Below, one piece after another: positions 1 to 64,000 of a stretch of 64,000 nt of DNA. Below the pieces are notes generated by a model. The model saw only the letters and a program-made list of their open reading frames with translations. It made no database searches and had not been told where the DNA came from. The stretch spans positions 3,782,001 through 3,846,000 of the forward strand of contig NC_092672.1 in NCBI RefSeq assembly GCF_964355755.1, read 5' to 3'. A program made the translations under genes and the position numbers. The stretch comes from Antedon mediterranea (lineage: Eukaryota; Echinodermata; Crinoidea; Comatulida; Antedonidae). Each line of letters starts with the position of its first letter. The stretch's first letter is position 1.

Positions 1-201
1 TAAAATCATGAATAAGTAATTTAAAACACTGTCTATTATCTGCAGTGTATCATAATATAATGATGAGTTGTTCACACTGTGTGCCCTAAAGCCTTTAAAA
101 CAATAGATGTGCAAATCTGTGTATGTATAGCTTTTCGTTTGGTTTCCATTTCAGTGTTATTTTGTGTGTTGTTATTATTATTATTTGTGTAGGTCTACTG
201 T

Positions 202-460
202 TAGTGTTAGTGTTAAGCGGAGTTGGGTAGCCGAGTGGTCAGGACACTTGACTGTCATACAGAGAGCCCCGAGTTCACTTCCCGACAACTCCCAGTTCAC
301 TCAGCTGTAAAAGAGTACTGTACCTGATTGAAAATGCTAGGGAGAAAAAGTCGACGTGGAAAGAAATTGGCCACCCTACCACATAATGCTAAGGCTTAAT
401 ACAATGAGCTCCTAAAAGCTCCTTTCCCTACTTTCAGAATGAACATGAGACTTGCCTTTT
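202..460 (+). repeat. SINE-like element with tRNA-derived head
   Basis: Bases 221-291 resemble a tRNA: a box-A-like 'tagccgagtggtcaggac' and a box-B-like 'gagttcacttcc', with flanking arms that can pair as an acceptor stem (gttggg..cccgac). An unstructured body follows to about 460. A tRNA-like head plus an unrelated body is the usual SINE layout. No matching second copy was seen in the window, so the 3' limit is approximate. Confidence 0.4.
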
Positions 461-1257
461 TTTTACTGTTAAGCCACCCTAACATCAAATATTAGTATTT
501 ATATAAACAATAATTTCATTGAAATTGTTGTTGAAAGTTATCCTGAAGTTAAAATAAACAAAAATGGTATCAACACCTATACAGTAATCATACATACTGT
601 AAGACATTTTGATCATCATTTTTGCGTAGGTATGTATACTGTGATGCATACCAAATTACAGTAGCTCAAATATGTTACGTAAGTCTACAAACTGTTTAGG
701 GTTCTATTCAATGGTGGTAGGCCTGATCTTAAGTCTTGTACAAGACCTGAAGGATTATTTTTTCTGTGATTTTTTTGTTGGATTTCCCCGTCATCAGATT
801 CGTATTCTACCTAATGTTTAATAATCATAATCATGTTGTGAATTTGCCTATGCTTTTAGAAATATTTTTTCAGATCTAGATTGCTTTAAGTAATTCCCAA
901 GCAAGTGCTTGTAACTTCTTGAGATTTCTAAATTTGATTTTATGATAGAAATTATTTATGAGTTTTTTAACAAAATATGTTTATAGCCTATAAAATATTT
1001 TTGTCTTATGGTATATTTTATGAGTTTCATTGAATGAGTTGACTCTTCGATCTATGTTCGTTATTTTCACAATTTTGTAGGTCTTTGAATTGTTATTATT
1101 ATTGAATATTATTGAATAATCTGTATCACAGCATTTAAATGTTTTTCCAGGAATGGAGTTTAAGAGAGGATTTAAAAAAAAAAACATTTAGTTGAAAAAT
1201 ATTATCTCTATTCTACTTTTTGATTTTGAGAATTAATTAATTTCTGTTGTACAGTAG
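461..1257. other. Gene-free AT-rich stretch
   Basis: No exon with convincing splice sites, no RNA gene and no clear repeat was seen here; only short chance ORFs. Confidence 0.5.
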
Positions 1258-1261
1258 TATA

Positions 1262-1638
1262 GAGTATCACGGTGCTGACGTCACGACGGTAGGTGGCGCT
1301 GCGTGGTTGCTAGCGCAACCAAAAATACGTTCAACCTGCCTGAGTGACTCCAAGGTCACCAATGGTTTGGCATAGGCTTATTGAAGTAGTCATTTTAAAA
1401 CTTAATAATTTTCAATAAAAACAAACTAAAATTTCAAAAGATCACTAAATATTTGTTTTTAATAATCTATTTATTCTTCAACTACAGTTTAAATTTTTGT
1501 TTAATTAAGCTAAGATACATAATTTGATAGAAATACAGATCTTTACAGTTTATCAACATAGTAGCGCTGAACGCATTTTTTGGTTGGCTAGCAACCATGC
1601 AGCGCCCTCTGTTGTTGTGACGTCACACCGTGATACTC
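1262..1638. mobile_element. TA-target MITE with long TIRs
   Basis: The ends are GAGTATCACGGTG (1262) and CACCGTGATACTC (1638). The inverted similarity continues for about 70 bp on each side and includes a GACGTCAC core, 'GGCGCTGC' and 'GGTTGCTAGC'. Both ends abut TATA (1258-1261 and 1639-1642), consistent with a TA or TATA target duplication as used by Tc1/mariner-type elements. The 377-bp interior has no ORF, so it is non-autonomous. The superfamily is inferred from the target site only. Confidence 0.65.
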
Positions 1639-1642
1639 TATA

Positions 1643-3790
1643 TAGATCTCTTTTTGTCGCTTTTGTTTCAACGTTGAATTATTGTTGAGGAGTTTTTACC
1701 ATTGACACCAATTTCAGGAAAATATTGTGTTTAAATTATGGTTCTGACCTGTTTTAAACTAAGTTCAGTAATGTAAACAAAGAAATAAAAACATATTTTG
1801 TTGAAAATAAGTTTGATGCTGTAAGTTCAAAGAAAGTGAAAGATTTACATGTCACCCCTTTCAAAACAATATGTTCCAAACATCTTATCTTATGAGATCA
1901 AAGAAAATAGCAACAAAACGTGTTCCTATTGTCCAGTTATTACATGAGGTCATTCCTTGGTCATTTAAACCTTTTTGTACTAATGCGTACTATATATAAT
2001 ATGCTTTTGACTTTTGCCGACCATTAGTAAACCACAGTTCCTAATGCTACATAATCAACAGCTTTTTGAATGTCATAAATGCATATATATACATTCTAGA
2101 TATTTGCATTTAGTCTGTAAACACATCTCATATTTTGAATTTAATGTGAATCATGTGTTGATGTTTCATTGGTATTTGAACAAATCAACTCAACTTAAAA
2201 TAGAGTAGCCGATACTGTTTCTTTGACCTCTCTACAACTAAAACATACTCCTGGTTTGGCCCGTCTTTTAGACTCATCTAATATTGTGCTCCAGGTTTTT
2301 CCATTTTTTTCTCCCGGATTACAAAGATAACAGAATATCAATTTGTCGATAACGATAACAATTTCACAAGAGGAATTTTCTTTTTTGTTGTTTATCCAAT
2401 AGAAAGAAAGTACTAAAAATGGTACTTACTACAACGTTTTTATACGACTTACTACACTCCTTACTTCTCCTGGCTGTTTTCTGTTTTTGGCAGGATTCTT
2501 TGTTTTGTGTAACTTTGATCTGGCTCATCAAATTATATTTTTGTCTACCGTACCTGCCAAGTCATGCTATTTTCTTTTTTGTTGTTGCCATTTTGTTTGG
2601 TTGTCATTTATGACTATCTTACCATTATTGGTCTTCTTTTCTTAATTAAGAAAAAATAAAGTAAATATTATAGAAAAACAGTAGAAAAGAGCAAGGGGAG
2701 GCAGAGAGGAAGAATATACATAACATTATAAAGAAGCTTTAAAAACTAAAAAGCGGCCAACGAATAAGACCAAGATAATTACCTAGTGAGGTCATAATTT
2801 ATGACATTGAAATATAATTTAAACATCAAGTATTAGTCGAACAAAATGTATATTAGTTTCACTGATTTAAGTCTCTATGTGCTTATGCAAATTTTTGTAC
2901 AATAACCATCAAAAGTGTTCGAGAAAACGTATTAATCTAAAATCACTAGAAATTGGGACATTTAATCATGTATTGGCGATCCCTATGGACCAATTCATAT
3001 CATGATAGTCTTATTCAGTCATATATAGTTCCAGATAAACATACTGTTTTTCCTCCTAGCTTAACATTAGTTGTGTGCGCTAATCGCTAGCAAATCTTTA
3101 AAAAAAAAGAGTTATACTATTGTTCTAATTACAGTTTTTCCAAAGTATATGTTGTTGCAAGATGGAGTACCAGCAGTCTCTTCCTCTCAGTGATACGTAG
3201 TATTTTAGTAAAGGCTGTTTTAAATTACAGTAGTTTTATTTGGCTAAAATAGAGATTTGTTTTTTATTTTAAAATATTTATCTACAAAGAAATGTTGATA
3301 TATAAAGATAGCTGTAGTTTTACCTTTTAGATTTTAAAAAACCCTTGGTCCTCACAGTTAAAATCTTTTCTGTCTGCACTAAAACATTAACACAACTATT
3401 TATATCATTATTCACTTTTGCATGTTGTTCATTTTTTAAACAGTTCAGTAACAAACTATATTTCAAGTATATGATTTACATAGCCAGAAGGAATTCAGGA
3501 ATTCATCAAATTCTGGTCTTCCTAAAGATGTCAACACGTTTAATCAATTTTATCTTGTAATTAATTATATAATGTTGACTTAATCTCTTGAGCAGAGTGT
3601 TGAAAAGCAATCTATCGAAATAAGTCTGTGATCATTCAATCAATCTGCATAATATCCTTTATGAATTGTTTTCCTTAAATTGTTCCAGTTCTTTCAACTC
3701 TACTTAGACTAGTCCTACAGAGAGTATCTTTTGACCTCTCTGTGACTTGAAAGTGTGATCTGTAAGATGGTAGAGAATTGATGAATGTCT
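1643..3790. other. Gene-free AT-rich stretch
   Basis: Non-coding, with homopolymer tracts and short chance ORFs. None has splice context or a recognisable domain, and no repeat structure was seen. Confidence 0.5.
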
Positions 3791-3799
3791 TAGTTTGAG

Positions 3800-4312
3800 A
3801 AAGCAGTGTGGCGTAATAGTAGAGATATTGCGGCATGGGTTCGAGACTTATGTGAGATCCAAACAATTTGTCAATGCAAAAGATAGGACATTACTGTCAA
3901 GCCTGTTTTTCCTGTAGTGCCCATTTCAAACTAGATACGAAGAGCAAAAATGCTAGAAAATAGGCCTTAAACTTAAGACAATGTTATGGCCAAATCTCTA
4001 GCTAGCTTTCATCTACTTATGTAGGCCTAAATCTATCTTTTCTTCAGTTGCTTAAGGCTTGCACTTGTCACTTTTTGTGGAAAAAAGAACTCCTCCTTAA
4101 AAATCCTGGCTACGGGTTTGACTGTATGTTGAATTCAGTGCTTCATTTGGCCATTTTTAGGCCCTGTCTGCTATATCATAATCTTCGAGCATACCATACA
4201 CTGTTGTGCCATGATACTTTTTCTCATTGCCTCGTCCTTTGGATGGGATTTAAAGACGTACATGCATTGAGCATGTAATAAAAAAAGAACTTGTTTACAC
4301 TATTCGAAAAGA
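3800..4312 (+). repeat. SINE-like element with Deu-like 3' core
   Basis: A degenerate tRNA-like head (3805-3865, box-B-like 'gggttcgagac') is followed by a body. The 3' part (about 4215-4312) contains 'ttgcctcgtcctttggat' and then 'gggatttaaagac'. The same core recurs at 38,970-39,070 ('atgcctcatccttcagat'), and both copies then carry an 'attc(a/g)aaaagaatc' segment. The core resembles the conserved central domain of DeuSINE-type metazoan SINEs; that link comes from memory of the motif, not from a search. Confidence 0.5.
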
Positions 4313-4546
4313 ATCCTTGATTAATGAGAATTATGGTTTAATTTAAATGTATTTATAATTTCTCTTTCCTTGATTTACTAGGTTTATAAGATTTATTTGG
4401 ATAATGTCTGATTTCAAGATTTTTTCTCACAACACTTCATCAATCATAACTAACAATAAATTATAAAGTTTAGTAAAATGTTTTTTGGCTTCATATTTCT
4501 GCAATAATTGAGGTTTTTATTAGTTCACAATCTTTGACCATATACT

Positions 4547-4700
4547 AAAGCTGTGTCCACACTATCAAACTATTTTGACAAACAAAAAGTGTGATGTGCC
4601 CACATATGGTAGTGATATGCCCACATATGGTAGTGATATGACATCATCATGTCCATATATAGGCACATCACATTTTTTTTATCACAAAGTTTGATAGTGA
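4547..4700. mobile_element. MITE family A, copy 1
   Basis: The ends are degenerate forms of CTCTGTCTACACTATCAAAC and its reverse complement. The interior has tandem copies of a 21-bp unit containing 'atggtagtgatatgcccaca' and a palindromic 'catatatgg' segment. Seven more copies occur in the window (about 5.3, 13.9, 23.5, 37.9, 50.6, 58.9 and 63.4 kb). Confidence 0.7.
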
Positions 4701-5064
4701 AGATGTATAAAGAAGCATTCTAACTACATTTATCAAAGAAGTGTCGACTTGAAGTCAAAACTTTATTCTCTCGTTAATTTATCGGTGCTTTTTCAGTGAT
4801 TATAGCAATATTAACGGCTTTTATCTGATCAGTCTATGAGCTAGGATGGCATACTGTAGGCCTTATGTTTGTTCTCACATATTTTTAAAAACATGCTTAA
4901 ACTAATACACTCATTGCTATGTTAAGGGTACCCCTGGAGAGCTGGATCTTCAACAACATGTAACGTGCCTAAGATCAACATAAATCATGATGCAGACATT
5001 CACTAGAAACAATAAACAATTTCGGAATGGCATTTCAAGGAATATAGTAAAAGCTTGAGTCTTA

Positions 5065-5280
5065 ATTGATGCAACGCAAAAACCTATTACCAATCATAAG
5101 CAAAAGTTTGGATGATCAATTGCTTGTTATTGGTCAATTTAGTTGCGTTGTATGTACATCTTTGCATTGCGTCCTAGTAGGAGCTAAACTTAAGAACCAG
5201 TTAAGCTTAAATCCCGCTTGGACGCAATGCAGTGACGTCGGCGCAACGCAAATCAGTTGACCAATAACAAGAGTTTGAAT
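5065..5280. mobile_element. MITE family B, degenerate copies
   Basis: A decayed copy (about 5065-5186) ends in 'gcgtcctagtaggagc'. A second partial copy (5205-5280) has 'gacgcaatgc' and 'agttgaccaataacaag'. Both match the family B layout: TIRs rich in acgcaacg, with internal 'ttgaccaatcacaagc' and its inverted partner. Confidence 0.5.
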
Positions 5281-5337
5281 AACAAAGTAAACTGCTAATG
5301 CTCATGCTAATAATTTTTTAATCAAATTCGTATAATG

Positions 5338-5470
5338 CTCTGTCTACACTATCAAACTTTATGTTACAACAAAATGTACCCATATATGGACATGATGATA
5401 TCATATCACTAATATATTTGGGCATATCACTACCATATTTGGTCACATCATACCTTTTTTTGTCAAACTA
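5338..5470. mobile_element. MITE family A, copy 2 (3' truncated)
   Basis: It begins with GCTCTGTCTACACTATCAAAC, carries the 'catatatggacatgatga' palindrome and two 'actaccatatttgg' units, and stops at 'tgtcaaacta' without the distal TIR, where an unrelated 'ctgaatactgaatactg' repeat begins. Confidence 0.7.
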
Positions 5471-5473
5471 CTG

Positions 5474-5641
5474 AATACTGAATACTGAAAATGCTTTATT
5501 TGTCCAGGCATCATCATCATAAAATAACAACAGAAATTCTTCTTGAAGATTGACAATTATTAGTAAAATAATAAATAGATATACAATATAATATATTATG
5601 TACACACACATAATTGCACAAAAAAAAAAAAAAAAAAAAAA
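5474..5641 (-). repeat. Probable LINE 3' end with simple tail
   Basis: Read on the minus strand, the sequence ends 'ggacaaataaagcatttt' followed by short tandem 'cagtatt' units, the style of CR1/L2-type LINE tails. A poly-A tract (about 5620-5641, plus strand) bounds the other side. No coding remnant is visible, so assignment is tentative. Confidence 0.3.
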
Positions 5642-6832
5642 ATATAAAGTTTTAGTGGCAGTCTAGGATTTTAAAATAGGGGAAGCTTAGAGCCTAAAAA
5701 TGGTGAAATTAAGTGCTGAACTTAACTTAATGTCTTATCTTATCGTAATTTACCAAATTCTGGACTCCCTTTTGGATCTTGCTATGGGTGTGTACTTTAT
5801 GTCACAAAAAAAGAGAGTAGGCTAAAGGCAAACTTGTTAATGAATATTATAGTTTAACTCTCATGAAATACCACATTCAGGTGATACTTAAAATGTTTAT
5901 CTGAATTGATTACCAACATTGGTAGTAATAGCGCTATATTTCATATTTGCTGTGTATGTAATGGTACATTTATTACCATTATCCATCACGTCTCATAACA
6001 TGAAACATGATAAAGCACATACTTGAAACTAATACATTAATTTTTAAATTATTACAATAATGAAATTGCACATCCATCTTTCAAAACCTACAGTACAGCT
6101 ATAGTGACAGATCATGGTCAGACTAAAATTAAAAACTAAAAAATCCTAACATTTTATAATTTTCATTATAGTTCCAAGGGAAGGGTCAAGACATAGAAAG
6201 TTCTGAATAATTATTTATAGTTTCAATGTATTTAATTTAATTCAATTATTCAATTTAATATTATTGATATAATAAAAGTGGATCATATGTAGAATTGATT
6301 CTACTACATTTGTATTTTCCACAAAAAAAATCGTGCATGAAAAATATGTACTGTGATAGGCTTAATTTATGTATTATTATCGAGTAATTCACAGTATGCA
6401 ATTTGGTTTTAACAGCTTGAAAGAAGTTGATAAATATCGCATGATGGACTAAAACAAGGTAATTCAACAATGTGTTACTAGAAAGCTTTCGATTTGCGAC
6501 GAACGACCACCTAACTAGGTCATGTCAAGCGGTGTGTCGTTGGTCATTGCCTGGAACTAGAAACCACCTAAACTGTCTTAAGATGGGGATTGAGGAAACC
6601 TGTCCCAACTTCCCCCTCCCCCCCCCCCCCCGATTGTGAATAATGAAATGACATAACCTGTTGGTGGTCGTTTGTTGAATTGAAAGCTCCACATTGTATG
6701 AAAGTAGAATTTTAAAATAGTCCTTTATTTTAATCGAATATGTTTGAGATATCATGTATAGAAAACAAGCAAATATGAAGGTGAATCGCAACTTCCTTGA
6801 CCAAAATTGCATCGCGTTGAGTAAACATTCAT
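5642..6832. other. Gene-free stretch with poly-C tract
   Basis: AT-rich non-coding DNA with a run of about 16 C at 6611-6630. A 95-aa minus-strand frame across the poly-C tract has no domain and is regarded as chance. Confidence 0.45.
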
Positions 6833-7030
6833 TGGAGTTGTGACTTGGTGGTATGCTTGGCTACCAATCCAAGAGTCCTAGGTTCGAGTCCTGTCATACG
6901 TTAGGATTTTTTCTAATGACAAATTTCAACTCCACTCCCACAGACTTGAAATAAGACTTTGTTTATGTAGAGCATCTTGTGTATATCTTGTGAACGGAAT
7001 TGCCCCTTTTTAAAGGATAGTGAATGAATT
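6833..7030 (+). repeat. SINE-like element with tRNA-derived head
   Basis: Bases 6837-6901 have a tRNA-like form: 'gacttggtggtatgcttggc', then 'ccaatccaag', then a good box B 'ggttcgagtcc'. The body continues to about 7030. The 5' acceptor arm pairs poorly, so this is a SINE head rather than a tRNA gene. Confidence 0.45.
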
Positions 7031-7790
7031 CGCTTATGGTTATCCTTTGCAATTTGCCTAAATATATAAAAACACAACAAAAAGGAATACAAATGATTCG
7101 AAAAAAAAGAAGATGCAAAGTGTATGCATAATTGACCTAAAACATTCTATGATTAAGATTCAAAGTGCGTCTACCTTTGTTTAGACTAAAAATCATTATT
7201 AAATCAGTCGTTATCAATAATATATTTGTTTCCGCCAAAAGGCCAGACATAAGGTTACTGAATAAGTTCATATTACCTAAAAGGTTTGTCTGCCCTTTGA
7301 TATGACATAAATAAGAACTTAATAATTGAACTGTATTATTAATTAAACTATATTAAATTCTATTTTTAAAAAAAGAATTTATTGTAGTTATTGATATTTA
7401 GTTATATTGTGTTGAAAACTATAAAAAACAACATAGATTTTTGTCAATACAGTTGTGTGAACACACGCACACAGGTGGTATATTTCGTACCAAGTTTACC
7501 TGGATAAGCCAACAATAGCCTGTGCTCTCCAGAAGAAGAGCTTTGATAGAAAAAGTTAAAAGTTTCTAGAGAACCGCTCTATAAAAATGAACTAATCCAT
7601 CAACCATGAATTAGAGTTACTGTACAACTGACAAAATGTTAGGAAAGCAATAGAAATAGCTTCTTCCGACAAGATTACAACAGGAATATATCAGTTGTGA
7701 GGTGTTTTAATCACTGAAATTTTATTGTTGTATATGCCTAATAAAGTTAAACCACAGATTCGATGTTTTCAAAACGTTCATAAACGTAGC

Positions 7791-8152
7791 TTAAAGATGT
7801 ATTGTCCCCCTGAAAAAAATAATTTGTAACCATTTTTTTTAATATGCCATTTTAATGTAACATAATAGTTATCCACTTTGACCACAAATTGGATCGAAAA
7901 AAAATGTATTTACCTGAAAAAACTGTACTTTAAAGCAAAAAAATTGTCAAATTGGCTGCCAGCCAATGGGTTTTTGGTTGAATGAATTTAACCATTTATT
8001 TTGTCATTTTAAATTGTGAAAACATAATTTTTTTTTGTTTTTTTTTTCTACGGAAGTGATTAACTTTATTAAAACTACAAATAACATATTCCATTCTGAT
8101 TTAAATAATCTTCATTTTTCATGTTTTTTGGGGGGGGGCAATAGATCTTTAA
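7791..8152. mobile_element. TTAA-flanked MITE
   Basis: The ends are inverted: TTAAAGATGTATTGTCCCCC at 7791 and GGGGCAATAGATCTTTAA ending at 8152. Both terminate in TTAA, consistent with a TTAA (piggyBac-like) or TWA target. The interior has no ORF. The segment 'cataatagttatccacttt' recurs at about 37,695, showing a second, truncated copy. Confidence 0.65.
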
Positions 8153-8337
8153 TTGTTCATAGCTAGAATAGAATTGAACCCACACCCTATCAAATAATAA
8201 ACTTAAAATGGTGGGTGGTGATGGTTTCAGAGATAGTTCAACCAATAGAGCTTGTTATAGCTTTAGTTCTCACTATAAGTTTAGACACAAAGTAAAGTGG
8301 CAAAATTCATAATAAATTCATCTCCTTCCCAAAAATA

Positions 8338-8453
8338 TTTTTAGAATCAAATTTGCGTTTCTAGTGAAGGACAAATTAACGTTGAACTTACCAACGTTTC
8401 GTGCATTAGCTTAGGTAGTGGTGTCACTAGAAACGAAAATTTGATTCTAAAAA
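8338..8453. mobile_element. Short inverted-repeat element
   Basis: The 30-bp arms at 8338-8367 and 8424-8453 begin TTTTTAGAATCAAATTT and differ at one position. The spacer is 56 bp. It is foldback or MITE-like; no target duplication could be fixed. Confidence 0.6.
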
Positions 8454-8459
8454 CACAAG

Positions 8460-9202
8460 TGGCAAATCGTGAATTATTTATAAATTGATCATGCATGTAT
8501 GTCTTTGTGTACAGATAACCAGGCTTAAAGCTTCTCTAATGGCCGGATACAAACACAATCTTATTTGCTAATTTTAGGTAATTTAGTTTTAAGTTTGCAG
8601 CTGTACTCGTCAACGTAAATTATGTCTTGTATTTTAGTTCGCACATTTTATATTTGAAATTATCTTTAACTTCTTAATTTGCCCTTTTTTGTAATTGTCA
8701 CTTTGTCGCTACACATTAACAAATCCACTTTATCGAAAAAACCATTCAGAATAATCTAAATGAAATTATAGAGAGAAAATTCAAATTTTATCTAATTGAG
8801 ATGAAAATGATGAGTTTTGCATGATTCCAGGCTTAGAGTCTTACTCAAATCTCTTATTTTATATTATAGCTTTTTTGGCGAGATGAGCTGTAAACTTCAC
8901 AAGTGAATGACCTGCAAATTGAAGGTCTGTTGAACATGTGCTCTTTCAGCATGCGCTTTCAGTAAAAATAAACATTTACATTGCGACAATTCCAAAAAAA
9001 TGATCAAAGGCACAAATTTTCTAAGAATAAATTATTTTTCAATTCTTGGTACTGTATTTAAATTTTGTCACTATCATATAAAAATTCTGTAATAAAGCAT
9101 CACATGTGTTTTCCATGTATTTATTACACACATAAATTACAACTTTTAACCAATAGCCTATCTTACATGTATTATGGAATTTAATTTCCTATAATTTATA
9201 CT
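8460..9202. other. Gene-free AT-rich stretch
   Basis: No exon, RNA gene or repeat family was recognised. Confidence 0.45.
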
Positions 9203-10178
9203 AAACAAGAATATTTCTTACAAAAAACGCTGCTCGCTTATTGTTATTGCTAAGGTCAAGTCTGGGGGTCACTACATCACGCCTAGATACTTCAAGTATC
9301 CTATTACAAACAAAAACTTCAATGGACTGTTTTGATAATAATTCAATGATTATCTGACAGCGAATTATATCATGGGACTCATAAATACCAGAATGCTTTG
9401 GGATTTGTCGTTAGACTCTTTTCTCAGCCGTTTTTGGATTCAACAGGTGGTACCAATAAATTATAGTGGAGTTTCCATTTTAACAAAAATGTCAAAGTGT
9501 AGTACTATAAAGCTGCTTGATTTCATCTAATGAATGAGTCATCTCGTGTATCTGACACTGACAGCGAATTATATCATGGGACTCATAAATACCAGAATGC
9601 TTTGGGATTTGTCGTTAGACTCTTTTCTCAGCCGTTTTTGGATTCAACAGGTGGTACCAATAAATTATAGTGGAGTTTCCATTTTAACAAAAATGTCAAA
9701 GTATAGTACTATAAAGCTGCTTGATTTCATCTAATGAATGAGTCATCTCGTGTATCTGACAGCGAATTATATCATGGGACTCATAAATACCAGAATGCTT
9801 TGGGATTTGTCGTTAGACTCTTTTCTCAGCCGTTTTTGGATTCAACAGGTGGTACCAATAAATTATAGTGGAGTTTCCATTTTAACAAAAATGTCAAAGT
9901 GTAGTACTATAAAGCTGCTTGATTTCATCTAATGAATGAGTCATCTCGTGTATCTGACAGCGAATTATATCATGGGACTCATAAATACCAGAATGCTTTG
10001 GGATTTGTCGTTAGACTCTTTTCTCAGCCGTTTTTGGATTCAACAGGTGGTACCAATAAATTATAGTGGAGTTTCCATTTTAACAAAAATGTCAAAGTGT
10101 AGTACTATAAAGCTGCTTGATTTCATCTAATGAATGAGTCATCTCGTGTGACGTAGCGGGCTAGAGCAGCAGCGTGAA
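9203..10178 (+). mobile_element. Dispersed element with internal 198-bp tandem array
   Basis: The unit begins at 'gacagcgaattatatcat' and ends 'gtcatctcgtgtatct'. Unit copies are anchored at 9361, 9565, 9763 and 9961, with spacings of 204, 198 and 198 bp; the 204-bp one has a 6-bp 'ctgaca' duplication. Copies are nearly identical. The flanking parts (9203-9356 and 10148-10178) and a single 198-bp unit occur again in inverse orientation at 23,762-24,134. The element therefore exists elsewhere with one unit and has expanded here. Short inverted ends ACGCTGCT / AGCAGCGT bound both copies. The frames of 64-66 aa repeated in each unit are a product of the repeat. Confidence 0.75.
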
Positions 10179-10179
10179 A

Positions 10180-10790
10180 AATACTGACATGTAGACTGAG
10201 AATCCGACATTTAGCCCAGCAGCAACTCCAGCACTTTTAATTTTCATCATTGGAACAAAAATGTAGGTGTTAGGCATGAATATTGATGTTTGATTTTATT
10301 TAAAAATCTATGATATGGAAGATGTCTGCATTAATTTTATTAATTTTTATCCAAATCTATGCTTACATATTTGATCAAGTAATAAAGTGAATTTATTTTG
10401 ACTTTTACCAAATTTATGAACAAGAAAAGTGAATGATCTATTTTATCCATTTCAGGTCATTAATGTTAGCGGTTTGTCATTCATTAAGTAACACTTTCCA
10501 TTTTGACTTTTAAATTGGTACTTACCAGTAAAAATGTATCTGTGTAGGTGGTTTAAAAAAATTTAAATAAATGATGTTCTTTTAAGAATATGTGTCATGC
10601 TCTGTTTTAATATTTAGTTCTATGAAACATACAGAAAATTGAATAAACCATATTAAATAATGCTGTAGAATAATAAAAACACTTGATTTACTTTGGTAAA
10701 AATCTTACCATGGGCTAAGCCTGTTTTCCACACGTGAATCCAATGTCACTTCACCAAGATTACAGATTAAAAGCTCTCAACTATTATTTT
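10180..10790. other. Gene-free AT-rich stretch
   Basis: Nothing recognisable. The 90-aa frame starting near 10,734 runs over a hairpin and has no domain. Confidence 0.45.
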
Positions 10791-10797
10791 AGGAATC

Positions 10798-10849
10798 TAT
10801 TCAAATCATTTTTTCTTTGGATCATCCAAAAGAAAAAATTATTTGAATA
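10798..10849. repeat. Imperfect hairpin
   Basis: The arm at 10,798-10,820 (TATTCAAATCATTTTTTCTT...) pairs with 10,826-10,849 with one mismatch and one bulge around a 5-base loop. Its origin is unknown. Confidence 0.5.
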
Positions 10850-11041
10850 CTATACAAAGATCCGGATAAACCTTTATACTAATATTTTCAGAATCATTTA
10901 TCACCTTGTTATTTACGGTCAAAAGTATTGGCACGTGGATAAGTTTATTATTAATGATGATGTTGAAAAGGTGGCTAGGAACTTGAAACTTAAATGGAGA
11001 TGTTGAAAGCAATGTCATAGTAATAATAAACATCGTATTAA

Positions 11042-11174
11042 TGCTGCAACTGTCATTGACTTTTGCTGCAACTGTCATTGACTTTTGCTGCAACTGTCAT
11101 TGACTTTTGCTGCAACTGTCATTGACTTTTTCTGCAACTGTCATTGACTTTTGCTGCACTGTCATTGACTTTTG
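11042..11174 (+). repeat. 22-bp minisatellite, 6 copies
   Basis: Six head-to-tail copies of the unit tgctgcaactgtcattgac+ttt. The last copy lacks one base and one copy has a single substitution. Confidence 0.9.
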
Positions 11175-11260
11175 ATAACAGAAATCTACATTTGTGACAG
11201 CAATACTTCATTTTGGCAACAATTTTTTACTGGTTGTTTTTTTTCCCTGTTAATTTGTTA

Positions 11261-11625
11261 AGGCCCATTTACACTAGGACGATAACGATCGACGATAAAT
11301 AGACAAATGTGCATTTTTCATACATAAAACAAAAGAAATATAAAAACTTTTCATTCTAGAACTATAGAATAACCTTCTATGCTTCCTTTGATAAAAATAA
11401 TATTTTCACACGTCCAATCAAATGACGTCATGATTAGTAAGAGCAATAATATCATGACAATACAACGATTTTATTTTTTTTATTTATCATGATGTCGTTT
11501 GATTAGAATTTAAAAAAATATTTTTATCAAAGACAGCATAAATGATATGCTATTCTTCTAGAACGAAAATCTTTATAATTTCTTTTGATTTATGTAATAA
11601 AAAATGCACGCTTATATTTTATTGT
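11261..11625. mobile_element. Harbinger-like MITE family C, 3' truncated copy
   Basis: It starts AGGCCCATTTACACTAGGAC after TTA and matches the complete copy at 34,143-34,543 in order: 'gataacgatcgacgataaa', 'catacataaaacaaaagaaa', 'caaatgacgtcatgat'. It ends in 'aatgcacgcttatatttt' without the distal TIR. Confidence 0.7.
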
Positions 11626-11907
11626 GAATTTAAAGTAGAATATTCCAGTCAGATTATTGTTTAACTTATTGGGCATTAATTGATTATCACTTTTGATGGA
11701 TCTCTATGCAAAATTAATTCTTTTGAAATTTGTTACTAAGTTAACCTGACGTTCTATATATTGCTTTTTCCATTTATGTTATACTTTATATCTGAATATC
11801 TGTGTTGATAAATTAGACAGCGGACCTAATTCGCAACCAATTCTTGGTAGTCTGAAACATTCTCTTCAAAATACATTATCACTTCGATACATTATCACAT
11901 AATGTAT

Positions 11908-11970
11908 CACATGTGATGCCTGTACCATGCCATAAGCCTAACCTTTACATACTTGAGGCATAGCATGTGA
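11908..11970. repeat. Palindromic 'CACATGTG' element, copy 1
   Basis: The inverted arms cacatgtgatgcctg and gaggcatagcatgtg enclose 'ccataagcctaacctttac'. Related copies lie at about 12,085, 40,494, 46,120 and 48,515. Confidence 0.55.
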
Positions 11971-12084
11971 TTGTAATACATACAGTACAGTATGTAATAC
12001 ACTGTATTATAAGTTCATCTGTAATACACATGAATTCAATGTTAACGTAAAGGCAGGTATTCTTCATTGATTCGCAACTGAAAA

Positions 12085-12152
12085 CACATGTGATGCCTGT
12101 ACCATTCTTTAAGCCTAACCTTTACGTACTTCAGGCACAACATGTGATTGTA
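12085..12152. repeat. Palindromic 'CACATGTG' element, copy 2
   Basis: A near-repeat of copy 1, 177 bp away. Similarity continues outside the palindrome ('gattgtaatacatacagta'), so the pair probably arose by local tandem duplication. Confidence 0.55.
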
Positions 12153-12159
12153 ATACATA

Positions 12160-13407
12160 CAGTATGTTACTCTGTATTCAAGAATTTTCCTATGATAGAC
12201 CTACGGTACTTGACATATAATGCCATATGTAAAGATACAGCACAGAGAATCGGATGTTTCACATTGCAAAACAATTCAGTGTGAATGCATGTTACAGTAG
12301 ATAGAATCAGGGATTTCACACTAATCATTTTGCAAGTTATATTATATTATAAGTTGATCTCTCCTACACATGAATTCCATGTTAATGTATGAAGTGGATA
12401 GGCATTCTCCGTTGTTTTGTTTTTAAAGTTGTACTTTTAATTTGGTGTGATTTGACTCAATTCTCTTTTTAGTTAAGTGCAAACTTGTTGATCGGTCAGT
12501 AAACACTAACTCAAATTTGCGCATGTGACTGCAGCCATGTATATATGTCCTTGTTTATAAAGTGCATTATATACTTTTTACAGTTCATATTAAAATTCAT
12601 ATTCATTTCATTTTTTTTACCCTGGGGAAGGAATAATATTTTTTTTAAAACATTACCATTTCTGTCTTGCGGTTTTTCTATTTTATATTTATTTATTTAT
12701 TCAAATCCCTACCTCGCAGCCAATTGTAAATGTACATTAAAAAGTTCAATTACTTAATAACATATAAAAACAATTACTTAAAAAATGCTTTTTGACGACA
12801 GCTTTTTGCAGTAATATTTTTTTGAATTAATTTAATATATATTTTTTAACAATATAAATCATAATTCTGTATATGAAATGCATTCAACCCCTGTCGTTGT
12901 GGACAGACAAACGGGCGCCGTCTTGGTGGCAGCACTGACAAGAGGGACCCTTTAGGGGAGAAGAAAGTTGTGGTATGTGTCGTCCACGTCCTGTGCGCAA
13001 TTCAGCCCAGTAGGCTGCAAGTCACAGGTTATTTCCCCATTTACATTTACATATACTTAGGTTGTAAATCTTAACACGATTCTCTTTAGGTTACAATAGT
13101 GTAAAATATGAGATATTTTATCTTATTATTTACAGTATGATTGTTGGTAATGCATCTTGATTCACTTCATAAATACCACATCTGCTTCAATGCTGGCTAC
13201 CTTCGATTTTTATATTTTAGCTCTTGCTTTTCAATCATCATCAAATTTATTAATTTGTTTGCTTTTGTGTCTTAAACCGACCTGTACTTAAATGCAATAC
13301 TCGCTGTTGGTCATACCATTAATCAGCATTAAATTGATGATAATACTCAGCTGGAAGTAAATCCATATTTATCATTTGAAAGTAACCTCCATATTTTTTG
13401 TTGAATG
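12160..13407. other. Gene-free stretch with a GC-rich island
   Basis: AT-rich and non-coding apart from 12,898-13,025, which is conspicuously GC-rich ('gggcgccgtcttggtggcag', 'gtcgtccacgtcctgtgcgc') with no open frame or fold that I recognise. It may be a fragment of a mobile element. Confidence 0.4.
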
Positions 13408-13556
13408 CTAACGATATTCTTTGCCATCAAAACAATGCCAGTTTTCAAGCTTTTTGTTGTTGCACTCTGCAACACATCTCCCTTTTCTTCCACAGCTAAA
13501 TATCTCTGGATACTCCTCATTGGGACAAACTATGCCATATGTCAATGCCATACAAA
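13408..13556 (-). CDS. Terminal exon of a small cysteine-rich protein
   Basis: On the minus strand a strong acceptor (polypyrimidine tract then TTTTCCAG at 13,557-13,560) opens a phase-1 exon that encodes 48 full codons and stops with TAG at 13,410-13,408. The peptide begins CMALTYGIVCPNEE and ends CFDGKEYR. It has six cysteines spaced C-x8-C-x9/10-C-x5-C-x3-C-x9-C, with 'CGRKGRCVAEC' in the middle. Six cysteines in so short a stretch suggests a disulfide-bonded, probably secreted domain. The pattern does not match ShK, big defensin or CSalphabeta spacing as I know them, so no function is given. The start of this exon, with its acceptor, is duplicated just upstream at 13,660-13,785. Exons encoding a signal peptide were not located. 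Confidence 0.45.
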
Positions 13557-13785
13557 CTGGAAAACAAAAATCTTGAATTTTTAATAATACTCTTACATAA
13601 AGAAAACATAACAATGTTGCTGATGAATGAACATACATCCAAAAGCTATATATCCCATATGCCATACAAACTGGAAAATAAAAAATCTTAAATTTTTAAT
13701 AATATTCTTATATATTATTAGATAACATACTGTAACAATTAACCCATTTAGTTTTCAATTGTTTCTGATGAATGACCATACTTAC
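13547..13785 (-). repeat. Partial tandem duplication of exon start and acceptor
   Basis: Segments 13,547-13,636 and 13,661-13,781 are homologous: both read 'tgccatacaaactggaaaa', then an AT-rich tract, then '(g/t)ctgatgaatgaacatac'. A weaker third trace, 'gccatgcaaatgaaactgga', lies at 13,857. Read on the minus strand, each has a TTTCCAG acceptor followed by TTTGTATGGCA, so the 5' part of the cysteine-rich exon has been copied. Confidence 0.6.
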
Positions 13786-13884
13786 AATATTCCTCACTAC
13801 TTCTTTCTAAGTACTTTTCTTATCGAAATGTAAAGTACTGTCCCATCAAAAACTTTGCCATGCAAATGAAACTGGAAACTTTGT

Positions 13885-14040
13885 AAAGCTCTGTCTACAC
13901 TATCAAACTTTATGTGATAAAAAAAATGTGATAAGCCCATATATGGACAGTACCTTATGTCATATCACTACTATATTTGGGCATATCACTACCATATTTG
14001 GACACATTTGTTTTTGTCAAACTAGTTTGATAGTGCTTTA
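13885..14040. mobile_element. MITE family A, copy 3
   Basis: AAAGCTCTGTCTACACTATC at the left and CAAACTAGTTTGATAGTGCT at the right, with the internal 'catatatgg' and two 'actaccatatttgg' units. Confidence 0.75.
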
Positions 14041-16027
14041 GTCAACGTTTTTTAACAACTTCTATTGTTACCAAAGTAATACAAATTACTACATAAACTG
14101 TTTTATTTTTTTTTTAAACTATAACTGAACTGCATCATTTCCTTTGTTGGAAAAATTATTCTTTTGCTAAAATTTCCATTTTTTATTTCCTTTTACAGCA
14201 AGCCCTCTAGCACAATGTGACCTTTTGCAGGTAGAGAGTTTTTAGTTGCATATTTTAAGGGTTTGTCATAATATTGGAAATTTTTTTTTAAAGATCATGT
14301 AAGCCTGCTAATGTCATATTTTATAACATTAATTTGTTTTAGTCAACGAAATATAATGTATCTTACAAGAAGTGAAATATACACCTGTCAAGAAAATTAT
14401 TTTAACATTTATAATTGTGTTATCGCCGAGACAGCTGACAGTTGTAATGAATTACATCATTATTTTTGTATATATTATATATTTCATTTCTTGAAGGAGC
14501 CATTATAAATCTTTATTAGAAACTAATTTGTTTTTTTTATTTGTTTTATGTTTATTTATATTTTTAAATTTCCATTTTGTACCTTAGTCACTTTTGGGAT
14601 TTTTTTCTTTATCATTGGTTACTAATTGGAATAGTGTAAACTTCCTTTTGTAGATTTTTATTGAATATTTTAATTTTCTTTATTACATCTATTAACTAAT
14701 ATAGAACATATTTCTATAACTTTTTATCTATTCCATTTTATTCAATGATTTTTCAACATTAATCTCCTAATATAAAAAATGAGGACTTGAATACTGTATG
14801 CACATAGACATTTATTCAAAGAGAATACAAATATTAACATTTCTGTAGTACCTTTATAAAGACCAAAGCACTTTACAAGAACACATCATCCGAAGAACAT
14901 TACTTTTTAAGTGTTTGTTAATATTTGCCACTGATAGTGAATTGTTGATTGTTTTTGTGAGACTATTCCATAGTCCAACCAAGCTTTGAAAATGAATGTC
15001 AACAGAAATGAAATTATGCACAACACAAATAACATTTTATATATATTTTTTTGTTTGCATGAAGTGGCATCTGTTGTGTAAAGAGATACTGCTATAAATT
15101 AATACCATTATATAAATCAATATTTGTATTAACTTTATGGATTAACCTTCTTTAAATCATGTATTTATTCATACTGTGCATTCATGTTTGACACTCATTT
15201 TCATTGATTGATATTTTTTATTGATTTTCAATCATTTCATTATTAGTATTTTTATTTATATATGATGATATTTTACATAAAGTCTTTTGGAGTGAGAAAA
15301 TGATTTTAATGTAGTTTTAGGTAATGTTGATTAATAGAACAGAATTCATGACAGTTGTAATAGTCTGAACAGTTAACGTACTTCCACAATCCAACCTACA
15401 TCAGCGTTGGTGCAGATTGGTATTTTATTTTTTGATGTTTTGGTATAGAACATGAAAACATTCATTAAAATATTTAACTGAGAAAATTGTTTTCTTTGTA
15501 TACAATTGCTCATTACACTACAGATTCATAACATCTGTGTAGGAAAAAAAATGGTAATCATACATAATAAAAGAAATTTAGTTAGGCGATTTATAACTGC
15601 GAAATAGTATTCTTAATATAATTATAAATTGTGAGCTTGGTGAGCTTTCTGTTGTCTCCATTTTTACTCCTTAACAATAGTACAGTGAGAAATGTTGATT
15701 ACTAAATCTTGTAGAAATGTTATTTCAATGGTTTATTGTCCAAATTCTGTCATTGTCTAATGTGCAGAATATATTGCTGAAATCAGAATCCCTGTGTGCG
15801 TATATTGTTGATTTGTTTCCATTAACCTTGCTACTCTTCTGAATCTCCAGGTATTTGTTGAGAATTTTCCAGGAATTCCTCATAACTTTAGATTACTGCG
15901 GCTTGCAATGCTTTTGTGTTTATTCATTTGTTTCCATCTTTAATACTTTATGAAACTTTTTCTTTCTGTTCAAGTGTTCTATTACTTGCTTTAACCTACC
16001 TACAGTATTATTACTTTACCAAATATT
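14041..16027. other. Gene-free AT-rich stretch with old repeat remnant
   Basis: At 14,835-14,885 the words 'tagtacctttataaag' and 'caaagcactttacaag' resemble the start of a widespread SINE/LINE-type repeat. Nothing else was recognised, and no exon was found. Confidence 0.4.
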
Positions 16028-17018
16028 TTAAAACTCCAGAATTTCAACCGTTAGGATTACCTTATTTCTTAAAACTCCAGAATTTCATAAGTTTAGTATT
16101 ACTTTATCTCCTAAAACTCCAGAGTTTCATAAGTTTAGGATTACTTTATCTCTTAAAACTCCAGAGTTACTCTAGAGTTTCATAAGTTTAGGATTACTTT
16201 ATCTCTTAAAACTCCAGAGTTACTCCAGAGTTTCATAAGTTTAGGATTACTTTATATATTAAAACTCCAGAGTTTCATAAGTTTAGGATTACTTTATCTC
16301 TTAAAACTCCAGAGTTACTCCAGAGTTTCATAAGTTTAGGATTAATTTATCTCTTAAAACTCCAGAGTTTCATTAGTATTACTTTATCTCCTAAAACTCC
16401 AGAATTTCATAAGTTTATGATTACTTTATCTCTTAAAACTCCAGAGTTACTCCAGAGTTTCATAAGTTTAGGATTACTTTATCTATTAAAACTGCAGAGT
16501 TTCATAAGTTTAGGATTACTTTATCTCTTAAAACTCCAGAGTTACTCCAGAGTTTCATAAGTTTAGGATTACTTTATCTCTTAAAACTCCAGAGTTACTC
16601 CAGAGTTTCATAAGTTTAGGATTACTTTATCTCTTAAAACTCCAGAGTTTCATTAGTATTACTTTATCTCCTAAAACTCCAGAATTTCATAAGTTTATGA
16701 TTACTTTATCTCTTAATACTCCAGAGTTTCATAAGTTTAGGATTACTTTATCTATTAAAACTCCAGAGTTTCATAAGTTTAGGATTACTTTATCTCTTAA
16801 AACTCCAGAGTTACTCCAGAGTTTCATAAGTTTAGGATTACTTTATCTCTTAAAACTCCAGAGTTTCATTAGTATTACTTTATCTCCTAAAACTCCAGAG
16901 TTTCATTAGTATTACTTTATCTCCTAAAACTCCAGAATTTCATAAGTTTATGATTACTTTATCTCTTAAAACTCCAGAGTTACTCCAGAGTTTCATAAGT
17001 TTAGTATTACTTTATCTT
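16028..17018 (+). repeat. Complex 42/53-bp minisatellite
   Basis: About 20 tandem copies of a 42-bp unit, aaaactccagagtttcat + aagtttaggattactttatctctt. A 53-bp form has an extra 11 bp 'agagttactcc', and a shorter form has 'cattagtattactttatc'. The mixed order of forms points to unequal exchange. The frames over it (89 and 70 aa) are translated repeats, not genes. Confidence 0.9.
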
Positions 17019-17214
17019 AAGTTTTTTCCAAATCCACTTATTTAAAGGGACTAGTTTTGGAAGGTTTAGGATGTTTCCCTAAATCCGCATATTTAAATTT
17101 TTAAAAACCTCACAACAGAATGAAAAACTTTTTTTTTATGGATTTTTTCTCTCTCTCAAACTCATAAGGTTACTGCTTTCCAGTATTTAATTTTATTACT
17201 TCCTTTATTAGATG

Positions 17215-17430
17215 AAACAAAATATTATATTGAATTGTGATATTGCTGACAATGTTTCATTTATACTTTCCACTGGGAATGTGATACTGCCAATGGTGAC
17301 ATTCAAAATGTTTTTTGAAAAAATATCTAGATCACAAACTGTAATAGATAGATTAAAAGAAATCTCAAGGGATTTAAGATTGCAAAAGAAATTTGACAAA
17401 GAATGTAGTTTACCTAAATTAAAACTCTAA
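17215..17430 (+). CDS. Possible terminal coding exon, unidentified
   Basis: A good acceptor (attacttcctttattag, ending 17,214) precedes an open frame that starts MKQNIILNCDIADN, includes a charged 'DRLKEISRDLRLQKKFDKE' helix-like segment, and stops at 17,430. It is 71 aa, soluble and lysine-rich. AATAAA occurs near 17,725. I do not recognise the protein. The opposite strand is also open over most of this span, so the frame could be chance. Upstream exons were not found. Confidence 0.28.
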   Translation, partial: KQNIILNCDIADNVSFILSTGNVILPMVTFKMFFEKISRSQTVIDRLKEISRDLRLQKKFDKECSLPKLKL

Positions 17431-17830
17431 AGTACCTGTATTTATTGAAAAATCCCAAACGAATGATTTTCTTCGAAAGCGGTTTGTAGTTTATAAACAA
17501 AGATCACGTTTCAGATTACATTAAAACCGGTGTTGTCGGGTAGCATTCATAATGAAATGACGTTATTATTACCTTCAGAACTGGAGAATGTGTGAATGTT
17601 ATTCCTCCATGGAAAGATGTTCTTGGCAATTGAGACCAACATCAATTACTAAAGTCTTTGATCCGTTTTTGTGAGGTTTTTTTTGCTGGCAAGAACAGTT
17701 TTAAAATGTTTTTTTTTCTACTCAATAAATATATTTTTCAAGTAGAAAGAGACTCAATAAAGACTTATTGTTTGCATATAGTTATCTCCATTTCCCTATG
17801 TCCATAGCTAGGCTGCATTTCTGTATTAGT
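17431..17830. other. Gene-free stretch
   Basis: Non-coding; AT-rich with T-runs, and an AATAAA near 17,725 that could serve the putative exon upstream. Confidence 0.4.
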
Positions 17831-18187
17831 ATTACCGTATATTTCGGTGTATAAGTCGCACCTGTGTATAAGACGCACCCCATAACTGAGAGTAAAATAT
17901 CGGTATTTTTTATATCGTCGATGTATAAGACGCACCTTATATTTCATCAAAACAATTTTTTTTTAAATTTTTGTAATAATATATTTTGTTATATCTACAA
18001 CGGCGTCCTTTATTTAGGTTTTTTCTTTTCTAGCCTACTCAGGCCTAGCAAACGAGGTGACGATAGCCTAGGCCTGTGTACAATCTGTGTGGTGAGACAT
18101 TTATGTTCGGTGTATAAGACGCACCCTTAATTTAGAGGTCAAATTTGCGGGTCAAAGTGCGACTTATACACCGAAATATACGGTAAT
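17831..18187. mobile_element. Palindromic-end MITE (ACCGTATATTTCGGTGTATA)
   Basis: The perfect inverted ends of about 30 bp begin ATTACCGTATATTTCGGTGT and extend into 'ataagtcgcac'. Just inside are further copies of 'tgtataagacgcacc' (about 17,872, 17,921 and 18,111). The interior holds no transposase. The element at 62,601-62,794 has the same TACCGT end and 'gtataagyc' subterminal repeats. Confidence 0.8.
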
Positions 18188-21100
18188 TCAGGAAATTCAT
18201 CAGTACTTCCATAGTAATTTATGGACATTTCATAGTACTTGATAACCATGTTTGCTCTGGCCCACTTTAAAGACTTTTAGTTTTAAAAGTTGTGAACATT
18301 CACTATAAAGAGCAACATACATTCTGACCTTGTAGGAATTTCTTTCTACAAGATGATTGATGTCATTCAATGATATATGAACAAAACAAGCGATTCATTC
18401 CATTACCTTGCAAATAGCAACTACTATCTGAACGTTTGCGCAAATTATGCACACTACTTGCACCTATGATTTATAATGGTTTTTTTTTTCTCTGGTACGC
18501 TAAGATTAATCGGGTAAAATGTTGTTAATAACGGAATCACAAAGTTATTGTGAGCCTGTGTCATTCATTAGTTATTATAGTCTGTGGATTCTTTAATGGA
18601 AGAAGGATAAGAATGAAATCAAGATTGTAAACGGTTTGAATTTATTACCATTTACATCTTACGGAAATAGTTTTATCTTTTAAATTTATGGTGATTGATG
18701 AGAGTGTGTATATTCCATTTGTCCTTAAATTTGAAATGTATCTTGCCAGGTTTGCATTACCATTAATAGTCCTACTTGTTGTTCATAGCAATAAAAGAGC
18801 ATTTAGTACAACAAATTAAGCCTTTGGAAACAAAACAATGTCTACTGAAGATTTACAACTTTGTAAATGTCAATAGAATCGTGTTTACCTAGAAACTGAA
18901 TTTGGATTAGGCCCTCCAACGGCAGCCGCAGTGCACCCCTACCCATCAGATCAGCACATTAGGTGATAAAAAATGTATAATAAACCTTTATTTTTTTAAT
19001 TATTAAACAGAAAATCAATAAAATCAATAAAGCATCATTTAATGAAAATAGAACAATAATTAAATCTTTTTATGTCAAAAAGTCGAGCAGCGTTTTTTTA
19101 TAAGAAATATTGAATGGTGTACCAATGAGCACTGTATGTGAGAACCAATAGCTTAGAACAAATTGAGAAAGTCAAAATTTCTAAAGATTTTTTAAAATCA
19201 AACTGGATAAAGTGACATTGACTTGGTTTATATATAACACAACAAGTAGCAAATGGATTTAAACTTTCTTAAAAGTGTAATCTTAGGCTTATATCTTTAC
19301 GATTGTCTTAGTATTTCTCTATATTTATCCATGGATTCAGAAGATTAAATACGCCTCTAAGAATCTCAAAACATTGACTAACAGATTAGTTTATCAAGAC
19401 TGATTCCATTACTGATTATCCAATTGTATTACATAAGCCTACTGTATGTAATAATGGAATGTGATTGGTTGAAACTGCATCACATGATTACTGAGAATAT
19501 ATTTCCCTCACCTTCAGAAAATATATATTTGCTCGAGCAAAATATTACTCCCTCAGGAATGTCAAATCTTATATTTAACCTAATCAGGAAATATCTGTAT
19601 AATATTAATATACAGATTTTGCCCGCTTAGAGGTGTAATATATTTGATATCATCTAAGGGAATTAAATTTTTCTCAATACTATATAATTTTACGAAGCAT
19701 TTTATTGTCAGTAGAAACAGGTCTAGCTCTTTATTACTTACATCTGTGTGTTATAATAAAGTTTTACGTAAAAGTGTCAGTTTATATTTGTTGTAACATC
19801 TATTTAATGAAATTTGGTCAAGTGTTGATTTTCAAACGAGGTCCTGGATTCATATGTGTTGCATTTAATACGATAATACTAATAATGTTAATCAATTTTC
19901 CATTTGGTCAAGTTTTGATAGAAGCCTTTGATAATGGATTGTAGCGTACTAAATTTAGTAGTGTATCTTATCACAAAGTTTCAATTTCCATTATTATCAT
20001 GTTTTTTTGGTGATAAAAAGATAATGTAGAAGCCCTATTCAGGGGACACCTTTGGGATTAAAAAAATTGTCGCGCGTCTTTTCTTATGAACAGGAATTGT
20101 CCGAGTATTTTCCTTGCCCGTTTCATGTGGAAGTGTCCCCTGAAAAGGAGGGGTTCAATGTATAGAAGTTACATGTAATCGGATGATTGAATCCTTGGAA
20201 AACTATTGTAACACACACACACACAGTTATCTTTGCCATTTGATTGGTTTAATTGTATCATGTGCTGTTTAGAATTAGGTCTATTGCACCATAAAAGTTA
20301 TATTTAATGGTTCTATTGCATGGTCAGCTTTTTGAAAACCTTTTTAGAATTTTGTGCAATGTTGGGCTGGTTATTCTGTTGCCAACATCCAAACGCTGCC
20401 TTTTTAAGCTGTCTAGCCTTTGGCATTGATTGATGGATGGAAGCAACAGATTGAATACAAGTTACAATATTTGTTCATAGGTTGAAAGCCCTGACTGTCC
20501 TTTTTAACTTTGCTCCGCCATAGTCAATATTTTCATTCTGTCATCTCATAAACATTCATTATTTGTATACTGAAATACAGTTCTCTTTAAAGATTCCATT
20601 GCAACTCGGAGGTTACTGATACTTGTTTAACCATCAGCTTAGATACTGATTTAATCATGCTTTATAAGCTGACTGCACTATCGTCTATTAACCCTTAGGT
20701 GAAAATGTCATTGATTGAGTATGTCTATACGTGTGGGCAATTCAGTGAACGCTTATTTTTCACCATTAAATTAATCGATGCTGTAGTTTAAAATTTTGAA
20801 ATATCAAGCAGGTTATCGAGAAACTACCATTACACAGGGAATAATTTCGACAGTGTAGCATAGCAAAAAGCTATACAAAACAACCTTATTGCTACACATT
20901 TCTAAAATTGTGTAGCAAAAAATACAATACAAAACTATGTTTCTCGACTAAAAAATCAGTTTGATTTTAAAATGAAATTTTTCCCTGTTACATCTACCAT
21001 GAAAACATGCTCCGGGACAACATTCTCTGAAACGCAACTTGCTCTAGGACACCTAGCATCATGTCACTTATTATTTGCGTATGATATAGTTTTGTATTGA

Positions 21101-21394
21101 TTAAGTTTAAATCATCATCAAGTTTTATCCATGTTAACATATTCCACTAGCTGCGGGTTTGTTTTGTACAACTAATATAATTTGGCATTTGCTTGATAAT
21201 GATATTGTCTTGCCAAAAAGTTGCTAGATGTAAAGTCATCAAAATCTTTAATGGATTACTGTAGACTTAACCTATTAGTACAATACCTTACCTTTTGGTG
21301 TTTATTACAAATATGGTGGCATACACACCCACAAATGAAGTAACAAAAATTGTTATTTTCGAATTAAAAGCGAGCAATTTTATGCTTAACCTTT
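18188..21394. other. Gene-free AT-rich stretch
   Basis: It includes a fragment at 19,083-19,112 matching the end of the 198-bp dispersed element ('gagcagcg' then 'taagaaatatt'), a (CA)n run near 20,212, and a decayed pogo/Tigger-like remnant at 20,030-20,165 ('ccctattcaggggacacc' facing 'gtgtcccctgaaaagg'). At 20,850-20,940 are two inverted 'gtgtagca' segments. No exon is supported. Confidence 0.4.
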
Positions 21395-21405
21395 TTCCAT
21401 TCAGC

Positions 21406-21646
21406 TATGTTAGAAGGGAAATTAAAATGTTTTTTAGACAAATTTCTTTGCTATTGCCGTCACAATGGATTCGATAATGCGCTTAATATACAAGTTCAGA
21501 GAAAGACCAAAAGCCCAACAGGAAGAAGACCAATACAACATGAAAAAGGAAACAGAACTTTTCACATGCGGACCTATCACATGTTTGCTCAAAAACGTAC
21601 AGAGTGGCGAACACAAGTGAGATGCTCAATGTCTAACGACGATTAG
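21406..21646 (+). pseudogene. Possible exon or retroelement C-terminal remnant
   Basis: An acceptor-like 'tttttccattcag' ends at 21,405. An open frame follows from MLEGKLKCFLDKF to a stop at 21,646, with a C-terminal 'KRTEWRTQVRCS' that recalls the basic Trp-containing ends of some non-LTR reverse transcriptases. 'gatgatgatga' just after the stop resembles a LINE tail. A second frame (ATG at 21,465, 51 aa, MDSIMRLIYKFRERPK...) overlaps it, so the reading frame is uncertain and the call is weak. Confidence 0.25.
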
Positions 21647-21767
21647 CATTTAAGATGATGATGACATTGCTATCACATGCTTTCTTCTTCCCATAAGGGT
21701 CTTTTCCTGTCAAGCTGACACCAGATTGTGCTCATTCATCAGTCCCCGAAGGTCATGAATTTGTTAA

Positions 21768-21865
21768 TTATTTTTTTTTTTTTTTTTTTTATTTATTCGG
21801 TATATAAAAATATATTACAAAACGACAGTCAAGGACTGAAGTGAAAAATTAGATGGCGCCCATCC
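21768..21865 (-). repeat. Probable retroelement 3' end with poly-A
   Basis: A run of about 22 T (21,768-21,791) followed by 'atttattcggtatataaa' reads on the minus strand as a 3' end with poly-A. The family was not recognised. Confidence 0.3.
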
Positions 21866-22378
21866 ATTGGATATGTAAACACTAGTTGAAATTATTTTGC
21901 TTAAATCACATAAAATGAATAACATAATGTTTTTATTATAATAATGCAGCAATATCTCATGAAATGTTATAAAATCGCGTTTCGCATTTGTAAATTTGAT
22001 TGAATCTAAAATTGTATGACAGTTTACATAGTATAGACAGCAAGTAGGTACTTGAACGGCACATTTTCAAGTTTACAACCCTCGTTTTATTTTTCATCGT
22101 CACAATTGAATTTACAAGAAAAGTAAGGAAACGTGACAAATTGTTTTAATGCTTACAAATTAAATTTGAAAGTTGAACATAAGCAGGACAACCAGAGGCT
22201 TTTTAAATGTCTTAAATAAGCATTTCAAAGTTTGTTTATTTTGTTCATATAAATTCAAATTCAGAATTTCTAAAAATTCACCTTAACATCAAGGTAAGGT
22301 TAAGCAACAACATTTACAAAAATGAAAATAGAATGTTAAAGAGTCGCTATCCAATCTAGTTTGAACAATACCATGAAA

Positions 22379-22450
22379 GCCCCAGTGGTCTAATGGTTAG
22401 GACATCTGCATATCAAGCAGGCGGTCCGAGTTCGAGTCTCGGTTGGGGCG
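22379..22450 (+). tRNA. tRNA-like gene, anticodon ATC (Glu-like body)
   Basis: The 72 nt fold into a full cloverleaf. Acceptor GCCCCAG pairs with TTGGGGC (one G-T); D stem GTCT/GGAC has an AATGGTTA loop; anticodon stem TCTGC/GCAGG has loop ATATCAA; there is a 4-nt variable loop; T stem CCGAG/CTCGG has loop TTCGAGT. The discriminator is G. Boxes A and B are intact and five T follow at 22,453. The anticodon reads ATC, nominally Asp (GAU), but the D arm 'GGTCTAATGGTTAGGA' is of the tRNA-Glu kind, one change (T34A) from TTC. It could be a functional tRNA, a decoding-altered pseudo-tRNA, or a SINE progenitor. No second copy was seen here. Confidence 0.7.
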
Positions 22451-22452
22451 AC

Positions 22453-22457
22453 TTTTT
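22453..22457 (+). terminator. RNA polymerase III terminator
   Basis: A run of five T starts two bases after the discriminator base of the tRNA-like gene, the expected position for pol III termination. Confidence 0.65.
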
Positions 22458-22469
22458 CTCATTCTCACA

Positions 22470-23060
22470 GATTTCCTCATCTTTATCGTTTCAAATTAAT
22501 TAATTAAATTTCAGTATATCACCGGGCGGTTTAGAAATGTTCTTTGCCTGATATGTTTATATTTATATTTTATGCATACAATATATAAATAAAATATGGT
22601 TCGTACACTACCAGTGTCTAACTAATACACTTATTTATTACTTATATTCTCACTATATTCATTTTTTCATTTATAATTTTTAATTCTTGTAAAACCTCCT
22701 TTAAAAAATGATGTTACCTTCAATTGCATTATCTTTCTATATTTTTAATATAATAAAATCAATAGTAAAATAGTAAAACATTTATTACTGTGTATCTTAG
22801 TTCTATATTTGGAATTTCTTATTAAATTTGAAAGTTGAACATAAGCATTTCAAAAGTTTGTTGCCAAGTAAAAAAATATTGTATTCTATTCTAAATTCTA
22901 AATTAGATTTTTTTCAATTTCTACAAAAAATGTTCATAGAAGCTGGTGAATAAAATTTCTGGGAATATTTTTATTATTTTCGGTTGCTCACAAATTGTGG
23001 AGGTAAACCAGCTTAGTACTCAACTAGGTTTAATGAAAAATTATTTTTTAAGATCTACAA
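22470..23060. other. Gene-free AT-rich stretch
   Basis: Two 'aaatttgaaagttgaacataagca' segments (about 22,160 and 22,825) indicate an old local duplication around the tRNA-like gene. No coding signal was seen. Confidence 0.4.
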
Positions 23061-23064
23061 AATT

Positions 23065-23325
23065 TAATAATACCACATTTATATAGCGCCTTTACACATT
23101 TGTTGGATCAAACACGCATGACATACTCCCATAATGCAGCTAGTAATCAGCGCAAAGTTGTGTCTTGATCTAACCGGGTTCCTATTTTATACACCTGGGT
23201 GGAGAGAGGCAAATGTAAGTAAAGTGTCTAAAGATACAAGCAATCAACGAGTGTTGGATTTGAACCACGATCTCACGATCAGTAATCCAACGTTCAACAC
23301 ACTACGCCACGAGCCCTTATGAATT
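23065..23325 (-). repeat. SINE-like element, minus strand
   Basis: On the minus strand the right end reads as a tRNA-like head ('gggctcgtggcgtagtgtg' then 'ggttcaaatcc' as box B). The other end carries 'ggcgctatataaatgtgg', a motif seen at the ends of many metazoan SINE/LINE families. It is about 260 bp. Confidence 0.5.
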
Positions 23326-23526
23326 TATATCTTGAAGGGTCTTTGTATTCAAGTAATCAAGTCAATGAGGATAATTAAATGAGCCGAGTCTCAATTATAT
23401 TTATTGAATTATTAATATTAGTAGTCTTTGAACTTTACAATTAAGAAGAAATATTAATTTGTAGCACTCTTCTGAGACGTCTTAATTTTCAAGTGTCACC
23501 ATGGATTTGATGAAATTATTGAATTT

Positions 23527-23692
23527 AAGCTCTGTCTACTCTATCAAACTATTTTGACAAAAAAAAGTGAAGTGTCTAAATATGGTAGTGATATGCTTAA
23601 ATATGGTAGTGATATGCCCAAATATGGTAGTGATATGCCCAAATATGGTAGTGATATGCCCAAATATGGTAGTGATATGCTTAAATATGGTA
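23527..23692. mobile_element. MITE family A, copy 4 with expanded 21-bp array
   Basis: It starts AAGCTCTGTCTACTCTATC. Six tandem 21-bp units (aaatatggtagtgatatgcc+c) fill 23,575-23,692 and the distal TIR is missing. Reading through the units gives a KYGSDMP repeat, which is not a gene. Confidence 0.75.
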
Positions 23693-23761
23693 GTTTTATT
23701 ACTGTGTATCTTATTTCTATATTTGTAATTTCTTATTCAAACTGTTTACTTTGCTTTTTTT

Positions 23762-24134
23762 TACGCTGCTGCTCTAGCCCGCTACGTCACACGAGATGAC
23801 TCATTTATTAGATGAAATCAAGCAGCAGTTATAGTACTACACTTTGACATTTTTGTTAAAATGGAAACTCGACTATAATTTATAGGTACCACCTGTTGAA
23901 TCCAAAGAAACAACTGGGAAAAGAGTCTAAAGACAAATCCCAAAGCATTTCTGGTATTTATGAGTCCCATGATATTACTATAATTGAATTATTATCAAAA
24001 CAGTCCATTGAAGTTTTTGTTTGTAATAGGATACTTGAAGTATCTAGGCGTGATGAAGTGACCCCCAGATTTGACCTTAGCAATAACAATAAGCGAGCAG
24101 CGTTTTTTGTAAGAAATATTCTTGTCTATATTAT
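23762..24134 (-). mobile_element. Inverse single-unit copy of the 198-bp element
   Basis: The reverse complement of the element at 9203-10,178, containing one 198-bp unit instead of four. The order is 'gctctagcccgctacgtcac', then the unit, then 'gaagtatctaggcgtgatga', 'agcgagcagcg' and 'aagaaatattcttg'. Substitutions and small indels separate the two. The 96-aa frame over it is not a gene. Confidence 0.75.
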
Positions 24135-24139
24135 TTATT

Positions 24140-24890
24140 TAGATATTGAATGGAAATTATTTAAAAAATGCCAATTTCCATATTAAAAAGAATCCTCAAG
24201 ATTCAAGTTTTTGTTCAATACAATCTTTAGATAGACACATTTTTAATGTTAACATTTTTTTTAAACAAATCGCATACTTGAAGCTAGCCATCATAAATTA
24301 AGCCTACAGTATATACCCATCGTAAGTGTAAATTGATGTCCTCTGTGCCGTACTTAATGCACGTATTTAGTACACATACCTGATTGATAACCAGCAGTAT
24401 ACTAACATAAAAACTCGTAAAATATAGGTATCTATATGTCAGGTTCATTTTGGTCCTATTTAACTTTTCTCAATTACTTAAAACATTTAAGGGAATATTG
24501 AATAGCCGTACGTGAATAAACAAAAATGTAATCGTTTAATGTGTTTTGGTGGCTGGTGATTATTCATTGATCAAATCAATTTTTTACAAAAATATTTGTT
24601 TTAAATCCCCTGGCCAAGCTTTGTACATATCGAGTACATTCGTAGCATCCATTAAACAGAATTTATGGATTGGTTTAATCATTGCAAATGGGTGTCTGAC
24701 ACGAACATCTGAAGCTTATTTGATAAGTCATCTTAATTTACAAAATTCAGGACTAGATTTAATGGCTTACCGCGTTTTGTAAAACCACTTCAGCCAATGC
24801 ATTCTGTTCTGCCTCAAGCCTTGTTTGTTTGGGTACTGACATTTAGGAACAAGATCACTGGCCATGAGAACTTTTGAGTTGTTTGTTACT
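24140..24890. other. Gene-free stretch
   Basis: A 78-aa frame near 24,546 has no splice context or domain. Nothing else was recognised. Confidence 0.4.
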
Positions 24891-24894
24891 ACTG

Positions 24895-25195
24895 TACAGT
24901 AAAAACTTTATTTTTTTTTAATGTTATACAGTAACAAGCATTAAATATAAGTTTTGAATCGCTTGTTAGTGCAGTAAAAACTTTATTTCTTTGAAAGTTA
25001 TCCAGTAACAAGCAATAGCAAATATAAGTTTTGAACTGCTTGTGCGCGTACTGTAGTAAAAACTTTATTTCATTGAAAGTTACTCCAGTAACAAGCAATA
25101 TCAAATATAAGTTTTGAACTGCTTGTTACTGCAGTAAAAACTTTATTTCATTGAAAGTTACTCCAGTAACAAGCAATAGCAAATATAAGTTGCTA
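24895..25195 (+). repeat. ~78-bp tandem repeat, about 4 copies
   Basis: The units are anchored on 'agtaaaaactttatt' at 24,899, 24,974, 25,056 and 25,134, with periods of 75, 82 and 78 bp. Each holds 'ccagtaacaagcaatagc' and 'ttttgaactgcttgttact', which are partly inverted to each other (gtaacaagca / tgcttgttac). Confidence 0.85.
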
Positions 25196-25199
25196 CAGT

Positions 25200-26270
25200 G
25201 TACACATTAAAGTAAAAAATAAAACAATTTCTGCATTACAAAATTGACTATACTCTAGTAACAACTGGAAAAGTACTCACTACTTACAATTACAAATCAA
25301 AGTTTACTTCAGTACTAGTTAAAGTTACTGCAGTAGATGTTAAAGTTACTGCAGTAGAATAAGAACATAGTGTACAAATTGTTGTTGTTGTGATTTGTGA
25401 ATTACACTTAGGATGTCGCCAAAATTTTAAGACGAAAGCCTGTTGTCTAATGCATACCCTATATCTTACGAGAAGGAAAGAATTACCTTCTAATTTTTTA
25501 ATGGCACATTTTGCCGATAGGCCTCCATTTCGATCAGGCTCATAATCTACACTTCAATATTGACAATATCCTAGTTAAAATATGTAATGAAAATTCAATC
25601 TAAATTGTAGTCTGCTTGACAAGTTCTCCTTATAGTCTCAACAACAGTTTGGCTCTTCGGTTTTCAAATGGCATTAAAGCACTTCATTATTTATAATTTG
25701 GAGAATAAAGTATGATTTATTTCAATTTATTTAATAATGCTGGTCAGAAGATGATTCGTAATCAGTTAAAGAGCGTACTATAAGCGCATACAGAAATATG
25801 TGAAATGAATATGTGTATAATTCACATATTCATTTTATTTTAATGGATTTAATTTATTGTCAATTTAACAATGGTAAAATATAAACTTTTAAATGATTGC
25901 CCTAGAGATTATGGGAACTTAACGTATTTCATGAGACGCCGCTGCGCCATTTTGTCTAGTTTATTCAAGACTAACTGTTATTTTTATTAGATTAAGATCC
26001 TTCAAATATATTTATTTAAGGATTTGCTAAAGAAATTCTAAAACTAATTGCTTTTGCATTATCCTTCATTTCTATTGGTTATTTTATTTTAAGTAAGAAT
26101 TCGTTCTCTTATATAATTTGTTTCTTAATGTTTTATGTTTATGTATTCCATTCTGTGACAGGCTTCCCATTGAAATATTTTGAAATTGTTTTAAATAAAA
26201 CTTTTAAGATTTGTAATTATTAATTAACTGTGTCTGTGTTAGTGGATATAATGAGTACAGTACTAGGTGG
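25200..26270. other. Gene-free AT-rich stretch
   Basis: 'aaagttactgcagtag' occurs twice near 25,320-25,360 and recurs near 35,270 and 35,900. Nothing coding was seen. Confidence 0.4.
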
Positions 26271-26310
26271 TGGACAATCAAAAAGGTTTTAACTATTTAA
26301 ATGGGGGTAT

Positions 26311-29300
26311 GGGGTATCAACATGGCTAGAGTTTGTACTGGTGAAGTTTTAAACTATTTCAGAGGGAGGGAGGTTCATTTAGTTATGGAGTATGGCCAAA
26401 GAGGTTAAAAGTAATGGGGTATCAACATGGCTAGAGTTTGTACTGGTGAAGTTTTAAACTATTTCAGGGGGAGGGAGGTTCATTTAGTTATGGAGTATGG
26501 CCAAAGAGGTTGAAAGTAATGGGGTATCAATATGGCTGGAGTTTGTACTGGTGAAGTTTTAAACTATTTCAGAGGGAGGGAGGTTCATTTAGTTATGGAG
26601 TATGGCCAAAGAGGTTGAAAGTAATGGGGTATCAATATGGCTAGAGTTTGTACTGGTGAAGTTTTAAACTATTTCAGAGGGAGGGAGGTTCATTTAGTTA
26701 TGGAGTATGGCCAAAGAGGTTGAAAGTAATGGGGTATCAATATGGCTAGAGTTTGTACTGGTGAAGTTTTAAACTATTTCAGGGGGAGGGAGGTTCATTT
26801 AGTTATGGAGTATGGCCAAAGAGGTTGAAAGTAATGGGGTATCAATATGGCTGGAGTTTGTACTGGTGAAGTTTTAAACTATTTCAGAGGGAGGGAGGTT
26901 CATTTAGTTATGGAGTATGGCCAAAGAGGTTGAAAGTAATGGGGTATCAATATGGCTAGAGTTTGTACTGGTGAAGTTTTAAACTATTTCAGAGGGAGGG
27001 AGGTTCATTTAGTTATGGAGTATGGCCAAAGAGGTTGAAAGTAATGGGGTATCAATATGGCTAGAGTTTGTACTGGTGAAGTTTTAAACTATTTCAGGGG
27101 GAGGGAGGTTCATTTAGTTATGGAGTATGGCCAAAGAGGTTGAAAGTAATGGGGTATCAATATGGCTAGAGTTTGTACTGGTGAAGTTTTAAACTATTTC
27201 AGAGGGAGGGAGGTTCATTTAGTTATGGAGTATGGCCAAAGAGGTTGAAAGTAATGGGGTATCAATATGGCTAGAGTTTGTACTGGTGAAGTTTTAAACT
27301 ATTTCAGGGGGAGGGAGGTTCATTTAGTTATGGAGTATGGCCAAAGAGGTTGAAAGTAATGGGATATCAACATGGCTAGAGTTTGTACTGGTGAAGTTTT
27401 AAACTATTTCAGAGGGAGGGAGGTTCATTGAGTTATGGAGTATGGCCAAAGAGGTTAAAAGTAATGGGGTATCAACATGGCTAGAGTTTGTACTGGTGAA
27501 GTTTTAAACTATTTCAGGGGAAGGGAGGTTCATTTAGTTATGGAGTATGGCCAAAGAGGTTAAAAGTAATGGGGTATCAACATGGCTAGAGTTTGTACTG
27601 GTGAAGTTTTAAACTATTTCAGGGGAAGGGAGGTTCATTGAGTTATGGAGTATGGCCAAAGAGGTTGAAAGTAATGGGGTATCAACATGGCTAGAGTTTG
27701 TACTGGTGAAGTTTTAAACTATTTCAGAGGGAGGGAGGTTCATTGAGTTATGGAGTATGGCCAAAGAGGTTAAAAGTAATGGGGTATCAACATGGCTAGA
27801 GTTTGTACTGGTGAAGTTTTAAACTATTTCAGGGGAAGGGAGGTTCATTGAGTTATGGAGTATGGCCAAAGAGGTTGAAAGTAATGGGGTATCAACATGG
27901 CTAGAGTTTGTACTGGTGAAGTTTTAAACTATTTCAGGGGGAGGGAGGTTCATTGAGTTATGGAGTATGGCCAAAGAGGTTGAAAGTAATGGGATATCAA
28001 CATGGCTAGAGTTTGTACTGGTGAAGTTTTAAACTATTTCAGAGGGAGGGAGGTTCATTGAGTTATGGAGTATGGCCAAAGAGGTTAAAAGTAATGGGGT
28101 ATCAACATGGCTAGAGTTTGTACTGGTGAAGTTTTAAACTATTTCAGGGGAAGGGAGGTTCATTTAGTTATGGAGTATGGCCAAAGAGGTTGAAAGTAAT
28201 GGGGTATCAACATGGCTAGAGTTTGTACTGGTGAAGTTTTAAACTATTTCAGGGGAAGGGAGGTTCATTTAGTTATGGAGTATGGCCAAAGAGGTTGAAA
28301 GTAATGGGGTATCAACATGGCTAGAGTTTGTACTGGTGAAGTTTTAAACTATTTCAGAGGGAGGGAGGTTCATTTAGTTATGGAGTATGGCCAAAGAGGT
28401 TGAAAGTAATGGGGTATCAATATGGCTAGAGTTTGTACTGGTGAAGTTTTAAACTATTTCAGGGGGAGGGAGGTTCATTTAGTTATGGAGTATGGCCAAA
28501 GAGGTTGAAAGTAATGGGATATCAACATGGCTAGAGTTTGTACTGGTGAAGTTTTAAACTATTTCAGAGGGAGGGAGGTTCATTGAGTTATGGAGTATGG
28601 CCAAAGAGGTTAAAAGTAATGGGGTATCAACATGGCTAGAGTTTGTACTGGTGAAGTTTTAAACTATTTCAGGGGAAGGGAGGTTCATTTAGTTATGGAG
28701 TATGGCCAAAGAGGTTAAAAGTAATGGGGTATCAACATGGCTAGAGTTTGTACTGGTGAAGTTTTAAACTATTTCAGGGGAAGGGAGGTTCATTGAGTTA
28801 TGGAGTATGGCCAAAGAGGTTGAAAGTAATGGGGTATCAACATGGCTAGAGTTTGTACTGGTGAAGTTTTAAACTATTTCAGAGGGAGGGAGGTTCATTG
28901 AGTTATGGAGTATGGCCAAAGAGGTTAAAAGTAATGGGGTATCAATATGGCTAGAGTTTGTACTGGTGAAGTTTTAAACTATTTCAGAGGGAGGGAGGTT
29001 CATTGAGTTATGGAGTATGGCCAAAGAGGTTGAAAGTAATGGGATATCAACATGGCTAGAGTTTGTACTGGTGAAGTTTTAAACTATTTCAGAGGGAGGG
29101 AGGTTCATTGAGTTATGGAGTATGGCCAAAGAGGTTGAAAGTAATGGGATATCAACATGGCTAGAGTTTGTACTGGTGAAGTTTTAAACTATTTCAGAGG
29201 GAGGGAGGTTCATTGAGTTATGGAGTATGGCCAAAGAGGTTAAAAGTAATGGGGTATCAACATGGCTAGAGTTTGTACTGGTGAAGTTTTAAACTATTTC

Positions 29301-32300
29301 AGGGGAAGGGAGGTTCATTTAGTTATGGAGTATGGCCAAAGAGGTTGAAAGTAATGGGGTATCAACATGGCTAGAGTTTGTACTGGTGAAGTTTTAAACT
29401 ATTTCAGGGGAAGGGAGGTTCATTTAGTTATGGAGTATGGCCAAAGAGGTTGAAAGTAATGGGGTATCAACATGGCTAGAGTTTGTACTGGTGAAGTTTT
29501 AAACTATTTCAGGGGGAGGGAGGTTCATTGAGTTATGGAGTATGGCCAAAGAGGTTGAAAGTAATGGGGTATCAATATGGCTAGAGTTTGTACTGGTGAA
29601 GTTTTAAACTATTTCAGGGGAAGGGAGGTTCATTGAGTTATGGAGTATGGCCAAAGAGGTTGAAAGTAATGGGGTATCAATATGGCTAGAGTTTGTACTG
29701 GTGAAGTTTTAAACTATTTCAGAGGGAGGGAGGTTCATTGAGTTATGGAGTATGGCCAAAGAGGTTGAAAGTAATGGTGTATCAACATGGCTAGAGTTTG
29801 TACTGGTGAAGTTTTAAACTATTTCAGGGGAAGGGAGGTTCATTTAGTTATGGAGTATGGCCAAAGAGGTTGAAAGTAATGGGGTATCAACATGGCTAGA
29901 GTTTGTACTGGTGAAGTTTTAAACTATTTCAGGGGGAGGGAGGTTCATTGAGTTATGGAGTATGGCCAAAGAGGTTGAAAGTAATGGGGTATCAACATGG
30001 CTAGAGTTTGTACTGGTGAAGTTTTAAACTATTTCAGGGGAAGGGAGGTTCATTGAGTTATGGAGTATGGCCAAAGAGGTTGAAAGTAATGGGGTATCAA
30101 CATGGCTAGAGTTTGTACTGGTGAAGTTTTAAACTATTTCAGGGGAAGGGAGGTTCATTGAGTTATGGAGTATGGCCAAAGAGGTTGAAAGTAATGGGGT
30201 ATCAACATGGCTAGAGTTTGTACTGGTGAAGTTTTAAACTATTTCAGAGGGAGGGAGGTTCATTGAGTTATGGAGTATGGCCAAAGAGGTTGAAAGTAAT
30301 GGGGTATCAACATGGCTAGAGTTTGTACTGGTGAAGTTTTAAACTATTTCAGGGGAAGGGAGGTTCATTTAGTTATGGAGTATGGCCAAAGAGGTTGAAA
30401 GTAATGGGGTATCAACATGGCTAGAGTTTGTACTGGTGAAGTTTTAAACTATTTCAGGGGAAGGGAGGTTCATTTAGTTATGGAGTATGGCCAAAGAGGT
30501 TGAAAGTAATGGGGTATCAACATGGCTAGAGTTTGTACTGGTGAAGTTTTAAACTATTTCAGAGGGAGGGAGGTTCATTTAGTTATGGAGTATGGCCAAA
30601 GAGGTTGAAAGTAATGGGGTATCAATATGGCTAGAGTTTGTACTGGTGAAGTTTTAAACTATTTCAGGGGGAGGGAGGTTCATTTAGTTATGGAGTATGG
30701 CCAAAGAGGTTGAAAGTAATGGGATATCAACATGGCTAGAGTTTGTACTGGTGAAGTTTTAAACTATTTCAGAGGGAGGGAGGTTCATTGAGTTATGGAG
30801 TATGGCCAAAGAGGTTAAAAGTAATGGGGTATCAACATGGCTAGAGTTTGTACTGGTGAAGTTTTAAACTATTTCAGGGGAAGGGAGGTTCATTTAGTTA
30901 TGGAGTATGGCCAAAGAGGTTAAAAGTAATGGGGTATCAACATGGCTAGAGTTTGTACTGGTGAAGTTTTAAACTATTTCAGGGGAAGGGAGGTTCATTG
31001 AGTTATGGAGTATGGCCAAAGAGGTTGAAAGTAATGGGGTATCAACATGGCTAGAGTTTGTACTGGTGAAGTTTTAAACTATTTCAGAGGGAGGGAGGTT
31101 CATTGAGTTATGGAGTATGGCCAAAGAGGTTAAAAGTAATGGGGTATCAATATGGCTAGAGTTTGTACTGGTGAAGTTTTAAACTATTTCAGAGGGAGGG
31201 AGGTTCATTGAGTTATGGAGTATGGCCAAAGAGGTTGAAAGTAATGGGATATCAACATGGCTAGAGTTTGTACTGGTGAAGTTTTAAACTATTTCAGAGG
31301 GAGGGAGGTTCATTGAGTTATGGAGTATGGCCAAAGAGGTTGAAAGTAATGGGATATCAACATGGCTAGAGTTTGTACTGGTGAAGTTTTAAACTATTTC
31401 AGAGGGAGGGAGGTTCATTGAGTTATGGAGTATGGCCAAAGAGGTTAAAAGTAATGGGGTATCAACATGGCTAGAGTTTGTACTGGTGAAGTTTTAAACT
31501 ATTTCAGGGGAAGGGAGGTTCATTTAGTTATGGAGTATGGCCAAAGAGGTTGAAAGTAATGGGGTATCAACATGGCTAGAGTTTGTACTGGTGAAGTTTT
31601 AAACTATTTCAGGGGAAGGGAGGTTCATTTAGTTATGGAGTATGGCCAAAGAGGTTGAAAGTAATGGGGTATCAACATGGCTAGAGTTTGTACTGGTGAA
31701 GTTTTAAACTATTTCAGGGGGAGGGAGGTTCATTGAGTTATGGAGTATGGCCAAAGAGGTTGAAAGTAATGGGGTATCAATATGGCTAGAGTTTGTACTG
31801 GTGAAGTTTTAAACTATTTCAGGGGAAGGGAGGTTCATTGAGTTATGGAGTATGGCCAAAGAGGTTGAAAGTAATGGGGTATCAATATGGCTAGAGTTTG
31901 TACTGGTGAAGTTTTAAACTATTTCAGAGGGAGGGAGGTTCATTGAGTTATGGAGTATGGCCAAAGAGGTTGAAAGTAATGGTGTATCAACATGGCTAGA
32001 GTTTGTACTGGTGAAGTTTTAAACTATTTCAGGGGAAGGGAGGTTCATTTAGTTATGGAGTATGGCCAAAGAGGTTGAAAGTAATGGGGTATCAACATGG
32101 CTAGAGTTTGTACTGGTGAAGTTTTAAACTATTTCAGGGGGAGGGAGGTTCATTGAGTTATGGAGTATGGCCAAAGAGGTTGAAAGTAATGGGGTATCAA
32201 CATGGCTAGAGTTTGTACTGGTGAAGTTTTAAACTATTTCAGGGGAAGGGAGGTTCATTGAGTTATGGAGTATGGCCAAAGAGGTTGAAAGTAATGGGGT

Positions 32301-33306
32301 ATCAACATGGCTAGAGTTTGTACTGGTGAAGTTTTAAACTATTTCAGGGGAAGGGAGGTTCATTGAGTTATGGAGTATGGCCAAAGAGGTTGAAAGTAAT
32401 GGGGTATCAACATGGCTAGAGTTTGTACTGGTGAAGTTTTAAACTATTTCAGAGGGAGGGAGGTTCATTGAGTTATGGAGTATGGCCAAAGAGGTTGAAA
32501 GTAATGGGGTATCAACATGGCTAGAGTTTGTACTGGTGAAGTTTTAAACTATTTCAGAGGGAGGGAGGTTCATTGAGTTATGGAGTATGGCCAAAGAGGT
32601 TGAAAGTAATGGGGTATCAACATGGCTAGAGTTTGTACTGGTGAAGTTTTAAACTATTTCAGAGGGAGGGAGGTTCATTGAGTTATGGAGTATGGCCAAA
32701 GAGGTTGAAAGTAATGGGGTATCAACATGGCTAGAGTTTGTACTGGTGAAGTTTTAAACTATTTCAGAGGGAGGGAGGTTCATTGAGTTATGGAGTATGG
32801 CCAAAGAGGTTGAAAGTAATGGGGTATCAACATGGCTAGAGTTTGTACTGGTGAAGTTTTAAACTATTTCAGAGGGAGGGAGGTTCATTGAGTTATGGAG
32901 TATGGCCAAAGAGGTTGAAAGTAATGGGGTATCAACATGGCTAGAGTTTGTACTGGTGAAGTTTTAAACTATTTCAGAGGGAGGGAGGTTCATTGAGTTA
33001 TGGAGTATGGCCAAAGAGGTTGAAAGTAATGGGGTATCAACATGGCTAGAGTTTGTACTGGTGAAGTTTTAAACTATTTCAGAGGGAGGGAGGTTCATTG
33101 AGTTATGGAGTATGGCCAAAGAGGTTGAAAGTAATGGGGTATCAACATGGCTAGAGTTTGTACTGGTGAAGTTTTAAACTATTTCAGAGGGAGGGAGGTT
33201 CATTGAGTTATGGAGTATGGCCAAAGAGGTTGAAAGTAATGGGGTATCAACATGGCTAGAGTTTGTACTGGTGAAGTTTTAAACTATTTCAGAGGGAGGG
33301 AGGTTT
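26311..33306 (+). repeat. 105-bp satellite array, 67 units
   Basis: The unit starts 'ggggtatcaacatggctaga' and repeats exactly every 105 bp from 26,311 to the last start at 33,241 (66 periods). Units differ at only a few sites: gggg/ggga/ggtg, caacatgg/caatatgg, agaggg/aggggg/agggga, cattta/cattga and gaggttg/gaggtta. A 21-unit pattern at 28,096-30,300 is repeated unit for unit at 30,301-32,505. The last eight or so units are homogeneous. Each unit holds a 28-codon ATG frame (MARVCTGEVLNYF...) closed by a stop, and in many units an earlier stop (TTA to TGA). There are no spacers, so this is not a CRISPR. It lies between unrelated AT-rich flanks. Confidence 0.95.
28096..32505 (+). repeat. 2205-bp higher-order duplication in the satellite
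   Basis: Diagnostic unit variants recur with a 2205-bp offset: ggga-type units at 28,516, 29,041 and 29,146 match 30,721, 31,246 and 31,351, and the only two ggtg-type units are at 29,776 and 31,981. All 21 units agree at the sites compared, and the match breaks at unit 28,095/28,096. Confidence 0.9.
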
Positions 33307-33840
33307 TAAACTACTGGAGTGAAGTCAGTGAGAGTGAGGTCGAGAACTACCTTCTCTGTGTTGTATAATAAAGTTCTTTTTATGATTCGTGTGAATCTTT
33401 ATTCAGATCTGTTTTATTTTACAGTACAGTTTTTATGTTTCTCCTGAGGTGAATAAATTTGAATAAATTGTCCATTGAATATAAAAGTTTCATTTATTAA
33501 ACAGAATTTAACAACTTTGTTTTTAAGTACAATGTTGTCCAATTAGTTTGCATTCACTGTTAATTGCTTGTCATTTCAAAATGATAATTTGAAGTGTACA
33601 ATTGATGTTTTATTTGCGTAATGAATGTATGTAGTTAATTCTTCATACAACTTTTTTTTAGCCGTTCTTTATTATCTTTTGGTTTTATTGAATGATTTAT
33701 GGCGGAGCGAAAATCGCTTGCTTTGAAAGAAAAAGTACCAATTTAATTAGAGATTTGTTTAAAGCAACGAAAATAAAATGATGCCTGAGATGTAGGTTGA
33801 TGTTCCATGTTTACTGGTTATTAGTTGTTGAGGCGTGTAT
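33307..33840. other. Right flank of the satellite
   Basis: After a last 'aggttttaaactac' the sequence has 'accttctctgtgttgtat' and AATAAA at 33,367-33,372, the arrangement of an LTR R/U5 region or a gene 3' end. No coding sequence was seen. Confidence 0.35.
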
Positions 33841-33844
33841 CAAG

Positions 33845-34660
33845 TTAAAGCAGTTTAATGTTTCAACATGTATGAAAATTGAACATGTTTTATAACCCAC
33901 TATTTTCTATTGAATTGCATCAAAGCCAAATTAAACGTGTTTTAATGTTTGTGATATGATGGTTAGAAATGAAGATTAAAACTCCTAAAATAACAAACTG
34001 TTTTTTATTGAATTGCGTGTATCAAAGCCAAGTTAGCGTGTTTTAATGTTTGCGATATGATCGTTAGAAATGAAGATTAAACTTCTGCAAGTTTTATAAC
34101 AAACTATTTTCTATTGAATTGCATGTATCAAAGCCAAGTTTAAGGCCCATTTACACTAGGACGATAACGATCGACGATAAATATATAAGCATGCATTTTT
34201 ATTACATAAAACAAAAGAAATTAGCAAGGTTTTCGTTTTTGGACTATAGGATAATCATTTATGCTGTCTTTGATAAAAATAATATTTTTAAAATTCCAAT
34301 CAAATGACGTCATGATAAATAAAAACAATAAAATCGTTCTATTGTCACGATATTATTGCTCTTACTAATCATGACTTCATTTTATTGGACGTGTGAAAAT
34401 ATCATTTTCATCAAAGGAAGCATAAATGGTTATTCTATGGTTCTAAAATAAAAAGTTGTTATATTTCTTTTGTTTTATGTATGAAAAATGCATATTTGTC
34501 TATTTATCGTCGATCGTTAAATCGTCCTAGTGTAAATGGGCCTTTAGACATGTTTTATTGTTTGCGATATGATGGTTAGAAATAAAGATTAAAACTTCTT
34601 TTATAACTATTTTTTATTGAATTGTGTATCAAAGTCAAGTTAGAAATAAAGTAATGTTAC
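33845..34660 (+). repeat. ~100-bp tandem repeat split by a MITE
   Basis: The units are anchored on 'tattgaattg' at 33,908, 34,006, 34,112 and 34,615. Removing the 404 bp of MITE plus target copy from the last interval leaves 99 bp. Each unit carries 'atcaaagccaagtt' and 'tttgcgatatgatggttaga'. Confidence 0.8.
34143..34543. mobile_element. Harbinger-like MITE family C, complete
   Basis: The ends are AGGCCCATTTACACTAGGAC and its perfect inverse. TIR similarity continues through 'gataacgatcgacgataaa', with a one-base indel. TTA flanks both ends (34,140-34,142 and 34,544-34,546). Neighbouring tandem units give the uninterrupted sequence ('agccaagttagcgtg'), confirming a 3-bp duplication. TTA/TAA targets and such TIRs are typical of PIF/Harbinger. 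The 401-bp interior has no transposase. Confidence 0.85.
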
Positions 34661-36041
34661 AATAAAATATACAAGAGATTAAAAAATTTAAAAAATCTTT
34701 AAAGAAAAGAATACCTTTTGGGGACACCTATAAGCGACCATTTTCCTGTGAATATCAAAGGGCAATATGTGTTTTAACACTACGGCCAACCCTAATCCCA
34801 CTAACACTGTTGAGTCCTAATGTCCCCTTAATAAGGACCTACTAAGGAGACAGTACACTGTTGGGTCCCTATCTTGTCCCCTTAATAGGGGTGTACTGTA
34901 CTAGTATTCTAGTGTCAGTAGCTATGTATCTTTTGCTATCTAATTGCAATTATGTATTAAAAAGATGTTTTTTGCCTATAATTAAATAACTTTGAATATT
35001 TTAGAAAGTAATGAATAGTATTTTATTAGATAAAGTGGAGCTTTTGTCAAGAATAGTTATTTTTTTATTGTATTGATGGGTTTTAAGAATTATTAGGATT
35101 GTACTCTTTTTTTATGTGAAGGATGTGGCCCAAAGGAAAATTGAAATGGAAATATAAATGCTGAATTTAGAGTAGGATATTGATGTTTATCTGTTTATGA
35201 TTACACCAAATAAGGCTTGCTACATAATTGTGTAAACAGGTTAAAGAATAAACCAAATATGGGTACTGCAGTAACTGCAGTAGGGTCATTTTTAATGGTT
35301 TCTGTGAAATGTGTAGTGTACAAAAATGTACATTCTTGTTCTTAAATATTAAATGTATTGTACGATGTATATTATGATTTTCTTAATATCATTTGGATAA
35401 ACAAGTTAAAGAATAAATCAAATATAGTTACTGAAGTAACTGCAGTAAAGTCATTTTTAATGGTTTCTGTGAAATGTGTGTAGTATACAAAAATATAATC
35501 TTCTTAAATATTAAATGGTATTGTATGATAGTTACATATATTATTATGACGTTCTTAATATCGTTGTTTAATGGTACGATGTAAATAATCCTTACATATA
35601 GATGCAAATTATCATTAGCTTACAAATCTCGTACTAAAGGAAGACTAGGTGGGATTATGTAACAATAATATGAAATCAAAACTTCAGGATTCGCTGTGGG
35701 AATTTTGTTCTATAAGTAACCAAACTCTCTGTCTTTGTTCAGCTCTGTTAACTACAATATATCATGTATCTCTTTAAGAAAGCCTACCATTTAATATATA
35801 CAATTTGCATTAGCTTACTTTTTTCCTAAAACAGAAATAATTTTGTCTTGAAGATAACTTACAATAAACTTGCTAAATAAAGAGTAAACAACATATACTG
35901 CAGTAACTGCAGTATAATAATTTTGACATGGTCTGTATACATTAATATTCTGTATTTACACATTGTTTGTAGGACTACTGAACGTATATGTATAAAATAT
36001 CATTATATAATCTCAGAAAACAAATGTTTTGTATTTTTCAG
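34661..36041. other. Non-coding stretch before the 36-kb exon
   Basis: At 34,735-34,905 there is a remnant of a pogo/Tigger-like end ('ccccttaataggggtgtact'). At 35,235-35,395 and 35,400-35,560 there is a roughly 165-bp duplication ('gtcatttttaatggtttctg'). No upstream exon for the 36-kb gene was identified. The last bases form its polypyrimidine tract and AG. Confidence 0.45.
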
Positions 36042-36697
36042 TAAATTTTGAGCACCAGCAAGATTTTGTAGACGTAAACAAGCGAGTTCGCCAATTGGAA
36101 TTGTCTGCGTCATCTAAAAAACAAGATTTGAAAAGATGTTCTTCAGAAAAATTAAAACCCGAAATTAGAGATGCACTAAAATGTCACCTTGGGGTCAGCT
36201 CAGGACGTGATTTTGACGATGAATCAGATGATAGTGATTATACAAGTTCAGTAGAAGGCGTTTATCAACTCCAGGATTCCGAGTCGGATGAAGAGTTACC
36301 CCGTAGTCGCACGCCTGTTGACAAGGCTACAGACGAACTACCCCAAAACCTTTCACATACTGACAAAAAAGATTTACCTCGGGGGCATACAAGAACGCAT
36401 GAAGACGTCGAGGACTGCGACGATGAATTTTCTCCAAAACGAACAAAAATATCAGAAAGTGGATGTGTTGAGTCGAATGCGGAAGCCAGTGCAAACCCGT
36501 TGCAATCATCACCGCGACAATTTCCTGTTTCAACAATGCCATTGGGATACGGTCAACAACGGCCATGGAAAAGCTCTATGCAATCACCGTCACAGGGTAG
36601 TGGGAGTCGGTCAAGCAACACTCGTACAAGAGTCATTTCAAGTAGCAATGAAGATTCTGAAAGTCCGCGGTCAAGTTCATTTTATAACACTATGTAA
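36042..36697 (+). CDS. Last exon of an acidic, Ser-rich, probably nuclear protein
   Basis: The acceptor TTTGTATTTTTCAG ends at 36,041 and the frame then runs open for about 217 codons to TAA at 36,695-36,697. This is the longest coding block in the left half of the window and its base composition is clearly richer in GC than its flanks. It starts with a heptad-like 'FVDVNKRVRQLELSASSKKQ', then has acidic clusters 'DFDDESDDSD' and 'DSESDEEL', an NLS-like 'SPKRTKI', and a Ser/Gln/Pro-rich tail ending 'SPRSSSFYNTM'. The acidic and SP/SD sites would suit CK2 or proline-directed kinases. This is the disordered C-terminus of a larger protein whose other exons I could not find, perhaps left of the satellite. 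The family was not recognised; a frame overlapping at 36,288-36,740 is a shadow. Confidence 0.7.
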
Positions 36698-36909
36698 TAA
36701 TTTCTATTTCTTGTTAGTGTGTTTGTTTTTCAATTTTTGAAATGTATCATTCTTTTATAAATCGAACTGTTTGTCGTCTTGTTTTATTGCTGGAGCAAGA
36801 GCAGTTTCGGCTGGATGGACCACCCTCATAAAATATTGTTAAAATAAATTAAGATAAGATTATGCTTGATAACTTGCCGAATAAATATTAATTACCATTG
36901 TTGTCTATG

Positions 36910-37093
36910 AAGCCTGTTTTCCTCTTGACGTTATTGGACGCTATCGTTGTTGATCATTAACAATTCAACGACGATTGTTTCAAAACAATCAAGTTGAAAG
37001 GATAACGATAGCGAGTACCTTTTCCTGTAAATCGTTAACATTTCAATGTTTACGTAGAAAATTGCCGAATAACGTCGACAGGAAAACAGGTTT
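36910..37093. mobile_element. TIR element (AAGCCTGTTTTCCT)
   Basis: The left end AAGCCTGTTTTCCTcttgacgttatt faces 'aataacgtcgacAGGAAAACAGGTTT'. The inner arms 'gctatcgttgtt' and 'aacgatagc' also pair, so most of its 184 bp can fold back. It is non-autonomous; the target duplication is unclear. Confidence 0.65.
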
Positions 37094-37099
37094 TAGGGC

Positions 37100-37650
37100 C
37101 TAGGTGCGAAATTAGGGAGGGATTATACTGGTTTTGCATTAACAATCTTACCAAATTATTGTGTTCAAATGTACCCTATAGGAGGATCTACTCTAGCATA
37201 GGATTATACTTGCATGTTAATCTTGTGTTATATACAATACTGTATATCTCTCTATTGTCATTTTACTCATATCTGACTACTCGTAATCAGTAGTATATAT
37301 TAAACACAAGAATAAGATGTTGCTCTTGTCATCAATATGAAGTAACACTATTCTATTTGTAAACAACTAGTGAAAGGTTTTCACAGTAAATTTCTATGTA
37401 ATATTTAAAACAATGACAACCAACCATGACAACTGGTTACACAAATAATCAATAGATAACAAAATACGTATATCAAATCAATTCAACTTTTATTCATCAT
37501 CATTATCAAAATATAAAGAAAAACAGTTGATAAAGAGATGAAAAGAAAACACATATAAAATCGAATGAGCTTGGTGTACCCTTTCTGAAAAAAATGTACA
37601 TTATTTTTAATTTTAAAAAAGTCATATAGATGAAATGTGAACGGGACCGT
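37100..37650. other. Gene-free AT-rich stretch
   Basis: AATAAATAT near 36,880 (just left) may serve the 36-kb exon. Nothing else was recognised. Confidence 0.4.
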
Positions 37651-37654
37651 ACTA

Positions 37655-37852
37655 CTGTACTAATTTAAAAATTGTTGTTTGGCCATTTTGATATCGCATA
37701 ATAGTTATTCACTTTGACCAAAAATCGGATCCCAAAATAATACCTACTAACCTGATAAATCCGCATTTTAATTCAACAAGTAAATTTTTTTTGTCATTTT
37801 TTAAAGCAAATCATAATTTTTGTTTGAATACATTTTTATCAAATTACAAAAA
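37655..37852. mobile_element. Truncated relative of the TTAA MITE
   Basis: 'cataatagttattcacttt' followed by 'gaccaaaaatcggatcc' matches the interior of the 7791-8152 element ('cataatagttatccacttt' and 'gaccacaaattggatc'). Neither TIR is intact. Confidence 0.45.
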
Positions 37853-37887
37853 TACAGTAGAACCCTCTTAAAGGGCTTCAGGACCAA

Positions 37888-38000
37888 AAAAAAAAATGTG
37901 AATAGCCCATATATGGACTTGATGATGTCATATTACTACCATACTTGGGCATATCACTACCATATTTAAGCATATCACTACCATATTTGGGCACATCACA
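37888..38000. mobile_element. MITE family A, copy 5 (internal fragment)
   Basis: 'agcccatatatggacttgat' followed by three 'actaccatatttgg'-type units. The terminal repeats are absent. It lies inside the pogo-like element. Confidence 0.6.
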
Positions 38001-38013
38001 CTGTGTTCCCTGA

Positions 38014-38175
38014 ATAGAGGTGTCCCCTGGATATAGTTGAATAGAGGTGTCCCCTGGATATAGTTGAATAGAGGTGTCCCCTGGATATAGTTGAATAGAG
38101 GTGTCCCCTGGATATAGTTGAATAGAGGTGTCCCCTGGATATAGTTGAATAGAGGTGTCCCCTGGATATAGTTGG
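38014..38175 (+). repeat. 27-bp minisatellite, 6 copies
   Basis: Six near-perfect copies of 'gaatagaggtgtcccctg' + 'gatatagtt'. Its 9-codon period makes a repeated peptide frame on the minus strand that is not a gene. Confidence 0.9.
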
Positions 38176-38289
38176 CCGTATTTGGCCCTATTTTTAAGAC
38201 AGATTTCCTATCATTCATTTCACAGAAAACTATCCTCTTAAAGGTGGTGTCCACTGAATAGGGATTCTACTGTATATTAGCCTAGATCA

Positions 38290-38580
38290 TTTCAAGTGTC
38301 CCTTTAATGGGGTGTCCCCTAGGAGTATCCCTTTAATTGTGGTGGCCCCTAGGAGTGTCCCTTTAATTGGGGTGTCTCTTTAATTGTGGCGTCCCCTAGG
38401 GGTGTGTCATTTTAAGTGGGCTGTCCCTTTTAGTGGGCTGTCCCTTTAATTGAGGTGTCCCTTTAAGTGGGCTGTACCTTCAATTAGGCTGTCCCTTTAA
38501 TTAGGCTGTCCCTTCAATTAGGCTGTCCCTTCAATTAGGCTGTCCCTTTAGTTGGGCTGTCCCTTTAATTAAGTGGAGGT
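38290..38580 (+). repeat. Degenerate ~18-bp repeat
   Basis: About 14 imperfect copies of 'aggctgtccctttaatt' / 'gggtgtccctttaattg'. The wording matches the ends of Tigger-like elements, from which it may have grown. Confidence 0.75.
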
Positions 38581-38909
38581 TCCCCATCCAGCTTTAGTTT
38601 GCCTTTTGTGTCTACAGACTGTAATTCCTGTAATAATGAGCCTGTAGTTTGTCTGATGGTATAATGAGAATATTTAATATAGATAGTAATTTTTTCTGGT
38701 AATATTTCATAATGAGCAACTGTAAATCCCAAACATCCATCAATTTTAAACGAGCAACATCGCATTTTGCTTCAAAACAAACTATATTTGCATAGAATTT
38801 AATCTATATTAATTATTTATCGTAATTTTTATTAAAAAATCATGAATAGATTGCAAAATTAATGGCTGTAAATGTAATCTAGAAAAATAATTTGTAATCT
38901 TCAGAAATG

Positions 38910-39130
38910 ACTGAGAGAGTAGTATAGCTTTGGGACTGCTTGTATCCTGGGAAAGCTGCTTTACTCTCAATGCCTCATCCTTCAGATAGGATATAAAGCT
39001 GTTGGTGCAATGTACATACATAACATATGTGCATGATAAAGAAATTGGTACATATTCAAAAAGAATCATCTCCCAGTGTGTTGACCATGGTCCTGTACTG
39101 AGCCCTCTAAGAGAACATCCTTGGTCACCC
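38910..39130 (+). repeat. SINE fragment with Deu-like core
   Basis: 'aatgcctcatccttcagata' then 'ggatataaagc' and 'attcaaaaagaatcatc' align with the 3' part of the SINE at 3800-4312. The extension 'ccatggtcctgtactgagcc' resembles the remainder of that conserved core. The 5' tRNA head is missing. Confidence 0.5.
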
Positions 39131-39478
39131 AGCATAAATAGAATCTGTACACTTTTATAATTTTAAATATGTATGTGAGAATTGAATCCATATTCTGTAT
39201 ATTTTTAATATTAAACACAATAACCAATTAGACATTATACTTTATTTTCTTTAATAGGAACATATTTTCTCAGGATAAATAATATTATATTTCGTTATAT
39301 TGTGATTTAGACTTTTAAGATTTATATTTTTAATTTATAATCCGTTTTGTATGATTGTTTACCAAACTCATTTTACCAAAGTAAATAGATCAACATTTTC
39401 TAATGATTAAATACTTATAGTATTCCTAATAATAATAATATATGTATATATTTGGTATTATAACATACAGGATAATTA

Positions 39479-39825
39479 TACTATAATGCTCAGTTATCGA
39501 AAATACTTTGTGCCCTAAAGTCTTGTTTGAAATTCAATTTACCATAGAATTATATTACTACTAGAGAATAAACTAGGCAACAGAAAAGATACTATAATGC
39601 TCAGTTATTGAAATACTTTGTGCCCTAAAGGCTTTCAAACATCTTGATTCAAATTCAATTTACCGTAGAGTTATATTACTACTAGAGAATCAACTAGGCA
39701 ACAGAAAAGATACTATAATGCTCAGTTATCAAAATAATTTGTGCCCTAAAGGCTTTCAAACGTCTTGATTCAAATTCAGTTCACCATAGAGTTATATTAC
39801 TACTAGAGTATCAACTAAAATTTGA
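39479..39825 (+). repeat. ~115-bp tandem repeat, 3 copies
   Basis: The units are anchored on 'actataatgctcagttat' at 39,480, 39,591 and 39,712. Each contains 'tttgtgccctaaag' and 'agttatattactactagaga'. Confidence 0.85.
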
Positions 39826-39829
39826 AAAT

Positions 39830-42140
39830 TAATGAAATTAATATTTTTTTTGCATACCTTTTGCCATACAAATGACCGTTTATTGAACATGCTTGTGTTA
39901 ATTTTGTGTTGCGTAACAGTGAATGCGGCTTCTTTCTGTCGATCTGATTGGTCAATGTGAAGCAGGCCTATTCGATTGTTCGTGGGTTCACTTTTTGAGA
40001 GCTGTGATTGTGTTGTAGTTGACTCTCTAGTTGTAATATAATAACTCTATGCAGTGTACATGCTTGTTTTCTTTCTCTTCCGACCCTCTGCTAAAATATA
40101 TTAGTACCTTCACATTTTACATAACATGTGAACAACGCCTTAATTTTTTAGGAATTCAGTAAGATAATATTTTGCACAATAACAAACAGACACAAAATTT
40201 CCCTCAAGTATATTAAGAATAACTTAACATGAGTATATTAACCCATCGTAGCCGGCTACAAGTAGACATTAATTGGTGTACATTTGATACTACGAGAAAA
40301 TTCATTAAGCTTTAGGAATTACAAAACATCATAATTTAAAAATTTTGATTTAACATAATACTTATTACAATACCAGGGAAGAGTAAAATTATTGTAATTT
40401 CACTTTTCCCTGATAACACTACTTTTTTGATGATGGTTGAAATAATTTGATATAATGAATGGCTGCTATATTCAATTCATATCCATATCAAGAAAATGTA
40501 TGTACCATACACCATAAGCCTAACTTTATACTTAACATAATACAGGCATCACATGTGGTACATATGTGTCAATGTATCAAATATTTTGCCTATGATACTG
40601 CTAACAAATTAAGTCATAGGATACAGTACAGAATCGAGTATTTTATGAATAAAACCAAAATATTACACAGAATATGTAAAGATAAAGTGCAAGTTACTAA
40701 TATATATATTTACGATTAATAAAATTGTCTGAATAGCCTGTGACATGTAGCAGAGATCTTTGGGCCTACATTTTGGCGGCTAGGCAGGGGTTTAGAGTCC
40801 AGCTATTTTTGGGTGTCAGTACATCTAGCAGCATACCTCAAACTTGACATGTATGTAGATGCACTGTTGTGGTGTCGAGTAATTCTCAAACTAGATTTTG
40901 TCTCAAAATTTAATAAATATAAATATTTATTATTAATAACAACTGCTTGTAGATAAAGCATTGAATCTTTAGTCTTAAATTTTACTTTACCAATATTAAA
41001 AAATGTTTCCAAACTTTCTTTAACTTTTCTCAGTTCTATCTTTTTAACAATCTTTGTTTCAATGACCAAATTAATATAAGAAAACATTTTACAAAATCAA
41101 TATATTGTATTTAGCCAACCTTACATCGCAAGAGATGGTAAAACGTCAAATACTATTGATGTTCAATTAAACTGATGCTAGAATATTGAATAGTGAAATC
41201 TTATTGATCATGTTTATCTAGCAATTTCCTTTTGCCTGAAGATATTCTCAAAGTGAGTGAGACATGCAATTCATGTTTAGATTATGTAAGATTATTGCAG
41301 TTTGGAAAATTAGGTAAAGTTACAGTCTTTTGAAACAATTTCTGTAAATATTGTGCCAAAAATAGTGCTTAAAATACAAAAAAATAAGAATTCATGACCT
41401 TGTGATGCATGTTGAACTTAAGAATCATGCTTTTACCATCCTACTTTAATACTAAAATAAACAATTTTTCTCACTATGATTATTATAATAAGAAAATGAT
41501 ACAAAACCATTTTAATACATTATTTTTTGGGCTGCGCATGCCTACAGTAGTTGATATACAGTCAGCGGCGAAATGGCAAAATCAGCAGTGTGGTCATTTT
41601 ACAAGTGTTGTCAAAAACAATATAGATTAACTGATAAAACTCCTAGAAAGTAGGAAACTTTTGGTCGTTTTCCCGGACTGTGTACATTATGTACCAATAA
41701 AAAACATTTTGGCCAACATAGCGTGTCATAACTATACCTGAGCTTAACTTTGCCAAATATACTGATAACAAAAAGTTAGTATCTGTCATCTTAACAGGCT
41801 GCCTATCCTCCGCTTGATCACTGATCCAAATCTGTACAACCCTCATTATTTATTAAATCTTGTATTTTCACTTACTATTATACTGTTAGTCTTATATCAT
41901 TTCTCTTTAAAGTTTTTAAGCAAGTATCTTTAAAGTAATTTTAAAGCTGTCCGTAATGTTGCTCTAGCAGTCAATAATTGAGTTAAAGAGGTCAGAGGGC
42001 AAACTAGTTACGTTTTCGTATATCTGAGGCAACAAATACATTTATTTGAATTGATTCAAAGTTGTTATATGAGCTATTTGCAGCTGTGTGGACGTCAAGT
42101 AAATGTGTACATTATAACAGGTTGAGGTTTTTGGTTCCTA
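39830..42140. other. Gene-free stretch
   Basis: A palindromic CACATGTG-type element lies at 40,494-40,558 ('taccatacaccataagcc' to 'caggcatcacatgtgg'). A 94-codon minus-strand ATG frame at 41,087-40,803 is lysine-rich with no recognised domain or splice context. Nothing else is supported. Confidence 0.4.
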
Positions 42141-42142
42141 AT

Positions 42143-42300
42143 GCTTAGTTCCCACTAGGGACGCAACGCAAGGACGTAACGCAACGTAAGTGATTTGACC
42201 AATCACAGGCGATGAATTATTTAAACTGTCGGTTGTCATTGGTCAACTTGCTTGCGTTGCGTTTACGTCCTTGCGTTACGTCCTAGTGGGAACCAACCTT
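42143..42300. mobile_element. MITE family B, copy
   Basis: TGCTTAGTTCCCACTAGGGA at the left and CCTAGTGGGAACCAACCTT at the right. Internal 'ttgaccaatcacaggcgatg' is mirrored by 'tcattggtcaactt'. Confidence 0.8.
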
Positions 42301-42529
42301 AAATAGAAATTCCACATACGTTCTATTTTATATTTAATATGTTCTTTGTTAAAACATCTTTAGCACCATGTTATATTAATACCAAGTATAAACATTTATT
42401 ATTATTATTATGTTTTATACCATTATTTATATTATTATTATTATTAACATTCTTATTAATGTTTTCTGATATTGTTATTTAGTATATAAACATAAACATG
42501 GTTAGAGTGATATTATTTCAAGTGTTTGC

Positions 42530-42640
42530 ACTTGGTTCCCACTGAGACGACACAAGTAACATACAGATAATCCATCGCTTGTGATTGGTCACAGTACCTT
42601 GCGCGTACACTTGCGCGTTGTGTCTTAGTGGGAACCAAGC
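42530..42640. mobile_element. MITE family B, short copy
   Basis: ACTTGGTTCCCACTGAGACG and CTTAGTGGGAACCAAGC ends; a 111-bp deletion form retaining 'atcgcttgtgattggtcac'. Confidence 0.75.
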
Positions 42641-43245
42641 TATATTATGTATGACCAATACGACTGTATGATTTGATATGTACATATTCTGTTTTCTCTT
42701 TATATACGTTGTTTGATAGTAGGGTCTGATGTATATTTACATTTATTATACAAGATACAAAACGCAAATAAATCCTTAATTTTGAAAAGAAAATCTTCAT
42801 TAAAACTTCTTTTAGCAAATAGTTCCGCGCCACAGTCGTGTTCAGATTATTTCGTTAGTAGTCGCCGCCTAGACTTAAATTCTCTAAAAACGGTGCCGAT
42901 TATAATAAATTGAGGAAACTATGGAACGCGGGGAGTGCCACATTAAATACTGCGCACGGTGAATTAACAACGTAACATAAGTTATACTAAGCCGTCGTAA
43001 ATCGCATATATTACCATTAAAAAAAACTATCGAAATAAAAATAATATACTCCTCCTAAAATCCGTGATGTGCACTACTTTGAATCGACGCGGTTAACGAA
43101 TTAATAATAAAAATGCATCACAAAATTATTTTATTCATTAAGACTGGGTCGGAGCATTTGTTTAGCCGAAATAAAAATACTATTTCTGTATGCAACATAA
43201 TGTTTCTGTTGACGTTCCTAATATAAAATTGTATGATTTTATAGG

Positions 43246-43345
43246 CCTCTTTATTTATTTATTACAACAATATTTTACGAGGGTGTGGTCCATTCAGCTG
43301 AAGCTGATCATTGGGGACCCTCACAGAAATACATCATGACGCGAC
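43246..43345 (-). repeat. Probable LINE 3' terminus
   Basis: On the minus strand: 'gggtccccaatgatcagc', then 'ttcagctgaatggaccacac', ending in 'aataaataaataaa'. This is the form of CR1/L2-type 3' ends; no ORF is left. Confidence 0.35.
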
Positions 43346-43915
43346 ATTTAACAATAGCAATTAAATTAAATTAAAATAAATAAATATAATTTATAAAGAT
43401 AAAATATATAAAGCACAAACATTTTAGAATCAAAAATTAAATGAATAAAATAAAAAATTTAAAAAAAATTGAAATAAATATTATTTATAAAAAGATAAAA
43501 TAAAGCACAAACAATTTAGAATAAAAAATGAAATGAAATTAAATGTTTGTTGGTAATTAGCTGAGATACCGTTACACAGTATACATAATGTATTCAAGAA
43601 AACATAAACAGAGTCATTTCGTTATACAATATGACATAACACAAACAACAACCAGTTACTGCATTTCTTTTACATATTCATCAATGTTTCTTCTTCTTTC
43701 ACTGCTGGAGTCGGGTAGAAATTAATCATTAGTTTGAAGACAAGGTATACCCTGAGGCTAAAGGAGGCGAGCGTGGGCACTACATAATTTGAATTCTCAA
43801 CTACTGTATGATTATTCATTACCTGTCCTGTAGTACATGTAAGTATCATATCAAGCGCCGATGCGTTTGATATGCAAGAACTAATATTCCATCGTGTTGC
43901 ACTCTTGTAACCATC
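43346..43915. other. Gene-free AT-rich stretch
   Basis: A short duplication of 'aaagcacaaacattttagaa' (about 43,410 and 43,504) within very AT-rich DNA. No gene was seen. Confidence 0.4.
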
Positions 43916-43917
43916 TA

Positions 43918-44266
43918 TATGTTATTACAATGAGAAATTACATTGCAGTGATTTGTCCGTCTGGTTATTTTCGGCATCGGTAATTATTTTACCCTCGGCG
44001 CTTCATACTAATAATTCATATTTGCGTATTTTCATTATGTTAGCAAAATTATAATATTGTAAGCAATACATTTCTTCATTAAATGTTGTATATGTTATTA
44101 CAATGATGAGAAATTACATTGCAGGTATATGTCCTTCCTAAATTGGTTATTTTCGGCATCGGTAATTATTTCACCCTCGGCGCTTCATACGTCGGAAATT
44201 TATATTTGTGTAATTTCATTATGTTAGCAAAATTATAATGTCATAAGAAATACATTACTTCATTAA
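43918..44266 (+). repeat. ~175-bp tandem duplication
   Basis: Two copies (43,918-44,085 and 44,091-44,266) share 'gttattttcggcatcggtaa', 'accctcggcgcttcatac' and 'ttcattatgttagcaaaatt'. The second has small insertions. Confidence 0.85.
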
Positions 44267-44744
44267 ATAATCAGTTTTTTAATGAAATGTGTATTACTAT
44301 GTTATGAAGAGCAACTTAATTATGAAAGTCTTTTCATCCACTGATGAAGTGTCCAGTTGTTGTAATTGACGAAGTTTTAGAAAAATGAGCAATATTTTAA
44401 AATTGATTTTGCCCCCCCCCCCCCCAAAAAAAAAACAATCCAAGTGGGAAAAGGGACATTAAACGCAGATGACGTACTTATTCATATTTTCAGCTCATTG
44501 CATCTTTCATTGATTTATTCTACAATGTATTTATTCAACATCAGAAACAACACTCAACAATATGAAACGAACGAACTTATTTAAAATCCACATTATATAC
44601 CAACTCTTTTCAATCTCAACTATGAATAACACGTAAGTATGTTTAGCATGTAGTGTTTGTGTCCAGTTATCGCGTCGTCTTCCTCTCCGGTAATTCTTAA
44701 TATAGTTTCTATCCTAATTGTACCCCACGAGTGTTTCGGAGATC

Positions 44745-44980
44745 CGAGAACCAGTGTTACAGCACGAGGGAGGAGTAATTTGACCAATCACAAGCGATGG
44801 ATCATCCGAACTTCGCTTCTGATTGTTCAACTCAGCTTAGTTCCCACTGGGACGCAACGCAAGAACGTAAGCGGGTTGACCAATGACAGGTGAATACTCA
44901 ATCGCCTGGGATTGGTCAAATTACTTGCGTTGCGTTCGTCAACGTCCTTGCGTTGCGTCTCTAGTGCAGGGAACCAAGCG
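44745..44980. mobile_element. MITE family B, partial plus complete copy
   Basis: 44,745-44,833 is a damaged copy with 'tttgaccaatcacaagcgat'. 44,834-44,980 has AGCTTAGTTCCCACTGGGAC and 'GTGCAGGGAACCAAGC' ends and the usual inverted interior. Confidence 0.7.
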
Positions 44981-45424
44981 TAAACTCCGGAGTTTTACTA
45001 GGAGATGTGAAAGGGATATTGAGTTGATTATTCTTCAATATATCCCCCTTCCAGTAAGTTGACTAAAATTATATTTTGAAAGATGGTATCATGGTGGATC
45101 AACATGAATGACGTTCGTTGGGGGAATGGGAGAATAATGTAAGATTATAAAATGCAAGCTATGATAAAACTTTTAGCAGGAGTTGATTAAGTTGGTTTAA
45201 AGAAGGACTGATTTAGGATTTCCTGTGCTCAATTATGACGCAGAGGGGGGGTTAGTGTTGGTATTCTAGTGACAAGACGATTATAAGTGTATTTTTATCG
45301 TAACAATCATTCATAAAAACCAGTCAACATTGAATTTTATCTGTTGTATTAGGCTAATAACTACGTAAACTGCGAAAACCATAATGGAATTATGTTGGAT
45401 TTGATTGAATTTACTTAGCTTATG

Positions 45425-45545
45425 TCGAACATATCGTTAGATCAGATAGTTCAGATAGTTTAGGATATTTGTGTACCGATAATGTCGCAAATATCGTTAG
45501 GTCAGACAGTTCAGATAGTTTAGGATACTTGTGTACCGATATAGA
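45425..45545 (+). repeat. ~60-bp tandem duplication
   Basis: Two copies of a block reading 'atatcgttagatcag' then 'agttcagatagtttaggat' and 'ttgtgtaccgat'. Confidence 0.85.
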
Positions 45546-45594
45546 TTATGTTGTTCGATCCTTTTAGATCCATTTGAGACAATTCGAGCTTTAA

Positions 45595-45811
45595 TGCTTG
45601 CTTCCCACTAGAACGCAACGCAACGTAACGCAGCGACGTATCGACGCAAAGTTATGCATTGCGTAATCACAAGTGGGAAACGACAATGCAACATTGATAC
45701 AAACATCGCAGGTTTGATTTCACGCAGGCGGGGGCAAACACAATTATTAGAAGGGCATCTTACGTTGCGTGTAGATTGCGTTACGTTACGTAGCTAGTGG
45801 GAACCAAGCTT
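45595..45811. mobile_element. MITE family B, long subtype
   Basis: TIR words 'cttcccactagaacgcaacg' and 'gtagctagtgggaaccaagc' enclose a different interior: 'acatcgcaggtttgatttca' and 'acacaattattagaagggca'. The same subtype recurs at 46,598, 46,822 and 58,555. Confidence 0.8.
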
Positions 45812-45812
45812 T

Positions 45813-45991
45813 AAGCGTGGTTCCCACTAGCGACGCAACACAAGGACGTAACGCAACGCAAGTGAATTGACCAATCACAAGCGATGGCTTATTCGCGTGT
45901 GATTGCTAACTTCTATAACTTCGCTTGTCATTGGTTAAAACGTTTGCGTTGCGTTTACGTCCTTGCGTTACGTTCTAGTGGGAACCGAGCT
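45813..45991. mobile_element. MITE family B, short subtype
   Basis: It directly abuts the previous copy across a 'TTAA'. AAGCGTGGTTCCCACTAGCG and TTCTAGTGGGAACCGAGC ends; internal 'ccaatcacaagcgatggctt' mirrored by 'acttcgcttgtcattgg'. Confidence 0.85.
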
Positions 45992-46119
45992 TAGTAAGGA
46001 GACGTTGCACTCGTCACGGTATGTTAAACCTTCGTCTATCCGTCCTGAAACGAAAGCTCGATTGTCGGCATACTGTGTAGTTTCTCCAGTATCGTAGGAC
46101 TATTCGGTAATACAACAAC

Positions 46120-46213
46120 ACATGTGTTTCACATGTACATTATCTCCCAAGTACCATATACCATAACTTAACCCTTTAATCTAACCTTACATGATACAGG
46201 CACCACATGTGAC
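46120..46213. repeat. Palindromic 'CACATGTG' element, copy
   Basis: 'cacatgtgtttcacatgtac' at one end and 'caggcaccacatgtgaca' at the other, around 'accatataccataactta'. Confidence 0.5.
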
Positions 46214-46574
46214 ACAAATGTTAAAAGTTTGTTGTCGTTATTAATACATTTTAAGAATTAGGTCTCGTACGTCTCTGTTAACATGTATTTTTCTTTCTGA
46301 CGTTTGTTAACTCTTTAAGCAATATGTGTAATGGAATCGTGCTGTTTGAAAATCGATTCTGTTAGACTAATCAAATATCGTTCAGAAAATAGATTAAATG
46401 TCTTAATTACATTTCCAATTAAGAATAACTGTTTGTTACCTAAACAAATTTGAACGAAAAAGAAAAGATGGTTTGTGTAGAAGGTTATTGTCTACTGTGT
46501 AAAGTATGTCAAGTCAGTAATCAGTTTCCCATACTAAGGCCCTCTATTAAAACCCCATTAAAGGTGTCCCTTTG

Positions 46575-47009
46575 AAGCGTGGTTCCCACTAGAACGTAAA
46601 GCGTGATTCCCACTAGCCTAGCGACGCAACGTAACGCAACGCTACGACGTATTGACGCAAAGTGCTAATTGCGTAATCACAAGTGGGAACCGACGACGGA
46701 ACAATGCTGCAAACATCGCAGGTTTGATTTCACGCAGGCGGGGGCAAACACAATTATTAGAAGGGCATTTCCATACGGTGCGTAGGTTGCGTTACGTTGC
46801 ATTGCTAGTGGGAACCAAGCTTAACGCAGCGACGTATTGACGCAAAGTGCTGTATGGCGTAATCACAAGTGGGAACCGACAACGCAATAGTGCTGCAAAC
46901 ATCGCAGGTTTGATTTCACGCATCCGGGGGAAAACACAATTATTAGAAGGGCATTTGCTTAAGTTGCGTAAATTGCGTTACGTTACGTCGCTAGTGGGAA
47001 CCACGCTTT
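46575..47009. mobile_element. Two MITE family B long-subtype copies in tandem
   Basis: Copy one (46,598-46,820, preceded by a 23-bp stub of another left TIR at 46,575) and copy two (46,822-47,009, lacking its own left TIR) share 'aacatcgcaggtttgatttc' and 'aattattagaagggcat'. The second ends GTGGGAACCACGCTT. Frames of 62-69 aa here are shadows. Confidence 0.8.
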
Positions 47010-47187
47010 ATAGGGGTTCTCTGTATTCACTACTTCTTCGATTTTGTTGCAAATAAATAGAAAAACTGAACGCAGTAGGCCTATATGTAAACTATACATT
47101 TATTGTTATTTCACCCGATCTCAATGCTGTATCTCCACATACTTTATCTATCTCCGAAGTACGGTATCAAAGCAATATTTGGTAATA

Positions 47188-48495
47188 CAGTCAACTCTCC
47201 CAATACCGGACCCTCCCAAAACCGGAATTCACGAAAAACCGGACTTTTTTGGAGGGCCCAATTTGTCCCTATTCTAAATGTACTGTAATTTATTATGAAA
47301 ACCGGAATACCCAATTCCGGAATCCGGACAAATTATGAAGTACAAAACACGAAAATTAGCGTCTGAAAACCGGACTGACGGTTAAAAAACTCCAAATATT
47401 TACGAAAACAACGTAACATCGTCGTCGCTGACTCGGATTCACTACATTCACAATGTACAAAAGCTTTTAACCATACCCTCACCATGCATGAAGTGCGCGA
47501 CGTTTCGCGGTACGATCAAATAATGTTGCCATGGAGCGCTACACTGTGATTGACAGGTCAGTTCATTGTTAACCCACGAGGCGGCAATTGCTTTGTTGCG
47601 TATCGAACTGCGGTGGGCTTTTTCACATCGAAGCGCTATGTCTTAATGTCTATTGTTTTTAGCAGGGAGTTGTTAACAACTCCCTGTTTTTTTTTAGCAT
47701 ATGAATTGTTTTTTAATAAAGTTAAATTTACATTCCTGTGTCTTTGTTTTGTTTAAATTATTGTTAAATTCACAATTGCAATAGGACTTTAAAAAGGAAT
47801 GTTTCACTAAAAACGGGACTAAAAATGTGCATCATTATAAATTTGGAAATCATTATGGCAAAACGTAAACGGAATGAACTTGACTTAACTAGTGTTAATA
47901 AACTTTGAAATGTTACCAATTAATTATTGTGTCATTATTGCTTGGCTCGTTTACCTAATCAATTTTCATCATTGCTATCAAATTACGTCAAAATAAAGGA
48001 GCTTAAAAAACATGTGGTCTAGGTGTGGGCGTTTTTATTTGATTATGACACCTCTGCACATGCGCATCAATCAAAGCCCTTCACCCATGCTGCTGCTGCT
48101 AGCTAGCTCACGAAAAATAAACAGACCGAAATTATGTTCACCGTACGTACGTACGTAGGCCTTTTTGCCGTTAAAAACACATTGAGAAACAATAATTTAC
48201 TATTGTAACATGTTTTATTGGTATAGTAAATAATGTAACTTTTAAAAAAGGTAAATTGAATTACTGTAGCTTAATATTAATAAAGTAGGCCTAGGCCTAT
48301 CAGTATTTATTTATTTAAAACTAGATTGACACAATCATAGCCTAGCCTAGGCCTTCCCTACGCTAGGAGACCGTACCGGGCAGCATTCGGTGACAACGTG
48401 ATGACTTTAAAAATATGTTTTCAGGAAACCGGACTTTCGAAAAACCGGAAAATATATGCCCGCCCAAGGGTGTCCGGTATTGGGAGAGTTGACTG
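47188..48495. mobile_element. 1.3-kb pogo-like DNA transposon remnant
   Basis: CAGTCAACTCTCCCAATACC is repeated in perfect inversion at the right end (24-bp TIR), with TA at both flanks (47,186-47,187 and 48,496-48,497). Subterminal 'AACCGGA' words occur repeatedly near both ends and could be transposase-binding sites. The interior has no recognisable transposase, so it is a non-autonomous or decayed pogo/Tigger-type element. Confidence 0.75.
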
Positions 48496-48514
48496 TACAG
48501 CATCTCATTTATAT

Positions 48515-48580
48515 CACATGTGGTGCCTGTATCGTGTAAGGTTATGTTAAGGGTCATGTTACTACTTATACATGTAAAAC
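48515..48580. repeat. Palindromic 'CACATGTG' element, copy
   Basis: 'cacatgtggtgcctgtatcg' then 'taaggttatgttaaggg'. It lies directly beside the right end of the pogo-like element. Confidence 0.45.
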
Positions 48581-50480
48581 AATGTTAGGCTAAGGATTAG
48601 GTTACTATATTTTAAATCCACTTTAAACATGTGAATGTATAATGCCTAATTATTAACCAGTTACGTCAATTTATTATGGAAAATTGTTTAAAACACATAT
48701 AAAGTCATCCAAAGATATTGACATTGATGGAAATAGGCTAGACATTTTAAAATAGATTTTCCGAAAAGTTTACGATATTATTTCCATTAATTCATGTCCC
48801 TATAATCTAAATAAAAATATAAAGTATAAATTCTAAAAATAAATGTGAAACTAGTTAATTAAAATTACTTATTTCGTTCGAAAGTATAATACCGATATGT
48901 GATTAACATTTTTTTTCCAATTTGCTGAATAGATTGAAAGAAAATTTTCCAAGCTGTGTAATAAAAAGCTTTAAATATTTGACTAATATAAGAACTATTG
49001 GGAACATAAAAACCATTAACAAGTAATACATGTTTATATAGCTGCATAGTCTTATATTTTGATAATGGAAAGCACTTTGAAATATGCATTAATATTTCTT
49101 TCGTGACATAATACTTTTATTTTACGTGCATTTATATAACTAGAACGTCTGCAATACGCCTGGACTAGTATTGACCCATTTAGACTGGATGATTTCATAA
49201 AGAGGTCATTAAATAAATGGCGGTAGTCCGTGAGAAGATTCTTCTGAATCTGAAAATGTTTAATCAAATCACGAACTAGATGACAAAATGCTCTATATTT
49301 TAGTCAAACCATGGATAAATAGTACAGACACGTCATTTAATGTGTGGTTTTATTGATTTTTACATTCAACATTGCCGAACGAAATATGTCACGGTTGTTG
49401 AATTTATGCATACAGTATATGCCTTACATTAAGTCCTGTCGTCGAAAGCTCCCTGTTAATTGTCCATCGCTTCGTGATTGGTCGAATTATTTGCGCGCGT
49501 GTGTTACGTTGGGAACAAAGACTCGTATTCTTGAAAGAGGACTATCTTTAGTTATTCAGGACTATGATAGTCCGGACTACGATAGTCCGGACTACCTTTG
49601 ATCTGGTATTTTTAAGCTTGCATTTCGCTTACGACGTCCGTGCATTCTGTTATTCAATCTCATAGTACCACGTGACACTATCGTACGCAGTGACATTGTG
49701 TAATATCTTATTTATTCTGCTCCGCGTTTGGAAAAAGAAAAATGAAATATTAAAAAGATAAATAATAAAGCTATAATTTGATTTGATTCCAAATTGACGC
49801 TCAATTTGATTATCTTGGCATTTTGAGATATATTGTTTTATGTACCGCAGTTCTCTGTCGTAACGATGACATTTAATCGATCACTTAGTAACTATGGTGT
49901 TGAATTCAATAGAATTGCATCTTAGAATATCCCGCTAATTCTATTTTATGACTACTATTTACTGTTAGAAATGCACAAGAATCATCAATTTATTTGTTTT
50001 CTATCTAATTGCTCAAGTGAATAAACCGAATGTGATGAGTGTCAATTTAAATTCAAAGTTTATGCGGGTTTCATCTGCGTGCGTGATTATTATTACGTTA
50101 TTTATCCTCTTCATCTTATTCTTCAAACATGTTTAAAAATTAATAGGAACACTTTCACTCATTGATTCAAATAAAGTTTTATTTTCTTCCTTTAAAAATG
50201 TATTGTCATCCAAAATCATGAAAAATAAAGAAAAAAACTATTTTCACAATCTGTTTACACTGCATTGGAAAACTGTTGTTGCCAAACTCGGAGCTAGTAT
50301 TCTAATGTAGTATTCACATGAAAGACAAAATTTACTAAACCTTGTTTGCAAATTTAGATACTTTGAATTTTGCAAACTTATGTTTAATGGATGTAGGCCT
50401 ACTGGTAATCAGGCTAACTAGGAAACTTGAAAAACTCGGAGTTTGCTCGAGCTTGCATTAAACAAAGGCTTAGCCCAGTC
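48581..50480. other. Gene-free stretch with a decayed coding trace
   Basis: On the minus strand 49,300-48,865 reads as two adjoining frames (LIKHFQIQKNLLTDYRHLF... and ...YYTAWKIFFQSIQQIGKK) linked by a frameshift near 49,075. This could be a decayed exon or element; it was not recognised. The rest, including a damaged family B trace at 49,440-49,505, is non-coding. Confidence 0.3.
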
Positions 50481-50560
50481 TAACTTTCGTTTGTACACCT
50501 AGGCTAGGCTAGGCTAGGCTTAGCCCAGTCTAACTTTCGTTTGTACACTCCAGGTTAACC
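50475..50560 (+). repeat. 45-bp duplication around (aggct)n
   Basis: 'gcttagcccagtctaactttc' + 'gtttgtacac' occurs twice, separated by four 'taggc' units. Confidence 0.8.
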
Positions 50561-50634
50561 ATTGTTTGGAGAAGTTTGGTGATTCCTGAGACTTTTAGTG
50601 CAATTTAGTGTACTAGGTATACGTACACACATAA

Positions 50635-50790
50635 GGTTCTGTCTACACTATCAAATCTTATGTAACAAAAAAAACGTGATGTGCCCATATATGGACATGA
50701 TGATCTCATATCACTACCATATTTGGGTATAATCACCACCATATTTAGGCATACCACACTTTTTTTTGTACTAGTGTAGACAGAGCTTTA
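50635..50790. mobile_element. MITE family A, copy 6
   Basis: TTCTGTCTACACTATCAAAT at the left, TAGTGTAGACAGAGCTTTA at the right; internal 'cccatatatggacatgatga' and 'actaccatatttgg'. Confidence 0.8.
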
Positions 50791-51040
50791 CTCTACATAA
50801 AGTGTTTTCCTGAGATGACAAATTCGTGTGTTTCATGCCTATAACTGTTAACAGGATACAATAATGAATAATTTATACTGATATAAATGAGGAGGGTCTC
50901 TTAATAGGTGGTCAGTAATAGTAGGCCTACTATTGGTCATACAACACATGCCGTGCGCAATGCCGTATATCTCGTTATTAACATGATAAACAAATTACCC
51001 TATTTAAATTGTGTTAAATCTATAGGCTTTTATACGCTAA

Positions 51041-51402
51041 AGCGTGGTTCCCACTAGCGACGCAGCACAAGGACGTAACGCAACGCAAGTGAATTGACCA
51101 ATCACAAGCGATGGCTTATTCGCTTGTGATTTCTAACTGTCTATAACTTCGCTTGTCATTGGTTAAAACGCTTACGTTGCGTTTACGTCCTTGCGTTACA
51201 TTCTAGTGGGAACCAAGCTTTAAGCGTGGTTCCCACTAGCGACGCAACACAACGACGTAACGCAACGCAAGTGAATTGACCAATCACACGCGATGGCTTA
51301 TTTGCTTGTGATTGCTAACTGTCTATAACTTCGCTTGTCATTGGTTAAAACGCCTGCGTTGCGTTTTACGTCCTTGCGTTACGTTCTAGTGGGAACCAAG
51401 CT
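51041..51402. mobile_element. Two adjacent MITE family B short-subtype copies
   Basis: 51,041-51,220 and 51,223-51,402 are about 95% alike, joined by 'aagctTTAAgcgtgg'. Both have GCGTGGTTCCCACTAGCGAC and TTCTAGTGGGAACCAAGC ends. Confidence 0.85.
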
Positions 51403-51768
51403 TCATTAACATGATAAACAAATTACATTACCCTATTTAAATTGTGTTAAATCTATAGGCTTTTTATAATAATGCAATTACTGTCTGATAAAAAAGAGGT
51501 CGTTTCGGATCTTTCTTCATCTTCCCTTCAGCTATCTTTGTCGATGTACGTAAATGAGTACATGACTTCATAATGTATGTTACGCGTAATGTTGTTATCG
51601 GAGTTTATTAGGGCTATGATTTATAACAGTAATGTTGTCGTAGCTCGGTATATGCTATAATTGGACAGAGAAAAACATTCTACACCGCCAACATCGCCGC
51701 TAAACCAGAGAAATTGTCCTGCTGAATAGTAAACCCTAGGCCTAGCCCAAAGATTGGTGGGCCACTAA

Positions 51769-51890
51769 TGCTTAGTTCCTACTAGAGACGCAATACAAGG
51801 ACCTAACGCAACGTAAGTTAGTTGACCAATCACAAGCGGCAGTTCGAATAAATCCATCGCATATGATTAGCCAATGGCGAGATAAACTAA
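51769..51890. mobile_element. MITE family B, 3' truncated copy
   Basis: 'gcttagttcctactagagac' then 'gttgaccaatcacaagcg'. Similarity fades after 51,870. Confidence 0.6.
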
Positions 51891-52107
51891 CAAGGCTTCT
51901 ATTTTAAATGTTCACATGCGCACACTCAGTTGCTATTCGTTATCAAGTTAGATAGGCCTAGGGTGTAATTAATAGTATAGACCTACATTTCATATTAAGC
52001 GGATTGCCAACATGCTATAATATAATATCGATTTATACACATCAGATAAGCATTAAATTGTCAGAAACACGCACTAACGTTCAAGAATGTGTCTAATACT
52101 CGTATCT

Positions 52108-52116
52108 ATATAAAAT
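52108..52116 (+). promoter_or_regulatory. Candidate TATA box
   Basis: CTATATAAAATATC lies about 230 bp before the small secreted-type frame at 52,340. The link is by position only. Confidence 0.25.
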
Positions 52117-52339
52117 ATCTTTTCAAACATTGGTTTCTTCGAAAGATTTGACGGTGTTGCTGCAAAGTGACGATACGCGTGACGCCGACGATGGCCGATG
52201 TGCGTCAACTTCGTTTCATTTGTTTTCAGATCATAAATTATTATTATTATTAATTAGCAAGAATCGCTTTTCGCGCAAATTAAACATTTTTTAGCTCTAA
52301 TTGGTTGTGCATGTTTTTCGCATGCCTTAAAACTTAATC

Positions 52340-52543
52340 ATGAATAATAAGAAAGTAAATTATTTAATAGTATCCTTTTTTTTACTTACGTGCGCGTCAA
52401 AATGTTTCACCCGATACACGGTCGGTATGTCTAGTGACAATAAGCAGGCAGTTGAGTATCGTGTCTGCTATGAGGATCAGACGACTGCAAACTTTATTCA
52501 GCGTCTATTGACACTATACAATTCTATAGCCCTTTTTTTATAA
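52340..52543 (+). CDS. Possible small secreted peptide (hypothetical)
   Basis: An ATG frame of 67 codons. It starts MNNKKVNYLIVSFFLLTCAS, a plausible signal peptide (basic n-region, 12-residue hydrophobic core, small residues before a possible cut near residue 20). The remaining 47 residues hold two cysteines (SKCFTRY and YRVCYED) and end ...TLYNSIALFL. The local base composition is richer in CpG than the surroundings, and a TATA-like site lies upstream. No dibasic processing sites or known peptide family were seen. It could be a secreted peptide, a first exon whose splice donor I cannot place, or chance. Confidence 0.25.
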   Translation: MNNKKVNYLIVSFFLLTCASKCFTRYTVGMSSDNKQAVEYRVCYEDQTTANFIQRLLTLYNSIALFL

Positions 52544-52559
52544 GCGTTTATTTATGAAA

Positions 52560-54160
52560 TGAATGATTAAATGCCAGTTTGGCGAGTTTGTCTCGCCATA
52601 GTCAGTTGAATGTTTCTTCGTACTCGTGTCGAGACGAACTCTCACTTGTGATTTATTATTGCGACATGCGTTCGGATTAATTTGCTTGATGATGTATCAT
52701 TTGATTTTTGTGTAGAAACATTTATAAATTTCACTTAGTAAATCTTTTCTATGCCCTATCGCTATCGCCTGTAATTACAAAATAAATCTACACATTCTGT
52801 AAATGAAAAATGTGCAGTTTAATAAACGAGTGTGAATATGAAAGCTTAAAGCCGTCTTTGGATATTACGTTTAGAGGGATAAGGTAAATAATGTGCTTAA
52901 AGGACGACTCCACGTTTATTATAAAAACACATTTATTGCAACCACGTGTAAATGCCTATATTAATGATCAGTGATTATTATAATATTGTTGATTTATGAA
53001 AAGCCATGTATGCCAAAATATTTTTCTTTTAGGCATATTAAATGAATTATGGAATACGATAAGCCCGGCTCATTTTCCAATGATACGTGCTTCATGATGT
53101 AATGCGTGCAAAAGTTGTTATGCACGCACACAATTTGTCACAGGAATTTCGGACCGAATTCAGCACACACAATACCCACACATCACTCTTCCCTACTGTG
53201 CGTATTTGAATTCTTGTCTAACTAACCAATATCATGAACATAAATATTCCTACATTCATAGCGAATTCTTTCGGGATTGTGGCACCGACCGACCATTCAG
53301 GCATCAATTAAAACTTTCTATGGGCCTAAAAATAATAATGTGTCAGAGCACACTCCATATTAATGCATTTGTTTTACTGTTACTAAGGTTTGAATAACTA
53401 AACGCCACCTGCTTGATACGATGATCATTGTACCGTGTCATCCGCCAAGAGCCTATACTTGTATCTAACTGACTTGCAATAGTCAGTTAGATAGTATCTG
53501 GTGACAGATACAGAATCGGGTGGTTGAATCCTTCTATGCGCGCTCAGTCACATGTGGTCATTCAGACCACAACAAATCAATATTGTATGCTTATTTTTAG
53601 CCCAACACATTATTATTACCCATCTTTTATATGAATTTAGGATTTAATACGAAACGCTATAATTCCTTAATGTGATTTTAATGTTGTTGTTTTTGTTATG
53701 AGAAAACCATTTGTTTGCTTCAAGTACTAGGAACACCCAGGTCTGATGACCTTAGTAAATAATTATCATCACATGTAAACAACAGTATCCGCATTCACAG
53801 TCAATTATTATTTAAATAACATGAATAAATTAGATGTATTCCAACAACAATGTGACGTTTCAAAGTTCTATTGAATATTCATGATTTCATTTTCTACCGC
53901 AACAAACAGCTCCCTCTCATGTCGCACTTACGATTGTTTCAATAAAAGCTGGTAGAATATTACAAGGAGATACATTAGGCATTCTGTGTAAGCTGATGCA
54001 CAACCACTCTACCAAGCTTCTAGTTATTGAAACAACGGTGTTTAATGTTTAACTGTGTTATACATCGAATATTGACATTTTAATAAAAGTCTAAACATTC
54101 TACTGGATGCTTTTAAGGGAGATAATTGCACTGCTCCAGACACACGGCCTCCTGTAAACC
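52560..54160. other. Upstream region of the GPCR gene
   Basis: No exon was recognised. The composition is less AT-rich than in the left half. It ends near a strong donor AA|GTAAGT at 54,164/54,165, which could close a non-coding first exon of the GPCR. Confidence 0.35.
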
Positions 54161-54164
54161 CTAA

Positions 54165-54942
54165 GTAAGTATTTTTTTGTAATTTATTTTTTATTGCGTG
54201 AAACAGATAAGTAGCAACAGTTTGGTATTAGATATCATAAACATATTTTGATTTCGCGTATTACAGTAGTCGGTTTGCCTTGGAGAGATCATTGAATTTT
54301 CAGCGGTGGTGATAAAAAGATCAAAAGGGTTATTTTATTCAGTCCATGCGCAAATCCTTACCGCCAGATACAATGTCTCGTGTTGATGATGCGGTGAAGA
54401 GATGATTATTCCAAATTGTTCATAGATTTACCGCGCAGTAGACGTATAACGTAGCTCAGTAGGCCTACCAAAGTTTTTTTTGTTGGTGGGGAACGCCACA
54501 GAAATTATCGCACTTTTGCCGTTTTTGCTCCTCTTAGATTTCAAGAGTTTGCTGTCGTCCACCGTATACGTGATTTCACAGGTGGATGTTTTCTTCTTTC
54601 TTATTAGGATATGTCCGCTCGCAAATGACTACGGAACCAGCGCAGATTTCATTATCTGCACTTTCCCATCAAATCGATCGGATTTAGTTTAGCCTTTCCT
54701 CGTCTATATCACAGCAATTCCACCGCGGGAGAACTTTGCTCTTGTTCTCGTAATTCAGTTTGGTAATGATTGGTAACAATAATGCAATAACATCGATATC
54801 TTGACTGTAGGCTATCGGGACGTTAAAATCGGACCAAATTTGTCGCCGTGACAATGTATAAATTGTAATGTGGATAATTTTAGAACTGTACATTTGTATT
54901 TACTAATATAATACGAGTATTTTCACAATTTATAATTTCCAG
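54165..54942 (+). other. Candidate 5'UTR intron of the GPCR gene
   Basis: Donor GTAAGTA at 54,165 and acceptor AATTTCCAG ending 54,942. Directly after, a 22-bp unit (gtaccgtgcttcttcaaacc+ag) is present twice in tandem, so a second AG acceptor exists 22 bp downstream at 54,963-54,964. Both lie upstream of the start codon. No cDNA support is available. Confidence 0.35.
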
Positions 54943-54983
54943 GTACCGTGCTTCTTCAAACCAGGTACCGTGCTTCTTCAACC

Positions 54984-55231
54984 ATGGACTTGAATACTAC
55001 CCCGCCATCAACTGATAACTGGACCTGTATTGAGTATCCAGGTGTGGAGCCATTTGCTGTCACACTACACATGGTGCAAAAGATAGTCTGCATCTTCTCG
55101 TTAATTTCAAACATTTTGGTGATTATTATTGTTCTTGGTGATCGCAAGGCGCACACAACAGCCAACCTTCTGATTGTGAACTTGGCCGTATCACAGATAC
55201 TGTTATTAGTAGTCCGGCTGCATTCATTACC
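54984..55231 (+). CDS. Class A GPCR, exon 1 (N-terminus to TM2)
   Basis: ATG at 54,984 opens a frame MDLNTTPPSTDNWTC with two N-glycosylation sequons (N4, N12). TM1 spans about residues 31-52, with the conserved Asn1.50 at N43. TM2 spans 61-83 and has NLAV as in neuropeptide-type receptors, but the position of the near-universal Asp2.50 is Gln (Q71). The exon ends after CC at 55,231, before GTAGGT; exon 2 supplies the third base (Pro83). The frame is open upstream to 54,948 without ATG, so 54,984 is the first usable start. Together with exon 2 the protein is 372 aa. Expected role: plasma-membrane receptor coupling a ligand, probably a peptide, to G proteins. The ligand cannot be told from the sequence. 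Confidence 0.8.
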
Positions 55232-55830
55232 GTAGGTTACATTTTGTTTTTAGTATTATTGTAAATTTAATCAACTGATTTAAAAAGCATTATGATGCGT
55301 GTGTATGAATTAGGCGTGTGCGCGCACCATACTATTTTAAACCGAGTGGAAGTCGAAAGACTTTCAACCGATATTCATTTCTGTGTAAATAACCCTTTCC
55401 ATTCGATTCTAATCCGTCTTTTAAAACTATCGATAATATAATCTAACGCAGTGAACCATGGCATGTTCTGATTGGACAAGATATGTAACTAAGCACTCTG
55501 TATCCATCCAGTCGGTGTTTTAATACACTCGTAGGCTTTAAGGCATGTAATAACTACGACGGGAAGATAACTAACACATTACTAACGAGAAATCACAAAT
55601 TGTGTCTTTACTAATTACATCCATTTTGTAAATTGCGTGTGACGTGTTGAAATACTTATCCGAATAAGTCACTCAAGATTACATAGAGATCTGCATAATC
55701 ATCTTATAATTATCCATATTTAATTATCACATTGTTTAAATGAATTGTTTTGGTTCTATCATTGAGAAATCATTAATAGCAAGTTATTTGCTATATAAAG
55801 TAATACAGTTCAAAGTTTTCACATGACATG

Positions 55831-56150
55831 AGTCAAATGGCCGAGCGGTTAAGGCAGGGGCGCCGTTTACTGTACGGTACCTAAAGAGCCAACAACATCG
55901 GCAAGGGTTGAGGCCGACTCGCTCCTCTTAGTTCTGGTGGTGGAAAGTATTCTCGGATAAGGACTATAAACCGTAGATCCAGTGTACACAGTTATAACCC
56001 AGTTCATTATTCGAAAAAGTAGGGGGTTACCCCGGTGAACTGGTTCACAAAATAGCCCCTGAATCAGGGGGATTACCACCTATCTGATAGGACAGTGATT
56101 AATTCACTATTGGTAATCCTTGGCCACATTGCCTAGAGACATAAAATAAA
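55831..56150 (+). repeat. SINE with tRNA-Leu/Ser-like head
   Basis: The head has 'atggccgagcggttaaggc' (box A) and 'aagggttgaggcc' (weak box B). The body reads 'ctcggataaggactataaac', 'gtgtacacag' and 'ggggttaccccggtg', shared with the minus-strand copy at 59,612-59,938. The 3' part is more diverged and ends in A-rich DNA. It is located in the GPCR intron. Confidence 0.75.
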
Positions 56151-56279
56151 AAAGTTTAAATTAGTAAAAAATAAGAATAATAATGATTTGAACGAATTCT
56201 CCTAAACCTCAGTTAAATAAAGAATGGTCAGGATAGGTTATTTGATGAGTGGATTTATTTGCTCGAAATGTAACTATGT

Positions 56280-56405
56280 CAACTTACATTACGTGCGTGT
56301 GTCGCAAGAACATTACACGCTTGTCACACTAGCATTACATGAGTGTCACACGAGCATCACACCCGTGTCCCACGAGAATTATACGTGGTTGACACGCGTA
56401 TCACC
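56280..56405 (+). repeat. Degenerate 22-bp minisatellite
   Basis: Five to six units of the type cattacacg + cttgtcacactag; the third to fifth read 'cattacatgagtgtcacacg', 'catcacacccgtgtcccacg' and 'aattatacgtggttgacacg'. It precedes the hammerhead by about 60 bp. Confidence 0.65.
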
Positions 56406-56464
56406 AAATTTTTCATTTCTAGTTGAACAGTATTAATGATGCGTTTTCTACATACATACATATT

Positions 56465-56520
56465 TCACCTGAAGAGTGCGGCCAGCTACATGCTGGTCGT
56501 ACGAAACAAATTTGTAGTGA
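56465..56520 (+). ncRNA. Type I hammerhead ribozyme motif
   Basis: All core nucleotides are present in order. Stem I 5' strand UCAC (56,465-56,468); CUGAAGA (56,469-56,475); stem II of 11 bp (56,476-56,486 with 56,492-56,502, nine Watson-Crick and two G-U pairs, loop UACAU); GAAA (56,503-56,506); a minimal stem III CA/UG with loop AAUU (56,507-56,514); cleavage triplet GUA (56,514-56,516); stem I 3' strand GUGA (56,517-56,520). Self-cleavage is expected after A56516. Known families: Penelope-like elements and metazoan retrozymes carry such hammerheads with very short stem III. The motif sits in sense orientation inside the GPCR intron, flanked by 'tacatacatat' on both sides. No reverse transcriptase is present, so this is a solo remnant or a small non-autonomous element. 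Activity is predicted from sequence only. Confidence 0.85.
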
Positions 56521-56562
56521 TTAAAACAATGAAGTAACCAAGTTTTCTGCTGTTATTTTATT

Positions 56563-56568
<6 letters not shown>

Positions 56569-56606
<38 letters not shown>
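56569..56606. repeat. (TA)n microsatellite
   Basis: About 19 TA dinucleotides, preceded by 'acataca', just downstream of the hammerhead. Confidence 0.95.
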
Positions 56607-56608
<2 letters not shown>

Positions 56609-57377
56609 CCTACTATTATGTATACATTTTCTTTCAATCAATTTTCCGCATTTGGGCCTAATAGGTAATGAGCAAAGGAGCTTATACCACTCAAATTAGC
56701 GAATACGTAATTAAGGCAGTACCAATTTCGTAACCAATAGCAATGATACTTTAAAAAGGTAATTGCGAAATTAAAAATATATAATTGCAAATATGAATGG
56801 CCTACCATTATGTTTTATTTTGATTACGTCATAAGTTCGGCGTGGTTATGTTTACTAATGTTTCTCAAAGATTCTTAATTAACACAAAATACTAATTGTT
56901 TATTGTTATGACTTGCTATCGTGAAATCACAACGTTTGTTTATATTTGCTTATATTGAACATTTTACGCATGCGTAGTGCAATCGAGAAATACAGTAACC
57001 TACGTCCTAAACATGGTGGTTTACGGCACATTTTCAACAATTTGTGTCAGATTGATTGATTGACACATTGAATGTTTGTGAAAGTTATTAGTAGACCATC
57101 AAACCAAATATCTATTTGTTTCACTCTGTTTGCAGTTTTGAGTCAAAAAAGAGAGTAATTTTGTGTTAGTAGTAACCCGATATCGTATCACCGTTGATAA
57201 TGCCTTTTTTTTTTATCGCAATCGAATGTATGCGCGGTACGTTTAAACGCTCACAGATGGAATGTGGTAAATCTACTCACATATTTACTTTTGTATAGAC
57301 CTCACTGAAAAATGAAATTATAAGTTAATTGATGTTATGAAAATAGTTTACATTTCTTTTTAAACATTTTTTTTTAG

Positions 57378-58248
57378 ATTGATTGCAAGTGATATTGGAA
57401 TGACATCATTAAGTTGTAAGCTGTGGAGGGGAGGTATGCATTGGTCGCAGGCCGCCACTGCATTAACGATTTGTACGATAAGTTTAGAAAGACGCCGAGC
57501 AACCAAATCGTTATCGCGTTCTTCTAACATTCCCCAGCGTCAGCTTGCCATAGGTGTAGCATTTATCTGGGTCATAACTCTCGCTGCCAGCTTACGTATG
57601 TTCATCGTCTCCGATATTACAATGCGATATCGTCCAAGTTGCGACGGAGAGCCCGTCACCACGGGTTTCTGTTACCCAGATAGAGAGCCAGGATATGACA
57701 TTTACACGTATTTGTTTCAGGTGTTTTTTTATTTAATACCATTGATAGTTATGAGTGTTGCGTATGGATGCGTTATTTGTTCTTTGAGATATACCTCTAA
57801 TGGGACGTCATTGCAACCAAGCCAGGTAAAACGAATGATCGCGACGCGTCGTAGAGTTTCAGTAACCGTTTTCGTAATTTCTTTAGCATTCTGTATTTTA
57901 TGGTTCCCGTATGTATTTCTTCAATTAATATGGTATGTTGAAGAATTCTCGTTAGGTATAGGTATGATACAAATCTTGTACTTTATTATTATTAGTGAAA
58001 TTCTTATTGAATTCCAAGGTTGCGTCAATGTGTTGACGCTTTGTTTTTTAAGCCAATCTTTTCGTCAAAGCATGCTGCTGTATCTTCGTTTTGTCTACAA
58101 CTGTGTTACAAAGTGTCGGTGTGGCTGCCGGAAAAGCAAGGCAGATGTATACGTTAGAAACGAACCTAAGTACACGCTACAATCGAACAATGACCACCGC
58201 GCAACAAGGAATACAAATGTAACTTGTGAACAATCGTCACAGCTCTAG
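57378..58248 (+). CDS. Class A GPCR, exon 2 (ECL1 to C-terminus)
   Basis: The exon starts after TTTTTTTTTAG and runs 290 codons to TAG at 58,246-58,248. Residues are numbered in the joined 372-aa protein. Cys3.25 is C96, and its usual partner in ECL2 is C171 or C181. The TM3 end reads SLERRRAT, so DRY is ERR (E120-R122). W147 is Trp4.50 and P204 is Pro5.50 with Y212 as Tyr5.58. TM6 reads CILWFPY with W258 and P260 (toggle Trp and Pro6.50). TM7 ends GCVNVLTLCFLSQSFR: Asn7.49 is kept but Pro7.50 is Val and Tyr7.53 is Leu. The tail has a Cys cluster (CVTKCRCGC), which could be palmitoylated. The layout suggests the galanin/allatostatin/QRFP-like peptide receptor group, but divergent. Frame, splice phase and seven helices are clear; the subfamily is not. 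Confidence 0.85.
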
Positions 58249-58373
58249 AAAACAATTTATTCAACCGTGACGAATAATATTTCAGTCAGAGAAGAATGGA
58301 TTGGAGCTGACGGTGTGTATATTATAACAATAATATAGACAATATGCTTATTAGTTATAGTTTTGTAGCCTTA

Positions 58374-58755
58374 AGCGTGGTTCCCATTAGCGACGCAACA
58401 CAAGGACGTAACGCAACACAAGTGAATTGACCAATCACAAGCGATGGCTTATTCGCTTGTGATTGCTAACTGTCTATAACTTCGCTTGTCATTGGTTAAA
58501 ACGCTTGCGTTGCGTTTACGTCCTTGCGTTGCGTTCTAGTGGGAACCAAGCTTTAAGCTTGGTTCCCACTAGCGACACAACATAACGCAACCTACGCAAC
58601 ATAAGAAAATGCCCTTCTAATAATTGTGTTTGCCCCCGCCTGTGTGAAATAAAACCTACGATGTTTGCAGCACTATTGCGCCGTCGGTTCCACTTGTGAT
58701 TACGCAATATAAAGCCATTTGCGTCGATGCGTTGCGTTCTAGTGGGAACCACGCT
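58374..58755. mobile_element. MITE family B pair, short then long subtype
   Basis: 58,374-58,552 (short subtype, TTAA then GCGTGGTTCCCATTAGCG) joins across CTTTAAGC to 58,555-58,755 (long subtype, inverted interior with 'gaaataaaacctacgatg'). It starts about 125 bp after the GPCR stop codon. Confidence 0.85.
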
Positions 58756-58934
58756 TTATTGAATTATATCTGTCTTAATTTGTGATTTCGTATGATTGAC
58801 TGGTTTATTCGTTCGATTGGAGCTTTTTACACGTTTCGCACTGAAGTATTTCTTAGGCCTGTAAGACTTAAATCGTTAGTCAATGCTAATAAATTGGCAT
58901 TATAATGTGCGAAATACCTACAAACAAATCTTAA

Positions 58935-59084
58935 TCTCTGTCTACACTATCAAACTTTATGTGACAACAAATGTGCCCATATATGGACATATGATGTCAC
59001 CTCACTACCATATTTGGGCACATCACTACCATATTTGTGCACATCACATTTTGTTGTCAAACTAGTTTGATAGTGTAGACAGAG
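58935..59084. mobile_element. MITE family A, copy 7
   Basis: TCTCTGTCTACACTATCAAA and TAGTTTGATAGTGTAGACAG ends, almost perfect inverse; the interior has two 'catcactaccatatttg'-type units. Confidence 0.85.
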
Positions 59085-59611
59085 GTTTAAAATGCATGCT
59101 AAACACTGATGATGTAGGTCTATTGAAACATTGTAAAACGTAATTGGTTGAGCTTTATTAATAAGTACGTATATGGGTATGTCCTAACGTAATTTCGTAA
59201 CGGTATTGTGTAACGTAACAAATTTACCATATCTAGTATAACTATTCATACTGTAATAATTGTTATCAACTTACTCATACAAATATAAAGAGTTTTTAAA
59301 CAAATTTTACCGTCAGAATGGCGTAACGGCTGTGAGTGATCACTGGCTAAACCCAAGTTTATGGGGCCTATGAACAGTGCCCAGAGGAAAAAACAGTAAT
59401 TAAAATATGCCGAAAATGCTAAAAACGTCCGAGACCTCCAACGTTAGAACTTGAAGGGCCACTTAGGTTTTTACCAGTAGCCTCTGTGTTACGCCACTGC
59501 TTACGTACAGCACAACATTTTCGACGCGTTTTACGTGTCTTCAACATCAGAGGAATCCCGAGTGTTGTTAGGTATACCGTATGTTGAATTTGCCCTTAAT
59601 TTGTGCTGTAA

Positions 59612-59938
59612 GTTTGTGTTTGTTTGTTTGTTTGTTTGTTTTATCTTTATACTGGGTGACCTCTTCAGTCAAAGACTGGTCTTCCAGAGGGCCCAGTTGG
59701 TGATCAGTGGCTGTGATGTACTAATACACCGGGGTAACCCCCTACTCGTCTCGAAAGATGTACTAGGTTCTTTAAAGTGCACACGAGCAAGTTGTGTACA
59801 CTGGACCTACGGTTTATAGTCCTTATCCGAGAAGACTCGTTCTACCACCAGAACCATGGAGTTAGCCTCGAACCCCTGCCGATGTTATGGCTACGTGATT
59901 ACGGTTCCACTGTCTTAACTGCTCGGCCACTCACCCAC
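59612..59938 (-). repeat. SINE with tRNA-like head and (AAAC)n tail
   Basis: On the minus strand: head 'tgagtggccgagcagttaag' with box B 'aggggttcgaggcta'; body 'ctcggataaggactataaac' and 'gggggttaccccggtg'; 3' part 'gaggtcacccagtataaaga', ending in (AAAC)n at 59,612-59,641. It is the more complete copy of the family at 55,831-56,150, about 325 bp. Confidence 0.8.
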
Positions 59939-59944
59939 CCAACT

Positions 59945-60680
59945 TTATGTTTTATACCAGTATGAACTTTCATTCTCATGTTTTGAAATTTGTAAATAAT
60001 TGTGTTGCCTATTAAATGGATGGAGAACGATTGTGGGTCGGACTACCTACATACTTCACAACTGAAATGCTAATATCCAAAATTAGACAGGGAAAGGGGA
60101 ACATATTTTCCTGGTCAGAGCATGCGCAAAAAGATGAGTCAATGACACAGTAACGGCCTCCTCCAACAGATCACTGCAATGGTGTGAAAAGGCCTTTTAA
60201 ATCCATGTAGGCCTATAGTAAAAAACATCTCTTTGTTAATATAGATCACTTACGATACTCTAAATCGAGTAGGTCTATCATAAGTGATCTTATTAATATA
60301 GACTGGGAGGATATTGTTTGAATGCAAAAAGATGAGGTAGGAAGGATTGACAAAAGAGGGATAATAAAGAAATAGACTATAGGCCTATATTTAATTGTTT
60401 GTTATAATTTTAGTGGGGACGGGTGAGGTGTGGTAAAAAAAACACCTTTATAAGAATTCGGGGGAATGCATGAATGCATGCACATTTCCGGGTATTTATT
60501 TATGTATATATGTATAAAAGAGATATAGTATTATTAACATACACGCATTTGGTCCGATGAAAAATAAAAGACCTTTTTAGCGACATGTTTATTCTGTGTG
60601 TGATTTTGTATTATTAGCGGATTTTTAGAAAGAAGGATTAGCGCCCTCAAGTCTTACAAGCTAAAGAGCCACCTGGACTG
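59945..60680. other. Gene-free stretch
   Basis: An imperfect palindrome lies at 60,238-60,300 ('atatagatcacttacgatac' facing 'tatcataagtgatcttatta'). No coding signal was seen. Confidence 0.4.
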
Positions 60681-60683
60681 GAC

Positions 60684-60733
60684 CAAAGATAGTGTAGTAG
60701 GAAATGTAACATCTTCCTACTACACTATCTTTG
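60684..60733. repeat. Perfect 20-bp hairpin
   Basis: CAAAGATAGTGTAGTAGGAA (60,684-60,703), a 10-base loop, then the exact reverse complement (60,714-60,733). No other copy was seen in the window. Confidence 0.85.
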
Positions 60734-61039
60734 ACTAGGCCTAGGCCTAGACTGACAATGTTCTTCTTGGATAGCCTGTTTCAGCAATACTAGGTCTACC
60801 AGAGCGTGTATTGTGTGGGTGGCTAGTTTGTGAGGTAGGCGAAGTTCCACTTCTTTGTGTGAAATGAATGTAACAATATTAATAAAATTGGTATCAATCA
60901 GTATAGCCTACGAGGCCTAGCTAGGCAATATAGAGGCTAGGCCTACAGGCCCTAGCTAGCTAGGCTAGGAGTGGGCTAGACCTGTTGGCGTGGGAATAAG
61001 TCTATAGGCTTGAAGGATATACTCATGCTAGGCCTCCTA

Positions 61040-61444
61040 CTATAGGCAAAGATACTATAGCGCCACGTGCACAACCTAATATCCCTGGAAAAGTGAAATT
61101 TTATATGAAAAGCATACATCCAATAATAGAGGGCAGTATTAAATCAATCTTGGGCATCAGCATAAATTCTCCTAATAACATGTATCACTCTCGAAGAAGA
61201 GAGAAAAAACCAAATTGCTAAATTCCAACAAGAACTTTTGGAATGTAATCTTTTTTATCTCTTTGACTATTTTCAGAATTTAGATTTATTCAACAAAACC
61301 CTTCTTATTCTAGGCAATGACCATGATTTATTTGATAATATTATTAAGTCTTTAATCGACAAATTCTGTAAATCATTGGCTAAATCTTTATGGAAGAAAC
61401 GTTGTGCTCTTTTAAACTTATACGTCAATGCTGTTGTGTTTTGA
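61040..61444 (+). pseudogene. Decayed non-LTR retroelement C-terminal fragment
   Basis: A frame from about 61,056 reads PNIPGKVKFYMKSIHP, then SILGISINSPNNMYHSR, and breaks at a stop near 61,222. A +1/-1 shift leads to a frame ending LGNDHDLFDNIIKSLIDKFC...LWKKRCALL and stopping at 61,444. 'LGxxxxSPNNMxY' and the hydrophobic 'LLLGxDH' region are reminiscent of the C-terminal part of some metazoan non-LTR polyproteins. There is no catalytic RT core here. The remnant is frameshifted and non-functional; the assignment is from remembered motifs. Confidence 0.35.
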
Positions 61445-61856
61445 ACTGCTTTTCTACTTTTGTGTGTCATTTTGATTTCCGTTTCGTAATCTTTGTCTTT
61501 TTATTTTATTTATTATGCCTTAGTGTTGAGTATTACACACACCGTTATACTCTTTATTACTAGACAAAATTGCATGTTTTGTTATTAGTTGATAAAATAA
61601 TAATAACAATAAATAATATAAAAGCAAAATAAAAACTAAGGTGGAGAGTTTGATTATCTTGTTCTCAGATTGGTGTTTTGATTTTTTAATTTTCGTTAAT
61701 TATCTTGATAAAGTAGGCCAATCAGCTTTGAATTACGATGAAAATCAGTGTTACTAGTACACACTTAGCCTATTATATCTCACCTCTTCATTTGTGGTAA
61801 AAATTAACAATGTAGGCCTACTACCATTTTCTTTCTACTAAAGGTATTTGAACAAT

Positions 61857-62029
61857 ATGCCTTCTGTTTGGCATGGCATTGTCTGTGTTGTTGTTGCTGT
61901 ATTCATTTACCAGTCTATGATGCCTACCACTGTTCAAGTTGTCACAGAGGTGATTATCACCGGTAGCCAAACAGAGATCTTTGTGTTTTTGAGCAATTTA
62001 ACCAGAGTTTTAGAATTACAAAAAGAAAG
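61857..62029 (+). CDS. SRPBCC/START-like protein, exon 1
   Basis: ATG at 61,857 starts MPSVWHGIVCVVVAVFIYQS, whose hydrophobic core (about residues 8-18) may be a signal anchor. Then follows TVQVVTEVIITGSQTEIFVFLSN, the first strand and helix expected of an SRPBCC (Bet v1/START-like) lipid-binding fold. The exon ends AAAG|GTAATA at 62,029 (phase 2). The frame is open upstream to a possible acceptor (TTCTACTAAAG, 61,843), so an extra upstream coding exon cannot be excluded. The three exons join to 181 aa. The protein probably binds a hydrophobic ligand, perhaps at a membrane; the ligand is unknown. It is an uncharacterised family to me. Confidence 0.65.
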
Positions 62030-62143
62030 GTAATATAGAGTCGCTGTGTTGATATTAGAATGAATGCAAAGTTATTAGTTTTAGAATCAGGCCTGGTCTT
62101 TAGTTTTATTTTATAAAACAAAAATCCTGGATTGTTTTTTCAG

Positions 62144-62275
62144 GAAAGTTGATCTCGGTGAGTCAATGATGGAAGATAGTATAACAATTGACCACTACAA
62201 GATGATTGACGCTATACCTATTTTTGGATTATTTTCATATCAAATTAACTATGACACTTTTCTAAGTAAATTTCA
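62144..62275 (+). CDS. SRPBCC/START-like protein, exon 2
   Basis: Acceptor TTTTTTCAG ends at 62,143; donor CA|GTAAGT at 62,276. It encodes RKVDLGESMMEDSITIDHYK...IPIFGLFSYQINYDTFLSKF in frame with exon 1 across a 114-bp intron. This is the central beta-strand part of the predicted fold (IPIFGLFSYQINY). Confidence 0.7.
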
Positions 62276-62600
62276 GTAAGTAATTAATTTAAATTTGAAA
62301 TGAGCTTTTCAAGACCCTAGATATTTTACTTTTGGAATCTTGAATAAAAAAGTAAAATGCCTTTTCCTGATGCTAAAACAGTATAAATTTATAATATAAA
62401 GTCTTATATTCGCTAATACATATACTGTATATGCCAACATCTGAATTTATTAAAATGGGAGGTGATATTTTTTAAAGCTGAACACCATTATACATACAAT
62501 TACAAATTCAGTTTTATTTCTAATCTGGGAGAAAGAAAATGTAAAAAAATGGGAGCATGAATGATGTTGGTATTTTGGATTATCTTGGCATGAATGTATA

Positions 62601-62794
62601 TACCGTACTGACGCGGGTATAAGCCCATACTCGGGTATAAGCCCACCCCCAACTTTTGACTAATTTTCATGAAAAATGAGGCACTCGGGTATAAGCCCAC
62701 CCATTAATTCGAAGATCTACAGTGTGTGTCGTAATACATTATTTTGTATTTGGCGACGTCCATACACCGGGCTTATACCCGCGTCAGTACGGTA
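62601..62794. mobile_element. Palindromic-end MITE (TACCGTACTGACGCGGGTAT)
   Basis: A perfect 26-bp inverted end: TACCGTACTGACGCGGGTAT + aagccc and its inverse. Extra 'cgggtataagcccac' copies lie inside near 62,633 and 62,685. It sits in intron 2 of the SRPBCC-like gene. It shares the TACCGTA terminus and 'gtataagyc' words with the element at 17.8 kb. Confidence 0.85.
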
Positions 62795-62914
62795 CTTAAA
62801 TTTTAAACCCAAAATTAACCCTGAAATTTGTTTTTCTTTCTTTTATACGGTAAACTTAAGTTGTTATGGTTCACATTATAATTCATTTTGGTTCACATTG
62901 TAATTATTCTTTAG

Positions 62915-63155
62915 AGAAAATTATACAATATCAAGCACATTCAACGTTGAATCGGGTTTCACGCATGGAAAAACAGTGTGGACATTACATGATGTAACAA
63001 ATGATAGTGGTCAGCTGACTTCACGGCTCATTGAACATTTCACGGCAACGTGCCCATGGATTTTTAGTCACTTTACGCAAGCAGTTGCCGCAAAAGAACA
63101 TTACGAAATTTTATCGTCCGTCAAGGAAAGGATAGAAGCTGGAGCGAACATGTAG
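62915..63155 (+). CDS. SRPBCC/START-like protein, exon 3
   Basis: Acceptor ATTCTTTAG ends at 62,914. The exon encodes ENYTISSTFNVESG, then TVWTLHDVTNDSGQLTSRLIE, then FTATCPWIFSHFTQAVAAKEHYEILSSVKERIEAGANM and TAG (63,153-63,155). The long C-terminal helix after a set of strands is the hallmark layout of the SRPBCC fold. AATAAA lies at 63,228-63,233. Intron 2 (639 bp) holds a MITE. Confidence 0.7.
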
Positions 63156-63227
63156 TTTACCTTTTGTTTAATATAGATATAAATATATTATATTTTATGT
63201 ATTGAGTACAAAATTTATTTTTTAATG

Positions 63228-63233
63228 AATAAA
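63228..63233 (+). promoter_or_regulatory. Polyadenylation signal
   Basis: AATAAA, 73 bp after the stop codon of the SRPBCC-like gene. Confidence 0.6.
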
Positions 63234-63353
63234 AATTATGACAAAAGTAATCATAGTGTAAAAGATTATATACTGTAGTGTAAAAAATAATAGTAAATCA
63301 TAAGTCTGAAATTTCACATGAACATGTAGTGCAATACTTTGTACACTATCGTG

Positions 63354-63442
63354 AAGCTCTGTCTACACAAAAAAATGTGATGTGCCCATATATGGACATG
63401 ATGGACTGTTTTTGTCAAACTAGATAGTGTAGACAGAGCTTT
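63354..63442. mobile_element. MITE family A, copy 8 (deletion form)
   Basis: AAGCTCTGTCTACAC at the left and TAGTGTAGACAGAGCTTTA at the right, with only the 'cccatatatggacatgatg' interior left (89 bp). Confidence 0.8.
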
Positions 63443-64000
63443 ACAATACATATTGTTTGAAGAATAAAAGTGGGAAAAACCCATAAAAGACAAAAACAAA
63501 ATATTGTAGGAACAAATACAAGGTTGGAATTAGAGGATACTTTATAACTTGTTATCATATTTTTCTCTCCTTGTTGATTGATTAATATATAATTTACAAA
63601 GTGTGATTAGATTGATTTACAAAAAACATTATATGAAAGTAAAGGAGTGGATTATTAATTATATACAATATATTTAGTAGACTCAGACTGTAAAGTCTAT
63701 ACTTTAATTCTTCAGTTGACTATTAAGACTTTACAGTGACATCAGCCATATAGGATATGTTTGGGAGTTACAACATACATGATAATGTCACAAGATAGAT
63801 GTACAGAACCACCATCCATCTAAAGGCCAGTTTACGCAGACAAACGGTATATGGGAAATCTATATACATAGAAGCTGTAACTATCCTGAACAGAGACCGC
63901 ACGTCCACTCCGCGTTGTGTGTAAATGGTCATCGTGGAAAAGTACTATATAAGCAATTATGTCATAAGAAATAACATGGATTCTATATTTGTATTACCGT
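63443..64000. other. Gene-free right end
   Basis: AT-rich non-coding DNA. A short inverted pair 'gactcagactgtaaagtct' / 'agactttacagtgac' lies near 63,680-63,740. The last bases 'gtattaccgt' could begin another TACCGT element beyond the window. Confidence 0.35.

Follow-up and report, generated by a model that had tools for sequence, protein, structure and literature searches.

Origin of a hammerhead ribozyme motif in a receptor gene intron of the crinoid Antedon mediterranea

A hammerhead ribozyme motif in the intron of a GPCR gene raises the questions of how it came to lie there and whether the gene makes use of it. We followed up one such motif in the genome of Antedon mediterranea. The window, i.e. 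the whole stretch of DNA that was analysed, comprises 64,000 nucleotides (contig NC_092672.1, positions 3,782,001 to 3,846,000 of the forward strand), and coordinates refer to it unless a contig or locus is named. As set out below, the motif is very probably the hammerhead of a Penelope-like retrotransposon (PLE) that inserted a 5'-truncated copy of its 3' end into the intron.

The motif and the gene around it

Type I hammerheads are defined by the core CUGANGA, GAAA and NUH at the cut, by three stems, and by being open at stem I. The window motif has these core letters, three stems and an open stem I, and is made up of the following parts:

56465-56520, + strand: type I hammerhead ribozyme motif of family A, with the predicted cut after A56516
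56465-56468, + strand: stem I 5' strand UCAC, paired with GUGA 56517-56520 over 4 bp
56469-56475, + strand: CUGAAGA core, from the core pattern search
56476-56502, + strand: stem II hairpin, 56476-56486 paired with 56492-56502, 11 bp with two G-U pairs, loop UACAU 56487-56491
56503-56506, + strand: GAAA core, from the core pattern search
56506-56515, + strand: stem III ACA-AAUU-UGU, A56506 C56507 A56508 paired with U56513 G56514 U56515, 3 bp, loop AAUU
56516-56520, + strand: H17 (A56516) followed by the stem I 3' strand GUGA, from sequence and core pattern

Checked against the window sequence and the core pattern, the first-pass annotation of this DNA was right in the coordinates and in every core position. 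It had also reported a 4-bp stem I, which is present as UCAC/GUGA, and a very short stem III, which has 3 bp and the loop AAUU. Stem II, described there as a perfect 11-bp stem, does have 11 bp but is not a perfect Watson-Crick helix, since two of its pairs are G-U. By sequence and by the covariation described below the motif is a hammerhead, and its RNA may cleave itself. When stems were disregarded, a loose core pattern occurred on average 0.30 times per shuffled window and was present in 18 of 100 shuffles. With stems required, one strand of 1.92 Mb of Markov sequence gave no match scoring at least 10 (one match scored 6); the window site scores 17.

The motif is flanked by two segments of a receptor open reading frame (ORF):

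54936-55235, + strand: GPCR ORF segment from the N terminus to TM2, upstream exon (7tm_1), with a donor GT near 55235
57378-58248, + strand: GPCR ORF segment from TM3 to the C terminus with stop, downstream exon (7tm_1), with the acceptor AG at 57376-57377

The two 7tm_1 matches had E values of 9.5e-6 (25.7 bits, below the Pfam cut-off of 30.5) and 7.1e-19, and the best PDB matches of the downstream segment were bombesin-family and endothelin receptors. By prediction, the host gene belongs to the rhodopsin-family GPCRs. Because 7tm_1 is matched on the + strand on both sides and splice-like GT and AG are present, the motif is predicted to be intronic and in sense with the gene, which bears out its first description. 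Elsewhere in the window, a tRNA match was found at 22379-22450, and three more lie in a repeat block of the longer motif copy L106 (111-182, 497-568 and 3337-3408); these matches are perhaps a tRNA-derived repeat. At 51040-51403 a 182-bp unit is present in two tandem copies with 95% matches.

Element copies and sister families

Further copies, for which a genome search had been proposed at first pass, were abundant. The motif pattern, which leaves stem II free, had 105 exact matches in the genome (55 forward, 50 reverse) and its reversed-pattern control had none; most of the matches listed repeat the sequence of the window site, and some are variants of it. A common tail occurred exactly 145 times, in 123 cases preceded by the letters of stem III and the cut site. 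Family A loci were taken from the first 100 listed of these 145 tail matches and from a few matches in two related pattern listings, a sample that stops short of contig C9 and covers C7-C8 in part.

In longer family A copies an ORF lies directly upstream of the motif. Read by eye, it contains YRDD, which we take to be reverse-transcriptase-like, and what we assume to be a GIY-YIG-like pattern. Searched as a single sequence and as a profile, the ORF gave no meaningful match to a Pfam family or a PDB chain, so that the assignment of reverse transcriptase and GIY-YIG rests on these by-eye motifs; they suggest that the ORF encodes a PLE reverse transcriptase with endonuclease. The earlier remark that the ribozyme comes without a reverse transcriptase does not hold for the element. 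It describes the window copy, which lacks one because it is a 5'-truncated tail:

56460-56563, + strand: 5'-truncated, short-tail end fragment of about 100 bp, assigned to a Penelope-like retrotransposon (family A) by copy comparison
56449-56458, + strand: direct repeat TACATACATA, left copy, a possible target site duplication but also microsatellite-like
56563-56572, + strand: direct repeat TACATACATA, right copy, running into (AT)n

Positions 56460-56560 are 100% identical to 42 other genomic places among the matches listed; in this DNA search, 43 of the 50 matches listed (window included) were 100% identical over at least 101 bp, with 40 of 200 candidates scored. Given this 101-bp identity, the window insertion appears to be young and one of many, and the 3' end of the element would have landed in AT-rich, microsatellite-like intron DNA. 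The 5' break of the window copy lies 57 nt upstream of the cut. Sixty-seven family A copies match exactly in the core and in the 5' strand of stem II; 62 of them possess a possible outer stem I strand and the window copy is one of the five without it (counted by eye). With 15/15 nt of context L106 folds with the outer stem I helix, whereas the window copy cannot. Covariation was not found for this outer helix (UGUUUUA/UAAAACA), the pairing of which rests on the fold of one family. The window copy could cut the GPCR intron, perhaps weakly, as only the 4-bp stem I is kept; its ribozyme is probably a passenger, and for the receptor gene the hammerhead is most likely a bystander.

A separate observation concerns CTGATGAAGGGCTAGTGTTGCCCGAAAGCTC, of which the genome holds 732 exact copies. 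By eye, it resembles a minimal hammerhead of the PLE type whose stem I has 3 bp (UGC/GCA), and it adjoins the (AT)n of some copies of family A and of families B and C described next (e.g. L012, L095, L103).

The genome was also searched at the protein level. Of 571 candidates 84 were scored; the listing holds 89 matches with identities as low as 50%, from which 20 divergent loci were fetched. A strict motif script found a downstream hammerhead in nine of the 20, all belonging to family B, which has 56% protein identity to family A. Seven further loci (L086-L089, L093, L097, L103) belong to family C, with 61-63% protein identity to family A and, when read by sequence, a hammerhead in which U-U stands at the stem II base. 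Reading by sequence also added a hammerhead with one core change in L104 and damaged family B hammerheads in L092, L094 and L099.

Families A, B and C have the hammerhead in the same position, with the same core and the same ACA/UGU stem III; stems I and II are different and yet complementary. In a comparison of one copy per family, for which the base pairs were put in manually, stems I and II each had two positions changed on both sides, and stem III was invariant. Stems I and II are supported by covariation across these three divergent families, family C having its U-U at the stem II base. Identity in the flanking 3' UTR was 0.43-0.60, compared with shuffled means of 0.42-0.52, and all six comparisons fell within the range of 100 shuffles; the hammerhead-to-hairpin flanks of the A-C and B-C comparisons (0.60 and 0.58) were slightly above their shuffled mean of 0.52. 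In the layout that we propose for the element, the hammerhead is placed 3' of the ORF and ahead of a hairpin (GCUCUAC...GUAU-GAGCAC) that is common to the three families and starts 50-56 nt after the cut.

Locus L084 (C2:13343800-13344700, - strand) represents a family D, a divergent and perhaps older tail with a hammerhead-like motif. The stem III of this motif is unchanged, its stem II differs and is bulged by eye, and its stem I has only two pairs; the motif did not yield a hammerhead fold and was left out of covariance model R1. The neighbouring sequence might be coding.

Tails, paired copies and insertion

Copies of the element fall into two tail classes: short tails stop just before the hairpin, and long tails extend past it. 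Single copies comprised 34 with a short and 25 with a long tail. Head-to-head pairs combined one short-tail with one long-tail arm in 28 of 29 cases (27 by script; L057 was reassigned to this class by eye because of a 2-nt insertion), L044 being the sole long/long pair. Against the frequencies in single copies, this short/long pairing has a P of about 3e-8. The arm lengths of head-to-head pairs correlate (Spearman 0.71). Some pairs carry the same variants on both arms (C2:18351323 and 18354212; C9:15473375 and 15473459), and in others just one arm carries a variant (e.g. C9:15009169). A run of (AT)4 or longer was present within 140 nt past the tail anchor in 101 of 111 anchored copies. Two features of Penelope-like elements, namely inverted head-to-head copies with a tail on one arm and insertion into AT-rich DNA, are thus found here. 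These features fit a filing of the element as Penelope-like, and PLEs are known to bear hammerheads.

Among unusual arrangements, L006, L022 and L061 are very long near-perfect palindromes of two head-to-head copies, with 99.8% over 2791 bp for L006. L087 departs from the usual head-to-head layout: its family C tails lie tail-to-tail with a short AT repeat between them.

The family C locus C3:30813200-30816668, the most complete sister copy examined, has hammerheads in direct orientation on either side of a 760-codon frame, 2451 bp apart. Of the three family C loci that were extended, it is the one with this arrangement; another has an inverted copy and the last has none. No direct hammerhead repeats around the ORF (pLTR-like) were found in the sampled family A loci. 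Because same-orientation hammerheads flank the ORF in this copy, a unit-length RNA could be freed from a through-transcript: cutting at both hammerheads would release it, and transcripts of the element may be processed in this manner. The 5' junctions of the copies showed no pile-up at the cut site, with three of 115 anchored copies within 1 nt of it (L024 and both arms of L071); L061 has its junction within 3 nt, and L024 looks like a small deletion because hammerhead sequence is kept upstream. Copies made from cleaved RNA should have their 5' junctions concentrated at the cut, and the lack of such a concentration argues against cleaved RNA as the usual insertion template.

In an Anolis element of this class, reverse transcription starts at two sites, AT-rich DNA is cut, both strands are cleaved and extended, and a hammerhead is present (PMC11167929). 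That hammerhead was dispensable for insertion in vitro and cut only with protein present (PMC11167929). The short-tail and long-tail ends of the present copies would fit the two reported start sites. In the cited part of PMC3846280, Penelope-like copies are most frequently head-to-head with a tail on one inverted repeat, and self-priming is proposed. A more far-reaching proposal, which we put forward tentatively and consider rather unlikely, is that in this PLE clade the monomer-cutting, three-stem hammerhead makes up a single conserved module together with the hairpin that lies 50-56 nt downstream. The hammerhead would set the RNA unit and the hairpin would mark two reverse-transcription starts, both being used per insertion, one per target strand, so that one arm of a head-to-head pair would have a tail and the other none.

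Alternative readings and known systems

Apart from the Penelope-like origin, we weighed whether the motif could be a chance resemblance or a dead structure devoid of catalytic ability. A covariance score below threshold had been named at first pass as the result that would speak against a hammerhead, and formally this is what was obtained: Rfam RF00163 did not report the window site at the gathering threshold, nor at E values up to 10. The motifs of L106, L090 and L086 were likewise unmatched by RF00163 up to an E of 1, for which reason RF00163 looks insensitive to the hammerhead subgroup of these families; it is a search tool and not part of the hammerhead definition. A covariance model built from three family B sequences and one family C sequence, with family A left out, matched a single place in the window, the motif site, at 30.3 bits and a rough E of 2.4e-6, and with filters off the next best match in 44 kb had 12.0 bits. 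This leave-family-out match and the related genomic copies outweigh the RF00163 miss. The sister families, moreover, keep core and stem III and show compensatory changes in stems I and II, between flanks whose identity lies within the shuffled range.

Folding was consistent with the hammerhead at short range: it is the minimum free energy (MFE) fold of the 56-nt segment alone (-21.1 kcal/mol, z -3.55) and of the 76-nt segment 56455-56530. With flanks of 15/15, 30/20 and 60/60 nt, the gap between MFE and hammerhead was 0.1, 3.2 and 1.8 kcal/mol for the window copy and 0.0, 0.0 and 4.3 kcal/mol for L106. At 60/60 nt the hammerhead was thus not the MFE fold in either copy, a point in favour of a dead structure. 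We had expected the window copy to fold worse than L106, and dropped this expectation, as its gap was larger at 30/20 and smaller at 60/60. Since the order of the two copies flips with flank length, folding energies do not decide activity. On the family comparison and the leave-family-out match, we regard chance or decay as highly improbable.

A genome-wide RF00163 search gave two sub-threshold matches, L108 and L109 (73 of 33128 candidates scored), and sub-threshold matches of this kind also appear in 11 of 14 prokaryote control genomes. L109 had no hammerhead by the strict motif script. L108 (C10:10407700-10408150, - strand) holds a tandem of two classical type I hammerheads at a spacing of 117 bp, with 29.4 and 27.5 bits (Rfam cut-off 34) and an exact pattern that is unique to these two in the genome. 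In principle it could yield a 117-nt circle; its 117-bp unit is shorter than the 150-450 bp of the retrozyme units described in the cited part of PMC7229834.

The GPCR gene might also have taken the hammerhead into its own service, with cuts in the pre-mRNA acting on splicing, a role that has been proposed for conserved intronic hammerheads of amniotes. Its sense orientation, the predicted intron and the intact core agree with this, and the conserved intronic hammerheads of amniote RECK and CTCL, as cited from PMC6155905, offer a precedent. The window copy, however, shares its 101 bp with 42 other listed places, is without the outer stem I strand that 62 of 67 family A copies keep, and does not have the hammerhead as its MFE fold at 30/20 or 60/60 nt of flank, the latter applying to L106 as well. 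Recruitment by the gene is therefore very hard to credit.

A metazoan non-LTR retrozyme, i.e. a small non-autonomous element spreading via circular RNA from tandem hammerheads, would likewise account for a non-coding fragment that carries a type I hammerhead whose stem III is short and closed, and most classical animal type I hammerheads are placed in retrozymes (PMC7229834, in the part cited). At one family A locus, L004, the motif occurs twice as a direct tandem with a spacing of 337 bp. This two-copy repeat is the sole short direct tandem seen in family A, and short ORF-less tandem units were otherwise not seen; two-copy loci are mostly head-to-head (29 pairs) and not direct tandem arrays. 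In each of the families A, B and C there are longer copies with the motif attached at the 3' end of an ORF. With an ORF attached in three families and only one short direct tandem, a retrozyme fits poorly; we rejected it as very unlikely. The short stem III had been called typical of Penelope-like and retrozyme hammerheads alike, of which the Penelope-like link is supported and the retrozyme link fits poorly.

The Penelope-like reading explains the origin of the intronic hammerhead and supplies three hammerhead-bearing retrotransposon families in one genome. The role of hammerheads in Penelope-like elements is called unknown in the cited passages of PMC7761336, and three families with changed stems and a preserved core offer material for testing it.

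The known systems can be compared as follows, within the parts of the sources cited. Amniote intronic hammerheads (RECK, CTCL; PMC6155905) are also of type I and lie within introns, but they are conserved across species at one locus, whereas the present motif lies in a young insertion of an element with many copies. Metazoan non-LTR retrozymes (PMC7229834) share the type I hammerhead and the short capped stem III; they are short ORF-less tandem repeats, while the present element has an ORF and its copies, where paired, are mostly inverted. PLE hammerheads (Cervera and de la Pena 2014; PMC6155905, PMC7761336, PMC11167929) agree in being type I and in their place in the element's non-coding end, and PLEs agree in an ORF resembling reverse transcriptase and GIY-YIG, multiple copies, AT-rich targets and head-to-head copies with one tailed arm. 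According to the cited sections of the reviews PMC6155905 and PMC7761336, PLE hammerheads are usually minimal and without helix III. Families A, B and C differ from that description to a modest extent, having a closed stem III of 3 bp with a loop of 3-4 nt and, in family A, a stem II of 11 bp.
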